A stretch of DNA of 64,000 nt from Mariniplasma anaerobium (GTDB lineage: Bacteria; Bacillota_I; Bacilli_A; Acholeplasmatales; Acholeplasmataceae): NCBI RefSeq assembly GCF_016865445.1, contig NZ_AP024412.1, forward strand, positions 1,550,001 through 1,614,000. Reading direction: 5' to 3'. Below, one piece after another: positions 1 through 64,000 of the stretch (position 1 is the stretch's first letter; each line of letters starts with the position of its first letter). The translations under genes were made by a program, and so were the position numbers. The notes under the pieces are model-generated. The model saw only the letters and a program-made list of their open reading frames with translations. It was not told where the DNA came from and searched no databases.

Positions 1-62
1 ATTTTCTTTACTTTCAATAAGTAAATAACTATACATTAAACCCATCCCTTATGTGTATTTCT

Positions 63-803
63 TTAAATTGGTAATAATGGTCTGATAAAATCATCTATTG
101 TATTATAATCTATGATTTGAACATATGTATCTCCATATAAATACTGAATACCAATCATTTCAAGTTTCAAATTAAATATAGGAGCACCATTAGCGTTTTG
201 TGATGAAGTTACTTCCATATATGAAGTTTCATCTTGATAAAGAAAATAACCTAATTTTTGTATATTTTGTGTTGGAAAACTATCTGAGATCATTAAGACT
301 AATTCATCTGATAAAGGCAAATATGAAGCAAAATTGATTACCTCATAGTCTTTAGAGTTTCTATCAACTCTTAATATTCCTAATCCTAGAGTTGAATCAG
401 CTGCAAATATCTCTGCAGGCATTTTTTCTCCATATGCATCTGTTACAAAATAGTGTACACGTCTACTATTTAAATCAATGACTTGAAACGTAGTAAGTAT
501 ATATAAATAACTAACATCATCAAAAAAGAGTGTTCCTGTTCCATGATATGTAGTCGTTACCCGATTAAAAACATCTAATATATCAGTTTCGATCATAAAG
601 ACTGATGTAGCAGTGACATTGCTTGCTTCATTCATGAAACTCATAAAGTCATCAAAATTTATGATATCATTCATCACATATTCGTTATATTGATCTGATA
701 ATTGACGATATTCAAATGTGTTTTCTTCAAAAACTAATAATTGACATCCTTGAATAACTAAAGTTAGCGCAAGAAACATGATTAATAAACTGATTTTTTT
801 CAT
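63..803 (-). CDS. Lipoprotein, catalytically dead trypsin-like protease homologue
   Basis: 246-aa protein with a lipoprotein signal peptide and lipobox Cys20 (V-I-Q-G-C), so probably anchored outside the membrane. It aligns by eye with the protease encoded just upstream (800-1603): the same spacing of the GTG/GSG beta strand, the Y-I-L-T strand and the A-A-D-S segment. All three catalytic positions differ: the His position reads Q107 (TTFQV against TNHHV), the Asp position G141 (TLGLG against HYDLA), and the Ser position N205 (NANGA against GSSGS). It is therefore a pseudoprotease, perhaps a binding partner or regulator of its neighbour. The start overlaps the end of the upstream gene by 4 bp, implying co-translation. 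The family assignment rests on similarity to that neighbour. Confidence 0.75.
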   Translation of the reverse strand: MKKISLLIMFLALTLVIQGCQLLVFEENTFEYRQLSDQYNEYVMNDIINFDDFMSFMNEASNVTATSVFMIETDILDVFNRVTTTYHGTGTLFFDDVSYLYILTTFQVIDLNSRRVHYFVTDAYGEKMPAEIFAADSTLGLGILRVDRNSKDYEVINFASYLPLSDELVLMISDSFPTQNIQKLGYFLYQDETSYMEVTSSQNANGAPIFNLKLEMIGIQYLYGDTYVQIIDYNTIDDFIRPLLPI

Positions 804-1603
804 GATACCACCTCTTCTTGATAAGGAATATCATTTAAATCAAAAAACTCAAAAATCATAGCTGTAGGTATTGCAAATGAAAATTCTGAAGTTTCATTTG
901 AATCTATAAAGTTCCCAGCATAAATAATACCAACAACTTCGTAATTTTCATCAAGAACTACACTGCCACTACTTCCCGTTTCTACAGGAACATCCATAAT
1001 TAAAACATCAAAATCCACACCGCTCTCGTCTGTTTCATTTGAAATATTTATTTTATCAAAATCTACCAACTCACCAGTTGTAATAGAATTTATTTGTCCG
1101 TTAGGATAGCCCATGACAATTGCCATATCTTTAAATACTAATGTATGTTCACTAAATGATAAAGGATTTACGTCAAAATTTGTTTTAGAAAATGATAGAA
1201 CAGCCAAATCATAGTGACTATCTAAAGCCAATAATGTTGCTGTATGATCTTTACCTAAATAATCAGTAATTGTAATTGTTGTCGTTTGAGTGGTATCAGT
1301 ATAAACAACATGGTGATTTGTTAATACATAATAGGATTGTAAATCTTCAAAAAATATAAAACCAGACCCTACTGAAGTTATCGAAGAAAGAGAAACCTTT
1401 TTAGTGACTTTTACAACGGATTGTATAGTTGTTGTAGAAAGCTCATCATAAATATCAACATACTTTTGATAGATCGCTTGTCGAGCTTGTATGTCTTGTT
1501 GGTACTCTAAAAGAAGATCATCATAAGTCATTTCCTTAATGCAAGATGATAGTCCAATTGAGAATACGATTAAAATGACAACAATCAAAAGTTTTCTTTT
1601 CAT
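800..1603 (-). CDS. Trypsin-like serine protease lipoprotein (DegP/HtrA-type peptidase domain)
   Basis: 267-aa secreted lipoprotein (lipobox L-S-S-C, Cys21) with a chymotrypsin-fold protease domain. The triad is visible: His98 in TNHHVV, Asp132 in HYDLAVL and Ser212 in G-S-S-G-S. No PDZ domain follows, so it is shorter than HtrA/DegP. It probably degrades or clips extracellular proteins. I place the start at the ATG at 1603 because GGAAAAG lies just upstream; a TTG 12 bases earlier is in frame. It is the first gene of a two-gene unit with the pseudoprotease at 63-803. Fold and triad are clear; the substrate is unknown. Confidence 0.85.
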   Translation of the reverse strand: MKRKLLIVVILIVFSIGLSSCIKEMTYDDLLLEYQQDIQARQAIYQKYVDIYDELSTTTIQSVVKVTKKVSLSSITSVGSGFIFFEDLQSYYVLTNHHVVYTDTTQTTTITITDYLGKDHTATLLALDSHYDLAVLSFSKTNFDVNPLSFSEHTLVFKDMAIVMGYPNGQINSITTGELVDFDKINISNETDESGVDFDVLIMDVPVETGSSGSVVLDENYEVVGIIYAGNFIDSNETSEFSFAIPTAMIFEFFDLNDIPYQEEVVS

Positions 1604-1673
1604 AATCTTTTCCAATCATTATAATTTCATTAATTATACAATACTTTATTCTATTTTACGCTAAAATGGTGAT

Positions 1674-1706
1674 AAAAAAAAGATATTTGACACATATCAA
1701 ATATCT
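1674..1706 (-). terminator. Intrinsic terminator of the suf operon
   Basis: Perfect 10-bp stem (1681-1690 with 1697-1706), 6-nt loop, followed on the minus strand by seven U (A run 1674-1680). It sits 22 bp beyond the sufB stop. A short T run on the other side makes it weakly bidirectional. Confidence 0.85.
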
Positions 1707-1727
1707 TTTTACATAATTTATGTTATT

Positions 1728-3140
1728 TTATCCAATTGAACCTTCCATCTCAAGTTTAATTAATTGATTTAATTCAATCGCATATTCCATTGGAAGTTCT
1801 TTAGCAAATGGTTCAATAAAACCCATGACAATCATTTCAGTTGCTTCTGCTTCAGTAAGTCCACGACTCATCAAATAAAACAATTGTTCTTCACTTATCT
1901 TAGAAACAGTTGCTTCATGTTCTAAGAAAACATCACTGTTTCTTACAACATTTGTTGGAATCGTATCACTGAATGAGAAATCATCTAATATGATGGTATC
2001 ACATTCAACATGTGCTTTAGCACCTTTAGCTTTTTTACCAAAATCAACTTTACCACGATAATTTACAGATCCACCGCCACGGCTAATAGATTTTGAAATA
2101 ATAGTTGATGTTGTATTTGGTGCAACATGGATCATTTTTGCACCTGCATCTTGAATTTGTCCTTTACCAGCAAACGCAATTGAAATTGTAGTTCCTTTTG
2201 CTCTTTCGCCTAAAAGTATACAAGATGGGTATTTCATATTTACACTAGATCCGATATTGCCATCAATCCATTCCATATGTCCATTTTCATAAACAAATGC
2301 ACGTTTAGTAACTAAGTTAATAACATTATTACTCCAGTTTTGGATTGTTGTATATCTACATGTCGCATCTTTTTCAACAACAATTTCAACAATTGCAGCA
2401 TGTAGGGAATCTTTTGTATATGTAGGTGCTGTACATCCTTCAACATAATTGACAGATGCACCTTCATCAACAATAATCAATGTTCTTTCAAATTGACCCA
2501 TTTGTTCTGAGTTAATTCTAAAATATGATTGTAATGGTTTTTCTACTTTTACGCCTTTAGGAATATAAATGAATGAACCACCACTCCATACAGCACTATT
2601 TAATGCAGCATACTTATTATCACTATAAGGTATCATTTTACCAAAGTATTTTTTAACTAATTCAGGATGATCACGAAGTGCTGTATCTGTATCTACATAA
2701 ATCACACCAAGATCATCTAATTCTTTCATCGTATTATGATAAACTACTTCACTTTCAAATTGAGTAGAAACACCTGCTAAGAAATTTCTTTCTGCTTCTG
2801 GAATTCCTAGTTTTTCAAATGTATCTTTAATTTCTTTAGGAACTTCATCCCAGCTTGTTTCTGCTCGATCACTCGCTCTTAAGAAATATGTAATTTCATC
2901 AAATTTTATAAATGATAAATCTGGTCCCCACTTTGGATTTTCAAGTTCTAAGAATTTCTTATAACTTTTTAATCTAAAATCAAGCATCCATTTTGGTTCA
3001 TTTTTATATCCAGAGATTGCACGTACAATCTCTTCATTAAGCCCTTTACCTGTATTGATAACGGGCGTATTTTCTGTTTTAAATCCAAATTTATAGTCAC
3101 CGACAATGTCGTCTATTTTCTTTTTATTATCGTCCATCAT
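1728..3140 (-). CDS. sufB: Fe-S cluster assembly scaffold protein SufB
   Basis: 470 aa, the usual length for SufB. It is the scaffold subunit of the cytosolic SufBC2D complex on which Fe-S clusters are built. The family is clear from the long beta-helix core ([18 protein letters not shown] region), the C-terminal S[16 protein letters not shown] motif shared with SufD, and the position in the operon. It is the last gene of sufC-D-S-U-B; its ATG overlaps the sufU stop (ATGA), so translation is coupled. A terminator follows. Confidence 0.97.
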
Positions 3141-3580
3141 TTTTGATCGTCCTCCTTTATTTTATTTAATCCTAATTCTAATGCTTTCCACGCAAGCGTA
3201 GCACATTTTATTCTAGCTGGAAATTGTGAGACACCTTGATATACAATAGCATCTCCTTTAAGAATATCTGGATTATATGGATATCCCTTAATAAGTTCAT
3301 AAAACTCGTGGATTATATGTTGCGCATCAGTCACTGATTGATTCATCAATGTTTGGCTCATTACACTCGCACTTGAACAGCATATAGAACATCCTGTTCC
3401 TTGGTGTTTGACATCTGTTATTTTATCATCTTCAACCTTCACTTGCACTGTCATTTCATCACCACAGCTTGGATTATTTAAATGAACTGTCATATAACTT
3501 GGATCAGCTACAAATCCTTTATTTTTAGGGTATTTGTAATGTTCCATAATGACTTGTCTATATAATTGTTCTATATTCAT
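3137..3580 (-). CDS. sufU: SufU, zinc-dependent sulfurtransferase of the SUF system
   Basis: 147-aa IscU-fold protein. In Gram-positive SUF systems SufU accepts persulfide sulfur from SufS on its Zn site and passes it on. The Zn ligands are present: Cys39 and Asp41 in SCGDE, Cys64 in GTGC, and Cys126 in RIKCATLAW. Two extra cysteines (67, 68) follow Cys64. It lies 15 bp after sufS and overlaps sufB by 4 bp, the B. subtilis arrangement. Confidence 0.95.
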
Positions 3581-3595
3581 AATTTGTCTCCTTTT

Positions 3596-4801
3596 TTAAA
3601 ATGCTAAAAAGAAATCTTGTGCAGCCTTCAAACTTGAAATCAATACATCACAATCATTAAAATCATTGTAGATATGAAATGATACTCTAAGTGTAGAATT
3701 AACTCCCAAAAATCGAGAGACAAGTTGTGCACAATGATGTCCAGCTCTTACGCTTACTTGATATTGATCAAGCATCGTTGCGATATCATGTGGATGTATA
3801 TCATCAACATTAAAAGTTATGGTAGATATATCTGAAGTTTCATTATAAATTGTAATTCCTTTTAATTCTTTTAACTTTTTAAGTGTATACTCTTTTAAAG
3901 CAATCGTATGATCATGTATATCATCATATCCAATATTTTCAATATAGCGGATAGCTGCTGCTAAACCAATGGCACCACTTATAACTGGAGTCCCTGCTTC
4001 AAATCTTAAAGGTGCATCTTTGAAAGTTGCATGATCTTTAAAAACTTCATCAGCCATTTCTCCACCATATTCAACCGGTTGAAGCATATTTAACAATTCA
4101 TTTTTGCCAAATAAGACACCTACACCTGATGGACCAAACATTTTATGTCCTGAAAAGGCTAGATAATCAACATCTAAGGCTTTTACATCGACAGCCATAT
4201 GTGGAACTGCTTGAGCTGCATCAAGAATAACGACAGCGCTTTTTTTATGCGCTAAATCGATAATCTCTTTAATCGGTGTAACATATCCCATGACATTAGA
4301 AACATAAGTGATTGCAACCACTTTTGTCTTATCTGTCAATACTTTTTCGAATTCTTTTACAGTAATGCGTCCTTCTTTTGTTAAAGGTACATATTTTAAA
4401 ACTGCTCCAGTTTTCTGAGCTATTACCATCCAAGGTAAAATAGATGAATGATGCTCTAATTCAGTTACGATAATCTCATCATCTTTTTTTAGTAAATCTC
4501 TATATGCATTTGCAATCATATTTAGAGATGTAGTTGTCCCTCTGGTAAATACAATCTCATTTTCCTGCGCATTTATAAATTTAGAAACAGTAGTTCTAGC
4601 TTCTTCATATAGTCTAGTTGCTTCATATGCAAGATCATATGCGCCACGGTGTACATTAACACCTAAAGCTTGATAATAATGATCTACATGATCTATAACT
4701 GATTTCACTTTTAAGGAAGATGCCGCAGAATCTAGATATGTAAGTTTAGGCTCTCTATCATATATTGGAAAATCTTTACGAATCGCTTTTACGTCTATCA
4801 T
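3596..4801 (-). CDS. sufS: Cysteine desulfurase SufS
   Basis: 401-aa group II cysteine desulfurase (PLP aminotransferase class V), which takes sulfur from L-cysteine for Fe-S cluster assembly and releases alanine. The PLP lysine is K220 in FSGHKMFGP and the persulfide cysteine is C357 in RAGHHCAQ; the ILDAAQAVPH strand holds the PLP-binding Asp and Gln. It sits between sufD (4-bp overlap) and sufU, its normal partner. Confidence 0.97.
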   Translation of the reverse strand: MIDVKAIRKDFPIYDREPKLTYLDSAASSLKVKSVIDHVDHYYQALGVNVHRGAYDLAYEATRLYEEARTTVSKFINAQENEIVFTRGTTTSLNMIANAYRDLLKKDDEIIVTELEHHSSILPWMVIAQKTGAVLKYVPLTKEGRITVKEFEKVLTDKTKVVAITYVSNVMGYVTPIKEIIDLAHKKSAVVILDAAQAVPHMAVDVKALDVDYLAFSGHKMFGPSGVGVLFGKNELLNMLQPVEYGGEMADEVFKDHATFKDAPLRFEAGTPVISGAIGLAAAIRYIENIGYDDIHDHTIALKEYTLKKLKELKGITIYNETSDISTITFNVDDIHPHDIATMLDQYQVSVRAGHHCAQLVSRFLGVNSTLRVSFHIYNDFNDCDVLISSLKAAQDFFLAF

Positions 4802-5673
4802 ATTCTTGAATTGACAAGATTCACAAATCTATCTCTTAATGGTTCATCATCAATTTCATCGATGATTGGTTGTAAAAATCCATTAATGATTAACTTTTCC
4901 GCTTCCTTACGGTTAAGCCCTCTGCTTTGTAGATAATAAAGTTGATCTTCTTCTATTTTACCAATGGTTGCGCCATGACCAGCTTTTACATCATATTCAT
5001 CAATTAATAAAATTGGGTTTACTTCTACAACAGCTGAATCAGAAGTAATAATACCTTTTAAGGTTTGGAAAGCATTTGCGTTCTTCATACCTTTCTCAAT
5101 TTTTTCAACACCATTTAATATAATCTTACCTTGTTTATTAGCAATACCAATATTTGTCATATTACCATATGTATTAGGTGCTTTATGTACAATAAGTACA
5201 TCGATAGTCTGATTGTGGTTATCTGAAGATACCGCAACAGCTCTCATATTCACTTCTGCACCTTCTCCTACTAAGTCAACATGCATTTTAGCCTCGATTA
5301 CATTGGATACAAAGCCTCCAATCAAATCTAGTGAAGCGAAACGCTCTGCAGTGAAATAATGCTCTAAAAGAGCTTTTTCGCTTGCTAGTTCGCTTACAAG
5401 TAAATATTTAACATGACTGTTTTCTTTTGCGATAAGGTTTAATTTATAATTATTTTCTAAAGCATCTTGACTAGCAACTTCTAAAATAATTTTTATACTT
5501 GTATTTTCAGATACAACAATTGTTAATGAATCATTGTTGTCATCTTGTAAAGTTATTTTTATAGGTTCAGGATATTGTTTGTTCTTAGGAATAGTAAGTT
5601 TATGATCTTCAAAAATAAAATCTTTAGGAATATCTGTAAGAATCTTTTTATTTTTAATAATAATTGATTCCAT
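4798..5673 (-). CDS. sufD: Fe-S cluster assembly protein SufD
   Basis: 291-aa SufD, partner of SufB and SufC in the scaffold complex. The C-terminal family motif is present (GKIEEDQLYYLQSRGL, then EAEKLIINGFLQPI). It is shorter than many SufD proteins (about 420-440 aa); the N-terminal helical part is reduced and the beta-helix begins almost at once. Overlaps sufC by 1 base and sufS by 4 bases. Confidence 0.93.
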   Translation of the reverse strand: MESIIIKNKKILTDIPKDFIFEDHKLTIPKNKQYPEPIKITLQDDNNDSLTIVVSENTSIKIILEVASQDALENNYKLNLIAKENSHVKYLLVSELASEKALLEHYFTAERFASLDLIGGFVSNVIEAKMHVDLVGEGAEVNMRAVAVSSDNHNQTIDVLIVHKAPNTYGNMTNIGIANKQGKIILNGVEKIEKGMKNANAFQTLKGIITSDSAVVEVNPILLIDEYDVKAGHGATIGKIEEDQLYYLQSRGLNRKEAEKLIINGFLQPIIDEIDDEPLRDRFVNLVNSRI

Positions 5674-6440
5674 TATGCTTCCTCTTCAGTTATCTTGATT
5701 CCTAATTCCTTTGTAATCCATTCATATCCATTTGTATCAATTTTGCCTATTAACTCTTTTCCGCCACTTAATACAATTTTTCCATCAATCATGATATGCA
5801 CATTAGTTGGTGTTATATGATCTAAAATTCTTTGATAATGTGTAATTAAAATACATCCAAAGTTTTCGTCAACCATATCATTAACATTTTCACCAACAAT
5901 TTTTAATGCATCTACATCAAGTCCTGAATCAATTTCATCTAAAATTGCAAATTTTGGTTTTAATACTTTTAGTTGAAGAATTTCATTTCTTTTTCTTTCT
6001 CCACCACTAAAGCCTTCATTTAAATAACGATGTGCTAAATCTGGTCTCATTTTTAACTCTTCGACCATTTTTTCATATTTTAATGCGAATTCAAACAAGC
6101 CTACATCTTTGCCAGAAGTTGCTTTTAATGCTTGACGCATAAAATCACTATTTGTAACACCTGGAACTTCAGCTGGATATTGCATTGCTAAGAATAAACC
6201 AGCACGTGCTCTTTCATCAACTTCCATCTCTAAAATGTTTTGATCATCTAAATATGCTTCACCTTCAGTGATTTCATATTTTGGATGGCCCATTAAAGCG
6301 CTCGCCAGGGTTGATTTACCTGTTCCATTTGGACCCATAATTGCGTGAACTTCACCAGAATTAACGGTTAAATTTACACCTTTTAATATTTCTTTACCTT
6401 CAATTTCAACATGAAGATTTTTTATTTCTAATTTTGCCAT
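5673..6440 (-). CDS. sufC: Fe-S assembly ATPase SufC
   Basis: 255-aa ABC-type ATPase of SufBC2D. Walker A GPNGTGKST, the signature FSGGERKRNE (the SufC-specific variant) and Walker B FAILDEIDSGLD are all visible. It is cytosolic and lacks a membrane partner, as expected for SufC. It is the first gene of the operon, with a strong AAGGAGG ribosome site just upstream. A TATAAT at 6467-6472 on the minus strand is a possible -10 box without a convincing -35. Confidence 0.97.
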   Translation of the reverse strand: MAKLEIKNLHVEIEGKEILKGVNLTVNSGEVHAIMGPNGTGKSTLASALMGHPKYEITEGEAYLDDQNILEMEVDERARAGLFLAMQYPAEVPGVTNSDFMRQALKATSGKDVGLFEFALKYEKMVEELKMRPDLAHRYLNEGFSGGERKRNEILQLKVLKPKFAILDEIDSGLDVDALKIVGENVNDMVDENFGCILITHYQRILDHITPTNVHIMIDGKIVLSGGKELIGKIDTNGYEWITKELGIKITEEEA

Positions 6441-6562
6441 ATTGACCTCCTTAAATTACCATGTCTATTATATACTATAAGTCATTATTTTTCTAATTAT
6501 ATGCTAAAAAAACGGGTATAATTAAGTAAACGTTTTCAATGAAAATTTTATGTAAATTTACA

Positions 6563-6591
6563 TTGACTTTCAAAAAAATGTGATATTATAT
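6563..6591 (+). promoter_or_regulatory. Sigma-A-type promoter of the structured leader RNA
   Basis: TTGACT (6563-6568), 17-bp spacer, TTATAT (6586-6591). The predicted start is near 6598. It faces away from the suf operon and towards the leader and membrane protein gene. Confidence 0.75.
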
Positions 6592-6600
6592 ACATGTAGT

Positions 6601-6730
6601 AGTTAACCCCTTTATGGTTGACTCACAAAGTAATTGTATTTTTCTCCCAAAATACAACGTTTACCTAACGTATGATGTTATTTGGACTGCCATCCACGAA
6701 TATCATCTTAAAAAGGTAACTCCCTAAAAT
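6601..6730 (+). ncRNA. Structured leader RNA, candidate riboswitch or attenuator
   Basis: Between the promoter at 6563 and the terminator at 6731 lies about 130 nt with no ORF but strong pairing. P1 pairs 6601-6613 with 6712-6721 (bulges at A6606 and C6609-6610). P2 is a 9-bp stem, 6634-6642 with 6649-6657, loop TCTCCC. A small hairpin is 6658-6661 with 6667-6670. P3 pairs 6674-6686 with 6693-6707, loop CTGCCA. So P1 closes a multi-branch junction. The 3' strand of P1 runs into AACTCC (6718-6723), the same six bases as the left arm of the terminator, giving a possible antiterminator. I do not recognise a known riboswitch consensus. A free-standing small RNA is the alternative. Confidence 0.6.
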
Positions 6731-6757
6731 GAACTCCACTTTTGGAGTTCTTTTTTT
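6731..6757 (+). terminator. Intrinsic terminator at the end of the leader RNA
   Basis: 7-bp stem 6731-6737 with 6744-6750, loop ACTTTT, then seven T. It lies 95 bp before the start codon of the membrane protein at 6852, the usual position for transcription attenuation. Confidence 0.88.
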
Positions 6758-6851
6758 ATTTATAAGTTTTAAATATGGACATTTACCGTTCTTCATGATA
6801 TCATTAAATAGACTTCTTGCAAAAAGAAAATTACATAAGTAGGTGTTAAAT

Positions 6852-7790
6852 ATGTTAGATAAAATTAATAACAAATTATCATTATTAACTATAGTTGTCG
6901 GGATTATATTACTATTTGATATGGGAACGATTGTTTCAAATATATATGTCTCTCCAATCCTAGAAGGATATGGGTTGCCTGATATATTTATTTATTTAAA
7001 AACTTCCATTTTTCTGTTTATTTTTATAGTTTTAATGCTTTGGCAAAACAAATCAGACTTTGAGCTTAATAAATCTAGTTTAAGAATTATGATCTATTTA
7101 GGATTCTTTACAATCATTGCTTACTTCTTCAGCTTATTCATGTATAAATATGTTTTATTATATGATACAGCTGAAATCATAAGAAATAATATACTTTATG
7201 GTAATCCTAATTTAGTTTTTGATTTCTCAGCAATGAATTATAAGACATTGTCTTATATTACAACAATCTTTGGTGGATTTAATTCTGAAGCAATTCTCTT
7301 TGTAGAAGCGCTTATATTCCAAATGTTTTTATTTAAGTCAAAAGATTATGTATTAGCAGATGAGAAAAAACATCAATATGACGTATTTTTATATGATATG
7401 TATATTTATATTTTATTTATTGTATTAGCAATCATTGCATTCTTGTCCATTAACTTATTCACATTTAGATATGATGAACTTGGCTCAATTGAAATGGGTA
7501 TTTCTATTTTAGGATTCATTATTGTAGCATCTGGTATTATACCTGCTTACAATTTATACCAATCTCGTAGTCAATCAGTTACAAAATCATTTTTTAAAGG
7601 CACATATAAGTTATTGTTCACTTTAGTTTGTATCTCATTAGTTACATTTATTGGTTTGTTTATCTTAAATATTGTCTTCCTTGATTTAAATAGAGGAAGT
7701 TACAGAATTGTATCAACATTTATAGGCGTTATTGTAAGTATTGTACTTGCTGTTAAGATTTACTTAAAAATGAGTTTAGATAACAAATAA
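6852..7790 (+). CDS. Integral membrane protein of unknown function
   Basis: 312-aa protein with about seven to eight hydrophobic segments, near residues 10-30, 45-65, 75-95, 130-155, 180-200, 215-235, 250-270 and 280-300. I recognise no family. I use the ATG at 6852 because AGTAGGTG lies 6-7 bases upstream; a GTG 9 bases earlier is in frame but sits inside that ribosome site. It is a single gene preceded by the leader RNA and terminator, so its expression may be set by attenuation; a terminator follows. Any role in transport or sensing would be a guess. Confidence 0.8.
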   Translation: MLDKINNKLSLLTIVVGIILLFDMGTIVSNIYVSPILEGYGLPDIFIYLKTSIFLFIFIVLMLWQNKSDFELNKSSLRIMIYLGFFTIIAYFFSLFMYKYVLLYDTAEIIRNNILYGNPNLVFDFSAMNYKTLSYITTIFGGFNSEAILFVEALIFQMFLFKSKDYVLADEKKHQYDVFLYDMYIYILFIVLAIIAFLSINLFTFRYDELGSIEMGISILGFIIVASGIIPAYNLYQSRSQSVTKSFFKGTYKLLFTLVCISLVTFIGLFILNIVFLDLNRGSYRIVSTFIGVIVSIVLAVKIYLKMSLDNK

Positions 7791-7798
7791 TACATATT

Positions 7799-7827
7799 AA
7801 GCTTTATCATTTGATAAAGCTTTTTTT
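7799..7827 (+). terminator. Intrinsic terminator of the membrane protein gene
   Basis: 11-bp palindromic stem 7799-7809 with 7812-7822 (breathing to a larger loop), then a T run to 7827. Confidence 0.85.
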
Positions 7828-7831
7828 ATGC

Positions 7832-7862
7832 AAAAAAATGCCAGGTACAAAGTACCTAGCAT
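7832..7862 (-). terminator. Intrinsic terminator of the opp operon
   Basis: Stem 7838-7848 with 7852-7862, loop of 3 nt. One C:A mismatch on the plus strand becomes a G:U pair on the minus strand, and the A run at 7832-7838 gives the U tract. The hairpin is therefore tuned to minus-strand transcription. Confidence 0.85.
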
Positions 7863-7899
7863 CTTTTTTTAGTTCTATGAAATTGCCCTCCAAGCATTA

Positions 7900-8631
7900 C
7901 TATAAAATGTTTCGGATTTCATCAAGATGATATTTATAATATAAGCTCGGGCTATATGTATTAGAATAAAGCATTACTGCAATATGCTGTGGTCTATAAA
8001 TCCCAATATTAATCGTAGAAATCACAAAACTTTTCGTACGAACAAATATTATTTCTTTAATCATATCTCTTGTTTTATCATCTAACTCATCAATTTCTTT
8101 AATTTGAGTGATGATTATTCTATTTACTTTTCTCTTTTCTTTAAAGAGTTGATCTCTTAATTTGTTTATTTCTTTATCAATTCGATCTAAGTAAAAGTCT
8201 GTATTTTTATTTTTTATTAAAACCATAACAGTAAGAATGTTATTTCTAAAAATTTTCTTAATATGGTCTAACTCACATTTATAATAAATCGTAAATGTTT
8301 CATTGTCTTGATATTTGTCAAATCCGTTCTTTTTAAATAAATTTGAACTTGTATTAAAATTAACAAGTTGTGTGATAGGTAAAGGTTGCCCTTGACTTTC
8401 TCTAATACGAACTAAATATGACATATTTGTGATTCTATCAAGTCGGTTTTTAAATAACGATCCACCAATGATTAAACCTATAAAGATTAAAAGTGTTACT
8501 GGATAAGTAATATTCTCATTCTTAACGAATATATAAAGAAGTACGATACCTGCTGCAGCAAGAATCACTACACCGATCATCATCATCAAGCTCATAAAGA
8601 ATTGTCTATTTATTTTTTTTACATCATTCAT
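7900..8631 (-). CDS. Membrane-anchored protein of unknown function at the end of the opp operon
   Basis: 243 aa. Two transmembrane helices near residues 10-35 and 42-60 are followed by a soluble, charged, mainly cytosolic part containing a lysine-rich helix (about 150-170). No family recognised. Its start overlaps the preceding gene (8628-8993) by 4 bp, which in turn abuts oppF, so it is co-transcribed with the oligopeptide transporter. Last gene of the operon; terminator follows. Confidence 0.75.
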   Translation of the reverse strand: MNDVKKINRQFFMSLMMMIGVVILAAAGIVLLYIFVKNENITYPVTLLIFIGLIIGGSLFKNRLDRITNMSYLVRIRESQGQPLPITQLVNFNTSSNLFKKNGFDKYQDNETFTIYYKCELDHIKKIFRNNILTVMVLIKNKNTDFYLDRIDKEINKLRDQLFKEKRKVNRIIITQIKEIDELDDKTRDMIKEIIFVRTKSFVISTINIGIYRPQHIAVMLYSNTYSPSLYYKYHLDEIRNIL

Positions 8632-8993
8632 CTTAACGCTACCACCGAAAGGATAATACCTGCAACAACCAAAATAGATGATGCAATAAACATTTCTAAA
8701 AATATGGTTGTTTTTATGGTTACATCTTTTTCATTTTTATAATCACTAAATTTTGGATATGTTTGTCTAAATGCAGTTGATAAAAACGATCTAAATGCAT
8801 AATTAAACCCTTGAAAAACTTTATATGACTGAGTCATTGCAATAATTGTAGGAAGAAATGTGATCATCCCAACTACAAATAAAACATTAGACGCATTGGT
8901 TGAGGTTAAAGTTGATCCATATATCCATAAATGTAATAACACTGCGATAAGTAAAAGGGATATAAAAATTAGAATAAGTCTAAAAATTTTCAT
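8628..8993 (-). CDS. Small membrane protein, three predicted helices, unknown function
   Basis: 121 aa with hydrophobic stretches near residues 4-25, 35-52 and 97-118 and a charged loop between the second and third. It overlaps oppF by one base and the next gene by four, so it is translated as part of the opp operon. I recognise no family; an accessory role to the transporter is inference from position only. Confidence 0.72.
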   Translation of the reverse strand: MKIFRLILIFISLLLIAVLLHLWIYGSTLTSTNASNVLFVVGMITFLPTIIAMTQSYKVFQGFNYAFRSFLSTAFRQTYPKFSDYKNEKDVTIKTTIFLEMFIASSILVVAGIILSVVALR

Positions 8994-10462
8994 TATTTTG
9001 TAGCTTGTTTCTTATATTTCTTATACTCTTCAGTATTACACAACACAAAATGATCTTCTTCTATTTCTCTTAAAGTTGGTCCTTCTTTAGAATAATCATG
9101 TTCATCTTGAGGACTATATCTATGAGTCTTACCTCTTTGTTGTTCAAATAATGGGTCTGGTTGAGGAATTGAAGCCATAAGTGATAATGTATATGGATGC
9201 ATTGGGTTATCAAAGATTTTATCTTTATTTCCAATTTCAACAATCTTACCAAAATACATAACTGCTAAACGGTCACTAAAATACTTAACTACAGATAAAT
9301 CATGGGCAATAAACATAATAGTTATGCCTTTTTCTTCTCTTAAATCATTAAGTAGATTAATAACTTGTGCTCTAATAGAAACATCAAGAGCTGATATAGG
9401 TTCATCAGCAATAATAAATGATGGTTCGACAACTAATGCACGCGCAATACCGATACGTTGACGTTGTCCACCACTAAATTCATGAGGATAACGACTTGCA
9501 TGTTCAGGTACTAGTCCAACAGTCTTTAAAGCATCTTTAACTTTGTCATCAATAACTTTTTCATTTTTATATCCATTAATTCTTAAACCTTCTGCAATAA
9601 TTTCTTTTACAGTCATTCTTGGATTAAGAGATGCGATAGGATCTTGGAAAATCATTTGCATTCTACGCATTAATAATTTGTTTTCATGAATAAGATTATA
9701 TTGAAGACTTGATAAATCTTGTTTTCTACGGATACCATTTAATTTTAATTCTTTAACAGCATTATCAGCTTTTTCAACAAGTGCTTGATGTGCTTTTTTT
9801 GCTTGTTGATAAACATCTTTATTTTCTTTTGACATTTCTGCCAATGCTTTTTTAGATTGTGCAGCTTCTTCTTTTAATTGATCAGCTTCTTTTTTTAAAT
9901 CAACTTTTAAATCATCATATTTCTTATTGATTTCTACATATTCAGGGAAGCTCTTTAAGTTCTTTTTAGCATCTACTGCATGATCACTAACATTTTTTTC
10001 GAATTTTTTGTCTCTTTTTGCAAGTCTAAATACTTCTAAAGAAGCATTTTTTTCTTTTTCATATTGAGCATTAATTTCATCAGTTTTTTCAGCATGTAGT
10101 TCTTTATTAATAACTTGATTTTCTAATGCTTCTTGAAGTTTTTCTGCTTCTTCAATTTTAGCAGATTTTGCTCTCTTCATATTTTCTTTATGTTGTTTTT
10201 TTGCAGCCTTAACATCACTTACAATACGAGTGCCATGGAAAAATGCTTCTCCACCACTAGAATTGTAAAGTTTAATAATGGTTCTACCGGTTGTGGTTTT
10301 ACCACATCCGGATTCACCAACTAGTGAAAATACTTCACCTTTATAAATCGTAAATGAGACTCCATCTACGGCTTTGTTATACATTTTATTACGCCCAGAT
10401 CCTAATTTGAAATGTTGTTTTAGGTTCTCGACTCTTAGAATTTCTTCTCTTTTTTCACTCAA
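8993..10462 (-). CDS. oppF: Oligopeptide ABC transporter ATPase OppF with long coiled-coil insert
   Basis: 489-aa ATP-binding subunit of the peptide importer. Walker A GESGCGKTT (residues 49-57), Q-loop IFQDP (271-275), signature FSGGQRQR, Walker B IIADEPISALD and the C-terminal oligopeptide-transport region (MHPYTLSLMASIPQPDP) are intact. Between Walker A and the Q-loop lies an insert of about 175 residues (roughly 82-258), rich in Lys, Glu, Ala and Asp and free of Pro over long runs, so probably an antiparallel coiled coil projecting from the nucleotide-binding domain. Typical OppF is about 310-330 aa. Similar long inserts are known in mycoplasma Opp ATPases. Overlaps oppD by 4 bp. Confidence 0.92.
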   Translation of the reverse strand: MSEKREEILRVENLKQHFKLGSGRNKMYNKAVDGVSFTIYKGEVFSLVGESGCGKTTTGRTIIKLYNSSGGEAFFHGTRIVSDVKAAKKQHKENMKRAKSAKIEEAEKLQEALENQVINKELHAEKTDEINAQYEKEKNASLEVFRLAKRDKKFEKNVSDHAVDAKKNLKSFPEYVEINKKYDDLKVDLKKEADQLKEEAAQSKKALAEMSKENKDVYQQAKKAHQALVEKADNAVKELKLNGIRRKQDLSSLQYNLIHENKLLMRRMQMIFQDPIASLNPRMTVKEIIAEGLRINGYKNEKVIDDKVKDALKTVGLVPEHASRYPHEFSGGQRQRIGIARALVVEPSFIIADEPISALDVSIRAQVINLLNDLREEKGITIMFIAHDLSVVKYFSDRLAVMYFGKIVEIGNKDKIFDNPMHPYTLSLMASIPQPDPLFEQQRGKTHRYSPQDEHDYSKEGPTLREIEEDHFVLCNTEEYKKYKKQATK

Positions 10463-12012
10463 TTTACATCACCTGCACTCTTAACATTTTTTGTCTTAGA
10501 TTGAGCAGCACGTCTTTTTGCATCTGCCTTGTATTTAGTAATTCTATCTGTAATAATTTTCGGCTTTTTAATATCAGGTGCATTTTCATGCAACAACCAT
10601 GTTGCAGCATAATGTGAGTCGCTTACTTTAAAGAAAGGAGGTTCTTCTTCAAAGTCAATCTTTAATGCGAACTGATTTCTTTCTGCAAATGCATCACCTT
10701 TTGGAGGATATAACATATCTGGAGGTGTTCCAGGAATAGATAAGAGTTTTTCTTTAGTATCTAAGTCTGGTACACTCGCTAATAGTGCCCATGTATATGG
10801 ATGCTTTGGATCATAGAAAATATCAGATGAACTTCCATATTCTACAATTTTACCTGCATACATTACAGCAACTCTATCAGCCATATTAGCTACAACACCT
10901 AAGTCATGGGTAATAAATATAACGGATAAACCACGTTCTTTTTTGATTTTTTTAATCAAATCAAGAATTTGTTGTTGAATGGTAACATCTAATGCTGTAG
11001 TAGGTTCATCACAAATAAGTAATTCAGGACCTGCAGTTAATGCAATCGCAATAACAACACGTTGTCTCATCCCACCTGAAAATTGGAAAGGATACTGAGT
11101 AAAACGTTTTTCTGGTTCTGGAATACCTACTTCATTCATAATTGTAATAGCGCGTTCATATGCTTCTTTTTTGGTTACATGAAAACGACGTCTATAAACT
11201 TCTTTATTATTCTTTAATGCTTCTTTTGTTTCATCATATGCTTTTTTACTATCTTCATACGATGGACTGTTTTTTTCAATGCTATCTAAAGATTTTTTAC
11301 TTGCCTCTACATCAGCTTTTAATTTAGCATATTCTACTTTTTCTTCTGCTTTCACTTCTTTAATTTCTTTTTTAATTTGTATTTTAGCAGCTTTTTTAGA
11401 TTCTAAGTATTTTGTTTTTAATCCAGGAAGATCTTTTTTTAACTTAGAAATAGTTTCATGTGTAGATTTTTTAAGTGCTTGAATTTTAACTTTCTTATCT
11501 GCTTTAGGAATACTATCATCTTTATTAATTTCAAAGATTCTTATATCTCTATCTTTTTTAAGTAGTTTAATTCTAGTTTCTAAATTCAAGTAATCATGAA
11601 ATTCATTATGATATAAATCTCTAAAGCGATTTTTGAAGCGATCTCCACCAACAAGCATAGCTTCAGTAATCTGTTTACCAATTCTCATTGTAGGGTTTAA
11701 ACTTGATGATGGATCTTGGAAGATCATACCAACTTTACTACCTCTAATTTTATGAAAATTTTCTTCAGATAGTTTCGCTAAATCTTGATTGCTATATAAA
11801 ATTTCACCTTTATCAATGTTACCATTGTTAGCTAAAATACCCATAATAGCTCTATTGGTAACAGATTTACCTGAACCTGATTCTCCAACTATAGCTAAGG
11901 TTTCGCCTTTATATAAATCAAATGAAATTGTTCTAACTGCTCTAACTAATCCGTTAGGCGTTTTAAAAGATATGGTTAAATCTTTAACCTCTAATATTTT
12001 TTCTTTACTCAT
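10459..12012 (-). CDS. oppD: Oligopeptide ABC transporter ATPase OppD with coiled-coil insert
   Basis: 517-aa second ATPase of the importer. Walker A GESGSGKS (43-50), Q-loop IFQDP (97-101), signature FSGGMRQR (311-318), Walker B LLICDEPTTALD, and the HPYTWALLASVPDLD region near the C terminus. The insert here follows the Q-loop, in the helical subdomain (about 122-280, Lys/Glu-rich, coiled-coil-like), a different place from the insert in OppF. Typical OppD is about 330-350 aa. The two inserts could pack against each other in the OppD-OppF dimer (inference). Overlaps oppC and oppF. Confidence 0.92.
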   Translation of the reverse strand: MSKEKILEVKDLTISFKTPNGLVRAVRTISFDLYKGETLAIVGESGSGKSVTNRAIMGILANNGNIDKGEILYSNQDLAKLSEENFHKIRGSKVGMIFQDPSSSLNPTMRIGKQITEAMLVGGDRFKNRFRDLYHNEFHDYLNLETRIKLLKKDRDIRIFEINKDDSIPKADKKVKIQALKKSTHETISKLKKDLPGLKTKYLESKKAAKIQIKKEIKEVKAEEKVEYAKLKADVEASKKSLDSIEKNSPSYEDSKKAYDETKEALKNNKEVYRRRFHVTKKEAYERAITIMNEVGIPEPEKRFTQYPFQFSGGMRQRVVIAIALTAGPELLICDEPTTALDVTIQQQILDLIKKIKKERGLSVIFITHDLGVVANMADRVAVMYAGKIVEYGSSSDIFYDPKHPYTWALLASVPDLDTKEKLLSIPGTPPDMLYPPKGDAFAERNQFALKIDFEEEPPFFKVSDSHYAATWLLHENAPDIKKPKIITDRITKYKADAKRRAAQSKTKNVKSAGDVN

Positions 12013-13952
12013 TATTCGCTACCTCTCAACTGTGGATTTAATGCATCACGAAGAGCGTTACCGAACATATTAAATGTAATCATTAAGATCGCAACAATTA
12101 ATGTTGGGTAAATAATCAACCAAGTATTACCTGATAAGATTTGTTCTTGTCCATCTTTTAGAATAACCCCAATCGATGTACCAGTTAATTTGATTGGACC
12201 TATTTCAAGTCTTTGACCGTTCCCAATACCAAATCCTAAATAAGATAAGTTAACTTCAAGGAAGATAACTGAAGGAATACTTAATACAACTCTTGTTACA
12301 ATAGTTCCTAAGGCATTTGGAAGTATATGCTTAAAGATGATACGTCCATCCGACGCTCCAAGCGTTCTAGCGGCTAAGACGTACTCTCGACCTTTATATC
12401 GATAAAACTGGAATCTGGTGACTTTGGCTGCGCCTATCCAGCCATCGTAGACCATGAATATGAACAGAGCTATGAAGCCCGGCCCAATCAGAACTGTAAT
12501 AATACCAATCATCGTAATCTGCGGGAAACTTCCCCAAATATCCAAGAATCTTTCCATCAAAATATCGACTTGACCACCATAATAGGCACTTGTAGCACCC
12601 CATATAACACCAAGTACAATATTAACTGCCGCTGCTAAGAATCCTAATAACAATGAAGTTCTTAACCCTAGCCAGATTAATGTAAATAAATCTTTTCCAA
12701 ATACATCAGTACCAAATATAAAGTATGGTTCATTATCAAATTCTAAAGCATATTGACCATCAATCATTGTGAAATAATTTGTATTGATTAAACCAGTACC
12801 TGGAACCAATTTAACTTCTTTACCAACGACTTCAGTTATAGGATAACCTTCACCAAATGTCCACGTGTTAGGTTGATCACCATAAACTATAGTTTCAGCC
12901 ATACCAGGATTATCTGCTAAAATTCTTAAATATTCTACTTCACCCATTGTGCGTTCTCTATCTCTTAATAAAGCTGCATAAGAGTCATAAGTAAATGATG
13001 CTCTAGTTACAACGGCATTTTTTCTATCAAATCTACCATTTTCAAAATCAGTATCTATTGTAAATACATCCATGACAACTAAAGAATAACCACTAAATTC
13101 AGCAGTAACTTCACCATTATATTTAATTGTGACAGAGTTAAATGAAACAAACTCATCTCCACTTTCACTTAATTCTGGGAGTACATGTCTGAACACTAAG
13201 TATCCAGTTGTTGTTCCACCAAGTGTATCCATTGGATTAATTGAAGTTACTCCACTTTGATCTATAGTACCAAGTAAAGTAAGATCAGCATAAGATGTAT
13301 AATCACTCGCTATATCTGTAGGTGATAAATAAACTTCTAAAACACCTGTTGTTTGTATATCATTTAAGTCCACTTCAATTGTTGATCCGTTAGCTAAAAC
13401 GAATCCTACTGTACTTTCTTCTTCAGTTTCTTCATCGAAAACTGTATTAGCTAAAACAAATCCAAAGGATAGTTTATCATAAGCTACATACAATTCATCA
13501 GTCCCACCTATGTATGCTGCACTTTTTACAGTACCAACTAATGTATTGTTAGTTAGAGTATCTAAGAATATATATTCTAATTGGAATCTATCGGTAGGAT
13601 ACCCTAGACCTGTAATTGGATCAATTGTATCGTAGTCAATTGTTTGATTTAAATACTCTTGTTTACCATCAAAAATACCTAATTTTTCTAATAAAGGAAC
13701 TCTAGGTGGTAATGTCTTTAATTCTGAATTGGTTTGATCATAAAAACGATCTGGTGTCAAAATCGGAACAAATATTGACATCAAAATAAAGATGACAAGA
13801 ATAATTGTTGCGATTACATTATACTTATTTTTAGTAAATCGTAACATTGCATCTTGAAAATATGTCAATTGCTTTGTCTTAAGTTCTTTATCTAATAATC
13901 TCTCATCTTCTTGGACTAATTGAAAATAATCTTTAGTATATTCTTTTTTCAT
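12012..13952 (-). CDS. oppC: Oligopeptide ABC transporter permease OppC with large extracellular domain
   Basis: 646 aa against about 300 for typical OppC. A cytosolic N terminus and first helix (about 43-66) are as usual. Then comes an extra domain of about 345 residues (about 70-412), Thr/Asp/Glu-rich and predicted beta, before the canonical five-helix permease domain (about 414-646). The coupling-loop motif is present (EYVLAARTLGASDGRIIFKH). The insert faces outside the cell, where it could help dock OppA or a substrate; that role is inference. The family assignment is certain. Confidence 0.9.
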   Translation of the reverse strand: MKKEYTKDYFQLVQEDERLLDKELKTKQLTYFQDAMLRFTKNKYNVIATIILVIFILMSIFVPILTPDRFYDQTNSELKTLPPRVPLLEKLGIFDGKQEYLNQTIDYDTIDPITGLGYPTDRFQLEYIFLDTLTNNTLVGTVKSAAYIGGTDELYVAYDKLSFGFVLANTVFDEETEEESTVGFVLANGSTIEVDLNDIQTTGVLEVYLSPTDIASDYTSYADLTLLGTIDQSGVTSINPMDTLGGTTTGYLVFRHVLPELSESGDEFVSFNSVTIKYNGEVTAEFSGYSLVVMDVFTIDTDFENGRFDRKNAVVTRASFTYDSYAALLRDRERTMGEVEYLRILADNPGMAETIVYGDQPNTWTFGEGYPITEVVGKEVKLVPGTGLINTNYFTMIDGQYALEFDNEPYFIFGTDVFGKDLFTLIWLGLRTSLLLGFLAAAVNIVLGVIWGATSAYYGGQVDILMERFLDIWGSFPQITMIGIITVLIGPGFIALFIFMVYDGWIGAAKVTRFQFYRYKGREYVLAARTLGASDGRIIFKHILPNALGTIVTRVVLSIPSVIFLEVNLSYLGFGIGNGQRLEIGPIKLTGTSIGVILKDGQEQILSGNTWLIIYPTLIVAILMITFNMFGNALRDALNPQLRGSE

Positions 13953-15052
13953 TATTTTTTAGCCCCCATTCTAATTTGTGGATCAATAATACCATATGTT
14001 AAGTCGACGATAAGAACAGTAACTAGACCAATTACACCATAAAATGCACTTGAAGCCATAATTACATTATAATCATAGTTACCTGTAGCAAGGGCTTGTA
14101 AGGTAACACGACCAACACCAGGAATACCATAAACTTTTTCCAAAATGAACGAACCACCTAATAAGGCTGCAAACGAGCTTATAATGATTGGAACCATTGG
14201 AACTAGTGAATTTCTAATTGCATGTCTTAAAACGGCTTGAGTATGACTCAATCCTTTAGTTTTCGCAAGTAAAACAAATTCAGATGTTAATACTTCTGAT
14301 AACTCAGCACGTAACAATCTTGTTAACCCTGCAATAGAAGGTAATCCTGCAGCTATAACTGGAATGACAAAACCTTGAGCAATTTCCCAAAATGATTGAA
14401 GTGCAACAAGCGGGAATCTGGAAGGTAAGAATCCATCCATCTTATAACTGAAAATCACGATCAGTAATAATATAAATACCAAACTAGGTACGGATAAAAA
14501 TACCATAATAACAATTTGCATGATGTTATCGACTATAGTATCTTTTTTAAGTGCAGCTATAATACCAAATGCAAATCCAAATGGCAGATAGAATAACAAT
14601 GTTGCTATGTTTAAATAGAATGTGATTGGCATTCTTTCAGCAATAATCTTAAACGCTGGGTAGTTCACTCTAACTTTCGTTGACGTTCCCCAATCCCAAT
14701 CGGTAATAATATTGTCTAACCATCTTATGTATTGCTCTGGAATAGGCACTCTATAGAAAACTTTCAAAACATTACTATCTCTTACTGGTTCAACGACAAA
14801 AACCGTCTCATTTATGCCGGGATTTGTAGTACGAATTTCATTGAAAATCGCTACTTCTTCTGGATCATTTTTATCATAGTACTCTGAAACATAGTAACCG
14901 TCAGAGACTTGTTTTTCAAGCCATGTGTCTTTTTCTTCATTTTTAGTTGGTGGATATTCAGGAGCCAATTTCAACAACATGAATGTAATTGTTAATGTTG
15001 TGAAAAGAATAATGAATATCCAAATAACTCTTTGAATAATATATTTTGTCAT
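13952..15052 (-). CDS. oppB: Oligopeptide ABC transporter permease OppB
   Basis: 366 aa. First helix about 5-27, then an extracellular segment of about 110 residues (30-140) that is longer than in E. coli OppB, then five further helices. The binding-protein-dependent permease motif is clear (LLAKTKGLSHTQAVLRHAIRNS). It pairs with OppC to form the channel. First of the membrane-complex genes and shares one base with oppC. A possible extended -10 lies 28 bp upstream, so it may be transcribed both from oppA and on its own. Confidence 0.93.
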   Translation of the reverse strand: MTKYIIQRVIWIFIILFTTLTITFMLLKLAPEYPPTKNEEKDTWLEKQVSDGYYVSEYYDKNDPEEVAIFNEIRTTNPGINETVFVVEPVRDSNVLKVFYRVPIPEQYIRWLDNIITDWDWGTSTKVRVNYPAFKIIAERMPITFYLNIATLLFYLPFGFAFGIIAALKKDTIVDNIMQIVIMVFLSVPSLVFILLLIVIFSYKMDGFLPSRFPLVALQSFWEIAQGFVIPVIAAGLPSIAGLTRLLRAELSEVLTSEFVLLAKTKGLSHTQAVLRHAIRNSLVPMVPIIISSFAALLGGSFILEKVYGIPGVGRVTLQALATGNYDYNVIMASSAFYGVIGLVTVLIVDLTYGIIDPQIRMGAKK

Positions 15053-15079
15053 TTGATCTCTTCCCTTACTTTTTTATTT

Positions 15080-15088
15080 ATTATATCA
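15080..15088 (-). promoter_or_regulatory. Possible extended -10 promoter for oppB
   Basis: On the minus strand TGATATAAT matches TGnTATAAT, 28 bp before the oppB start. No good -35. It could give separate expression of oppBCDF. Confidence 0.4.
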
Positions 15089-15093
15089 TAATT

Positions 15094-15206
15094 CATGTGC
15101 TATTACACCATATTTATGTAATAAATATAATAGCACATGAACTAGATAGATAAAGCGTAATAAGGGGGGCCACACTATAAACTAATATATATGGCTCCCC
15201 TATTAC
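15094..15206 (-). other. Two strong hairpins between oppA and oppB
   Basis: Hairpin A pairs 15094-15105 with 15128-15139 (CATGTGCTATTA, 12 bp). Hairpin B pairs 15157-15169 with about 15193-15206 (GTAATA and GGGG/CCCC blocks). Neither has a good U tract on the minus strand, so they look more like 3' mRNA-stabilising or partial-termination structures that keep oppA transcript above oppBCDF. Confidence 0.6.
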
Positions 15207-15266
15207 CTCTATTTAATTATTTTATTAATTTTTACTAATTAATTTGAGTCTAAATTGAGTATGATT

Positions 15267-18119
15267 TTATAACCAAGCCCAACCAATATAGTAATCACCA
15301 ATGTGTAGAACTACAACACCATCTGACCAACCTTCAGCCCATGTAGTAGCATATACTTCTGTATAAGCAAGTGGTGCAGCAACATCAGTAGCGATTTCAG
15401 CAAGTGTAGTATAACCTTGATCTACGCCGATATAAGCATCAGCAGCGATTTCAGCATCTGTAAGAGGTCCTACAGAAACAGTTAAGTTATAGTTACCATA
15501 GTTAGTAAAGATAAATTGTTGAATTGCATCTTCAGCATCTGTTGATAAACCTAGTTGTGAATAAAGTTTATAAGCATTGTTTTCAACTGAGATAACAAAT
15601 AAGAAGTTCTTACCGCTTTCAGTAACAGCGATATGAGCAACTAAACTATCAAATCCTTCGTCTGTAGCAACATTAGCAAGTGTATCACCTAATATGTATT
15701 CAGCAAGTGTAGCACCGTCTGATACAGTATCTGTAACTTCGCCGCCCATGTCAAGATAAGCATCAATTAGATCTTCTGCATTATCCCAAGCATCTTGTTC
15801 AAGACCATCTTTAACATATACGTTTCCAACTAGAGCTGAGATTAAAGCATTGTAGCCCCATCTTTCGTATACTAATTCGCCATCTAAGTTATTATAAGCA
15901 ACAGGAATTAATGCAGTTGTAGTATCAATACCCCAGTTAAGAGTAAATCCACCACGGTTGTCATCAGAGTATACATCCAAGAAACTTGGAGCATCTAATA
16001 ATGAACCACTAATACCACCAATACCTAAGTCAGTAGCGCCAACCATCATGTAATCATAATAGTTATTTGGGAATGCAACGTCATCAACTTGGAATACTAC
16101 TTTAACAAAGTTAACATCATCAACTAATAAATCTTCATATTGTTCAACTAAATTCGCTACCATAGCTTGAGCATTAGTGTTACCACTTGAAGCCCAAGTT
16201 AAGATTAATTCGATTTCAGTATAGTTACTTGCAGTACCTGCTGTGTAATATCCATCAGCAATACCTTCTGCAACAGCTTGTTTAAATAAATCTAAAGCAA
16301 CGTCTGGGAAGTAACCATAAGAACTACCACCAAAGTCTTCAACAAGAGCAGCACCTGCAGCACCAGATCTAACGCCTAGTCCTGAGTCACCATCAAGGAA
16401 GTATGTTGTAGTAAATAGTGTAAACGCTGGTAAGTAAGTACCTACAACGTTAATAGCAGCTTCATATCTATCAAAACCATACATTAATGCTTGTCTCATA
16501 GATTTGTACATTAAGATTGGTTCTGGTACAAATGTTTCATCTAGTGCATTACCAGGAGTGTTTTCAATATAGAAATCTCTATTAGCTTCTGTACCGAATG
16601 AATTGATTTGTAATCTCCAAGTTGTAGGATCTGGAGAAATTTTAATTCTAGGATCACTTGCATAGTTATCAAGTTCTGCAGCAGGAACTGAAGCACTTTC
16701 TAATCTACCAGCGATAAATTCAGCAAATACTTGGTTTGAGTCATCAATATAAGTAAATTGTTGACCTGTATAGTTATACATATCTGCATCTGGGAATAAT
16801 TCGTTTTTCTTGAATGTTAATAATTGTCCTGGAGTCCATACATCAAAGTAATAAATACCACTTGATGCAACGTCAGCAGGGCCTTCACCATAAGTACCAC
16901 CAGTGTTTGGATCTCCAAGTTCTTCAAATAATTCTTGGTTGATTGGAGTTAAAACTGCACCAGCAAAGCCGTATAATACGTCAAATGCTGCTTTTTCAGT
17001 AGTATATTCTAGTTGGATTGTATAATCATCAATTAATTTAAGACCAACATCTTCCCAACTAACAGAACCTTCTAGATATTCAGCAGCATTCTTAATACCT
17101 TGAGATACAAAGTCGCCACCACCAGTTCTAGCTCTGAACCAATCGTTGTCTAATGCATACTTCCAAGTCCACATATAGTCACTTGCATCTAGGTCTTCAA
17201 AACCAGCAGGTAACATTGATGTGTCAGTATCTGGATGGAATTTCCATGTAAGATCGTCTCTTACTGAAATTGTCCAAGTTTTAGCATAAGTTTTACCATT
17301 AATTACTGTACCACCTGTAGGTACTGGTAAAGCATCAGCTAATTCAGGAAGGATTTCAAAACTTTCTTTAGTTGAATCAAAGAAGAATTGATATAAACCA
17401 CCTTTAAATAAATCAGCAAAATCTGAAGTAGCTGAATCATCAGCATTCCAAGGGTTTAATGAGGTTGGGTCAGTGCTATAAGCAGATCTCCAAGTATATT
17501 CACCAGCATTACCATAAGTAGATCCATACATTAATACGTTAGAATCATCTTCAGTAAATTGTGAGAATTTAGTACCGAATCCCATAACACCATTGTAAGT
17601 TTCACTGAATAATTGTACTCTGTCAGCATAAATAACTCTAGCTGCACTTGTATATAGAGGAACACCTGCATATACATTTTCTAATAAGTAACGTTCTGCA
17701 GCATTAAAGATAATGTCTTTATCTTCTGCTTTAAGTTTAGAAAGATCAACACCGCTTAAATATTGTGCAAGTGGATAATCTTCTAAAGCACGATCACTAA
17801 CAGTTACGCTCTTAGTAGCAGTTACTACATTACCAGCACTGTCTTCTACTTCGTAAACAACTGAATAGTTACCAACAACAGTGTTATCAACGTTATTAGT
17901 TTTAACAACGATGTCTGATGTTAAGTCACCATCTTCTTCATCTGTAGCAGTGACGCCAGCAAGTGGGTCAAATTCATCAAATAGTACGATTGCTACAGCA
18001 CCTGTTCCAGCGATTGATGGATTAGCATCAACTACTACAGGGTCTTCTTTACAAGCCACTACTGTTAAACTTGTAAGCAATAACATAAATACAACAAGCA
18101 ATTTTTTCGGAAATTTCAT
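15267..18119 (-). CDS. oppA: Oligopeptide-binding lipoprotein OppA with N-terminal Ig-like domain
   Basis: 950-aa extracellular solute-binding lipoprotein (lipobox V-V-A-C, Cys23). Residues about 30-110 form an Ig-like domain of the DUF5011/HYR type (DPLAGVTATDEEDGD, ending SAGNVVTATKSVTVSD). The rest is a family-5 substrate-binding protein (TWRSAYSTDPTSLNPWNADD, TWTISVRDDLTWKFHPD and the later LILTWASSG region). It captures peptides for OppBCDF. It is longer than usual (about 540-600 aa), with an extra C-terminal part of some 150-200 residues. First gene of the operon, with its own promoter. Confidence 0.92.
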   Translation of the reverse strand: MKFPKKLLVVFMLLLTSLTVVACKEDPVVVDANPSIAGTGAVAIVLFDEFDPLAGVTATDEEDGDLTSDIVVKTNNVDNTVVGNYSVVYEVEDSAGNVVTATKSVTVSDRALEDYPLAQYLSGVDLSKLKAEDKDIIFNAAERYLLENVYAGVPLYTSAARVIYADRVQLFSETYNGVMGFGTKFSQFTEDDSNVLMYGSTYGNAGEYTWRSAYSTDPTSLNPWNADDSATSDFADLFKGGLYQFFFDSTKESFEILPELADALPVPTGGTVINGKTYAKTWTISVRDDLTWKFHPDTDTSMLPAGFEDLDASDYMWTWKYALDNDWFRARTGGGDFVSQGIKNAAEYLEGSVSWEDVGLKLIDDYTIQLEYTTEKAAFDVLYGFAGAVLTPINQELFEELGDPNTGGTYGEGPADVASSGIYYFDVWTPGQLLTFKKNELFPDADMYNYTGQQFTYIDDSNQVFAEFIAGRLESASVPAAELDNYASDPRIKISPDPTTWRLQINSFGTEANRDFYIENTPGNALDETFVPEPILMYKSMRQALMYGFDRYEAAINVVGTYLPAFTLFTTTYFLDGDSGLGVRSGAAGAALVEDFGGSSYGYFPDVALDLFKQAVAEGIADGYYTAGTASNYTEIELILTWASSGNTNAQAMVANLVEQYEDLLVDDVNFVKVVFQVDDVAFPNNYYDYMMVGATDLGIGGISGSLLDAPSFLDVYSDDNRGGFTLNWGIDTTTALIPVAYNNLDGELVYERWGYNALISALVGNVYVKDGLEQDAWDNAEDLIDAYLDMGGEVTDTVSDGATLAEYILGDTLANVATDEGFDSLVAHIAVTESGKNFLFVISVENNAYKLYSQLGLSTDAEDAIQQFIFTNYGNYNLTVSVGPLTDAEIAADAYIGVDQGYTTLAEIATDVAAPLAYTEVYATTWAEGWSDGVVVLHIGDYYIGWAWL

Positions 18120-18159
18120 TTTTTTTCTCTCCTTTTCTTATCAAAATTGATTATGTTTC

Positions 18160-18188
18160 ATTATACCAAAAAATATTTAAATATACAA
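18160..18188 (-). promoter_or_regulatory. oppA promoter
   Basis: Minus strand TTGTAT (18183-18188), 17-bp spacer, TATAAT (18160-18165). Start codon 41 bp further on, preceded by AAGGAG. A 12-bp palindrome GAAAACGTTTTC at about 18209-18220 lies upstream of the -35. Confidence 0.75.
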
Positions 18189-18281
18189 TATCAAGTTGAA
18201 AAACTACTTGAAAACGTTTTCTAGCCCCCTTAAAATAGAATATTTCTTGATTATAAGGGTGTTTTCTATATAAAATCTAAT

Positions 18282-20933
18282 CTAATCGTTTAAAATACCT
18301 AAAATTACATCTGCATCATAAAGATCTGACATATCAAGTACATAATCAGGTGCTATCCCAAATTCATTTGAAACAAACACGTAAGGATCTTCAGTTGTTC
18401 CTGATCCAGTTCTATATGCACTGATGTTATTTGAACTCATTGTAAATGCAGTACCTGTAGGAAGTAATATTGGTGTAATTGATGATGCACCACCACCAGA
18501 TTGAACACCTAAGATAGGTCCTAGTTCATTTTCCATAAAGATTGTAGCTAATGAGTTAGCTGCAGAGAAAGTAACTTTTGAAGTTAAAAGTGACCAATTT
18601 AAATTTGGATATGTAGGTGTTCCATTGATAACCACATAACCACTTGAAGCTCCACCTGTATCTCCATCTTTAGAACTTACTCTAAATGGTTGGTCTGTAA
18701 TAAACCCAACGACTCTATATAATGCACCCACATTACCACCTGTATTATAAGTAAGGTCAATGGTTACATTTTCTAAAGTTGGTGATTCTGCTAATATTTT
18801 ATCCATTAACATTTCTAAATATACAGCGCTATCTGAATTAACCATACCTTCAACATCAACAATTAGAGGCCATGGTCTATCAAAACTAGTAGGTAGCATA
18901 TTTACGATACTTACATAAAATAAGTCATAATCCTCATCAAAGTCAACTTGTACCATATAATTTCTATCACCATTAACTGCATCTACAATAGTAAGTGCAT
19001 AATATCCATTATCTTTAGACGATACTATATTAGCTTCATCATATTCAAATGTATACCCTAAAGTTACTAAAGCTTGTTTGAATGTATCAACGTAAGCTAT
19101 ATTAGAACCTTTTACAATGATTTCCATCATATCGTTTGTTTCATCACTTGTATTATAATAAAAGAATTTATTACCGCTCATAATATCTGGTAAAACAGTT
19201 GTAATATCATCTACACCAAAGACATCTGCTGCAATTGCTTGATCAAATGTTGCACTTTCTTCGATATCTGCTGTGTCAAATCCATCAAGAGTTACAACTA
19301 CAGAAGTTTTTGCAGTATCTAAGAACCAATAGAATGGACGATTAGTAACTGAACCCCATTTAGCATCAATTTCATCTACTACATCAAAATAACCAGTTCC
19401 ATCTCCTTGATACCAATTTTGACCTCTAGGTCCAAATTGTCCAACAGATGTTAATTGAGGTCCTTCCCATGTTGTCTTATTAAAATATGAAGGATATCCA
19501 TAACTTGTATGTAATTCATCAATCTTCTTATAAATCATTGTAGATAACGCATTGTCAAATTCTTCTGGATCATCATTTAAAAGTCCATCAAGATTTTCCA
19601 TAAGTAATCCATAATATGTTTCAACTTCCATGATTTCTTTTAATCCATAGAAATAATCCATATTAAATGCCAAAATATTGAAATTATGAACTAATAAATC
19701 TGCTGGGAAATCTGTATTGTTCACTGAACTAGCTTTCATTGTTCTATATTCAGCTGATGATGCACTTGGAAGTGAATAGATGCCAAATAGTCCATCATTA
19801 TTGTAGTAAACATTATAATAACTAGAACCTGCAAATAATTGATTCACTATATAATAAGGAAGTAAAATGTCATCATTATAGATTGCCATGTCTAAATTAT
19901 ATAAATCCAAATCATAAACAACTTCTTCACCTTCATCATAATATGCATCAGGATTGTCATTATCATACTCAATATGGCGACCATAATTTGTTTCTGTTGA
20001 ATAAACATATGCCCAGTAAAATGCAGGGTCATTTGTAGTAATTGTATTTTCAACAGTATCTAGAGTAACAATTAAGTCATATGTTTGATCTTCATCTTCA
20101 TCATAATATTGATAAAAAATTTCTAATGTATCAACATCTTGAGTAAATGTAAATTCAACTTCTGAATCAACAAATCCATCAAGTAATCCTAAAAAGTCAA
20201 TAACACTAACATATGGCACATATCCATCTGCTTCAAAATAAAGATCGATATTACCATCTTCAACTGTATATTCAGTTGTTAAGTTTTCAAAAGGTACTGA
20301 TCTTTGATTCGTAATGACTACTTCTTCATAAACTGGAACATCAACATCAAATATATATTCTACTCTTGCAGCATTTAAAGTGAATGTACCTTTTATAGTT
20401 TGTGTTTCAGGAGTTAAATCAGCTGCAAGTGGCAAAATAATACCTGCATCTGAGACATTAGTTGAATCACTTTTCCAAGCAATTCTACTTCCGTTCACTC
20501 TACCTCTAAGTGGAAGATCTAATTGATAATCATTTAAATAAAAGTCAGCTTCTAAAGCAGCAATATCAGCTGCAATCAATTCTTCATCGGTTGGGCCTAC
20601 TGGAACTTCTTCTTCCCATTTAGCATTTAAAGTTAAATCAGCAGTGATTGCAGTTGTAAACAAAAATTCTACTGAATCATCTGTTGTATACCAATAGCTA
20701 AAAATAAAACCCTCTTTAGTTGGATTAGTAGGGCTAGTGGCATTTTGGTCTTCTTCGACAGTTAAAGCTGGAACTGCGCTACCCCCATTTGTATTAAATG
20801 TAACAGTATAAGTTACTGGATCTACCGGATCTACCGGATCCACTGGATCATCTGTTCCGCAAGCTACTACAGTGAAGCCTATAGTAAACAAAAGCAAAGC
20901 AAATGAAATTTTTTTCATTAATGCGTTTTTCAT
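18282..20933 (-). CDS. Lipoprotein with InlB-type B-repeat and S41 (C-terminal processing-like) peptidase domain
   Basis: 883 aa; lipobox V-V-A-C (Cys25). A short D-P-V repeat (encoded by near-identical 12-bp units around 20817-20850) is followed by a Listeria-Bacteroides/InlB B-repeat (about 42-110, motif TFNTNGGSAV, ending LTLNAKWEEE). A beta-rich middle part follows, then a C-terminal S41-like region: LENVTIDLTYNTGGNVGAL, then the probable nucleophile Ser790 in TFSAANSLA. I infer an extracellular peptidase acting on imported or surface proteins. Next to oppA but with its own promoter. The S41 call rests on these two motifs; the distal Lys was not identified with certainty. Confidence 0.7.
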   Translation of the reverse strand: MKNALMKKISFALLLFTIGFTVVACGTDDPVDPVDPVDPVTYTVTFNTNGGSAVPALTVEEDQNATSPTNPTKEGFIFSYWYTTDDSVEFLFTTAITADLTLNAKWEEEVPVGPTDEELIAADIAALEADFYLNDYQLDLPLRGRVNGSRIAWKSDSTNVSDAGIILPLAADLTPETQTIKGTFTLNAARVEYIFDVDVPVYEEVVITNQRSVPFENLTTEYTVEDGNIDLYFEADGYVPYVSVIDFLGLLDGFVDSEVEFTFTQDVDTLEIFYQYYDEDEDQTYDLIVTLDTVENTITTNDPAFYWAYVYSTETNYGRHIEYDNDNPDAYYDEGEEVVYDLDLYNLDMAIYNDDILLPYYIVNQLFAGSSYYNVYYNNDGLFGIYSLPSASSAEYRTMKASSVNNTDFPADLLVHNFNILAFNMDYFYGLKEIMEVETYYGLLMENLDGLLNDDPEEFDNALSTMIYKKIDELHTSYGYPSYFNKTTWEGPQLTSVGQFGPRGQNWYQGDGTGYFDVVDEIDAKWGSVTNRPFYWFLDTAKTSVVVTLDGFDTADIEESATFDQAIAADVFGVDDITTVLPDIMSGNKFFYYNTSDETNDMMEIIVKGSNIAYVDTFKQALVTLGYTFEYDEANIVSSKDNGYYALTIVDAVNGDRNYMVQVDFDEDYDLFYVSIVNMLPTSFDRPWPLIVDVEGMVNSDSAVYLEMLMDKILAESPTLENVTIDLTYNTGGNVGALYRVVGFITDQPFRVSSKDGDTGGASSGYVVINGTPTYPNLNWSLLTSKVTFSAANSLATIFMENELGPILGVQSGGGASSITPILLPTGTAFTMSSNNISAYRTGSGTTEDPYVFVSNEFGIAPDYVLDMSDLYDADVILGILND

Positions 20934-20964
20934 ATAAAATGTCCTTTCCTATTTCTTTTATACT

Positions 20965-20992
20965 ATTTTAATCTATTTTTCTTAAAAGTCAA
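20965..20992 (-). promoter_or_regulatory. Promoter of the S41-like lipoprotein gene
   Basis: Minus strand TTGACT (20987-20992), 16-bp spacer, TAAAAT (20965-20970); AAAGGAC ribosome site before the ATG at 20933. Confidence 0.65.
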
Positions 20993-21001
20993 AGCAATTG
21001 T

Positions 21002-21044
21002 ATGAAAAAAAACTGTATGACACATCAAATGTATCATACAGTTT
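21002..21044 (-). terminator. Intrinsic terminator of nifJ
   Basis: 11-bp stem (21010-21020 with 21034-21044), 13-nt loop, followed by a U tract on the minus strand from A run 21005-21012. Confidence 0.85.
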
Positions 21045-21058
21045 AACATATATATTAA

Positions 21059-24000
21059 TTATTCTTGTTCTTCTAGTGAATAATCCATTGCTAGGTATCG
21101 TTGATACATCTTCCAACGTTTCTTAGCGTCTTTCATATTTTGATCAAGTAGTTGAGCTGCATGATCAGGATTAATTTGAGCTAATTGTGAGTATCTAGCT
21201 TCATTTAATAAATAATCATGATATTTATCCCAAACTGGATTTTTACTATCTACTTGGAATGGATTTTTACCTTCAACTTCTAATCTTGGATCAAATCTAA
21301 ATGTTGGCCAATAGCCACATTCAGTTGCTAATTTAGATTGTAGATGTGAATTTGTTAATCCACCTTTGATACCATGTTCGATACATGGTGAGTAAGCAAT
21401 AACAATTGATGGTCCATTATAGCTTTCAGCTTCTTTAAATGCTTTCACAACTTGAGCTTGTGAAGCACCAGCAGAAACTTGTGCTACAAAAACATGACCA
21501 TAACTCATAGCGATTGCTGCTAAGTCTTTTTTCCTAGTGTTCTTACCAGAAGCTGTGAACTTCGCAATAGAGCCTCTAGGTGCTGATTTAGATGACTGTC
21601 CGCCTGTGTTAGAGTATACTTCAGTATCTAATACTAGAATATTGACATCTTCGTTGTTTGCCATAACATGGTCGATACCACCATAACCAATATCATAAGC
21701 CCAACCATCTCCACCAATAATCCATTGTGAAACTTTAGAAAAGTAATCTTTTACATCAAGTAAGTCTTTAGCATATGTTTTGTCGATTTTTTCTAATTCT
21801 TTGACGATATCAACTTTTAATCTTCTAGTTATTTCTGAACTTGCTCTATTTTCAATCCATTCTTTTGATAATGCTTGAAGTGATTCAGGCATTTCTTCTA
21901 AATGGTCAAATAATAATGTTTGAATTCTATCTCTTATTGTTTCATAAGCGATTCTCATACCAAAACCAAATTCTGCATTATCTTCAAATAATGAGTTAGC
22001 CCATGCTGGACCAAAACCTTTAGCATTTGTAGTATAAGGTGTAGCAGGGAATGAACCACCATAAATTGATGAACATCCTGTTGCGTTTGCGATTACTAAA
22101 TGATCTCCATAAAGTTGAGTTAATGCTTTAATGTATGGTGTTTCACCACAACCAGCACATGCTCCAGAGAATTCAAACAATGGTTGTCTGAAACTCATAT
22201 TCTTAGGATTGTTATCTCCCATATCTTTGTATGTTACTTCATTGAAGAAATAATCTGCTGTTTCTTGAGAACCATGAGCAAGTTGATCTCCAATTGGAAC
22301 CATAACAAGTGATTTTTCTTTAGAAGGACATACTTGAACACAGACACCACATTCTGTACAATCAAGTGTTGAAACTTGAATAGAGAATTTGTATCCAGCA
22401 AAATCTTTACCTCTAGCATCTAAGAATTTAGCGCCTTCAGGTGCATCTGCAACTTCTTGCTCGTTAGATAAGAATGATCTAATAACACCATGTGGACAAG
22501 CGAATACACATTGATTACATTGAATACAATTCTCGCTCTTCCATTCTGGTACATAATTTGCAATACCACGTTTTTCATATGCAGTTGATCCATTTTCCAT
22601 GTGTGCATCTTCATATCCTAGGAATGCTGATACTGGAAGTGAATCACCTTCGATTGCGTTAACAACGTCTGCAATTTTTTTAACAAAGTCTGGACGATTA
22701 TCATCAATTACTTCTACTGAATCTTTTAATGTTGCCCATTCTGGATTTACATTTATTTCTACTAAATTGATATAACCAGCATCAATTGCTTGTTCATTTA
22801 ATTTAACAACTGCATCACCTTTACGGCCATAAGCTTTTTTAGCATAAGATTTCATTAATTTATTTGCTTTTTCAGCATTTAATAAATGATCATTTAATTT
22901 AAAGAATGCAGATTGCATAATTGTATTAATTCTTCTACCAAGTCCAATTTCATAAGCTAAATCAACAGCATTAATAATATAGAACTTAGCTTTTTTAATT
23001 GCTAATTGACGTTTCACATTATTTGGAAGATGAGCTTCAATTTCTTCTTTTGGTGTTTGTGTATTAAGTAAGAATGTTCCACCTGTTTTAAGTCCTTTTA
23101 ACATATCATATTTTGTAAGATATGTATCTGTAGAACATGATACAAAGTTAGGATAGTTTACTAAATATGTAGAACGAATTGGTTTATCAGAAAATCTTAA
23201 ATGCATACGTGTTACACCACCAGCTTTTTTAGAATCATAAGCCGCATAAGCTTGTGAGTAAAAACTAGTATTGTCACCAATGATTTTCGTAATATTTTTA
23301 GATGCACCAACTGTACCATCAGAACCTAATCCAAAGAATAATAATTCTGTTGTATTAGCATCAGCTAAATCTAGTGAAGTATCTATTGTTAATGAAGTAT
23401 GTGTTACATCATCATTAATACCTACAGTAAATTGGTCTTTTTGTTCGCCTACCATATTTTCAAATACAGAAACGATCATTGCAGGTGTAGTATCTTTAGA
23501 AGATAGACCATAGATTCCACCTAAGATTTGAGGTTGTTCTTTAGTTCCGTAATAAACTGATTTAACATCTAAGTATAATGGATTACCAGTTGCGCCAGGT
23601 TCCATTGTTCTATCTAGAACTGTTATTCTCTTAACAGTCTTAGGCATTTTGTCTAAGAAATATTTAGCACTAAATGGACGATATAAATGAACTGTTAATA
23701 AACCAACTTTTTTACCTTTACTTATAAGATAATCAATTGATTGTTGAGCAAGTTCACAAACAGAACCCATTGCGATAACAACATCTGTTGCATCTTTATC
23801 ACCATAATAAGTGAATGGTGCATAATCTCTACCAGTAACTTTAGAGATTTCTTGCATATAATCATTAACGATATCAGGTACAACTTCATAATGTGTACCT
23901 TGTAGTACTTTAGTTTGGAAATAAACATCGTCACTTTGAGCACTACCTCTTGTAACAGGTCTCTCAGGATTTAATCCGTGAGATCTAAATTTAGCAACCA

Positions 24001-24601
24001 TGTCTCTATCTAATAGACGATCAAATACTTCATAATCTAAAACTTCAATTGATTGAACTTCATGAGATGTTCTAAATCCATCAAAGAAATGAACGAATGG
24101 AATACTTGACTTAATTGCTGCTAAATGTGCAATACCTGCTAAATCCATAGATGATTGAACTGATGTAGATGCTAAGAAGGCAAACCCAGTTTGTCTAGCA
24201 GCCATAACATCTTGATGATCACCAAAGATTGACAATGCTTGTGCTGCAAGTGATCTTGCAGCAACATGAATAACACCTGGTAACATTTGACCAGCAATCT
24301 TATACATGTTTGGTATCTTTAATAATAAACCTTGTGAAGCGGTATATGTTGTAGTCAATACACCCATCTGTAATGACCCATGCACTGTACCGGCAGCACC
24401 TGCCTCACTTTGCATTTCGATAATCTTCACTGGCATTCCGAATAAATTCTTCTTACCATTTGAAGCCCAAAGGTCAACATATTGTGCCATTGGTGAGGAT
24501 GGTGTAATTGAGTAAATCCCAGCTACTTCGGTAAAAGCGTATGAGCAATAAGCTGCTGCTTCGTTACCATCCATTGATTTAATAACTTTTTTAGCTACCA
24601 T
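21059..24601 (-). CDS. nifJ: Pyruvate:ferredoxin (flavodoxin) oxidoreductase
   Basis: 1180 aa, the usual length of single-chain PFOR. It oxidises pyruvate with CoA to acetyl-CoA and CO2, reducing ferredoxin or flavodoxin. Domain order is canonical: N-terminal domain I (SMDGNEAAAYCSYAFTEV), domain II, the gamma domain, a two-cluster ferredoxin domain (CIQCNQCVFACP and CTECGVCVQVCP), then the TPP domain with CAGCGETPYIK, GDGWAYDIGYGG and the Mg site DTEVYSNTGGQSS. An AGGAGG site precedes the ATG. It follows bcp by 25 bp, so the two are probably one transcript. It supports an anaerobic or microaerophilic fermentative lifestyle. Confidence 0.97.
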   Translation of the reverse strand: MVAKKVIKSMDGNEAAAYCSYAFTEVAGIYSITPSSPMAQYVDLWASNGKKNLFGMPVKIIEMQSEAGAAGTVHGSLQMGVLTTTYTASQGLLLKIPNMYKIAGQMLPGVIHVAARSLAAQALSIFGDHQDVMAARQTGFAFLASTSVQSSMDLAGIAHLAAIKSSIPFVHFFDGFRTSHEVQSIEVLDYEVFDRLLDRDMVAKFRSHGLNPERPVTRGSAQSDDVYFQTKVLQGTHYEVVPDIVNDYMQEISKVTGRDYAPFTYYGDKDATDVVIAMGSVCELAQQSIDYLISKGKKVGLLTVHLYRPFSAKYFLDKMPKTVKRITVLDRTMEPGATGNPLYLDVKSVYYGTKEQPQILGGIYGLSSKDTTPAMIVSVFENMVGEQKDQFTVGINDDVTHTSLTIDTSLDLADANTTELLFFGLGSDGTVGASKNITKIIGDNTSFYSQAYAAYDSKKAGGVTRMHLRFSDKPIRSTYLVNYPNFVSCSTDTYLTKYDMLKGLKTGGTFLLNTQTPKEEIEAHLPNNVKRQLAIKKAKFYIINAVDLAYEIGLGRRINTIMQSAFFKLNDHLLNAEKANKLMKSYAKKAYGRKGDAVVKLNEQAIDAGYINLVEINVNPEWATLKDSVEVIDDNRPDFVKKIADVVNAIEGDSLPVSAFLGYEDAHMENGSTAYEKRGIANYVPEWKSENCIQCNQCVFACPHGVIRSFLSNEQEVADAPEGAKFLDARGKDFAGYKFSIQVSTLDCTECGVCVQVCPSKEKSLVMVPIGDQLAHGSQETADYFFNEVTYKDMGDNNPKNMSFRQPLFEFSGACAGCGETPYIKALTQLYGDHLVIANATGCSSIYGGSFPATPYTTNAKGFGPAWANSLFEDNAEFGFGMRIAYETIRDRIQTLLFDHLEEMPESLQALSKEWIENRASSEITRRLKVDIVKELEKIDKTYAKDLLDVKDYFSKVSQWIIGGDGWAYDIGYGGIDHVMANNEDVNILVLDTEVYSNTGGQSSKSAPRGSIAKFTASGKNTRKKDLAAIAMSYGHVFVAQVSAGASQAQVVKAFKEAESYNGPSIVIAYSPCIEHGIKGGLTNSHLQSKLATECGYWPTFRFDPRLEVEGKNPFQVDSKNPVWDKYHDYLLNEARYSQLAQINPDHAAQLLDQNMKDAKKRWKMYQRYLAMDYSLEEQE

Positions 24602-24626
24602 AAATACTTCCTCCTGATTTAAATAT

Positions 24627-25085
24627 CTAAATTAATACTTTTAATATTTCAGCTGCATTCTCTTTTGGAGATGCCTTTTCAAAAACGTGAGTAATAATAC
24701 CTTCTTCATCTAAGATGAATGTTGAGCGATTAACGCCCATATATTTTCTGCCATACATGCTTTTTTCAACATATACACCAAAATATGAACAAACTTTTAT
24801 ATCTTCATCACTTAATAAGATAAATGGTAAGTCATAAGTTTCTACAAACTTTTTATGGCTTTTTACACTATCTTTTGAAATACCAATGACAACGATATTG
24901 TTTTTCTTAAACTCATCATATGTATCCCTAAATGCACAAGCTTGTGTTGTACATCCTGATGTAAGATCTTTGGGATAAAAATAGATAACTACCTTTTTGC
25001 CTCTATAATCACTTAAAGTGTGTAATTTATTTTCTGCATCGAGCAAACTAAAATCTTGAACTTTTGTTCCTACTTTTAGCATCAT
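24627..25085 (-). CDS. bcp: Thioredoxin-dependent peroxiredoxin, Bcp/PrxQ type
   Basis: 152-aa peroxiredoxin. Peroxidatic Cys45 and resolving Cys50 are in DLTSGCTTQACAFRD, the PrxQ arrangement with a five-residue gap; the preceding Y-F-Y-P-K-D is the family signature. It reduces hydroperoxides in the cytosol with thioredoxin. Pairing with the oxygen-sensitive PFOR suggests protection of that enzyme. A minus-strand TATAAT at 25123-25128 is a likely -10. The ATG at 25085 or the next codon may be the start. Confidence 0.95.
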   Translation of the reverse strand: MMLKVGTKVQDFSLLDAENKLHTLSDYRGKKVVIYFYPKDLTSGCTTQACAFRDTYDEFKKNNIVVIGISKDSVKSHKKFVETYDLPFILLSDEDIKVCSYFGVYVEKSMYGRKYMGVNRSTFILDEEGIITHVFEKASPKENAAEILKVLI

Positions 25086-25189
25086 ATTCCTCCATTTAAA
25101 TAAAACGAGCTTACCATTAGATATTATAACTCATTTTATGTTATTTTTTAAGGGTTTTTCAGAATTTCACATATATTTATTTCATATTA

Positions 25190-26600
25190 AAAAGATTATA
25201 AACATTAACCTTCCAAAGAACAAAGGTTGATAAATCAACCATTTAAACATACTCACCCAAATAGATATGTACGTTTCGGCGTGTTCACACCACTATACCC
25301 TAACTTTTTAGTTTTGGGGTTACCTTTTCTTAAAATATTAAGCGCTGCATTTAAATCTGCGTTTATTTTTTTACCTTCTTTTGATAGATATAATCCTCGT
25401 TTAATTCTTTTACCACTAAAACTATGTTTTTTGTAATCTAATTCAGGAATTATATCATTATCTAAATAGGATGCTTTTGAGGTGTAAGATTCATTTATAA
25501 CTTTTGAATTAATTCCATATTCTTTTGCTAAATAAACAATTCTATCTCTAAGTTTAGCTAAAGGGATTGACTTTGCCATTTGATTATATTGTTTGCTTAG
25601 TACTATGTCTTTAAAGTCTTCATTGTACCCTATAATAATTTCACCAACACTATTAACTAATGCATGATTAATTATGAGTCTTGCTGCTTTATTAATTCCA
25701 TATGTCATTTGATGGTTTCTTTTATCAATAAGTCTAATCATTTGATTTGTTAACACATTTTGATTTGGTCTTGTACTTGATAAATGACTCATTCTTTTAT
25801 GATACCACTGGTTTAATGATTTTAATTTTTTGCCATCAATTAATAAATGATTTTCATTCGTAACTGCACAAGTTACTAAATTATTAAATCCTAAATCAAT
25901 TCCCATTGTTTCTGTTTTTAGATTAATTCCACATAAAACATCTTCTTCTATATATGTATGAATAACCTCAATGTATTTGCCATCAAATCTTTGTTTAATG
26001 GTGATTTCTTTTATTTGTTTATTTATTATACATTTTGGTGTTTCTATTAATATATTTAATTCATCTAATATGTTTAATGAACTATAAAGATAATTATCTT
26101 TTTTTGGTAATATAAAATACTTTGATACACGTTTTATAAAATTACCGCGAGGTAATTTATAATATTCGTTATCTGGTTTATAAACCATTCTATCTATTAT
26201 AGAGTAATATCCAAACTTATCAAGATATCTAGGTAATCTTACTTTCATTTTATTGTTCGAATTTATAGAACCAAAAAAAGCTTTCATTGCTTCATCTACT
26301 TTTTTGATAACTGCTTGTGCTTGTGAGGTGCTAAGTGTTCGATAGTTATCGCTTGATTTTAGCAAATGATAATTATCTTCATATGTTAAATATGTTTTAG
26401 TATTAAAAAAATGTTGTCTAACATTATACAATGCTTCATTATATAAATTCTTTGATGCCCGCATCAATAAAAGTAAAAATGTTTTTTGATCTTTATCTAA
26501 CTTTAGTCTTGTTTTTATAGCTTTATATCTCATGTTTTTCACCTCCTATTCATGTCTCCATTATACCATTTTTGTGGCTAAAGTAGTACAAATAAAAAGA
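25190..26600 (-). mobile_element. IS605/IS1341-type element carrying only tnpB (ends approximate)
   Basis: tnpB without a tnpA (Y1 transposase). Just past the tnpB stop are two hairpins, 25225-25240 (GGTTGA/TCAACC) and 25207-25228 (AACCTT/AAGGTT), which share bases and so are alternatives. This is where the right end and the 3' end of the guide (omega) RNA lie in this family. I could not fix the left end; no target duplication is expected in this family. Confidence 0.6.
25253..26533 (-). CDS. tnpB: TnpB, IS200/IS605-family RNA-guided nuclease
   Basis: 426-aa TnpB with an N-terminal OrfB helix-turn-helix region and a split RuvC nuclease. With the start used here, the RuvC acidic residues are D213 in GIDLG, E348 in NESYTSKAS and D393 in INADLNAALNIL. 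The CxxC...CxxC zinc finger usual before the last motif is absent (TSKAS replaces TSKxC), as in a known subgroup. TnpB cuts DNA guided by an RNA from the element's right end. The true start is the ATG at 26533: AGGAGGTG lies 6 bp upstream, and the in-frame GTG at 26542 is inside that site. A -10 (TATAAT) is at 26560-26565. Confidence 0.92.
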   Translation of the reverse strand: MRYKAIKTRLKLDKDQKTFLLLLMRASKNLYNEALYNVRQHFFNTKTYLTYEDNYHLLKSSDNYRTLSTSQAQAVIKKVDEAMKAFFGSINSNNKMKVRLPRYLDKFGYYSIIDRMVYKPDNEYYKLPRGNFIKRVSKYFILPKKDNYLYSSLNILDELNILIETPKCIINKQIKEITIKQRFDGKYIEVIHTYIEEDVLCGINLKTETMGIDLGFNNLVTCAVTNENHLLIDGKKLKSLNQWYHKRMSHLSSTRPNQNVLTNQMIRLIDKRNHQMTYGINKAARLIINHALVNSVGEIIIGYNEDFKDIVLSKQYNQMAKSIPLAKLRDRIVYLAKEYGINSKVINESYTSKASYLDNDIIPELDYKKHSFSGKRIKRGLYLSKEGKKINADLNAALNILRKGNPKTKKLGYSGVNTPKRTYLFG

Positions 26601-26671
26601 TATGAGAACTTTTAAAAACTGAACTGGAGTTAACATAAATAAATTGACAACTTAGATTTTCCTATTAAATA

Positions 26672-26690
26672 AAAAAACGACAAAGTCGCT
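26672..26690 (-). terminator. Terminator of the tRNA-Leu gene
   Basis: Minus-strand stem GCGAC/GTCG around a TTT loop with a following run of seven U (A run 26671-26677). Confidence 0.7.
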
Positions 26691-26703
26691 TCTTTTTAAT
26701 AGT

Positions 26704-26788
26704 TGGTGCGGGTAACAGGAGTTGAACCTGCACGCCGTAAGGCGCTAGATCCTAAGTCTAGTGCGTCTGCCAATTCCGCCATACCCGC
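26704..26788 (-). tRNA. tRNA-Leu (anticodon TAG)
   Basis: Full cloverleaf on the minus strand with acceptor GCGGGTA/TACCCGC, a long variable arm (class II) and anticodon loop C-T-TAG-G-A, reading CTA and CTG. CCA is encoded (26704-26706). Confidence 0.96.
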
Positions 26789-26853
26789 GCAAAAAGAATT
26801 ATACCCTTTTTTTATAAAAGTGTCAATTCTTTTTTTAAACTTTATAGATATTT

Positions 26854-28410
26854 TTATTTTTTCTTTCTATATATAATCAAAGCCCCTATTGCAGCTATAG
26901 GAATTAATGATAATAAATAAATTGTCTTAAATTCAAAGCCGTTTTCATCCACAACATCCATTAAGATTCTAGTTTGATAAACTTCATCTTCTACTTCATA
27001 ATTTAGATATACATAATACTGACCTTTTGTAGATGATCTTAGAGAGTATTCATTATGGTCTATTGATAAATTTTTAGCCACAATACCTTCATCTTTTAAT
27101 TTTAATGAAAGCCAGCTTATAATATCAGATTCACTTTTTATCTCTTCAGGTGTTACTGTAATGATATACGCTTCATTGATATTAAATTGTGGTCCTCTAT
27201 TATCAATAACATGGATATATACATCCTTTATGGTTGTATTTGAAGCATTATCGGTAGCTGATATAGTAATTTGATATACACCTGGGGTAGTTTGTTGTAA
27301 ATATTGATCACTTGTAATACCAATACTACTCTCGTTTAGTGCAATATCATCAGTTATATTATAATAACTTAAAATTTCTGCATGTGTAAGTGTATCGTCT
27401 GTGACATACAAATATATTTCATCGGTTCCTTTAATTACAGGACCAACTACATCTATAAGATCTATATCAAATGTATGTGTTGTTAAATTGCCACTTGAAT
27501 CTGAAGCTTCAACAGTCATTTGATATGTACCTATCTCATCTGCAGCACTATAGCTATCTTGCGTAATGATTAAATCTTGATAGTCCAGATCATCAACATT
27601 ATCGCTTACACTTATATAAGACTTTATAGTATTTAGATCAACCTTGTCAACTAGTGATACTTCTATAGGCTCATCAATAGTTATTATAGGTGCTGTTAAG
27701 TCTTGAACTTCAATGGTTAAAAAGAATGCTTTTTTTATTTGATTATAATTAGCTTCATAGATCATTTCGTAAATACCCGGTAATTTATCACTAGTTGAAT
27801 ATGTATCGCCTGTAATATTCAAACTAATTGATTCATCATTATAATTTGTCGCATTAATATATGAGGATATCGTTTCTGTTGTTAACAGTTGATCATAATT
27901 AATAAGTAAGCGTCCATAATGTTCAATTTGATCATCTAAAGACAAATACGGTTCAAATCCAAAAAAATCTTGATACTCCCCTTCGTATAAAACAATTTCA
28001 TAATTAGGTGATATATAATTTGTTGGCATATGTATAATATCTATATTTAAATACTCCGCAGTATTATAAAATTCAACATATACTCTATGGTTACTCACAT
28101 CTTTTATGTATGAATACTCACGGACTTCATATCCAGGTATGTTTGTTATTTCCATAACTTTAGTTTCAATATCTTCATAAAGATACTTTAAAAATGCTTC
28201 ACTCATCACAAATGTATACGTGGTATTTGTTTTAACTTTAAAAGCCTCTTGTGTTTGATATGCGTCATCTACACCAATACTTCTAAACATCATACTCAAA
28301 TCAAAATAATTTCTCCCCACTGGTAAATTTTCGTAATTTGCATAACTACTAGACTTAAACATTGTAATACTTAATAAGAATAACATCAAAAAAATCATTG
28401 TTTTTTTCAT
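26854..28410 (-). CDS. Secreted surface protein with Ig-like (DUF5011-type) repeats and C-terminal membrane anchor
   Basis: 518 aa. Signal peptide (about 1-24), an N-terminal domain (25-165), then about four Ig-like domains of roughly 80 residues, each with the D-x-x-G/A-P-x-I start and the S-G-N-x-T or A-S-N-T-T end (for example DLTAPIITID and DSSGNLTTHTF). A C-terminal helix (about 494-513) with Y-R-K-K-K stop-transfer follows. There is no LPXTG, as expected where sortase and wall are absent. Probably an adhesin or structural surface protein. Stands alone between two tRNA units. Confidence 0.75.
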   Translation of the reverse strand: MKKTMIFLMLFLLSITMFKSSSYANYENLPVGRNYFDLSMMFRSIGVDDAYQTQEAFKVKTNTTYTFVMSEAFLKYLYEDIETKVMEITNIPGYEVREYSYIKDVSNHRVYVEFYNTAEYLNIDIIHMPTNYISPNYEIVLYEGEYQDFFGFEPYLSLDDQIEHYGRLLINYDQLLTTETISSYINATNYNDESISLNITGDTYSTSDKLPGIYEMIYEANYNQIKKAFFLTIEVQDLTAPIITIDEPIEVSLVDKVDLNTIKSYISVSDNVDDLDYQDLIITQDSYSAADEIGTYQMTVEASDSSGNLTTHTFDIDLIDVVGPVIKGTDEIYLYVTDDTLTHAEILSYYNITDDIALNESSIGITSDQYLQQTTPGVYQITISATDNASNTTIKDVYIHVIDNRGPQFNINEAYIITVTPEEIKSESDIISWLSLKLKDEGIVAKNLSIDHNEYSLRSSTKGQYYVYLNYEVEDEVYQTRILMDVVDENGFEFKTIYLLSLIPIAAIGALIIYRKKK

Positions 28411-28471
28411 AATCTCTAACCTCCTAATTCATAATAAGGTTTTATTGATCATTTTACTTTTTTAATAATAT

Positions 28472-28504
28472 AAAAAGAAAAAAGAAATGATTTCTCATTT
28501 CTTT
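28472..28504 (-). terminator. Terminator of the tRNA-His/Gln unit
   Basis: 10-bp stem 28481-28490 with 28495-28504, loop of 4, then a T-rich tract on the minus strand. Confidence 0.75.
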
Positions 28505-28517
28505 TATATCTTTTAAA

Positions 28518-28591
28518 TGGTAGGCCCAGCTGGATTTGAACCAACGATGAGGGAGTCAAAGTCCCTTGCCTTACCCCTTGGCTATGGGCCT
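28518..28591 (-). tRNA. tRNA-Gln (anticodon TTG)
   Basis: Acceptor AGGCCCA/TGGGCCT, anticodon loop C-T-TTG-A-C, TTCAAAT T-loop, encoded CCA (28518-28520). Nine bases after tRNA-His. Confidence 0.95.
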
Positions 28592-28600
28592 GTAAAAAAG

Positions 28601-28677
28601 TGGGGCGGCTGAAGGGAATCGAACCCTCGCGTCTCGGAACCACAATCCGATGTGTTAACCACTTCACCACAACCGCC
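28601..28677 (-). tRNA. tRNA-His (anticodon GTG)
   Basis: Anticodon loop T-T-GTG-G-T. The gene encodes the extra G(-1) opposite C73 (acceptor GGCGGTTG with CAGCCGCC) and the CCA end (28601-28603). Confidence 0.95.
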
Positions 28678-28697
28678 ATGTCTATTGCGCAACTACT

Positions 28698-28725
28698 ATT
28701 ATACAATATATTTTAGATTTGTAAA
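28698..28725 (-). promoter_or_regulatory. Promoter of tRNA-His/tRNA-Gln
   Basis: Minus strand TTTACA (28720-28725), 16-bp spacer, TATAAT (28698-28703), about 20 bp before tRNA-His. Confidence 0.75.
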
Positions 28726-28753
28726 GTAAAATTGTGTAATTTTTTTGATTTGG

Positions 28754-28782
28754 TTGCCTATTTTTACGATATACTGTATTAT
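28754..28782 (+). promoter_or_regulatory. Promoter of the 28805 gene
   Basis: TTGCCT (28754-28759), 17-bp spacer, TATTAT (28777-28782). AGGAAAGGTG ribosome site follows. Confidence 0.7.
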
Positions 28783-28804
28783 AGTTTAGGAAAGGTGTGA
28801 TTTT

Positions 28805-29791
28805 ATGATGAAATGGATTGGACGCTCGATATACGTCCTTGCGATTGTATTTATATCTGTAATTATTTATAGATATGCATATACTGCTAAATTACAAGAA
28901 TATTATGATGCAGAAATTAGAGATAATATTAATGATGATGAAACCTTACTTATAGGACTCAATACATTATTAACTATAGATTATTATAGAGAATCACCTA
29001 TGCTTTATCAATATGTAAGTGATACTGGAGATTATCAATTTACACTATCGTCTTATGCCATTGGCATTACATACGGAGATGTTTCATATGATGGACTAAT
29101 GTTTGTAATTAATAATTTAGCAATTATGGAAGATGGCGAGCTTATTGTAGATCCAGTTTTAAAGATAACCGTCAATTTGAGTCATAATACTTTGTTAGTT
29201 GAAGATGAGTATTCAAATATGGGTAGTGTTTATTATGATCCACTCATACCTTTTAGTATTTATAATGTACCTGCTCTATTTTTATTTGATGCAGAAAATT
29301 ATTTATTAATCCCTAATGATGATGACAATGCAAGCCCTGAATATGCAACTATTGAAAATATTACTTTAGAATATTCAAATGGTGCAGCTAATGATGATAA
29401 TGAATATCTTTTTAATGAAATCCCTTTATTTGTTGGATCTAAAGTTGAATATAGAGATGCAGCTTATTTAAAAGATAGCACATTTAATATTGATCCTGAT
29501 TTATATCAAATTAATGATGATTTTGGATCAGATGGTTTAAGTACTGATAATATAGCTACTTTCAATTTAGTAACTGAGCAAGATGATTTAACACCTTATA
29601 ATGGAGCGATTTGGAGAATCATGGTTATTTATATTTTACTAATCATCGTGATAACTTACTTCTTATTCTTCCATAAGATGCTGATGGGTCATCTTCAATA
29701 CAAAAAGAGATTAGCAGATAAAGAAATTACAGTTAAAAATCCTGAAGTTATATTCAAGGATATAGATACAGATACAAAAGACGGAAAATAA
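28805..29791 (+). CDS. Bitopic membrane protein with acidic extracellular domain, unknown function
   Basis: 328 aa. A transmembrane helix near residues 6-25, an acidic Asp/Asn/Tyr-rich extracellular domain (about 30-265), a second helix (about 269-289) and a short basic cytosolic tail. No family recognised. It is a single gene with its own promoter and terminator, and the last chromosomal gene before tRNA-Trp and the island. Confidence 0.78.
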   Translation: MMKWIGRSIYVLAIVFISVIIYRYAYTAKLQEYYDAEIRDNINDDETLLIGLNTLLTIDYYRESPMLYQYVSDTGDYQFTLSSYAIGITYGDVSYDGLMFVINNLAIMEDGELIVDPVLKITVNLSHNTLLVEDEYSNMGSVYYDPLIPFSIYNVPALFLFDAENYLLIPNDDDNASPEYATIENITLEYSNGAANDDNEYLFNEIPLFVGSKVEYRDAAYLKDSTFNIDPDLYQINDDFGSDGLSTDNIATFNLVTEQDDLTPYNGAIWRIMVIYILLIIVITYFLFFHKMLMGHLQYKKRLADKEITVKNPEVIFKDIDTDTKDGK

Positions 29792-29808
29792 TTTTCGTCT
29801 TTTTCTTT
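29776..29808 (+). terminator. Terminator of the 28805 gene
   Basis: AAAGACG with CGTCTTT stem and an inner AAAAT/ATTTT pairing, followed by T-rich sequence; overlaps the stop codon region. Confidence 0.8.
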
Positions 29809-29818
29809 GTTTTAACAA

Positions 29819-29848
29819 TTGCATTTTAATCCTTGATTATGCTATACT
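29819..29848 (+). promoter_or_regulatory. Promoter of tRNA-Trp
   Basis: TTGCAT (29819-29824), 18-bp spacer, TATACT (29843-29848), 13 bp before the tRNA. Confidence 0.65.
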
Positions 29849-29861
29849 TATACATGCTGTT

Positions 29862-29936
29862 AGGGATATGGTGTCAATGGTAGCACAGCGGTCTCCAAAA
29901 CCGTTAGTACGGGTTCAAATCCTGTTATCCCTGCCA
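29862..29936 (+). tRNA. tRNA-Trp (anticodon CCA), island integration site
   Basis: Acceptor AGGGATA/TATCCCT, anticodon loop C-T-CCA-A-A, T-loop TTCAAAT, encoded CCA. The anticodon CCA reads only UGG, in line with TGA being a stop in this genome. Its 3' 44 bp (29893-29936) recur exactly at 43383-43426. Confidence 0.96.
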
Positions 29937-29948
29937 ATTTAAGCAAGC

Positions 29949-29995
29949 ATCCTAGTTTAAACACCCAAAACGTTTAAAAAACTAGGATTTTATTT
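29949..29995 (+). terminator. Terminator now following tRNA-Trp, supplied by the island
   Basis: 10-bp stem ATCCTAGTTT (29949-29958) with AAACTAGGAT (29979-29988), extended inward by AAAC/GTTT, then a T-rich tract. Confidence 0.8.
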
Positions 29996-30003
29996 TATTT
30001 ACC

Positions 30004-30069
30004 TTGACAACAAATGGTTATCTTTAAATAAATAATAACAAATAGTTGTCAAAATGTCAACAACTATTT
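30004..30069 (+). promoter_or_regulatory. Promoter and operator of the XRE/PIN unit
   Basis: TTGACA at 30004-30009, with an A/T-rich -10 (no single clear hexamer) near 30025-30034. Downstream is an inverted repeat AAATAGTTGT (30040-30049) / ACAACTATTT (30060-30069) spaced by 10 bp, ending 19 bp before the XRE start codon. It is placed as an autorepression operator. Confidence 0.55.
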
Positions 30070-30088
30070 TAAAAAAGGAGATGTTGTT

Positions 30089-30322
30089 ATGAAAGCACTA
30101 AGATTAAAAGAATTCAGGGAGACTAAAAATCTTAGCCAGCGAGAACTTGCTCAACGCCTAGGTATAACTCAGGCTTATTACTGGAAATGGGAAATCGGCA
30201 AGTCTTTTCCAAATGCAAAACAAATTTTGAAACTTTGTGACACACTAGAATGTTCACCTAATGATTTGTTTGGGTTTAAAGGTGTTCATGCTGTAGTAAT
30301 TGAAAGATTAGAACATGATTGA
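30089..30322 (+). CDS. XRE-family transcriptional regulator, candidate antitoxin
   Basis: 77 aa, a single HTH_3 domain spanning residues about 6-62 (LSQRELAQRLGITQAYYWKWE, then the PNAKQILKLCDTLECSPNDLF ending of the family). An AAAAAAGGAG site precedes the ATG. The 3' end overlaps the PIN gene by 8 bp, so the two are translated together. It probably binds the inverted repeat at 30040-30069. A toxin-antitoxin relation with the PIN protein is inference from size, overlap and operator. Confidence 0.85.
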   Translation: MKALRLKEFRETKNLSQRELAQRLGITQAYYWKWEIGKSFPNAKQILKLCDTLECSPNDLFGFKGVHAVVIERLEHD

Positions 30323-31418
30323 AAAGAACCAAAAGAAAATATTCTATCTAGATACTAATGCTCTATATTATATACTGGGATTATCTACCAATAAAAAAGT
30401 AAAGATTGCCAAACTTAAAAAACTAACTCATACAAGTGCTATCTCTTTAAATATACTGAGTATATTTGAACTACTAAATAATATAAACAACACAGATAAA
30501 GTAGAAATTATAGATAAGCTAAATGGCTTATCTAGTCATATTTTAATAGCTTGTCCCGCCTTTTTAAAAGGGAAAATAACTTATAAAGAGATTGACATGC
30601 TTTTATCTGTTGATCATTATTCTATAGTGATGCCAAAACTCACAAAATATACCATAAAATATATATCTTATGAATTTGCCTATGTGATTACACTCGCATG
30701 CAGTATAATACCTCAAATGTTTCTATACTTTCCAGATTACAATTCTAATCACTATAGAGTCGATGAATATGAGAAATCACTTGAAGTGCATACGTATCAA
30801 CTTATTCAAAAATTAGACAGGCTAATTCAAAAAAGGTTATTAAGTTTATATAAAAAAAATGGTTCTATTTCTGAAAAAGAAACAGTTTCCATTTTTAGGT
30901 TAATATTGGTAAATTTATCAAATCATTTGGTGACTTTTGCTAATCCATATATTTCAATTATTAATTCTTCTTCAGATGGGAAAATTTCTTTTTTCAGATT
31001 AAGAAAGAGTTTGCTTTCTAATATAAAATCACTAGATTTCGATTCATTACTTGTCGATAATAATTTAAATTTCAATGATGTAAATTTGCTTAAATCGTTT
31101 AACATTGATAAAAGCATAAGTGAAATATTTGATATCTATTCTAATAAATTCATTACTATGGGTGGATATACTTTTAATAAATCAGAATTGGTTGAAAAGT
31201 ATTCCTTGGAATTTCTCAAAGATATTTTCATCAATTCTCAAAAATTATATATAAACGACTTAATAGATATGGAAATCATCAATGGTTACTTAAATAACAT
31301 TGCTTCAAATAAGTCATTATTCATAACTTTCGATAAAAATGTAATAAGAAAAATGTCTTCTTTGTATTCGCATAATTTTCAAGATTCATTGGACATGATA
31401 GAATCACTGCAGATTTAA
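30315..31418 (+). CDS. PIN-domain protein with long internal insert, candidate toxin/ribonuclease
   Basis: 367 aa. The two ends fit a PIN nuclease: N-terminal YLDTNALYYI (D13, N15) and SIFELLNN (E52), and C-terminal NDLIDMEI (D315/D318) with LFITFDKN (D340), the acidic quartet and the usual spacing to the last strand. Normal PIN proteins are about 130-150 aa. Here some 230 residues (about 75-300), Leu/Ile/Lys-rich and predicted helical, separate the halves. It overlaps the XRE gene upstream and meets the recombinase fragment tail to tail with 4-bp overlap. Likely an RNA-cutting effector; target unknown. The PIN call comes from the motifs only. Confidence 0.7.
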   Translation: MIEKNQKKIFYLDTNALYYILGLSTNKKVKIAKLKKLTHTSAISLNILSIFELLNNINNTDKVEIIDKLNGLSSHILIACPAFLKGKITYKEIDMLLSVDHYSIVMPKLTKYTIKYISYEFAYVITLACSIIPQMFLYFPDYNSNHYRVDEYEKSLEVHTYQLIQKLDRLIQKRLLSLYKKNGSISEKETVSIFRLILVNLSNHLVTFANPYISIINSSSDGKISFFRLRKSLLSNIKSLDFDSLLVDNNLNFNDVNLLKSFNIDKSISEIFDIYSNKFITMGGYTFNKSELVEKYSLEFLKDIFINSQKLYINDLIDMEIINGYLNNIASNKSLFITFDKNVIRKMSSLYSHNFQDSLDMIESLQI

Positions 31419-31696
31419 TCTAATTCATATTTTTCGTACATGTTTTTTATATGCCTTTTTTCTGTATGTTGATATCTTTGTGTAGTCTCCATGTTTTTAT
31501 GTCCCATAACTTCCATAACTGAAACTATATCCGCACCAGATCTTAACCACAAAGTAGCCAGTGAATGTCTAAACATGTGGGCATGCAATTTATTCATGCC
31601 AAGGCTTTCCCTAAGTTTTCTCATGTAATTATCAACATCAAAATAATTCACAGGTCTATTTTTTAAGATATTATGTAATAGATACTTGTGATTTGA
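31415..31696 (-). pseudogene. int: Truncated tyrosine recombinase (integrase), C-terminal catalytic fragment
   Basis: The frame is open from 31696, just after an in-frame TGA (31697-31699), to the stop at 31415. It encodes only the C-terminal end of a phage-type integrase: the H-x-x-R box (HMFRHSLAT), the GH box (VMGHKNMETT) and the nucleophile Tyr in T-Q-R-Y-Q-H. The N-terminal DNA-binding parts are missing, and the upstream DNA belongs to the decayed Rhs cassette. It was probably the integrase of this tRNA-Trp island. Confidence 0.85.
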
Positions 31697-31809
31697 TCAT
31701 ACAAAACAAATAAAATCAAGCTGACTAGTAATACAATTACTGCTATTCCAACTACTAATAATGGTCTTCCTACAAATCCATTATAATATTCACTATATTC
31801 AAAACTCAT
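31663..31809 (-). CDS. Small single-helix membrane protein, MSFEYS family
   Basis: 48-aa ORF starting M-S-F-E-Y-S-E-Y-Y, one long hydrophobic helix (about 17-38). The start matches the first residues of the protein at 33799-34284 (M-S-F-E-Y-S-S-Y), and both directly follow an Rhs tip, here the decayed one at 31811-32040. It is either a truncated immunity or companion protein or a degraded copy. The 3' end runs into the integrase fragment in another frame, which favours truncation by rearrangement. Confidence 0.5.
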   Translation of the reverse strand: MSFEYSEYYNGFVGRPLLVVGIAVIVLLVSLILFVLYDQITSIYYIIS

Positions 31810-31810
31810 T

Positions 31811-32040
31811 TCAATCACCCCATTCTATAACGCTTTGGTCATTCCAAGAATAGTATGTTACAGATACACTAAGCCCAGGATTTGAAATCGTAATAAAGCT
31901 TCCTCGAGGAGCGTTTTCATCATATATATATCAAAACTATTATTCATATCTGGAGTAAAAGAATGACCAACACCAACAAGACTTGATACTGCACCAGTAA
32001 ATACACAAATGAATCACTGTTTCATTATAATCTTCATTTT
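31811..32040 (-). pseudogene. Decayed Rhs C-terminal tip
   Basis: Translated in two frames on the minus strand, this stretch gives V-G-V-G-H-S-F followed, after a frameshift near 31925, by PRGSFITIS and a final W-G-D stop. These match the tip of the intact Rhs at 34289 (L-G-A-G-H-A-W, PRTTFITF, final W-G-E). An in-frame TGA is also present. The stop is followed at once by the MSFEYS ORF, as in the intact copy. Confidence 0.6.
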
Positions 32041-32093
32041 TCCTATGATATACTCTTCAAATATAAAGCATTTATTAAAACTGAGCTGAACAC

Positions 32094-32408
32094 TCATTTC
32101 AAATATTTATCAACAAACAACCAATTAGAAAGGGTATTATCTATCAAATCAATTATTTGATATGCATCGCAATAATCACTTAAAAAGAGATTACACCATT
32201 GCATCAAATTCTCCAATATTTTTGATTCAAACTCGTTAATTTTTAATTCATGTCTAGTGAACTCATATATTGCTCTATGAAGTGCCATGCAGGGTTCATT
32301 ATATAATTCTATTTCTTCATTATTATATAAACTCTTTTTATCATTAAGTCTTATTGATAAATTTATATTCATTCTTATAACTAATTCTTCCATTTTTTCT
32401 TTTCTCAT
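32094..32408 (-). CDS. Candidate immunity protein for the EndoU toxin tip
   Basis: 104 aa, soluble, acidic, mostly helical by composition. No family recognised. The start is the ATG at 32408, preceded by TTTGGAGG; it lies 14 bp after the stop of the EndoU-bearing Rhs gene. Small unrelated proteins encoded directly after an Rhs or CDI toxin tip are as a rule its specific immunity protein, so I infer binding to and inhibition of the EndoU domain. Confidence 0.65.
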   Translation of the reverse strand: MRKEKMEELVIRMNINLSIRLNDKKSLYNNEEIELYNEPCMALHRAIYEFTRHELKINEFESKILENLMQWCNLFLSDYCDAYQIIDLIDNTLSNWLFVDKYLK

Positions 32409-32422
32409 AATTTCCTCCAAAA

Positions 32423-33769
32423 TCAATTCATCTCATACCTTGTAGAAATTGGATAAGCAGTAATTAATCTTCCATTTTTCCCCATTACAACTCTCATATA
32501 TACATTATCATAATAACCATTATAAACAATTCTTGGTCCTTGTACTATACGCTCAGATTTTGGAGAAGCAACAACTGAATTAATAGCTTTTTGAATTTCC
32601 ATATGATCCCAATTTTTTGGAAATGATGTTTTCCCATTTACCCCAGGGTATAAATGTCCTCCACCTCTACTATCTCCATAAATTGTATGACTTAAACCTG
32701 AATCCATCATATTCCCATTAATATATGTTCCTGTCATCCAATTATTAGTTGGTCCATAAATACTAATCATATTCCCCATTCCAGAATTTATTCCAGTTTG
32801 AGAAATATCATTAACTGGTAGGGAACCAGTAAACCTAGATCCTCCTCCACCTAGTGTTCCTCCTCCACCAAATGGAGTTCCTACTCCACCACCAGTTGCA
32901 CACCCATACAAACTTTCTGATGTGTTTCCATCATCATCAGTATATAAATAACAATATCCACTAGGATCTACATTCATCACAGGATTATTCTCTGTATATG
33001 TAAACATATTATGTCCTAATACAGAATTACTTGCTTTCAACATACCATCTGCATTGATAAATCTTCCTGTTTCAGGATTGTAATATCTTGATCGCAAATA
33101 GTATAATCCGCTTTCTTGATCATAACGATATCCTCTATAACGATAAGGATTTGCATTTGCTAAAGCTGAAGATGTTTGAACAGTGATATTACCGTATGCA
33201 TCATATCTATAATATACCCCAGTATAACCATCAGAATCAATGAGATAAGACACATTTCCAAGCGCATCAAACATATAAAAATATTCAGATCCATTATATC
33301 TCATAGAGATTAAAGAGCCATCTACATCATATGTATAATAGATTTCATTAGTTCCATCTGTTTCATATAATACTAATGATCCATTCAAATAATAAGTTGT
33401 TGTAACTGAACCTACAGTTTTTGAATCTCTGATTCCATCTTGATTGTATGTATATGTTGAAGTCATAGATCCAATTGTTTGTGATATTAAACTGCGTCCT
33501 TCCCATGTGAATGACTTGTCATAAGATGTACCTCTGGTATTATCTATTTCAATAACATTACCAGAATTGTCATATGTAAAAGTTAAAGTATAACTCAAAG
33601 ATGAGTCAACAGCATCTGTGTATACCATGCTACTGATCTTATCTTTCCAAGTAGAATCATAATCATATACTTCAGTTTGTAATGGTGTAGGTAATGTATT
33701 GTTACCTTGAGCAAAATTATAATATGATTGCGTAGTTAGATTGCCATAATCATCATAAAAATTGTACAC
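32423..33769 (-). CDS. Orphan Rhs core fragment with C-terminal EndoU nuclease tip
   Basis: 448-aa frame. Residues about 5-273 duplicate the last YD-repeat and RHS-associated core of the 2109-aa Rhs protein (ending N-P-V-M-N-V-D-P-S-G-Y-C), then a Gly-rich linker (295-312) and a tip. The tip matches bacterial EndoU ribonuclease: H361 in HTIYGD, G-G-G-H372, K380 in VNGKTSFPKNW, and the closing ITAYP with Y439. The frame opens with GTG and no ribosome site and has no signal peptide, so it is likely silent until recombined into the full-length gene. A spare toxin cassette. Confidence 0.8.
   Translation of the reverse strand: MYNFYDDYGNLTTQSYYNFAQGNNTLPTPLQTEVYDYDSTWKDKISSMVYTDAVDSSLSYTLTFTYDNSGNVIEIDNTRGTSYDKSFTWEGRSLISQTIGSMTSTYTYNQDGIRDSKTVGSVTTTYYLNGSLVLYETDGTNEIYYTYDVDGSLISMRYNGSEYFYMFDALGNVSYLIDSDGYTGVYYRYDAYGNITVQTSSALANANPYRYRGYRYDQESGLYYLRSRYYNPETGRFINADGMLKASNSVLGHNMFTYTENNPVMNVDPSGYCYLYTDDDGNTSESLYGCATGGGVGTPFGGGGTLGGGGSRFTGSLPVNDISQTGINSGMGNMISIYGPTNNWMTGTYINGNMMDSGLSHTIYGDSRGGGHLYPGVNGKTSFPKNWDHMEIQKAINSVVASPKSERIVQGPRIVYNGYYDNVYMRVVMGKNGRLITAYPISTRYEMN
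32952..33757 (-). repeat. Rhs core repeat, copy 2
   Basis: 806 bp collinear with 34794-35599 without indels and with few base differences. Ends at the P-S-G-Y-C codons, exactly where the tips diverge. Confidence 0.9.
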
Positions 33770-33798
33770 ATCTTATTGGATGGGTTATGTGAATTTAA

Positions 33799-34284
33799 TT
33801 ATGTTTCATCATTGGTTTCATAAATGGATAGAATAATCTTTGATTTTGGTAAATATGTGATATTGACTTGGTCTCCAACTTCAAATTCTCCAATATCCAT
33901 TATATAATAGCTAATATTATTGATAGTTATATAATCTGGGAAAACTCTACTACCGTCTTTATATAACTTAAAATCAGAATTTGCCGGTTCTATATTTGTG
34001 ATAACTCCATTTACATTTCTAGAATCTGATTCTTTTTCAAAAAGTAAATCCATATTCATATGTCTTATTGAAATCATGCAAAGTAATAAAAAACTAATTA
34101 TAGACCAATATAAATGAAGTTTTCTATTTCGTCTAAAGGGGGTTATTTTTGACTTTTTTAATGTAAATCTATTTGGAAACATATGAACAATAATACCCCA
34201 CGATAATACAATCACTCCAAATAATGCGAAAACTAAGGCATTACCCACTAATTGAATCCAATATGAACTATATTCAAAACTCAT
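33799..34284 (-). CDS. Two-helix membrane protein after the Rhs tip, candidate immunity protein
   Basis: 161 aa beginning M-S-F-E-Y-S-S-Y. Helices near residues 14-36 and 57-75 are followed by a soluble, probably beta domain (about 85-161). The ATG at 34284 is 4 bp beyond the stop of the full-length Rhs gene, with its ribosome site (GGGGTGAG) inside that gene's last codons. A longer in-frame upstream start is unlikely. The position argues for an immunity protein; a membrane location would suit a toxin that acts on membranes, as the hydrophobic glycine-rich stretch in the Rhs tip suggests. Unproven. Confidence 0.6.
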   Translation of the reverse strand: MSFEYSSYWIQLVGNALVFALFGVIVLSWGIIVHMFPNRFTLKKSKITPFRRNRKLHLYWSIISFLLLCMISIRHMNMDLLFEKESDSRNVNGVITNIEPANSDFKLYKDGSRVFPDYITINNISYYIMDIGEFEVGDQVNITYLPKSKIILSIYETNDET

Positions 34285-34288
34285 TTTT

Positions 34289-37200
34289 TTACTCACCCCA
34301 ATAATAAATGAAGTATGGTACTTCTTCTTCATCTACCAAATATAACTGATATGTATAAGAAAAGTGCGAAGTGCCAAACGTTATGAAAGTGGTTCTTGGA
34401 CCATCTTCAATGTAAAAATCTAACACTTCAATGTCCACAGACCACGCATGACCAGCTCCTAATAATTTACCAGATATGGATGTAGACATAAACTGGCCTT
34501 TATAGTCTCCTGGTTTATCATAATTATCTACAAATCCAATATCAATTGATAGTGGCGCATCTGAAATGTAAACACCATAATGCAGATAAATCTCAATATA
34601 CTGATCTGTGAAATTAATGACAATTGCTATGCCACCACCTACAATTAGTCCGCCTGTGATATCAATTACAACCGCTAAATCATCAGTATTTCCTGGTCCC
34701 CAATTACCACCATTCATTCCAGGATATTGATCATATGGATTACATCTTGGTCTCCATTCAGGATTAACTGAATCACCATTAGCATTTGCTAAGCAATATC
34801 CACTAGGATCAACATTCATCACAGGATTATTCTCAGTATAGGTAAACATATTATGTCCTAAAACTGTATCACTTGCTTTCAACATACCATCTGCATTGAT
34901 AAATCTTCCTGTTTCAGGATTGTAATATCTTGATTGCAAATAGTATAATCCGCTTTCTTGATCATAACGATATCCTCTATAACGATAAGGATTTGCATTT
35001 GCTAAAGCTGAAGATGTTTGAACAGTGATATTACCGTATGCATCATATCTATAATATACCACAGTATAACCATCAGAATCAATGAGATAAGACACATTTC
35101 CAAGCGCATCAAACATATAAAAATATTCAGATCCATTATATCTCATAGAGATTAAAGAGCCATCTACATCATATGTATAATAGATTTCATTGGTTCCATC
35201 TGTTTCATATAATACTAATGATCCATTCAAATAATAAGTCGTTGTGACTGTGCCTACAGTTTTTGAATCCCTGATTCCATCTTGGTTATATGTGTATGTT
35301 GAAGTCATAGATCCAATTGTTTGAGATATTAAGCTGCGTCCTTCCCATGTGAATGACTTGTCATAAGATGTACCTCTGGTATCATCTATTTCAGTAACAT
35401 TACCAGAATTGTCATAAACAAAAGTTAAAGTATAACTTAATGATGAATTGAGTACATCTATGTATACCATGCTACTGATTTTATCTTTCCAAGTAGAATC
35501 ATAACCATATACTTCAGTTTGTAATGGTGTAGGTAATGTATTGTTACCTTGAGCAAAATTATAATATGATTGCGTAGTTAGATTGCCATAATCATCATAG
35601 GCATAGGTAAAAGTATAATCGTCTATTTCGTTGTTTTCTCTAATAAGTTGGTTGTTTTCATCATAATAGTATTCCATGATATCGGAAGAAAAATCAGTTA
35701 TTTTTGTAATATAGCCTTGCTCATTATATTCCATGGTTTGTGTAATATAGTGATGACCATTGGTTTGAGTGATTGTCTTTATTCTTCTGGATACATCACC
35801 ATAAGTAACATCAACACCTTCATAATAACTATATAAAACTGTATTAATTGTTGTAGTATTTAGTGTTATGGATATATCAACTAATCGTCTTAAGTCATCT
35901 GTTTCAAATGTATAGTTTTTAGTTACATCACCAAATTCTGTGTTGTCGTAGATTCCAGATGTTAAATTGTAATTAAATGTTGTAGTTCGACTATATCCTT
36001 CAATATCAAAAGTATAAATGTGAAGATTTCCTGCATTATCATAATCATACGAAATAACATTCCCATCTTGATTTGTTACTTTTCTGATACGTCCTACAAG
36101 GTCATAATTATAATAATATTCTTGATTATCTCTTAAATCTTTCAATACTGTAAGATTACCTGATTGATTATACTCATATGAATATCTTTGTACATAGTGA
36201 TCGGTTTCATAAAACCATAAGCCCTCAATTTGATTTTCATCATTATAAGTTATTTTTATTTTATCCCCATTACCAAAAATTTCTTCAAAAATTCTACTTG
36301 TTTCATAGGTTACATTGCTAGCGATATCAGTATCATAAGTATATTCTTTTAGCATAGATCCAGAAAAAGTCCCTTCAGTTCCAGTTCCAATGTAAACATA
36401 TTCCAATCGATATAAATCATCATATTCTAGTTTGTAAGTCATACCATTCATTTGAATTTCATCAAGCACATCACCCGTGTAATGATAGGTGATTGTTGAA
36501 TCATCTTTGGATATAGTTTTTATTCTGCCTTTTTCATCGTATGTGTAGTTTGTTGCTATGTCTATTTCATTATCAAATGATGTTAAAAGTCCATTAAGCA
36601 GTCCCCTTGTATATTCTATTTCACTTCCAAATTCATCTGTTGTTTTAGAAATGTATTGACCTTGGGTTGTATAATACAAATAATTCTGATAGTATGATCC
36701 ATCAACTACACCGTCATCATTTGCATCTTCTCCAATTTCAACTCTATAGGCCTTATTATATTCATTATAAGTTATTGTTGCAGCGACATTGTTTTGTGAC
36801 ACATCTTTAAATAAACCTGAACTATAGGCCCCATAATATGTAACCTTATTATTTTGATCTGTACTTTGATCAAGTAAAAATCTGTTGTCTTCATTGTATT
36901 CATTGAAAATCACACCACTTGATTCAGGTGTGCGAATATATTCTGTATTCCCATATGCATCATAGCTATATTCGGTTCCAAAAGACTCATTATACATTTG
37001 TATACCATCAAAATATACTGTACCTTCACCTCTATAATATACTTTTACATTGATTGATGTAATAGTACTATCTACATATATTTTTGAAGCTTGATATTGC
37101 CATGATTCGATATCTGAGTCAAATTCGTAGTAATACTCATCTGAATTTGTTCCATCAGAAAGTGTCACGTAAATTCCAAAGGCTCTACCATCTGGATTTT

Positions 37201-40200
37201 GATCATAATGTTTATCTGGTGTTACATCACCTTTAGCCCATGCAGAAATAATATAATTACTTCCTGCTTCAAATTCTGAACTTGTCAGTGTGGTTTCAAT
37301 ATATTTACCTAAGTCAGCATCACCAATTATTCGAATGTAATAATCACCTAGAATACTATCATATAAATCGCCTTGTTGATTTTCAATACCATCATAAACT
37401 CGAGTTGCATTACTCAATGTCCATCCAGCTGTGTTCATCTCAAATGATGGATTGTCCAGTATATTAACTCGAGTGTCTTGAAATGCATTCGTAATTTGAA
37501 TATTATCAAAGTAAGCTCGTCCATTAACGCTATTATATAGTTTTATTGTAACTATTGTATTATCAGATGTTACATCAAAATCTACTTCTAGATATTTCCA
37601 TTCACCTAACTGATCATTTATTGGAGTATATTCTGTGCTCCCATCAACTGTGACAGCAAGATAGGCGTCCTCTGAAGTATCTCCATAAATGTAACCACTT
37701 AATTTATAATCATCTCCTTGATCAAGAATGATTTGTTGTTCTAGATGTGCTACTTGATTAGGATAAACAAATATATAAGCCGCCTTATCACCAAACAAAC
37801 TCTGCGTAGTTAAATAACTTCCAACTGGATTTTTAAAGAAGCCTGCATTTGAATCAATAACAAAATCCCAATTTGTATCAGTACTAAGTGTATTATACTC
37901 AAAGCTATGGTTTCCAATTGGATTTAATTGAGTTTTTTGAGGAAGTGATGATTCAACGAGTTTATGATTTAAAAATAAATTTTTACTTTCAAATGTTCCA
38001 GTCCAAGGATTCAAATATCTATAATATGTAGCATTTCCAAAATCATCTAAAATATTTACTGTATGTCCATAACTATCAAATGTATACATCACTGAATTTC
38101 CTAGATGATCTTCAAATGTTGTTTGATATAACGCATATTCAACATCAATGAATCCTAGATTGTCACTACCCATGGTATATTTATATTGATCAACTTTATT
38201 TAACGTGTCATATTGGATTTCAAGATTCAGTCCTTCACTTGAAGTTATCGAATCTAGTCTATCATCTCCGCCTAGTGAATCATAATAATCATAAATTACT
38301 GTATCTGAAGATGCATTTGCCATAAATGTTGAAAATCCTTGGTATGTAGAATTCACAATATCTAAATAACTTACTTGTCCTCTATAATCCTTATGATATG
38401 TGACACTAGATAAGTTTTTGTTGTTATTCAGTGCATTTGAAGAATATTCATATTCTATAACTTCAACTAAATTATATGAAGTACAATTTCCGTCTACATC
38501 CCATGTTTGAGCAAGTTGAATTAATTGGTATTCTAAATTATCATCTGTTGAATCATATTCAAAAGATATAAAATTACCATAAAAATCAGAAACTTTATCT
38601 AATCTATTGTTAGCATCATGATGAATATTTAAAAACTGTCCTGTCTTAAGATCTTCGATTCTAACAAGTCTTCCATTATCATAGATACTTCTAATCCTAT
38701 CAGGAGTATACACAATAATATCTAGATTTTGATCATTATTATAATCATCAACTACAAGAATGTTTCGGCTTCCATCATCTGCTAAGTACGTCGTTAGATT
38801 ATAGTCCCTAATAAGTGGTTCATCGGTTGCAAAATCTGCAGGAACATACTCAAAATAAGTCTTACTTCCGTTCGAATTTGTAACTATTCGTTCACCAGTT
38901 GTTGCATTTACCGATGCATAACTATCAAAATTCGTTCTCCATCCTAACCCATATCCTATATTAACATCTTTAAGATTTTCACTATAATACATGCCTATGT
39001 CAATAACAAGACCGTCATGTTTTCCAAAATAATCATTTCTAACAAAATTGAGCTCTCCAGTAAAATCATTAATCATAGCGGTTCCTGCATCACCAACCGG
39101 AGCACTGTGATAAGTCCAAAAGTTATATAGTCCTGTTGTGTACTGATAACCTACTATAACATTAGGTCCAATTGTATCTCCATATTCTTCTGATGCAAAA
39201 TACATATGATCGTTAGTTACTAGTGTCTGTTTGCTTAATTCAACAATACCAACTGAGCGATTATCTTCTAACCAATCATTCATAGCTTTTGTCATATCCC
39301 AGCGATAATACTCAATGCCTATATCTCCAGGATACACATAATCATAATCTTCAATAAATGTGTCTACATCGTTAAATGTATTTCTAGTAATATTGGTCCA
39401 TGATGACGTATAATTGACTTTTTTTAAGTTGATTTGACAACTTAAATAGTCACAATGATTATAAGTTGTTCCATAATATGTTCTTAACTGCAGATGTGCA
39501 TAACTTACAATCGCATCATCTGGAATCTCTGCGGTTGAAATTTCGATATAACTTTTATAGCTATCTATGCTGTTTTTTCCGACCATAAGAAAACTGCCAT
39601 ATTCAAATGCTTTTGAAGATGTGACATATTTATCTCGTATGCCTGGATTATCAGATCCATTAATCACTAAACTTGGATCAATTTTCACTGGATATGATGC
39701 TGTTTGTAACCACTCATCATTTGGAATGATTGTGATTTGATACACTTTATTACCTATATGATTAAGTTCATATGAAACATCATATGATGTATTTAATTCA
39801 TCATCTATCATATATAGTTCATCAAAGGAAAAAAGAACCTCATCATCTTGGTTTAAAAATAAAATACTTCCATTTTCATCTTGAATAAGAGATAAATCTT
39901 TTAGTTTATATTCAAATGTTAAACTGAATTCTTCAATATAGTTGTTGAGAATAATATTTTCTTTAATTTTACTACCGGTTAATATATACTCAATATCCAC
40001 ATCTTGAAGAACTTGACTATATAAAACTGATTGATTAATATTTATCAGTTCTTTGATATCATTTGATTCTGTTTTAGATTCATCATATTTCACAGTTGAT
40101 TGATTAATATCAAGAATACTCCAATCAATACTATACTTATCTAATGTTAATTTAATCGACTTATTATCATCAATTTTTTTCGGGAATTTCACTTTAAATT

Positions 40201-40618
40201 TATTATCCTTATTTTCTAACTCATTTCCAGTATCATATAAACTATTATTGATTTGCTTCCACTTTCCATCTTTTTGATAATGAATAACATCGTTATACAT
40301 AGCTACTTCATATGTTCCATCTACTTTGCGAAATGTTTTAGATGTTTCTGTTCTCTCATCTATCATCTCAGATTCTATAGCTACTTGACTTTGATCAAAA
40401 TCAGGATCATTCGTTGTTGGGTAGCTATCAAATGAAGACTGTTCTGTTATAAGTTCTTGATTTTCAATCGTTGCAGCTTGTACTTGAAATGCACTCCATG
40501 GTACTAAACTCCACAGTTGCCCAAACAATGCTAAAAAAACAAGCATTTTTGTACTTGCTTTTAACAATCTTACTAAAACCAAAATCTGTTGATTCTTTAA
40601 AGGTTCTTTCTTAAACAT
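34289..40618 (-). CDS. Secreted Rhs/YD-repeat toxin, WapA-like, full length
   Basis: 2109 aa. N-terminal signal or membrane segment (about 27-50, ending V-Q-A-A), then a DNRLRE-type region near 330-470 (AYVTSSKAFEYG, IPDDAIVSYAHLQLR), carbohydrate-binding-like jelly-roll domains (about 900-1220), many YD repeats (Y-D-x-x-G-N), and the RHS-associated core ending D-P-S-G-Y-C at about 1941. The last about 168 residues are a variable tip with a hydrophobic Gly-rich stretch (VVIDITGGLIVGGGIAIVI), suggesting membrane action. The plan is that of B. subtilis WapA, a contact-dependent toxin carrier. GGGGAG site before the ATG. The tip's activity is unknown. Confidence 0.88.
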   Translation of the reverse strand: MFKKEPLKNQQILVLVRLLKASTKMLVFLALFGQLWSLVPWSAFQVQAATIENQELITEQSSFDSYPTTNDPDFDQSQVAIESEMIDERTETSKTFRKVDGTYEVAMYNDVIHYQKDGKWKQINNSLYDTGNELENKDNKFKVKFPKKIDDNKSIKLTLDKYSIDWSILDINQSTVKYDESKTESNDIKELININQSVLYSQVLQDVDIEYILTGSKIKENIILNNYIEEFSLTFEYKLKDLSLIQDENGSILFLNQDDEVLFSFDELYMIDDELNTSYDVSYELNHIGNKVYQITIIPNDEWLQTASYPVKIDPSLVINGSDNPGIRDKYVTSSKAFEYGSFLMVGKNSIDSYKSYIEISTAEIPDDAIVSYAHLQLRTYYGTTYNHCDYLSCQINLKKVNYTSSWTNITRNTFNDVDTFIEDYDYVYPGDIGIEYYRWDMTKAMNDWLEDNRSVGIVELSKQTLVTNDHMYFASEEYGDTIGPNVIVGYQYTTGLYNFWTYHSAPVGDAGTAMINDFTGELNFVRNDYFGKHDGLVIDIGMYYSENLKDVNIGYGLGWRTNFDSYASVNATTGERIVTNSNGSKTYFEYVPADFATDEPLIRDYNLTTYLADDGSRNILVVDDYNNDQNLDIIVYTPDRIRSIYDNGRLVRIEDLKTGQFLNIHHDANNRLDKVSDFYGNFISFEYDSTDDNLEYQLIQLAQTWDVDGNCTSYNLVEVIEYEYSSNALNNNKNLSSVTYHKDYRGQVSYLDIVNSTYQGFSTFMANASSDTVIYDYYDSLGGDDRLDSITSSEGLNLEIQYDTLNKVDQYKYTMGSDNLGFIDVEYALYQTTFEDHLGNSVMYTFDSYGHTVNILDDFGNATYYRYLNPWTGTFESKNLFLNHKLVESSLPQKTQLNPIGNHSFEYNTLSTDTNWDFVIDSNAGFFKNPVGSYLTTQSLFGDKAAYIFVYPNQVAHLEQQIILDQGDDYKLSGYIYGDTSEDAYLAVTVDGSTEYTPINDQLGEWKYLEVDFDVTSDNTIVTIKLYNSVNGRAYFDNIQITNAFQDTRVNILDNPSFEMNTAGWTLSNATRVYDGIENQQGDLYDSILGDYYIRIIGDADLGKYIETTLTSSEFEAGSNYIISAWAKGDVTPDKHYDQNPDGRAFGIYVTLSDGTNSDEYYYEFDSDIESWQYQASKIYVDSTITSINVKVYYRGEGTVYFDGIQMYNESFGTEYSYDAYGNTEYIRTPESSGVIFNEYNEDNRFLLDQSTDQNNKVTYYGAYSSGLFKDVSQNNVAATITYNEYNKAYRVEIGEDANDDGVVDGSYYQNYLYYTTQGQYISKTTDEFGSEIEYTRGLLNGLLTSFDNEIDIATNYTYDEKGRIKTISKDDSTITYHYTGDVLDEIQMNGMTYKLEYDDLYRLEYVYIGTGTEGTFSGSMLKEYTYDTDIASNVTYETSRIFEEIFGNGDKIKITYNDENQIEGLWFYETDHYVQRYSYEYNQSGNLTVLKDLRDNQEYYYNYDLVGRIRKVTNQDGNVISYDYDNAGNLHIYTFDIEGYSRTTTFNYNLTSGIYDNTEFGDVTKNYTFETDDLRRLVDISITLNTTTINTVLYSYYEGVDVTYGDVSRRIKTITQTNGHHYITQTMEYNEQGYITKITDFSSDIMEYYYDENNQLIRENNEIDDYTFTYAYDDYGNLTTQSYYNFAQGNNTLPTPLQTEVYGYDSTWKDKISSMVYIDVLNSSLSYTLTFVYDNSGNVTEIDDTRGTSYDKSFTWEGRSLISQTIGSMTSTYTYNQDGIRDSKTVGTVTTTYYLNGSLVLYETDGTNEIYYTYDVDGSLISMRYNGSEYFYMFDALGNVSYLIDSDGYTVVYYRYDAYGNITVQTSSALANANPYRYRGYRYDQESGLYYLQSRYYNPETGRFINADGMLKASDTVLGHNMFTYTENNPVMNVDPSGYCLANANGDSVNPEWRPRCNPYDQYPGMNGGNWGPGNTDDLAVVIDITGGLIVGGGIAIVINFTDQYIEIYLHYGVYISDAPLSIDIGFVDNYDKPGDYKGQFMSTSISGKLLGAGHAWSVDIEVLDFYIEDGPRTTFITFGTSHFSYTYQLYLVDEEEVPYFIYYWGE
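34794..35599 (-). repeat. Rhs core repeat, copy 1 (within the full-length gene)
   Basis: Partner of 32952-33757, same length. The repeats could recombine and swap the EndoU tip and its immunity gene onto the full-length protein. Confidence 0.9.
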
Positions 40619-40689
40619 ATTTAATTATCTCCCCTATTTTATTTTTTGAAACTAATTAAGTGCATGTTATCATGAAAAATAAAAAAAGT

Positions 40690-40725
40690 AAATAGTATAT
40701 TTAATTATTATACAAATAGTATATT
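40690..40725 (-). promoter_or_regulatory. rhs promoter region with paired direct repeats
   Basis: A 12-bp word AAATAGTATATT occurs at 40690-40701 and 40714-40725, on either side of a minus-strand TATAAT (40707-40712). No good -35, so the promoter may be activated or repressed by a factor on these repeats. They share AAATAGT with the XRE operator half-site. Confidence 0.45.
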
Positions 40726-41140
40726 GTAATATCTTCGATAAATATATTAGACTTTATATTTTACCTTCTAAGGGATTTTGATATAAACATGAGTTTTGAT
40801 ACATGCCTACCGGATAAAATGTATTGTGGTAGGTGAGGGATAGGTAGGCATGCCTGTTTAAGACCGACAGGTCTTTCGTTTAAGGGTCTTTTATCTTTTG
40901 ATCTTTATATCGTCCCAAGTAACTTGGATCTCATAGCGGTATCATCAGCGAGATACATATATAGATCACTGTATATCACAATAACGGTCCTCATGAAAGA
41001 TACTCTGATAGAATAGATAAAATAATAGGTTAAGATAGTCTTAAAAGAGTAGTAATACAAGAGTATAGACATTTTGTGTATACACTTTCTTATTTAGGAT
41101 ACAGTTTCTTATTTGTATGGTATACACTTATACACAACAT
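40726..41140. other. Repeat-rich noncoding region, possible replication origin of the element
   Basis: No gene from 40619 to 41273. Seen here: a 10-bp inverted repeat CATGCCTACC (40802-40811) / GGTAGGCATG (40843-40852) with an extra GGTAGG at 40828; a hairpin AGACC/GGTCT (40861-40874); the palindrome CCAAGTAACTTGG near 40914; near-identical 15-mers at 41081-41095 and 41100-41114 (TTTCTTATTT core); GTATACACTT at 41078 and 41120; and the palindrome GTGTATACAC at 41076. These could be iterons. Position next to the replication-like genes supports an origin. Confidence 0.4.
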
Positions 41141-41177
41141 AAAATAAAAAAACACCTGGGCTTAATTTTACCAGGTG
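41141..41177 (-). terminator. Terminator of the replication-module operon
   Basis: CACCTGG (41153-41159) with CCAGGTG (41171-41177), U-rich tract on the minus strand from A-rich 41141-41152. Confidence 0.8.
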
Positions 41178-41240
41178 AATCATCTATTTCTAAGAGTATT
41201 TATAATGTTTTTGTTTGTCTTATGGTCTCATATGCGCTCT

Positions 41241-41262
41241 AAAACAGCCTCTATAAGAGGCT
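41241..41262 (-). terminator. First terminator after the winged-helix gene
   Basis: AGCCTCT (41246-41252) with AGAGGCT (41256-41262), short loop, then U-containing tract on the minus strand. Weaker than the next one. Confidence 0.55.
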
Positions 41263-41273
41263 TATTTTCATAT

Positions 41274-41948
41274 TCAGTTCATAACTACCCCCACATCAGT
41301 TTCCTCGTATATGCTTTGAATATTTGCATATATTTGTTCTTCAGATGCTTTATATGATGCTAACGTTAATTCTTCGTTTTTTTCTTCTTTGTAAAAGTAT
41401 TTCTTTTGTTGGATTACTACATATGCATTATAAGCTTGTTTAAGGTTGTTTTTCTTAATGTTTACCCAGTCAACAAGCGTATACATCTTTTTACGAATGA
41501 AACGTCTCTCACGTGATTTTTTAACGCCTTTAGAATATAGTTTATTATCAAAGTCTGTGACTCTTAGATAATCTAAGATAAGAGGAACATTTAACTTCAA
41601 AATACGACCATTAGTTAGACCTAAACTAGCATCTTTCACATGGTATTCGCACTCATCTACATCTTTAACAAAGCCCATGTCTCTAAGCTTTCTCAGTGCT
41701 TGTTTGATACTGTTGATGCTCGTATCTGCTCCATAATCATTTAAAAGTCTTAAGATACCTGTATTTGATATAAATAGCACTGGATTAGTTCTATGCATGT
41801 AGATCAATAAATGGATCACTTTATTCCATACTTCTATATCAGAGTTAGCATAAAAGGAAGTTGCTCCATTCATCATATAATGCGGATGCACTTTTACATG
41901 AGGGAAATGATTTGATTTTTTATATGTTTTATTAAGTGCAGCTTGCAT
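41274..41948 (-). CDS. Winged-helix protein, possible replication initiator of the island
   Basis: 224 aa. Residues about 35-95 look like a winged helix-turn-helix (WNKVIHLLIYM, NTGILRLLNDYG, INSIKQALRKLRDMGF), followed by a basic stretch (VKKSRERRFIRKK) and a Lys/Glu-rich C-terminal helix. The arrangement recalls plasmid and phage replication initiators or replisome organisers, and the neighbour is DnaD-like. AAGGAG site precedes the ATG. Last gene of the module, next to the repeat-rich region. The exact family is not recognised. Confidence 0.55.
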   Translation of the reverse strand: MQAALNKTYKKSNHFPHVKVHPHYMMNGATSFYANSDIEVWNKVIHLLIYMHRTNPVLFISNTGILRLLNDYGADTSINSIKQALRKLRDMGFVKDVDECEYHVKDASLGLTNGRILKLNVPLILDYLRVTDFDNKLYSKGVKKSRERRFIRKKMYTLVDWVNIKKNNLKQAYNAYVVIQQKKYFYKEEKNEELTLASYKASEEQIYANIQSIYEETDVGVVMN

Positions 41949-41973
41949 AGTTTAAGTTAACTCCTTTTTGAGT

Positions 41974-42354
41974 TTATGTTTCCATTTTTTCTAAGCTTTT
42001 AACGTAATCATCCATCCAATCAGGTTCAGAAACTGCTTGTTTCTTTTTATAGGTCTTTTTCTTTGACTTAGGACGTATGAGTTTAAGTAGTGCATCTTCG
42101 GGTGTTTTGACGTGTTTTAACCACCCATTTAATGCGGATACCATGTATTGATAGTGTGGTATATATCCCTCTTTGTACTTTAATATAAAGATTAACATGG
42201 CATTAAGTATGGCTGTAGAGACTTCCATGTGATCCTGATAAAGTTTAACGACATCTTTTTTTAAAGAATCATCTATATTCTTACAATACATGTCTAGTAT
42301 GATCATGGGATCAGCCATGGCTAAGCTATAAACTTTTTCGTTGATTGTATTCAT
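41974..42354 (-). CDS. DnaD-like replication protein
   Basis: 126 aa. The middle part (about 45-95) resembles the DnaD/DnaB-II helical domain: I-L-N-A-M-L-I-F-I-L-K-Y, then the Y-x-x-x-V-x-x-L-N-x-W-L-K core and the T-P-E-D-A-L turn. A basic linker (KPKSKKKTYKKK-like) and a short acidic C terminus follow. Such proteins help load helicase in low-GC Gram-positive phages and plasmids. GGAGTAAACG lies upstream of the ATG. A 22-codon ORF at 42351-42419 overlaps its start and could couple translation. Confidence 0.6.
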   Translation of the reverse strand: MNTINEKVYSLAMADPMIILDMYCKNIDDSLKKDVVKLYQDHMEVSTAILNAMLIFILKYKEGYIPHYQYMVSALNGWLKHVKTPEDALLKLIRPKSKKKTYKKKQAVSEPDWMDDYVKSLEKMET

Positions 42355-42422
42355 ATTACGTTTACTCCAATCGTTTTAGAAATCTTTTCGAGTTTTATTC
42401 TATGTTGATCTATAATCATATC

Positions 42423-42472
42423 GAACACAAGTTTTCACTTCTCCCCCAGAGTTATTCTTGTGTTCTTTTTTT
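42423..42472 (+). terminator. Hairpin with T run, plus-strand orientation
   Basis: GAACACAAG (42423-42431) with CTTGTGTTC (42457-42465), 25-nt loop, then seven T. It points against the operon, so it may block antisense transcription or end a small plus-strand RNA. Confidence 0.5.
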
Positions 42473-42537
42473 ATTTAAGATAGAGATTGAGCCTTTTATG
42501 GTGGATGCTCAGCACCAGGGGGAAAATAAAATGAAAT

Positions 42538-42684
42538 CTAAATTTGATTTGCTTTATATTTGATTAAGGTTTTTAAAAGACTTAACAATACATATATTTT
42601 TTCATTTTCTTTTAGTTTATCTTTTGCATCAATACTTCGTTTAGCTATGCTCATCATTTTTGCTCTCTCGTTATAATTAATCAT
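42538..42684 (-). CDS. Small basic protein of the island, 48 aa
   Basis: 48 codons, Lys-rich and probably helical (starts M-I-N-Y-N-E-R-A-K). Its ATG overlaps the stop of the 39-aa membrane protein (ATGA), so it is read by coupled translation. No family recognised. Confidence 0.55.
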   Translation of the reverse strand: MINYNERAKMMSIAKRSIDAKDKLKENEKIYVLLSLLKTLIKYKANQI

Positions 42685-42800
42685 TTGATATCACCTTGTG
42701 ATATTTTTTTATTTTTACGGTAATAGATATACATGGGTAGTGTAAAGAATGAACATCCGATCAGACCACCAATAAAAATATAAATAATAGCTTCAATCAT
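42681..42800 (-). CDS. Small single-helix membrane protein of the island, 39 aa
   Basis: 39 codons: one hydrophobic helix (residues about 3-27, with G-G-L-I-G-C) and a basic tail (Y-R-K-N-K-K). ATGA overlap with the 64-aa gene upstream and with the 48-aa gene downstream supports expression. Function unknown; such proteins occur in phage and plasmid modules. Confidence 0.55.
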   Translation of the reverse strand: MIEAIIYIFIGGLIGCSFFTLPMYIYYRKNKKISQGDIK

Positions 42801-42991
42801 GATTTTACCCCAGGATTAAAGACTGGAAACAAATGCATCTTTAATTGTCCTGGATGAATTGGAATTTCCTGATTTTCTAGTCCGTCATCTTTTCTAAATT
42901 TAGTTTCTTTTTTGATTGCTTCTAAGATTGCTTTTGTTCTTACCAAAGTTGCTTTTACTTGTTTAACATTATTACTTTTGTTCTTGGACAT
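42797..42991 (-). CDS. Small protein of the island, 64 aa, unknown
   Basis: 64 aa, basic N-terminal half (KNKSNNVKQVKATLVRTK), no membrane segment. GGGAGG lies 8 bp before the ATG. First of three tightly overlapping small genes. The long inverted repeat at 43018-43084 is just upstream, in the position of a control element. No family recognised. Confidence 0.65.
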   Translation of the reverse strand: MSKNKSNNVKQVKATLVRTKAILEAIKKETKFRKDDGLENQEIPIHPGQLKMHLFPVFNPGVKS

Positions 42992-43017
42992 TTTAATACC
43001 TCCCTGATATAGATTTA

Positions 43018-43084
43018 TAGTCCTAATTTGGGCTATAAAAGATACGTTATCAGGCTGTACCTTTTATAGCTCAAATTAAGACTA
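43018..43084. other. Long inverted repeat, 24-bp arms
   Basis: 43018-43041 pairs with 43061-43084 with two mismatches and a 19-nt loop. No long T run follows. It lies in the leader of the small-gene operon and could be an operator, an attenuator or a single-strand origin. Confidence 0.7.
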
Positions 43085-43095
43085 CAATGTTCAAT

Positions 43096-43329
43096 TTAAA
43101 AAGCACAAGCCTGATTTTGTACTCTTTTGTTAGTGTTATCTCTAATTCTATGAATTCTTTCTAATTCTTTCTCATCATATCCACCTAGGCTAGATAGCAT
43201 GAATTCATCAGCAAGACTTTTGTTGTAATCTAAACATTCTAAAACTAAACTGTATATTCTTAAATCTGATATATTAAAAATTTCAGCTTCTGTAGTAATG
43301 ATTTTTCTAACTCTTTGGAAGTTCATCAT
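43096..43329 (-). CDS. Small soluble protein of the island, 77 aa
   Basis: 77 aa, mixed charge, helical by composition, no recognised family. I start it at the ATG at 43329 (M-M-N-F-Q-R-V), because AAGGGGG is just upstream; an in-frame GTG further up would run through the hairpin at 43345. First gene of the island's right end, reading inward from attR. Confidence 0.6.
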   Translation of the reverse strand: MMNFQRVRKIITTEAEIFNISDLRIYSLVLECLDYNKSLADEFMLSSLGGYDEKELERIHRIRDNTNKRVQNQACAF

Positions 43330-43344
43330 ATCCCCCTTAAATAA

Positions 43345-43372
43345 TAAAACACCCATTTTATTGGGTGTTTTA
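43345..43372. terminator. Hairpin between attR and the first island gene
   Basis: Perfect 11-bp stem TAAAACACCCA (43345-43355) with TGGGTGTTTTA (43362-43372), loop of 6. T-rich arms; may terminate in either direction or insulate the island from phoR. Confidence 0.6.
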
Positions 43373-43382
43373 CTATTGAGGA

Positions 43383-43426
43383 CTCCAAAACCGTTAGTAC
43401 GGGTTCAAATCCTGTTATCCCTGCCA
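43383..43426 (+). repeat. attR: 44-bp copy of the tRNA-Trp 3' end
   Basis: Identical to 29893-29936 from the anticodon loop to CCA; the flanking bases differ on both sides. It lacks the 5' half, so it is not a tRNA gene. Confidence 0.95.
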
Positions 43427-43438
43427 TTTATAAATTTG

Positions 43439-43465
43439 AAAGAGCATTTGCATGCTCTTTTTTTT
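43439..43465 (+). terminator. Ancestral tRNA-Trp terminator, now beside attR
   Basis: 9-bp stem AAAGAGCAT (43439-43447) with ATGCTCTTT (43452-43460), loop of 4, T run to 43465 on the plus strand. It may also serve phoR on the other strand. Confidence 0.75.
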
Positions 43466-45143
43466 ATATGATAATCTTAATTTCAGTTCCTTTTTGCAAA
43501 ACAGAAGTTAGTTTTATATCTCCATTATATTTAATAACGATATGTTTTACAATCGCCAATCCTAATCCAGTTCCACCATCAAGTCTACCTTTATCAACTC
43601 TATAAAATCTTTCAAAGACTCTATGTTGTTGTTCTTTATCAATGCCTATACCTTCATCTTTAACAGAAAAGTTCATTGTATTATTTTTGTTTTCCAATGT
43701 AACATAAATTGATTTGTCATTTGGTGAATATTTATAAGCATTTTCAATAAGATTTGTGAACAGTTTTGTGAAATCTATAGGATCACCAACATAATTTATT
43801 TCTTCTATTTCACTTATAAGTTTAATGTGTTTATCTTTATAAACTTGTTTTAATGAATTGATTACTTTGATTAATATTTTTGATAAGTCAATAACTTCAA
43901 AATGTTCTTCTTTAATGTTTTCTAAACGAGAAAGCATAAGCATATCTTCTACTAATGCATTCATAAACATTGTTTGTTCAACAATTTTACTAGATATATC
44001 AACAATCTCTTCTGGTTTTTTAATCATATCAAGCTGAATAAGTTCAGCATATCCTCTGATTGCGGCTAATGGTGATTTCAGTTCATGAGAGGCATGAGAA
44101 ATGAAATCTTTTTTCATTTGTCCAAGTTGTCTTTCTTCTGAAACATTATTTAGAGTTACTAATACTTTAGCTAAATCATTTGAGCTAGATTCGACATGTA
44201 AAGGTAAAACAAATGTATCATAAAAACTATCATTTATTTTTATGTCTTGATGAAATGTTTGATCAAGATTTAATGCTTCATCAATGGCTGTTTCTAATTT
44301 GTGTTCTCTTATAAAATTATAACTATTTTTATTTAAAAGTTCATCGTTTAAATCAAATAATGATTTCGCATTTGAATTATAAAATATCAAATTTTTATGG
44401 TGATCAAATAAAAGAATCACCTGTTTAATTTCATTTAATATTTCATTAGATTGTTTCTGATAATTTTTTATATGTGTTAAATTTGTTGATGTATCATAAT
44501 TAATTTGATTCATCTCATGCAAGATATTGTTAATCTCAGGATATTCACTATTTAAGGTCATCATTTGATATTTACCTTGATTTAATAATGTTAATCCATT
44601 GATAACTTTATCCCAAGGTTTTAATAAATTTTCATTTATTTTTTTTAATCCAATGTAATAAATCATAGAAATAATCATAATACTTAATACAAAAACAATT
44701 ATTGCTTGATTGTAAGTGCTTATTTGTGTCTCGATTGGAATTGATACTCTTAAATAATAATCATTGTCCAAACGAGTTGCTATATATAATAACTCAACAC
44801 CAATAGTGTCAGATTTTCTAGATTGTACACTGCCTAGATCTAGAATTTCTGGTCTTTGACTTTTATCTTTTCCAACTGCATCATCATGTGTATCAGCTAA
44901 AACAAATCCATTTTCATCTAAAATGGTGATACGTCTTTGGGTTTGTGCAAATAGACGAACAAAATCCGTATCTGTTTGATCAAAGTTTTCATAACTTGCT
45001 TCTACTTCATCTAATAAAAAAGACATCATCGATAATTGATGTTTTTTCTGAATTTGATATACTGACAAAATTGCAATAACAAAAAACACTATTAATGCAC
45101 TTAAAAGCAAAAGCATGTTTTTTCTTATAATAGTTCTTTTCAT
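43464..45143 (-). CDS. phoR: PhoR-type sensor histidine kinase
   Basis: 559 aa. Helix 1 (about 10-30), an extracellular sensor region (31-145) and helix 2 (146-166); then a HAMP/PAS-like part (about 235-335), HisKA with phospho-acceptor His353 in SHASHELKSP, and HATPase_c with N-x-x-x-N-A-Y-K-Y, DEGIGI and GTGLGLAI. It phosphorylates the response regulator encoded upstream, with a 4-bp overlap. Last gene of the pst-pho operon. In this family sensing goes through the Pst transporter and PhoU. Confidence 0.9.
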   Translation of the reverse strand: MKRTIIRKNMLLLLSALIVFFVIAILSVYQIQKKHQLSMMSFLLDEVEASYENFDQTDTDFVRLFAQTQRRITILDENGFVLADTHDDAVGKDKSQRPEILDLGSVQSRKSDTIGVELLYIATRLDNDYYLRVSIPIETQISTYNQAIIVFVLSIMIISMIYYIGLKKINENLLKPWDKVINGLTLLNQGKYQMMTLNSEYPEINNILHEMNQINYDTSTNLTHIKNYQKQSNEILNEIKQVILLFDHHKNLIFYNSNAKSLFDLNDELLNKNSYNFIREHKLETAIDEALNLDQTFHQDIKINDSFYDTFVLPLHVESSSNDLAKVLVTLNNVSEERQLGQMKKDFISHASHELKSPLAAIRGYAELIQLDMIKKPEEIVDISSKIVEQTMFMNALVEDMLMLSRLENIKEEHFEVIDLSKILIKVINSLKQVYKDKHIKLISEIEEINYVGDPIDFTKLFTNLIENAYKYSPNDKSIYVTLENKNNTMNFSVKDEGIGIDKEQQHRVFERFYRVDKGRLDGGTGLGLAIVKHIVIKYNGDIKLTSVLQKGTEIKIII

Positions 45144-45802
45144 TTGATTTGATATCCTATGCCACGAATGGTTTTTATTTCTAAAGTTGATTGTTTAGTT
45201 TTTAGTTTTTGTCTTAAAGATTTGATATGCATATCTAGTGTTCTTGATTCGCCTATAAAATCAGTATTCCATATAGATTTAAAAATCATTTCTTTAGATG
45301 TTGCACCATTTTGATTTTTGATTAATAATCTTAAAATATCATATTCTTTATTTGTCAAATATACTTCATCATTGTTCATCAAACAAATATGCTTATGATC
45401 ATCAATCTTAACATCTTTAAAACTATATATATGATCGCCTTGAATGTTTCTTAATCTTGCTTGTAGTCTTGAAGTTAATTCTAATACTCCAAATGGTTTA
45501 GTCATATAATCATCAGCACCCAAATCAAGTGCAATCACTTTATCCATTTCATTTTGAAGCGCAGATATCATCATGACAGGTATCTTATCATCCATTTTTC
45601 TAATAAGCTTTAGAATATCTAATCCTGAAACATCTGGAAGCATAATATCTAATAAAATCATGTCTGGTTTTTGCAACTTAAATTTATCAAAAAAAGCTTC
45701 GCCTGTTGAAAAACCATATCCTGTATATCCGGCATTTTCAATTGTTTTTTCTATAACATATTGTATGGCTTGATCATCTTCAACAAAATATACAATTGGC
45801 AT
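45140..45802 (-). CDS. phoP: PhoP/PhoB-type response regulator
   Basis: 220 aa. Receiver domain with acidic pair D9/D10, phosphorylation site D52 in MILLDIMLP, and the conserved Lys in YMTKPFG, followed by an OmpR/PhoB winged helix ending TIRGIGYQIK. It probably binds the 11-bp-spaced repeats upstream of pstS. Co-translated with phoR (4-bp overlap); 11 bp after phoU. Confidence 0.92.
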   Translation of the reverse strand: MPIVYFVEDDQAIQYVIEKTIENAGYTGYGFSTGEAFFDKFKLQKPDMILLDIMLPDVSGLDILKLIRKMDDKIPVMMISALQNEMDKVIALDLGADDYMTKPFGVLELTSRLQARLRNIQGDHIYSFKDVKIDDHKHICLMNNDEVYLTNKEYDILRLLIKNQNGATSKEMIFKSIWNTDFIGESRTLDMHIKSLRQKLKTKQSTLEIKTIRGIGYQIK

Positions 45803-45813
45803 GATAGTCCTCC

Positions 45814-46476
45814 TTAGAATAATAACGTGTTTTTATGTGTTCCTTTTACGATGAAAATAATCCATTGTGCGATGTTTACAGCGTGATCACCAACACGTTC
45901 AAAATATTTGGCAACCATGAGCACATAAATCAATTCATTTGCATCAATTTTATCATTTTTTAACTCAGTTGTCATCTTAAGAATAAGCTGTTGAAACAAA
46001 TTATCAACTTCATCGTCTTTTTTAATAACTTCTATAGCGATTGATTCATTAACTTGTACCAATCCCTTAATGCTTAATAATACCATTTCTTCAACAATAT
46101 CTGCCATTTGAGACGTAATTGGTAAAACTCTTTTATTTATCTTACCCTCTATATGTAGTGTCATCTCAGCGATGTCAGTTGCATGGTCTCCAATACGTTC
46201 TAAATCAGTTATTAATTTTAAAATACCAGTAACTAATCTTAAATCACTAGCTAGAGGTTGTTCTCTCCATATAATGTTTAAAGCAAGTTTTGCAATTTCT
46301 TCTTCATAACGATCCACTTCATCATCTTTTTTGATTACTATTTTCGCTAAATCTTGATCGCCATTTTTAAACGCTACAAGTCCTTCTCTTAAATTACTTA
46401 GTGCTAAATCTGCCATATGTGCTACATTTTTCTTTAACTCTTCAATCATTTCTTCTAAATGTTGTCTTAATGTCAT
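45814..46476 (-). CDS. phoU: PhoU, phosphate signalling regulator
   Basis: 220 aa, the normal length, made of two PhoU repeats, each with the E-x-x-R-I/V-G-D-H-A-x-x-I-A motif (DLERIGDHATDIAE and YFERVGDHAVNIAQ). These bind a metal cluster. It links PstB state to PhoR. The start is the ATG at 46476 (M-T-L-R-Q) behind a GGAGAAA site; the frame is open 33 codons further upstream, but that part lies over the pstB end. Confidence 0.93.
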   Translation of the reverse strand: MTLRQHLEEMIEELKKNVAHMADLALSNLREGLVAFKNGDQDLAKIVIKKDDEVDRYEEEIAKLALNIIWREQPLASDLRLVTGILKLITDLERIGDHATDIAEMTLHIEGKINKRVLPITSQMADIVEEMVLLSIKGLVQVNESIAIEVIKKDDEVDNLFQQLILKMTTELKNDKIDANELIYVLMVAKYFERVGDHAVNIAQWIIFIVKGTHKNTLLF

Positions 46477-46489
46477 TTTTTTTCTCCTT

Positions 46490-47260
46490 TTATCCAAATC
46501 TACCCGTGATATATTCTTCTGTTTTCTTATGTTTAGGTGTTGAAAACATATGGTTTGTATCGCCAAATTCAACAACCTCTCCCATTAAAAAGAATGCAGT
46601 CTTATCAGAAATTCTAGCAGCTTGTTGCATGTTATGTGTCACAATAACAATTGTATATTCTTTTTTTAATTCTACAATTAAATCTTCTATTTTTGCAGTT
46701 GCAACAGGATCTAGTGCACTTGTTGGCTCATCCATTAAAATAACTTCTGGCTTCATCGCAATTGTTCTTGCTATACACAGTCTTTGTTGCTGACCACCTG
46801 ATAAAGATAGCGCACTTTCTTTTAAGCGATCTTTGACTTCATCCCAGATTGCTGCTTGTTTTAAACTCGTTTCAACAATTTCATTTAAAACTTGTTTATT
46901 TTTAATGCCTTGACACTTAGGACCATAAGTTATATTGTCATAAATGCTCATTGGAAATGGGTTTGGTTTTTGAAACACCATACCAACTTTTGTTCTAAGT
47001 TCAATAATATCAGTATCTTTTCTATAAATATCATCTTGGTGATATAAAACATCGCCTTTAATCACACAAGAATCAATCAAATCATTCATTCTATTTAATA
47101 CTCTTAAAAAAGTTGATTTTCCACATCCAGAAGGACCAATTAAAGCTGTAACTTCTTTTTCATATATTGGTAATTCAATTTGATTTAAGGCTTGTTTTTC
47201 TCCATAGAATAAATCTAGGTTTTTAATACTAAATGTAATTGGTTTATTTGTTGTCATCAT
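46490..47260 (-). CDS. pstB: Phosphate ABC transporter ATPase PstB
   Basis: 256 aa with Walker [10 protein letters not shown], the PstB-typical [14 protein letters not shown]-loop, signature LSGGQQQR, Walker [14 protein letters not shown] and the C-terminal E-Y-I-T-G-R-F-G ending. Energises phosphate import through PstCA. Its start overlaps the pstA stop by 4 bp. Confidence 0.97.
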
Positions 47261-48468
47261 TGAGTCACACCATACTTTCTCATAAATCTTTTTGAAATTA
47301 ACTTAACGGAAATATTTAAAACTAGTACCATAAATAAAATAATAATCGCAATGGTTGATGAAAGTTCTATATTTGCTGGTTCATCTGTCATCATTGACCA
47401 AATATGAACTGCTAGTGATGCTGATTTATCAGTTAAATAGATATCATCTTTAATTGATGTCCCTATCGCAAATACTAGCGCAGCACTTTCTCCAATGATT
47501 CTACCAATTGCAAGTAGGGTTGCGGTCAATATGCCGCTAAAAGCACTTGGAAGAATAACCTTGAATACAGTTTGCGTCTTACTTGCTCCAAGGGCTAAGG
47601 AGGCGTATCTATAGTCATCTGGGACAACTTTAAGACTTTCTTCTGTTGTTCTGATGATGATTGGAAGTAAGATCACAGCTAAAGTCATAGATCCTGAGAT
47701 CAGATTGCCACCAGTTGCTGATGTTAATTTAATCGTAATTGGAACAAATATAGCCAACCCCATTAATCCATAGATAATAGAAGGTACCCCTGTAAGTGTT
47801 TCTATAAATGTTCTTAGCATATTGTTAAATCGATTGTTTTTCGCATATTCGTTTAAATAAATTGCTGCACCAACTCCAATAGGTAGTGCAAATATTAAGG
47901 TGAGTCCTATCAAATAAATTGTTGTGATAATAGACCCTCTAATACCTCCACCAGTTGTTTGAAACTCTAGTTCTCTTATATTATCTTGTGCATCTAGTAG
48001 ATTAATCATATTTTGCGCTCCTCTACTAGATAGCGCACTAGCTGCTCCATCAAAAGCTATTCTTATGATCTCATAGTCTTTTCTAAGGGATAATGTAAGA
48101 GATCCGACACCTTTATTATTTAATGTATTTAAAGGTGAATCTTCATGGACATAAGTAACAACGATAACATTTTTACCTTGAAGATCTGTATCATCTGTTA
48201 ATGCAACTCCCCATTTTTGGGAATAATATGTATTTTCATCAATTTCTATATTGGATTGATATTCATTTAAAACAAATCCATCATTCAAATCTGAAATATA
48301 AGTAACAGCTGTATAGTTATGGGTTATTAAATCAATATTTAATAATTTAAAACCATTGATAAAGACAAACCCTATAATCATTAATAAAACACCAAGTGAG
48401 AAAAATGCTGCTCCATAAGTTGTAAATTTATATAATCTTTCTTTTACTTTTCTATTTAACATCGACAT
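47257..48468 (-). CDS. pstA: Phosphate ABC transporter permease PstA with extracellular insert
   Basis: 403 aa against about 280-300 for most PstA. Helix 1 (about 15-37) is followed by an extra extracellular domain of about 125 residues (about 40-175), then the usual five-helix permease core (from [15 protein letters not shown]), with the coupling motif [20 protein letters not shown]. Pairs with PstC. Overlaps pstC by 17 bp and pstB by 4 bp. The insert could contact PstS at the surface (inference). Confidence 0.93.
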
Positions 48469-49408
48469 GTCCCACCTTACGTTTAACTATATTTAATATG
48501 AGATTTGTCAATAAAATAACGACCATCAAGATAATGCCTACTGAAAAGCGGATATCATAATCTAATCCAACTGTTTCTTTCATACCTTCTAACATGATGG
48601 TTGTTAAGGTTGAGGTTGTGTCTAAAATATCAAAAGATAGGCCTGATCTTCTGCCACCAGCAACTAAACTTACTGCGGTTGCTTCACCCAAAACTCTTCC
48701 GATGCCTAGGATTACGGCTGTAAATATACCGGATTTTGCTGCTGATAAAACGACCTTAAAATTTGTTTGCATGGGTGATGCACCCAATGCAAGTGATCCA
48801 TTGATGATTTCTTTATCAACTGATCTAATTGCTACTTCAGAAATTGAAGTAATAGTCGGTATTGTCATAATCGCTAATACAATGACCGAAGATAATACAG
48901 AATTCCCACCCTTAGATTGATAACCGATAAGTGCACTTGCCTCATATACAACTTTTAAAACAAGACCTGCTCCAAATAATCCATAAATAATAGAAGGGAT
49001 TGAAGCTAGTAATTCTGTAACTGTTCTTAAGACTTCTGCTAATTTCTTAGGAGCTATTTTTGCTATAAATAATGCGGTTAATACACCAATTGGGAAACTT
49101 ATAAGTAATGAGAGTAATGCAATATAAACAGTACTAACAATAATAAATCCAATCGCATATAAATTTGAGTTAAATGTTTCTCCTCTAAGCCAAGTATCTC
49201 CTGTTATAAATGAGAAAAAATTAACACTTCCTAATCCACCATTATTTGAGATAAATGGTGTAATACCCTTAAATAAAATAACCCCTGCTACAATAAAGAC
49301 AAATGATGATGATAAAATTGCTAGAAAGAACAAAACACCTCTAACAATAATATCAATCATTTTGTTTTTACCATTCTTTGATTTTCTTATATTCATTAAT
49401 TGTTGCAT
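48452..49408 (-). CDS. pstC: Phosphate ABC transporter permease PstC
   Basis: 318 aa, about six helices, permease motif GSLALGASPMQTNFKVVLSAA and the PstC-type G-L-F-G-A-G turn after PSIIY. Normal length. The start is the ATG at 49408, preceded by AAAGGACG; a few upstream in-frame codons are probably not used. 66 bp after pstS. Confidence 0.95.
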   Translation of the reverse strand: MQQLMNIRKSKNGKNKMIDIIVRGVLFFLAILSSSFVFIVAGVILFKGITPFISNNGGLGSVNFFSFITGDTWLRGETFNSNLYAIGFIIVSTVYIALLSLLISFPIGVLTALFIAKIAPKKLAEVLRTVTELLASIPSIIYGLFGAGLVLKVVYEASALIGYQSKGGNSVLSSVIVLAIMTIPTITSISEVAIRSVDKEIINGSLALGASPMQTNFKVVLSAAKSGIFTAVILGIGRVLGEATAVSLVAGGRRSGLSFDILDTTSTLTTIMLEGMKETVGLDYDIRFSVGIILMVVILLTNLILNIVKRKVGHVDVK

Positions 49409-49474
49409 ATTATCATCGTCCTTTACACGCAAGAAAAGACCAATAAGGTCTTTTGTTGTTATTATTCAATATTC

Positions 49475-50425
49475 TTATTCACTAATTAAATCTGACCAAA
49501 GAAGGTATGTTCCATCATAAATTTTCTTTAAATCTTCAGCAGACACATTATTTAATGGATTATTTACATGTACGATTGCAACGATTGCATCCCATGCAAG
49601 TTGTCCATATTGATCCATATCTAATGCAGTTCCATCAACTTCTAATTCAGTTTCTTTAAATGGTCTAGATGCAAATCCAACATCTTTACCTACTGATTCA
49701 TCTTTTTGTGATCCTACAACTCTCTTATAAGCATCTCCTGAACCTGTGTGGTCATGATCTGCTACAAAATTACCAGCTTTTGCAACAAACGCTTGTGTAA
49801 GTGCTTCTGCAACTTTTTGAATGGAGTCAGATCCACCAAATCTAAGAGTAACTGTGCTATTATCTTGATTAGTTATAGGATAATCTGCTTTGATGTCATC
49901 CCAAGTTTGTGTCGCAGGTAGTGCAACTGCTCCAGCGTTATTAATAATATCTGCTGCATCAGTAGTTGTTAAGAATGCTACAAATGCTTCAACTAGATCT
50001 TCTACATCTTGACTTGGATAATCACCAGCTTGACGAACCATCCAATTAAATGGTCTTTTTAATCCATATGTATTATTAATTACATTATCAACCGTTGGTT
50101 CAATACCTTCATAAGATAGCCCTTTAATGTCATCAGTTAGACTTGCTAATGATACATAACCAATACCATATTCATCAGTTGACATCGAAGTCATGATGCC
50201 TGTATTATCTTTTATTACAAATCCTTCAACTAAAACATCATCACTTGATTCTGCTTCTGCAAATCCAATACCACCCATAAAACCAGCTCTTGTGCCTGAT
50301 GTGGTATCTCTTGTATATACTGTTATATTACTATCTGTGTTAAATGTTTCATCACTTTGACAAGCAGTAAGCATGAAGCCTAATGCTAAAATTATTACTA
50401 AACTTAATCCTTTAATTTTCTTCAT
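49475..50425 (-). CDS. pstS: Phosphate-binding lipoprotein PstS, circularly permuted
   Basis: 316 aa, lipobox L-T-A-C (Cys22). All PstS elements are present but in rotated order. Residues 33-170 match the usual second half: NITVYTRDTTSGTRAGF with the phosphate-binding S-G-T-R (43-46), IGYVSL (88-93), GIEPTVDNV, LKRPFN (122-127) and the closing AFVAFL helix (147-152). Residues 190-316 match the usual first half: VTLRFGGSDSIQKV (GSDS 198-201), GFASRPF (250-256), DAIVAIVHVNNPLNNVS and a final KIYDGTYLLWSDL. The cut falls between the W-x-D-L and V-x-x-R strands. It is first in the pst-pho operon, so function as PstS is expected. Confidence 0.88.
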   Translation of the reverse strand: MKKIKGLSLVIILALGFMLTACQSDETFNTDSNITVYTRDTTSGTRAGFMGGIGFAEAESSDDVLVEGFVIKDNTGIMTSMSTDEYGIGYVSLASLTDDIKGLSYEGIEPTVDNVINNTYGLKRPFNWMVRQAGDYPSQDVEDLVEAFVAFLTTTDAADIINNAGAVALPATQTWDDIKADYPITNQDNSTVTLRFGGSDSIQKVAEALTQAFVAKAGNFVADHDHTGSGDAYKRVVGSQKDESVGKDVGFASRPFKETELEVDGTALDMDQYGQLAWDAIVAIVHVNNPLNNVSAEDLKKIYDGTYLLWSDLISE

Positions 50426-50456
50426 TTTTTTGTTCTCCTTTAATTTTTTCGATTTA

Positions 50457-50522
50457 ATTATAACGAAAATTAACTTTATTAGAAATCGTATTTTAGTAAG
50501 AGTTATGTAAAGAAAACGTAAA
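50457..50522 (-). promoter_or_regulatory. pstS promoter with Pho box
   Basis: Minus strand: TTTACG (50517-50522), TTTACA (50506-50511) and CTTACT (50495-50500), exactly 11 bp apart, close to the TT(A/C/T)ACA repeats bound by PhoP in Bacillus. The -10 TATAAT is at 50457-50462, 17 bp from a poor -35 (TTTCTA), typical of an activator-dependent promoter. Confidence 0.75.
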
Positions 50523-50572
50523 TAGGATTTTGTGGTGTAAAGTTCAAGAAAAAGGTTATATAAAATGCCTAG

Positions 50573-50601
50573 TTGTAATACAAAAGAAATACGTGTAAAA
50601 T
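50573..50601 (+). promoter_or_regulatory. Promoter of the 50647 ABC operon
   Basis: TTGTAA (50573-50578), 17-bp spacer, TAAAAT (50596-50601); divergent from pstS. Confidence 0.5.
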
Positions 50602-50646
50602 AACATTATAGATAATTCAAATACAACATTATGAAGGAGATATTTT

Positions 50647-51519
50647 ATGAATGTTATAGAACTTAAGGACTTAACTAAATATTATGGAAAAGCTAAAGGA
50701 TGTAAGGATGTAAACTTAGAAGTTAAAGAAGGAGAAATCTTTGGCTTTATTGGTCCAAATGGTGCTGGTAAATCAACAACCATTAGAACCATGCTTTCTT
50801 TAATCTATCCAACCAGTGGGACTGCAACTATTTTTGGTAAGGATGCCATTGAGTTTGGTAGCGAAATTAGAAAAGAAATTGGTTATCTTCCTTCTGAAAT
50901 ATTTTATTATGACAAAATGAAAGTTATAGATCTTTTAAACTACTCAGCAAGTTTTTATGATAAAGATTGTACACAAAGAATTGCTGAACTTGCAGAGATT
51001 ATGGAACTTGATCTCAATCGAAGAATCCAAGATTTATCTTATGGAAATAAGAAAAAAGTAGGTATCGTGCAAGGCCTACTTCATAGTCCAAAACTTCTTA
51101 TCTTAGATGAACCTACAACAGGATTAGATCCTTTAATGCAACAAAAGTTTTTTAAACTTATCGAACAAGAAAATAAGAACGGTGTAACTGTTTTATTTAG
51201 TTCACATATATTAAGTGAAGTGCAACAACTATGTAATCGAGTCGCTATCATTAAAGATGGAGAAATCATTAGCATTCAAGATATAAAGACATTACAAAAA
51301 GATTCTTATAAGAAGTTCTCAATCACTGGAAAAAACCTTAATAATGGGAAATTCGACATTTCTGGTGTTTCTCAATTAATTCAAAAAGATGATCACGTCT
51401 CCTTTTTCTTTAAAGGTGATGTGAATCAAATCGTAAAAATAATGTCTACTTTAAAATTAAAAGACATCTCCATAGAAGAACCAACACTTGAAGAAATATT
51501 TATGCATTATTACGAGTAG
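50647..51519 (+). CDS. ABC transporter ATP-binding protein (BcrA/YtrB-like)
   Basis: 290 aa. Walker A GPNGAGKST, signature LSYGNKKKVG (Y replaces the first G of LSGG, common in this subgroup), Walker B LLILDEPTTGLDP and a switch His in FSSHILSEV. First gene of a three-gene operon with two ABC-2 type permeases, so an exporter, probably for a peptide, lipid or drug. GAAGGAG site before the ATG. Substrate not deducible. Confidence 0.9.
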   Translation: MNVIELKDLTKYYGKAKGCKDVNLEVKEGEIFGFIGPNGAGKSTTIRTMLSLIYPTSGTATIFGKDAIEFGSEIRKEIGYLPSEIFYYDKMKVIDLLNYSASFYDKDCTQRIAELAEIMELDLNRRIQDLSYGNKKKVGIVQGLLHSPKLLILDEPTTGLDPLMQQKFFKLIEQENKNGVTVLFSSHILSEVQQLCNRVAIIKDGEIISIQDIKTLQKDSYKKFSITGKNLNNGKFDISGVSQLIQKDDHVSFFFKGDVNQIVKIMSTLKLKDISIEEPTLEEIFMHYYE

Positions 51520-51528
51520 GAGTTTGTT

Positions 51529-52332
51529 ATGAATATATATAAATTTGAATTTTCCATGTTGAAAAAATCAACACTTATATGGTCTTTAGCAGTTCCTTTG
51601 GGATTAGCATTTTATATGCTTTTTTATCCGACAATTGCTACAGACACTGGAGCTCTTGATGATTTAATGAATAGTTTTCCTGAAGAATTTCTAGCAGCTT
51701 TTGGTATGAATGCTGAATTACCAGTTTCTAGTCTTTTAGGTTATTTTTCTTTAACTGTTTCGATGATCTATATTCCTTTAGCTATTCAAGCTTCTAATTA
51801 TGGATTTCATATGTTAAGTGTTGAAGAGAGAGAATTTACTGCAGATTTCCTTTTAACAAAACCTGTTAAAAGAAGCGAAATATTTATAGCAAAAGTACTT
51901 GCTGCATTGACAAGTTTATTCATTACTAATCTTTCTATGTGGATTATTACGATAGCTACTTTATACTTGGTTAAGGGAGATAGTCCTTTAGAGCTTGGTA
52001 AAGTAATTGTTGTCCTATCTTCTTTTGGTTTTATTCAATTGTTTTTCTTCTCTTTAAGCTTACTCATATCTGTATCAGTAAAAAAAGTCAGTAGCGTATT
52101 AAGCTTTTCTATGGGGTTATCTTTTGGATTATATATCTTATCAGCTCTAGGGTCAGTTTTATCATTTAATATTTTTAAACTGCTTTCTGTATATGCTCAT
52201 TTTGATCCAAACTACATTCTTATCAATACAAACCATCAATGGAATTTAGTTATCATAACGATAGCAGTTATCATAATTTCAATTCCAGCTAGTTATTTCT
52301 TGTATTCAAAAAGAAATATTGCATCACTATAA
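51529..52332 (+). CDS. ABC-2 type permease, first subunit
   Basis: 267 aa with six predicted helices, starting M-N-I-Y-K-F-E. The segment EFTADFLLTKPVKRSEIF is the E-x-x-x-x-x-L-L-(T/S)-x-P-(V/I)-x-R motif of ABC-2 exporters of the bacitracin/YtrC-like type. 9 bp after the ATPase gene. Forms the membrane channel with the next protein. Confidence 0.88.
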   Translation: MNIYKFEFSMLKKSTLIWSLAVPLGLAFYMLFYPTIATDTGALDDLMNSFPEEFLAAFGMNAELPVSSLLGYFSLTVSMIYIPLAIQASNYGFHMLSVEEREFTADFLLTKPVKRSEIFIAKVLAALTSLFITNLSMWIITIATLYLVKGDSPLELGKVIVVLSSFGFIQLFFFSLSLLISVSVKKVSSVLSFSMGLSFGLYILSALGSVLSFNIFKLLSVYAHFDPNYILINTNHQWNLVIITIAVIIISIPASYFLYSKRNIASL

Positions 52333-52347
52333 AAGAAAGGATAAATC

Positions 52348-53139
52348 ATGAATATTATTAAACGCGAATTAAAAGCAAACCTAAAATCATTTCTCATATG
52401 GTTAATTCCTCTGTCAATTGTTATGTATGTGGCTAGCATCGAATTTGAAAGTTATGCTGGCAATCAAGATATTTTAGATGCGATGGCTAGTTTTGAAGTT
52501 TTATTTCAAGCACTAGGAGCATCTGTTTCAGATATCACGACACCTGAAGGCTTTATTACAATACTTTCACTATATATCTATCTTCCTTTGTGTATCTATT
52601 CAGGTTTACTGGGTAGTAATATTATCTCTAAGGAAGAAAGGGATAAAACTGCAGAATACTTATTTACACTTCCAATTAGAAGAGATCAAGTTATTCGTTC
52701 TAAATTGATAGTTTCTTTATTCTATTCAGTTTTATTTAATATTTTATTAATATCTGTTGTAGGCATTTCTTATTTAAGATTTGATCGATCAGATCAATAT
52801 TTTAGTTTTTTATTCAATTTATCAATTGGTGTATTCCTTACTCAAATTATATTTTTAGGTCTAGGCATGGTTTTATCTTCAGCCCTTAAAGAATATAAAA
52901 AATCTGGAGGGATAACCATCGCAGTTTTGATTTCTACATTTATGCTATCTATCCTCATAACAATGGTTGATGGCAAATTAGATTTTATTAAGTTTTTAAT
53001 TCCTTTTCAATACTTCCCTGCAAATGATATGTTGAGCGGTGATTTCAATATATTTTATATATTAGTATCTTTAATTGTATTTATTGTTACAGCATTTTCT
53101 ACATTTGTGTTTTACAAAAAAAGAGACTTATACATATAA
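52348..53139 (+). CDS. ABC-2 type permease, second subunit
   Basis: 263 aa, six predicted helices, with RDKTAEYLFTLPIRRDQVI, the same family motif as its neighbour. Distantly related in sequence to the 51529 protein, so probably an old duplication giving a heterodimer. The stop codon lies inside a hairpin (53121-53146), and a true terminator follows. Confidence 0.88.
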   Translation: MNIIKRELKANLKSFLIWLIPLSIVMYVASIEFESYAGNQDILDAMASFEVLFQALGASVSDITTPEGFITILSLYIYLPLCIYSGLLGSNIISKEERDKTAEYLFTLPIRRDQVIRSKLIVSLFYSVLFNILLISVVGISYLRFDRSDQYFSFLFNLSIGVFLTQIIFLGLGMVLSSALKEYKKSGGITIAVLISTFMLSILITMVDGKLDFIKFLIPFQYFPANDMLSGDFNIFYILVSLIVFIVTAFSTFVFYKKRDLYI

Positions 53140-53163
53140 GTCTCTTAGATACATATTAAATTG

Positions 53164-53193
53164 AAAGCTAATGATTACTCATTAGCTTTTTTT
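53164..53193 (+). terminator. Terminator of the 50647-53139 operon
   Basis: 11-bp stem 53164-53174 with 53179-53189, loop of 4, T run to 53193. It overlaps the 3' end of the convergent thioredoxin-like gene. Confidence 0.85.
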
Positions 53194-53444
53194 GTATATT
53201 TTTCTAGAAATGCTTTTACTTTTTGAGGACTCACATCAATTAATACATCATCATCTTTAATAAGTACTGGTAATGCAAGTACCATATGTTGTTTGACCAT
53301 CTTAAAAAATAAATCGTAGTTCTCCTCTTTGTCAATGATGGTAATATCATCTTTATATTGGTCATGTAAAGCTGTTTTTAAATATAATTTTAATTTACTA
53401 CAGTTTGGACAATTCGGTTTTGTTAGCATATATAATTTAGACAT
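53175..53444 (-). CDS. Small thioredoxin/glutaredoxin-like protein
   Basis: 89 aa. N-terminal Y-M-L-T-K-P-N-C-P-N-C gives a CxxC site at the usual thioredoxin-fold position; A-L-P-V-L supplies the cis-proline loop. The start is the ATG at 53444, behind GAGGTG. Likely a cytosolic thiol-disulfide reductase of glutaredoxin size. Single gene; partner unknown. Confidence 0.8.
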   Translation of the reverse strand: MSKLYMLTKPNCPNCSKLKLYLKTALHDQYKDDITIIDKEENYDLFFKMVKQHMVLALPVLIKDDDVLIDVSPQKVKAFLEKYTKKANE

Positions 53445-53505
53445 AAAACACCTCACGTGATTGATTTCATATATAGTTTAACAAAAATCATATTGATATA
53501 TGGAT

Positions 53506-54402
53506 TTATTGCTTAATTTTTCTACTCATATTTCTATATCCTAGATATAAAAGTATACCTGCAATAACACTTGATCCAAGCATTAACCAAAACATATTAA
53601 CATCTGCTCCAAATAAACCAATTTCATTCATTCCAAAATATGGTTTCATTTGGTTAACCGCATCTTCTGTTCCTAGACTTGCAGTTAAAAGACTCATAGG
53701 TTCTTTTAATAATGCATTTTTAAGTAATATCGTCATATGTGTAAATGGGAGTGCTGACGCAGCACTTTGAATAGCAGGTGAAAGAATAACAAGCGGCATA
53801 TAAATACCACAGGTAAATCCAATAACAGTTCCTAAAATACCTGATAGGGCACCAAAAGCAGAAACTGATTTTAATAATGTTACTAAATAAATCATAAGTG
53901 AGGAAGATATAAACGTAAAGAAGATTAATAGTATAGTTGTATAAAATATAGTAGATATGGGAAACCAATATCCACTAAGAATACCTAGATAAATAATTGT
54001 AAATCCCCACATAACAATTGTAAAAAAAGCTGTTACGATAATTGCAGCTACATAATAACTGAATATAATTTTATATCGCTTAACTGGAGTCACTAAATAC
54101 GCATCAAGTGATCTTTGTTCCAAATCATTAATGACATTTCCCATAATACCTAAGGATAGCGAAATTGTATTGATGACTAAAATACCACCCATCATATTGC
54201 TTATTTTAATATAATCAATAAGACCAGGATCGATTAGATTCGCATATAGAGGATTTCTTAATTCAGATACAAAGTTTTCACCTATAAATAAAAAGTATAA
54301 GACTAACAATATAATAACACTCAAAAATGAGAAAAAAACTGCTGTTCTATCTCTTAAAAACTTCAACATGTGTCTTTTAACTAACGATGTGAACTCATAC
54401 AT
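53506..54402 (-). CDS. ABC-2 type permease (drug/lipid exporter)
   Basis: 298 aa, six predicted helices with a long extracellular loop after helix 1, as in DrrB/YadH-type permeases. The ATG at 54402 overlaps the end of the ATPase gene; GAAGGA lies just upstream. The motif LEQRSLDAYLVTPVKRYKII fits the ABC-2 family. Works with the ATPase at 54395. Substrate unknown. Confidence 0.88.
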   Translation of the reverse strand: MYEFTSLVKRHMLKFLRDRTAVFFSFLSVIILLVLYFLFIGENFVSELRNPLYANLIDPGLIDYIKISNMMGGILVINTISLSLGIMGNVINDLEQRSLDAYLVTPVKRYKIIFSYYVAAIIVTAFFTIVMWGFTIIYLGILSGYWFPISTIFYTTILLIFFTFISSSLMIYLVTLLKSVSAFGALSGILGTVIGFTCGIYMPLVILSPAIQSAASALPFTHMTILLKNALLKEPMSLLTASLGTEDAVNQMKPYFGMNEIGLFGADVNMFWLMLGSSVIAGILLYLGYRNMSRKIKQ

Positions 54403-55303
54403 ATAAAGAATCCTTCCCAACAACATTTACAAAAACATCATCCATTGATCCTTTTACAACTTCAAGTTGTTTAATGTTATCTTTTAAAGTTTCGATTAAA
54501 TTAAGTGTATCTTGTGTGTTTTCTACTTTAATGATAAACTGATCAGCAATTTTTACAAAATCCTTTTTTAATTTCTTTAATTCTATTTTTAATTTTTCTT
54601 TATCAAAAGGAACAATTTTAAATCGATCATAACTATGTTTTTCTTTTAAAAATGCTGGAGTTCCTTCAACGATAATCTTACCTTTATTGATAATAACAAC
54701 ATGGTCAGCATTGGCTGCTTCTTCCATGTAGTGCGTAGTTAAAAATATAGTAATGCCTTTTTCTTCCTTTAATTGCTCAATAACTTTCCAAACGATTTGT
54801 CTAGTTTCTGGATCTAGGCCGGTTGTTGGTTCATCTAACAATAAAATCTCTGGATTAGCAAAAAGCGCTCTTGCAATTTCTGTTCTTCTTTTTTGTCCGC
54901 CAGATAAAGTTTTAAATCTTTGATTTTCAAATTCATGCAAATTTAAAAATTCTGCTAATTCTAAGTATCTTTCTAATACTTTTTCTTTTGTTTTTAAATA
55001 AAGTGCACCTCTATATAATAAGTTTTCTTTGACTGTTAATACATCATCTAAAACATTGTTTTGAAAGACGACTCCTATTTTCTCTCTAAAATATTTTTCG
55101 TCTGTTTTTCCATTAATCATTACTTGTCCACTATCTTTATTTAGTAGAGTCGTGATAACGTTTATAGTTGTTGATTTACCTGCTCCATTAGGTCCTAAAA
55201 AAGCAAAAAGACTACCTCTTTTTACTGAAAAAGAGATGTCATCAACTGCTAATATTTCTTTATATGATTTTACAAGGTTTTTTACTGTTAAGATTTCATC
55301 CAC
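54395..55303 (-). CDS. ABC transporter ATP-binding protein (DrrA-like)
   Basis: 302 aa. Walker A GPNGAGKST, signature LSGGQKRRTEIAR, Walker B EILLLDEPTTGLDPETR, switch H in TTHYMEEA, then a C-terminal extension of about 80 residues as in daunorubicin-type exporters. Two-gene operon with the permease. AGGAGGCAATT site upstream. Confidence 0.92.
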   Translation of the reverse strand: MDEILTVKNLVKSYKEILAVDDISFSVKRGSLFAFLGPNGAGKSTTINVITTLLNKDSGQVMINGKTDEKYFREKIGVVFQNNVLDDVLTVKENLLYRGALYLKTKEKVLERYLELAEFLNLHEFENQRFKTLSGGQKRRTEIARALFANPEILLLDEPTTGLDPETRQIVWKVIEQLKEEKGITIFLTTHYMEEAANADHVVIINKGKIIVEGTPAFLKEKHSYDRFKIVPFDKEKLKIELKKLKKDFVKIADQFIIKVENTQDTLNLIETLKDNIKQLEVVKGSMDDVFVNVVGKDSLYV

Positions 55304-55331
55304 TTATAATTGCCTCCTTTTTACATATTCA

Positions 55332-56066
55332 TTATATAATAACCTTATTTTTTGGATCAAAAACTAGCGTAGTTAAGACTTTATGTTTAAATATATCATC
55401 TGTTTCTATCATTTTGATTGCTGCCATCAATGGAACAACTTTAAAGATATCCTCAAGTTTAGAATCTGTCATATCAATGACTTTATATAAATATTGATGT
55501 GCAAGTTTATAAGATTTCAATCTTAATATAATATATGTGCTCGCCATATCTAAAATTGGATTCGCAAGCTTTGCGTGTATCCAATCTACAACAAAGTATT
55601 TTTTCTCAAATGAAACAACATGGCTTGGTTGATAATCAAAATGACAAAGATGATTTTTATATTCCAAATTATCTAAGACATCAAGTGCGATATTCTTAAT
55701 ATCTTTACCCAACTGTGACATTAATATCCATCTTTTAAAGACAACATGTGCATTTTCTAATTCTAATGCCATATAAGCGTTAATTTGAGTTTGTAAATGA
55801 ACAAAATCGATAAGTTTGACATTATCAAATTTCTCATCAATTCCAGTGTCTAATGTGTTTTGATTTAAGAATGGCATTTTAATTTCATGTGCACCAGTTT
55901 TATACATCTTAGTTACATTCAAACTCGTTTTTTCTAATAAGATATCATGAATATAAATTTCTTTATCAATCCATTCTTCAGGGTAAAAATCATCGTATGC
56001 TTTATACGCTGTATCATTTTCAACATATACAGTTGCCATATGTCCTTCTTTGAATATCTTTTTCAT
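55332..56066 (-). CDS. Aminoglycoside phosphotransferase/choline kinase-fold protein
   Basis: 244 aa. Catalytic loop LCHFDYQPSHV keeps the base Asp of H-x-D, but the usual metal-binding Asn (H-x-D-x-x-x-x-N) is His here; the second metal Asp is in FVVDWIHA. The N-terminal lobe is short (YKAYDD holds the likely ATP-binding Lys). It is probably a small-molecule kinase of the APH/ChoK superfamily; substrate unknown. It could also be impaired by the Asn change. AGGTG site before the ATG; upstream of the DrrAB-like exporter, same strand. Confidence 0.7.
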   Translation of the reverse strand: MKKIFKEGHMATVYVENDTAYKAYDDFYPEEWIDKEIYIHDILLEKTSLNVTKMYKTGAHEIKMPFLNQNTLDTGIDEKFDNVKLIDFVHLQTQINAYMALELENAHVVFKRWILMSQLGKDIKNIALDVLDNLEYKNHLCHFDYQPSHVVSFEKKYFVVDWIHAKLANPILDMASTYIILRLKSYKLAHQYLYKVIDMTDSKLEDIFKVVPLMAAIKMIETDDIFKHKVLTTLVFDPKNKVII

Positions 56067-56208
56067 ATTAACACCTTATGTTTTGATGTCCTAAAATACA
56101 TGAAAATTCTTATTGTAATTTATATTTTGCTATCATTTTATCATATAATCTTTTGTTTTTCATGCTAAAGTATCGAAAGAATGCGAAATAAAGTATTGCT
56201 CTGATAAG

Positions 56209-56231
56209 AACAAGTCTTGTTATGTTATAAT
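56209..56231 (+). promoter_or_regulatory. Promoter with operator-like palindrome for the 56293 gene
   Basis: Extended -10 TGTTATAAT (56223-56231) with no -35. A perfect palindrome AACAAGTCTTGTT (56209-56221) covers the -35 area, as for a repressor or activator site. Confidence 0.55.
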
Positions 56232-56292
56232 ATGGCTGCGCGCATTTGACACCTTATGTAAATTAACTAACATAGAATGTGCTGGAGGATCT

Positions 56293-56934
56293 ATGAAAAA
56301 GTATCACATTTTAAAAACCATCATATATATATCTGGCATTTTGACTATTGCTTTAGGTATAAACATTTTAATAGCTAGCACACTGGGTTTGGGTGCTTGG
56401 GATACTGTTGCATATAATTTAAGTGTCTTAGTAAACATTTCTGTAGGTACCGCAAGTGCAATTGTAAATGTATTAGTTTTATTATTTGTAATCTCATTTC
56501 GAAGAAAATTAAAATACTTTTCGATTCTTCTTCCTATATTTGGATTAGCTTTTGCAATAGATTTTTGGAACATATTTGTTTTTGAAGATATAGTATTAAC
56601 ATTATTTTGGGTTAAATTACTATTTTTTATAGTTGGATCATTCACTATCACTTTAGGTCTGGCTTTAATGATGATCTCAACATATCCGGCAATGGTTTAT
56701 GAAGAGCTTACGCTTGTAATGATGAGACATTTAGGAGTAAAGAAATTTTTTACAATGCGCATTATGATTGAGCTTTTCGCAATTATATTGGCCATTAATA
56801 TTGGATTTATTGCCGGTATAGAATTTGGTGCAGTGAATATAGGTTCCTTTGTATTAGCAATAGTTATAGGCCCTATCATTTCATTTCACCTACATTGGTT
56901 ATCAAAAGTATTTAAGTTTTTGAAAACATCTTAA
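56293..56934 (+). CDS. YczE/YitT-like integral membrane protein
   Basis: 213 aa, five to six helices. The opening L-G-I-N-I-L-I-A-S-T-L-G-L-G-A-W-D-T is typical of the YczE (YyaS/YitT-like) membrane family. These proteins are widespread in Firmicutes and have no settled biochemical function. CTGGAGG site. Single gene with its own promoter and shared terminator. Confidence 0.8.
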   Translation: MKKYHILKTIIYISGILTIALGINILIASTLGLGAWDTVAYNLSVLVNISVGTASAIVNVLVLLFVISFRRKLKYFSILLPIFGLAFAIDFWNIFVFEDIVLTLFWVKLLFFIVGSFTITLGLALMMISTYPAMVYEELTLVMMRHLGVKKFFTMRIMIELFAIILAINIGFIAGIEFGAVNIGSFVLAIVIGPIISFHLHWLSKVFKFLKTS

Positions 56935-56942
56935 TCTAAAAA

Positions 56943-56972
56943 AAAACAGTTGGGAAATTTCCCAACTGTTTT
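56943..56972. terminator. Bidirectional terminator
   Basis: 15-bp self-complementary arms (AAAACAGTTGGGAAA/TTTCCCAACTGTTTT) with A and T runs outside, ending both the 56293 gene and the convergent lipoprotein gene. Confidence 0.9.
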
Positions 56973-56984
56973 ATTTAAATGTTC

Positions 56985-59777
56985 TTATCGATATACTTCT
57001 TCAGAATAGAAATAGTCTTGGAAGTATAAGAAGAAATCTTCTATTCTTTCTTCATCACTTAAAGTTAAATTATCAAAATCAAGTAATCCTAGTGCTTGGA
57101 ATTCATCAATAACATATTGGAATTCAGATACTACATCAGCTTTCATATAAACAACATCTTGTTGAATCATGTTTGTAGCTGCTAATACATCGCTATTTGA
57201 TAATAGATCATCAAATAAAATATCAATTGTATCAAATACTAATGCTTCGTTTACTGTAGTAAATGTGTTACTTGCTACCATGATAGCAACCACATATGCT
57301 CCCATTTCTGGAGAAGTTAGATATGTATTTGTAACTATAGGTAACAATGTTAAGTAGGATAGATCATCTGCTTCAGCTAATAAATCAGATTGTAGAGAAA
57401 TCACATTCAAAATGATTGTTTTTAATTCAGGTGTTAATGATGCATATAGTGTATCAAAATTAAGATCAGATCCACTAGCTTCTACTGCAGTTTTTAAAGG
57501 AAGTCTAGCTGCATCAAATAAAACTTGAAGTTGAGCGTCATCTAATTCATCAAAAATTTCAATATCAATATTATTTACTTCATTGATAATCAATGTAAGG
57601 TCCATTAAAATTTCTGTTGTTGTAGGTTCTTGAGTTTGACCTAAATTAATTACTATTTTAAGTAATCTTGCTTCTGAGTCAATCATATATGATAAAACGT
57701 CTGTAGCAGTGTCACCAAACATATCAACTAAAGCTTTATAAGTATCAAATTCTAATTTCATATCTTCTAAGAAATCTGTCATCATCATCGCATAATCCGC
57801 ATTAATATACTGATCATTTTCGATTTGATCAATTGCTAAATCTAATACCATTACATATATTTCTTCTAAGTATTCATCTGTTACAAGTGCTTCTAAAGCA
57901 GTGATTTGAACTGCATTATCAATCATGAATGTTTGTAGGTAATCAACTACAAATAATACAAAGTCAATTGCAACTTCTGGATTTTGTTCAAAATCCATAT
58001 TGCCATATTCATCTTGAGCGTCCATTAAGATATCTATAGCATCAGTCATAAGAGCTTCATCAATATCACCAATGAAATTTAACATTAAACTCATTGATAA
58101 ATATTGTGATTGTCCTAATAATTCCGCATAATCCATATAATCAGTCATATCATAGTCAGCTAAACTACCGCCAATGATAAACATTGTGTTATATATAGTT
58201 TCAAAATCTGTAGCTTCAGGTAATGCATTTTGTAAAACTAATACAAGTTCATCTTTTATGGTAAACATTTCAGTTGTTGAAATTTCTCCAGTTGACATAA
58301 ATTCATCAATTAAATCAATTGAATTTTGAGGTACAGTGTTTTTAACTGTTAACGCAAAATCAATAACAACTGTTAACGAATCAATAACATCATCTTTATT
58401 ATCAGTAAATAAAATGATTAAATCTTCATACATAGCCATTTCTTCTAAACTAGAATCACCATACATGTCAAAATCTTCAATCATGCTAACATACATTTCT
58501 AGATCATATAAATTATTTTGTTGTTTGTAAATGTTTGCTAAGAATAAAGCACCAGCTACATCAGCATTCATGCTATCCGTAATAGAAATTAAATCTAGTA
58601 TATATCCTTGTTCTTCATCACTTAAATGTGTATAGTACATTGGATTCACTGTATATCCACCACTAATATCCATTAAAACCATTATTAAATCATAGCTTTC
58701 GCCTGAGAATAACATATCTAAAGCAGCATATTCACTAGGATCTGCAAAAGTTTTTACGTAATCATATACAGCAATAAAATCAGCGTTTCCTGTAATTAAT
58801 GTTATCTGATCTTCAAACCCTGAAATCATTTCTACTCTATTCATTGCTGTTAATTCAATATCTCTAATTCTTGAATCAAGAAGTACAAATGCTAGTTCAT
58901 ATAATACGTTTGCTAAATCAGCAGCATCCATATCATAATCTTCAAATATTTCTAATTCCATCATCATGTCATCTAAACTAGTAGCTCTTGACATACCTGC
59001 AACCATATCATTAGCATCATTAATAAGATTAATAGCTCTGGTTGGAGTCATCCCCATACTAACTGCACTACTTGAAAATGCTTGAGCCATATCTAATGCT
59101 ACTAAATAATTATTGTATTCATAAACATCCTCAAAGTCATCTTCTTCTAAATCTAGAGTAAATGTAGGATCCATTCTTTGAATAAACACTAATGCGATTG
59201 CATCTTGATTTAGATTTAATTCAACTACATAATTAACTGTTGCTGAATTAACTGAAACATTTGTTCCATCAGAAGCAGTTACATAAACACTATAACTACC
59301 TACTGCAATAGATTCACTATTTAAATCTAGTGTTGCAGCTGTTACTGTGAAACTTTGTGTTCCAACATGAACGACATAACTAGTAGCACCAACTACACTG
59401 CCCCAAGTAAGTACACCATCATTTATTGCAACATTTGTCGGAGCTGGTAAACTAGAAACAGCTGCTTCTACAACATATGTAAGTACGCTAGATGGTACAG
59501 ACACCTTATCATCCTTAACTGCTACAACAGTAATTGAATAACTACCTGCTGCAAGTTCTTGATCATTTAAATCATAAGAAGTTGTTGATACAGCAACTTC
59601 AGTTGTATCTATAAAAACAATATATGAATCTGCTTGATCTACATCATCCCAACTTACTACACCATTTAATATTGCAACATTAGCAGGTGATTCTAAATCT
59701 AAATCAACCTCTTTGTTACATGATGCAAGTCCGAAAACAAACGATATAAAGACCAGTAATAAAACTATTTTTTTCAT
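56985..59777 (-). CDS. Large lipoprotein with two FN3-like domains and an acidic helical body
   Basis: 930 aa. Lipobox L-A-S-C (Cys20). Two similar domains of about 85 residues follow (about 24-105 and 107-190), each A-x-x-N-G-V-x-x-W-x-x-V-x-x-A-x-S-Y-x-V, the fibronectin type III pattern. The remaining about 730 residues are acidic, Met/Leu/Asp-rich and probably all-helical, with no family recognised. The start is the ATG at 59777 behind AAAGGAGG. An extracellular protein, perhaps a binding or scaffold lipoprotein. Single gene. Confidence 0.78.
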   Translation of the reverse strand: MKKIVLLLVFISFVFGLASCNKEVDLDLESPANVAILNGVVSWDDVDQADSYIVFIDTTEVAVSTTSYDLNDQELAAGSYSITVVAVKDDKVSVPSSVLTYVVEAAVSSLPAPTNVAINDGVLTWGSVVGATSYVVHVGTQSFTVTAATLDLNSESIAVGSYSVYVTASDGTNVSVNSATVNYVVELNLNQDAIALVFIQRMDPTFTLDLEEDDFEDVYEYNNYLVALDMAQAFSSSAVSMGMTPTRAINLINDANDMVAGMSRATSLDDMMMELEIFEDYDMDAADLANVLYELAFVLLDSRIRDIELTAMNRVEMISGFEDQITLITGNADFIAVYDYVKTFADPSEYAALDMLFSGESYDLIMVLMDISGGYTVNPMYYTHLSDEEQGYILDLISITDSMNADVAGALFLANIYKQQNNLYDLEMYVSMIEDFDMYGDSSLEEMAMYEDLIILFTDNKDDVIDSLTVVIDFALTVKNTVPQNSIDLIDEFMSTGEISTTEMFTIKDELVLVLQNALPEATDFETIYNTMFIIGGSLADYDMTDYMDYAELLGQSQYLSMSLMLNFIGDIDEALMTDAIDILMDAQDEYGNMDFEQNPEVAIDFVLFVVDYLQTFMIDNAVQITALEALVTDEYLEEIYVMVLDLAIDQIENDQYINADYAMMMTDFLEDMKLEFDTYKALVDMFGDTATDVLSYMIDSEARLLKIVINLGQTQEPTTTEILMDLTLIINEVNNIDIEIFDELDDAQLQVLFDAARLPLKTAVEASGSDLNFDTLYASLTPELKTIILNVISLQSDLLAEADDLSYLTLLPIVTNTYLTSPEMGAYVVAIMVASNTFTTVNEALVFDTIDILFDDLLSNSDVLAATNMIQQDVVYMKADVVSEFQYVIDEFQALGLLDFDNLTLSDEERIEDFFLYFQDYFYSEEVYR

Positions 59778-59914
59778 TGTATCCTCCTTTTTTATATAAA
59801 ACATTTTTTAGAAATGTGAAAAAACAAAATTAATTGTAAAGATATATTTATTATATTACTTCGTAATAAAAATAGCAATTCATTTGAACCCCATAATATT
59901 TTCTTTACATAAGC

Positions 59915-62437
59915 TTAATAGGCTTTTATAACCTCAGATACTCTAATATGCAAAACTTGATATATATAGATTGCATATTGTATACCAAATACTAATGTAA
60001 TTATGATACTTCCATATAATATAGGTGTCACACTAAATTTAATAGGTTCATACTCACCAAATAGAACTCCTAAATCTGCAAAATTACTTGCAACTGCAAT
60101 GTAACCTATAGTAGATGTTATGAAAAATACACATAATAAAAGTATGCCTTCTTTAATTAAAGTGATAATCATTTTCTTCTTTGAATATCCAATCACAAAA
60201 AGTCTAATATAATTTGATTTAACTTGTATGAATAAAAGATGTGCATGATTCATCATCGCAATGATAAAACAACCTATAATTAAAGATAAAATAAACGTAA
60301 TATAAACCGTTACTCTTCTCATCTCAAATAAAATATTAGTTAATGTTTGATTAACATCCAAAATTCGTATCATTTGATCACTATATAGATCTAAAAGTTG
60401 TTCTCTTAATAAAGTTTTATCATTACTGGCATTAACAAGAATACTTTGATATACATCTTCATCATCATAAACAAAATGCATATTGGTAAATGCTAAATCA
60501 CCAAGTTGCTTTTCAAAGAACCCACTAATCTCAAAACTGAGTTCTTCATATGTTGGATTAACATATATAAGAATTTGATCTCCTATTTCTAAATCATATA
60601 ACTTTTCATATCGATCTGGTAAAATGATTTTTAAATCTGGATCTTCGATAAAATTATCAAGTGCAGATAGTTCAATCTCTAGATTAAAGAAATACTTGAT
60701 TTGCGTATGATTTATAGAAATCAACTGTCCAATAGTTTGTTCATATCTCGTAACATAAACACTATCAAATAAACCAATTCTTTCTGCATGTTCTACATTT
60801 TCTAATTGATTAATTTCTTCATACACCTCATCATAATTACTAACGATATGCGTCAGGATAAAATCTGTTTGATATGCATTTTCATAGCTACTTGCTCTTT
60901 GAACCATATAGCCATTAGCAAAAACTAATAACATAATAGTCAAAAATGCAATTAATATAACTGAAGCATAGTGTTTAAATGCTTTTTTTGATAATAGCAT
61001 TGAAAAATGATAAAACAAAACGTTCTTGTTTTTTCTTTTATCCAAATATAGCATAAGTAATCTTAATAATATAGCTGTTAATGCAAACATAAATACGATT
61101 GCTAAAACAATTTTAATAACCACACCATAGCCTATTAATAATTGATTAATAAAACTAATTTCTAATAATAAATATCCTATAAGCGAAGATGCTAAGATGA
61201 TAAATTTTTTCTTAAAACTAAATCTCACTTCCACGCCTTGTTCTTTTAAATGATTGATATCAGAGACTTGATAAAATGATTTAAAGTAATAAAAGACCAT
61301 GACACCTGTTAATACAAAGACTGTAATGAAAGCATATAAAATGCTTAAAAACTTAATATCATATACAAGATTTCCATTTAAATAATGTATGCCATAATCT
61401 AATATTATATTTGTAGTTAAAATAGCTAATATAAATGAAATCATAAAGAATAGCAACATCTCTATCACAACTAATCCTAGAGAAAACTGTTTCTTTCCAC
61501 CCAATATATTAACTTGTGAGAACACACCTTTCTTTTCATTGAAATAAACCAAAAGTGTTGTTTGTAAAACAAATAAAATAGATACAAAAACGACACTAAG
61601 CATCATTGAAAAAACAGATATATTTCTTGAAACGAATTGGTCAATTGTTTTTTGATCAATTGTTTCATTGATTTCTAGATTTTCATACTGCGATATGCTC
61701 TGGATTTGATCTAGTACTTGCTCATACGTATAATCTGGATTGATATCTACATAAACTGAATTATATATGTTTTTAAGGAGTATTGATGGCAGGGTTTCTA
61801 AAGATGGACTCAAGGATGATAAAAAGAAGGATATAGACTCATCTTTATCTATGAATATGCTATTTTCTATAAACAAATGACCATCTTCAATAATATCTAT
61901 GATTACAAAACTTTTTTCAGATGATTTTGCAAATAAGGAAACTTCGTCATTGATTTCTAAATCATATAACTTTGCAAATGAGGAAGTAATAATCATTTCA
62001 TCTTCTTCTAATTGGAAATTAGGATCACCTACATTTGAAATTTTAGAGAAATCTTCTTCACTAGATGAAAAGACATGAACGTATACTCTATCTTCTAATT
62101 GTGTTTCTAATAAAACATCAAACTCAAAAAACACTGCTTTATCTTCAATCATTTCATTTAAATCTTCATTCAAATTCATTTGTGATATAGAAAAAAAGCG
62201 AGCATCTCCGCTTGCACTTACATTCATCATCAAATCAAATGATTGATATTTCTCTTCTAATTTATTCATATAGTAAGTATTAAAAAATTCGTTCATTGAA
62301 AATGCTAATATAACGACAACAAAAATTCCTAAAAACCCTACGGTTAATAAAAATGATCTCATTGGATTAAAGATAAAGTTTTTGATAGCATAACGCCAAG
62401 CAAATAAAAGTCTATTTAGACTTTTTTTCATCATCAA
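59915..62437 (-). CDS. FtsX-family ABC permease (MacB/LolE-like, two-domain)
   Basis: 840 aa. Helix 1 (about 23-46), an extracellular domain (about 50-270), three helices (about 275-385), two more helices in the middle, a second extracellular domain (about 520-690) and a final set of three helices (about 695-830), i.e. two FtsX modules fused as in ABC-3/DUF214 permeases. Overlaps the ATPase gene by 26 bp. Probably extracts or exports lipoproteins, lipids or peptides, or transmits force across the membrane; substrate unknown. Confidence 0.85.
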   Translation of the reverse strand: MMMKKSLNRLLFAWRYAIKNFIFNPMRSFLLTVGFLGIFVVVILAFSMNEFFNTYYMNKLEEKYQSFDLMMNVSASGDARFFSISQMNLNEDLNEMIEDKAVFFEFDVLLETQLEDRVYVHVFSSSEEDFSKISNVGDPNFQLEEDEMIITSSFAKLYDLEINDEVSLFAKSSEKSFVIIDIIEDGHLFIENSIFIDKDESISFFLSSLSPSLETLPSILLKNIYNSVYVDINPDYTYEQVLDQIQSISQYENLEINETIDQKTIDQFVSRNISVFSMMLSVVFVSILFVLQTTLLVYFNEKKGVFSQVNILGGKKQFSLGLVVIEMLLFFMISFILAILTTNIILDYGIHYLNGNLVYDIKFLSILYAFITVFVLTGVMVFYYFKSFYQVSDINHLKEQGVEVRFSFKKKFIILASSLIGYLLLEISFINQLLIGYGVVIKIVLAIVFMFALTAILLRLLMLYLDKRKNKNVLFYHFSMLLSKKAFKHYASVILIAFLTIMLLVFANGYMVQRASSYENAYQTDFILTHIVSNYDEVYEEINQLENVEHAERIGLFDSVYVTRYEQTIGQLISINHTQIKYFFNLEIELSALDNFIEDPDLKIILPDRYEKLYDLEIGDQILIYVNPTYEELSFEISGFFEKQLGDLAFTNMHFVYDDEDVYQSILVNASNDKTLLREQLLDLYSDQMIRILDVNQTLTNILFEMRRVTVYITFILSLIIGCFIIAMMNHAHLLFIQVKSNYIRLFVIGYSKKKMIITLIKEGILLLCVFFITSTIGYIAVASNFADLGVLFGEYEPIKFSVTPILYGSIIITLVFGIQYAIYIYQVLHIRVSEVIKAY

Positions 62438-63092
62438 TCACCTTTCCATCAAGCATATGCAAGGTTCTTTGACCATATGATGTTGATTCTAGATTATGTG
62501 TAACCATTAAAATGGTCTTATGATAAGTTTGGTTAAGTGTTTTAAATAGTTCCATGATTTTTTTGCCGCTTTCGTAATCAAGATTTCCTATTGGCTCATC
62601 GGCAAATATAATTTTAGGATCATTGATTAAACATCTAGCAATTGCTACTTTTTGTTGCATACCACCAGATAATTGCGCAGGATAATAGTCTTTATAGTCT
62701 TTCATGCCTACGATATCCAGTGTATCCATAACTTCTTGTTTAGTTTTTTGGCTACCTAAAACTGAAGCTAATAGTACATTTTCATAGGTTGTTAGATTAG
62801 GCATTAAATTATAAAATTGAAAAACAAATCCGATATCTTGACTTCTTAACTTAGCTTTTTGACTATCCGTATAATCAGTTAAAAGCTTATCAAAAATATA
62901 GATTTCTCCTTGATCATAAGACTCTAAACCACTTAAAACATAAAGTAATGTAGATTTTCCTGAGCCCGATGGTCCAACAATAGAGATAAATTCAGATTCA
63001 TTGACATCAAAATCGATACCTCGTAAAACTTCGGTAACCAATTTTGCATTTTTATAAGATTTTTTTAAAGAAGATACTTTAATTTGTGGCAT
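62412..63092 (-). CDS. ABC transporter ATPase, LolD/MacB type
   Basis: 226 aa. Walker A GPSGSGKST, the LolD-type Q-loop GFVFQFYNLMPNLT, signature LSGGMQQKVAIAR, Walker B IIFADEPIGNLD, switch H in VTHN. Pairs with the FtsX permease encoded with 26-bp overlap. Its ATG lies at 63092. Confidence 0.93.
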   Translation of the reverse strand: MPQIKVSSLKKSYKNAKLVTEVLRGIDFDVNESEFISIVGPSGSGKSTLLYVLSGLESYDQGEIYIFDKLLTDYTDSQKAKLRSQDIGFVFQFYNLMPNLTTYENVLLASVLGSQKTKQEVMDTLDIVGMKDYKDYYPAQLSGGMQQKVAIARCLINDPKIIFADEPIGNLDYESGKKIMELFKTLNQTYHKTILMVTHNLESTSYGQRTLHMLDGKVIDDEKKSK

Positions 63093-63173
63093 AAAAAATA
63101 CCTAGCTTCCATTTGATTAATTTAAGTCTATCACAAATGACTTATCTTTTAAACACTATACAACTGATAAATT

Positions 63174-63208
63174 AAAAAAAATAAGCAAAGCTTATAATAG
63201 CTTTGCTT
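63174..63208 (-). terminator. Terminator of the MBL-fold gene
   Basis: 10-bp stem 63183-63192 with 63199-63208, 6-nt loop, U tract on the minus strand from the A-rich run 63174-63182. Confidence 0.85.
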
Positions 63209-63213
63209 GTAAT

Positions 63214-64000
63214 TTATAATTCAATCTTAGTGCCTGGATGGAAATATGCTAGTCGTGTATCTAATATTTTTTTCATTTGGTCATATGCAACTGATCCTGT
63301 ACAATGCCCTGTGTAATACATATCGATATGCTTCTTTTTCATAATCATTGCTATTTGATCGATATGTTCACTTGATTCTTGATATGCTTCAAATCTACTT
63401 TTTAAATGAAATCCACCAAATACATGTGAAATTCTTTTTGGAGTTAAATGTTTTTGGGCTTGATCAATGATATTTAAAATACCTTTATGTCCGCATCCTG
63501 CAAATAAACAAACCTTTTGCCCCTCAGTAACTAATAAATTATGTTCATGTGTAAAATCATCTAACACATACTCATCTTTATCTTTTTTAAACATCGTGTG
63601 GTTACTATTTGGGAAAAATGAGTGATTTTTTATATCTGCGATAATCATTAACTCATCATCTATCTTAAAATCACCTTTTAATTTAATAAATCTTTTTTCA
63701 TCAAACAACTCTGGATCAAGGCCAATAAATGTATATTCATCAAGTTTTCTCATTGAGTAAAATTCATTAAAAATAGTTTCTTGTACATAGATCTTTGCGT
63801 GCTTATTGATTCTTAAAAAATCTTTCAATCCCCCACCATGGTCATAATGACCGTGTGATATAACTAGCGTATCTACTAAACTTAAATCAATATTGGCATG
63901 AATCGCATTTGATATAAAAAGTGAGCTTTGTCCTACATCAAATAACACCTTATGCTGTTTAGTTTCAATATAAAAGCTTACCCCATGTTCAGCTCCAAAC
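63214..64000 (-). CDS. Metallo-beta-lactamase-fold hydrolase (partial, 5' end outside the window)
   Basis: At least 262 codons; the frame stays open to the edge, with G-A-E-H-G-V-S-F-Y-I-E before L-F-D-V-G-Q-S, the usual opening of this subgroup, so only a few residues are missing. Metal ligands: SHGHYDHGGG, the His in FAGCGHKG, and a late YTGHCTG. This pattern fits the MBL group often annotated as 7,8-dihydropterin-6-yl-methyl-4-(beta-D-ribofuranosyl)aminobenzene-5'-phosphate synthase. The actual substrate is not deducible. An internal GTG at 63948 is not the true start. Confidence 0.82.
   Translation of the reverse strand, partial: FGAEHGVSFYIETKQHKVLFDVGQSSLFISNAIHANIDLSLVDTLVISHGHYDHGGGLKDFLRINKHAKIYVQETIFNEFYSMRKLDEYTFIGLDPELFDEKRFIKLKGDFKIDDELMIIADIKNHSFFPNSNHTMFKKDKDEYVLDDFTHEHNLLVTEGQKVCLFAGCGHKGILNIIDQAQKHLTPKRISHVFGGFHLKSRFEAYQESSEHIDQIAMIMKKKHIDMYYTGHCTGSVAYDQMKKILDTRLAYFHPGTKIEL

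Follow-up and report, generated by a model that had tools for sequence, protein, structure and literature searches.

Can a phosphate-binding protein whose two halves stand in exchanged order be the working PstS of its operon? The question is raised by a gene in a 64,000-nucleotide stretch of Mariniplasma anaerobium DNA (NZ_AP024412.1, positions 1,550,001 to 1,614,000; hereafter the window, in whose own numbering all window positions are given), which the initial annotation, made from the letters of the DNA, read as a circularly permuted pstS. From its sequence and surroundings, we consider the gene to be, very probably, a naturally circularly permuted pstS, predicted to supply a PstSCAB-PhoU importer with its working phosphate-binding lipoprotein.

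The pst operon of the window

The permuted pstS is followed by pstC, pstA, pstB and phoU, and then by genes for a response regulator and a sensor kinase (Table 1). This bears out the pst-pho operon described at first, with PstC, PstA, PstB and PhoU scoring above their NCBIfam cut-offs and the regulator and kinase below theirs. The gene had likewise been called intact and equipped with a lipoprotein signal, as its uninterrupted frame and lipobox confirm; Cys22 of the lipobox is invariant across 25 homologues, and the LTAC motif predicts a protein that is exported and lipid-anchored. Since dN/dS against four congeners is 0.14–0.16, pstS is under purifying selection. No second pstS, of normal order or otherwise, was found in the host genome (1.9 Mb, 99.98% complete), which belongs to the Acholeplasmataceae and is congeneric with Tenericutes bacterium MO-XQ. 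The Pho-box-like repeat upstream of pstS is retained at −96/−97 in three of four congeners, and is similar to TTTACACAATCTTTACA, the Pho box found 92 bp upstream of pstS1 in S. pneumoniae (PMC4913102).

Table 1. Features of the pst locus in the window
Feature	Position	Strand	Details
Pho-box-like direct repeat	50506..50522	minus	TTTACG-N5-TTTACA; 97 bp upstream of the pstS start codon
Permuted pstS	49475..50425	minus	316 aa, ATG start, span includes stop codon; frame intact
Lipoprotein signal, residues 1–22	50360..50425	minus	Lipobox LTAC, Cys22
Old C-half in first place, residues 31–168	49922..50335	minus	V-Y-T-R...S-G-T-R, I-G-Y-V-S-L, L-K-R-P-F, closing helices
Linker between old C and N termini, residues 169–190	49856..49921	minus	Predicted short helix at W-D-D-I-K-A-D
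Old N-half in second place, residues 191–312	49490..49855	minus	F-G-G-S, T-G-S-G, A-S-R-P, I-V-H-V-N-N-P-L, W-S-D
pstC	48452..49432	minus	TIGR02138, 219 bits, above cut-off; ORF taken from TTG, real start perhaps further inside
pstA	47257..48468	minus	403 aa, extra domain between first membrane helix and permease core; above NCBIfam cut-off
Extra PstA segment, residues about 41–172 (conserved about 78–172)	47953..48348, approximate	minus	Precedes the permease core
pstB	46490..47260	minus	TIGR00972, 429 bits, above cut-off
phoU	45814..46476	minus	TIGR02135, 191 bits, above cut-off; inner ATG fitting the family used, ORF open to 46575
PhoB/PnpR-like response regulator	45140..45802	minus	Best match PhoB, below cut-off
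PnpS/PhoR-like sensor kinase	43464..45143	minus	Best match PnpS, below cut-off

Some further features were observed in passing. The MO-XQ genome (CP017948.1) carries two pstS genes of equal score (L034 and L036) on one strand, separated by ~99 kb, which may stem from duplication of a large region or from a repeat in the assembly. Elsewhere on the minus strand of the window, positions 34289–40618 encode a 2109-aa protein with an RHS repeat match (PF05593, 32 bits), large for such a genome, and positions 56985–59804 a 939-aa lipoprotein-like ORF with no Pfam match at an E-value of 1e-5 or better.

Order of the two halves

Homology to known PstS extends over the whole domain, with both halves of the protein matching PstS profiles and solved PstS structures. 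Window residues 30–167 correspond to positions 160–293 of TIGR02136 (NCBIfam), and residues 189–312 to positions 6–125 of PF12849 (Pfam PBP_like_2; 73.7 bits, above the gathering cut-off of 27), placing the second-half block before the first-half block as the initial annotation had read from the motifs, and dividing the profile hits into the two swapped segments that it had predicted. The solved normal-order PstS 4gd5, 4q8r, and 1twy also align to the window protein as two blocks in swapped order, rather than collinearly over the full length. Weak hits, for instance to Adeno_hexon_C (16 bits, below cut-off), were set aside as chance.

In a rotation scan, the window chain was cut, rotated and scored with an HMM trained on 26 PstS of normal order. 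The native order scores 79.8 bits, with the C-half alone matched, and a cut anywhere in residues 170–188 raises the score to 138.0 bits across profile positions 3–240, a gain of 58 bits in a single unbroken alignment. The controls comprised 200 shuffles, the best of which reached 5.6 bits, and a normal PstS of Vibrio, which scored best when unrotated. Rotation likewise yields a single continuous TIGR02136 match (positions 40–293) and lifts the score against this profile from 106.5 to 120.2 bits, with the curated cut-off of 206.6 not reached; the window PstS is thus a relative outside the curated TIGR02136 subfamily of normal-order PstS. These results confirm the swapped order of the halves, and support circular permutation as its reading.

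The break itself falls where it had been placed, in the short loop that follows W-S-x-L and leads into the I-x-V-x-R strand, with the window chain starting directly after the loop that in normal PstS links W-S-[DE]-V-G-G to this strand. Among the loci examined, the loop between the half-HMM matches is 4 residues long in 33 of 39 normal-order PstS, typically VGG-x after W-[SK], and permuted chains start directly past it. The joint of the old termini, first estimated at about 20 residues (170–190), has 22 (169–190). Corresponding linkers span 15–27 residues in other permuted PstS, with the exception of L158 (13), and 12–13 in those of the streptococcal type. With this topology, the lipid anchor would exit from the loop between the halves, and no longer from the old N-terminus.

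Predicted fold and the pneumococcal counterpart

The AlphaFold model of the window PstS was obtained from a 25-sequence alignment with a mean pLDDT of 91, single-sequence input giving only 31. A search of the PDB reveals one chain collinear with the window protein over its full length, 4H1X, S. pneumoniae SP_2084, which is also the top Foldseek match of the model, ahead by ~18 orders of magnitude in E-value. VIA-align superposes the model on 4H1X with a Z-score of 29.8 over 251 residues at 1.9 Å, compared with a Z-score of 10.8 over ~132 residues, equivalent to one half, for normal-order PstS. Rotation of the 4H1X sequence raises its own score from 131 to 257 bits. The prediction shows the window PstS folding like SP_2084, a two-lobed PstS with an identical order of halves.

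The 4H1X structure was released in 2012 under the name PstS 2, a name at odds with the physiology literature, in which SP_2084–2088 constitute the Pst1 system (PMC6722419). In S. pneumoniae, low phosphate induces Pst1, which is required for optimal phosphate uptake (PMC4913102), and since SP_2084 belongs to it, a permuted PstS forms part of a proven phosphate-uptake system. The statement of the initial annotation that no permuted PstS had been described stands in part. A literature search limited to open access found no paper calling any PstS permuted; the order itself, however, is already present in 4H1X and in many pst operons of part of the Bacilli. The permutation therefore sits in a solved structure, apparently undescribed as such in the literature found.

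Distribution and annotation

Homologues of the same order, which the initial annotation had proposed to look for in Acholeplasmatales and Izemoplasmatales, are abundant, with all 80 of the 80 best GTDB loci collinear with the window protein. These include loci from Acholeplasma laidlawii, A. oculi, A. granularum, Paracholeplasma, Peloplasma, Izemoplasma, Erysipelotrichaceae, and Haloplasmataceae, with A. laidlawii, A. oculi, A. granularum, and Paracholeplasma vituli among the isolates that carry the permuted order. A class-wide sample queried with the pneumococcal PstS gave 99 genomes with a match, 73 of them collinear (permuted) and 26 split (normal) only, a ratio inflated because the query is itself permuted. 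The genus Streptococcus is represented here solely by the 4H1X sequence, taken from PDB alignments, and no high-identity match to 4H1X was found in the class and phylum genome sets searched.

Complete pstCAB-phoU operons headed by a permuted pstS also occur in Monoglobus pectinilyticus (L175) and on Treponema saccharophilum pTS2 (L176), both in records labelled as plasmids. As these operons lie outside the Bacilli, transfer or a broader distribution is suggested. The permuted PstS is not peculiar to the host genome or to the Acholeplasmatales, and is widespread. No relative was found in viral contigs.

The permuted PstS falls below the NCBI naming cut-off, an observation that seems to be new. 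Those of Monoglobus and Treponema, both under the TIGR02136 cut-off, are annotated just as “substrate-binding domain-containing protein”, and through the permuted order the phosphate-binding protein of entire lineages thus receives a generic name.

An additional domain in the partner PstA

The permuted PstS comprise a type A group (Acholeplasma, Izemoplasma, Erysipelotrichaceae and relatives) and a type S, or streptococcal, group, which differ in their partner permease. In the window PstA, 169 residues precede the permease core, and in type A operons 152–219, with 268 counted from an uncertain start in L237. The corresponding stretch in normal-order and streptococcal-type operons has 38–66 residues, save in L176, L217, and L223, where starts are uncertain or PstC and PstA are fused. 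The surplus in type A, seen for example in L226, L234, and L236, consists of a conserved segment, ~110 residues long, that follows the first membrane helix and precedes the core. A profile of this segment matches the window PstA, the type A loci with enough flank, and 76 of the 80 best GTDB loci, with no match in the normal-order or type S loci examined. One genome (G232) holds both arrangements in two operons, a normal PstS with a short PstA, and a permuted PstS with a long PstA.

The segment has no Pfam family at a meaningful score. PDZ_2 matches one of 12 members (E = 0.027), a PDB sequence search returned no PDZ match, and the pattern hints at a PDZ-like fold as a candidate. The domain is probably extracellular, and may dock PstS. 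Its presence in one of the two permuted lineages seems to be a new finding, and offers a concrete case in which to test whether a binding protein and its membrane partner co-evolved.

One origin or several

For the tree, both PstS halves were arranged in a common order, and 200 bootstrap trees and an AU test were computed. The permuted PstS form two groups, types A and S, with normal-order PstS between them on well-supported branches; the placement of L150 and L154, entered with type S, is unsure. A single ancient permutation, ancestral to all permuted PstS and spread both vertically and by transfer, would explain the breakpoint loop that they have in common, and the AU test does not reject one permuted clade (p = 0.276). 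Independent events at the same site are favoured by the best trees, with none of the 200 bootstrap trees requiring just one order change, as well as by the unequal linkers (12–13 versus mostly 15–27 residues) and the confinement of the extra PstA domain to just one permuted group. With the bootstrap trees against one clade and the AU test compatible with it, we place the single ancient event slightly below an even chance.

The permutation may have arisen by tandem duplication and fusion, giving an N-C-N-C protein from which the outer halves were then lost. Among the loci examined, no N-C-N-C protein that could represent this first intermediate was seen. Two neighbouring normal-order pstS genes do stand in one operon (L208, G085:C1 143781–145542), an arrangement that could yield an N-C-N-C fusion. 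The normal-order PstS L134, with a high C-half score and a seemingly long PstA, was considered as a possible reversion and rejected, as PstC and PstA form a single fused frame at this locus and lack the extra domain.

The duplication-fusion route appears to be legible a second time within the family, in fused C-N-C-N tandems and in a re-cut form that matches a tandem interior. The tandems, ~590–680 aa long, occur in five genomes, G007 (L178), G008 (L020), G012 (L026), G053 (L139), and G042 (L141), with internal copies 75–97% identical to each other and an interior, N1-C2, that TIGR02136 reads as a normal-order PstS. A further tandem PstS (L179, G021:C1 about 8422–10207) has a frame break in its first C-half, either through decay or through sequencing error.

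The re-cut form is found in G020 alone among 88 family genomes, 42 of them with a match. G020, an Acholeplasmataceae genome of ~99% completeness, has this as its sole pstS (L140 1492–2421, minus strand; L177 3843–4772, minus strand), an intact 309-aa frame with a lipobox, heading pstC, pstA, pstB, and phoU. In its chain the closing helices of the C-half come first, followed by the N-half and then by the remaining C-half, which ends in ...LKRPFMFVTRY. Its alignment to the A. granularum PstS L103, its nearest relative in the tree, is split (33–202 to 147–316, and 208–309 to 35–135), and its residues 25–306 are collinear with the interior, residues 133–412, of the tandem of the congeneric G007 (L178 5449–7224, 591 aa). 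As the tree pairs L140 with L103, a single-copy permuted PstS, and not with the G007 tandem, the latter illustrates an intermediate rather than the direct ancestor of the G020 form. The G020 protein is a differently cut permutant, read here as second-generation, a finding that, along with the related tandems, seems to be new. With normal, permuted, fused-tandem, and re-cut PstS present in related genomes, the duplication route to permutation is open to study in living examples.

These observations could be drawn together in an account with at least two independent PstS permutations at the same loop, a re-permutation elsewhere via tandem fusion in the Acholeplasmataceae, and an Acholeplasma-type topology that co-evolved with an added extracellular PstA domain docking the permuted PstS. 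We offer this account tentatively, and regard it in its entirety as rather unlikely.

Phosphate contacts and other readings of the protein

The window PstS keeps the contact-motif residues R39, S43-G44-T45, S199, S229, and S253, in columns that contact phosphate in E. coli PstS. The motifs (R-x3-S-G-T, G-S-x-S, the serine of the second N-half motif, and S-R) occupy the same columns in permuted and normal sets, and their residues are shared by the 47 permuted PstS of type A, the 11 of type S, and nearly all 29 normal ones. One motif column, position 200, differs, with Asp or Thr in part of the type A group. This variation could be taken to indicate a shift to another oxyanion such as phosphite, phosphonate, or arsenate, with the swap as part of a change of substrate. 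Such a shift is very improbable, however, given the unaltered contact-motif residues, the Pho-box-like repeat upstream, the place of the pneumococcal counterpart in a phosphate uptake system, and the position of the gene ahead of pstC-pstA-pstB-phoU as the sole pstS found in the genome. As a phosphate-binding protein, the window PstS would close on its ligand as any PstS does, and deliver it to PstC/PstA.

The two-lobed binding-protein fold has an internal pseudo-symmetry, through which similar lobes might each be aligned to the wrong half of an ordinary PstS, creating an apparent swap. This reading is ruled out by the half-specific HMMs, which separate 137 C-N from 34 N-C architectures cleanly, by the continuous alignment gained on rotation, and by the match to the solved 4H1X. 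An assembly error, chimera or decaying duplicate is ruled out by the distribution of the order over dozens of genomes, isolates included, and runs counter to the intact, selected frame and the lack of any other pstS found in the genome.

Comparison with known systems

To our knowledge, natural circular permutations of the binding proteins of ABC importers have seldom been documented. One has been recognised in Treponema pallidum Tp0684 (TpMglB-2), an ABC-type binding lipoprotein (PMC4990184). In contrast to the window PstS, Tp0684 binds glucose, has a Type I/Cluster B fold and a different breakpoint, and lacks detailed homology to it. Another protein, B. subtilis OpuAC, has halves described as swapped relative to E. 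coli ProX, and follows PstS in the order-dependent structural search with 217–223 residues aligned; it differs from the window PstS in family and ligand, with ~10% identity, and its Z-score of about 9 perhaps reflects mere common architecture.

Two kinds of normal-order PstS that belong to the TIGR02136 type, those of C. perfringens (4Q8R/4GD5) and V. cholerae (1TWY), possess the same halves and motifs as the window protein, with relatives sharing its operon context, but their halves are reversed, and without rotation just one half aligns. S. pneumoniae SP_2084 has the same permutation and the same breakpoint, is collinear with the window PstS throughout, and has its gene at the head of a pst operon that is likewise preceded by a Pho box. 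It differs in its ~25% identity and in its linker of 12–13 residues, compared with 22 in the window, with its streptococcal-type relatives also differing in a partner PstA that lacks the extra domain.
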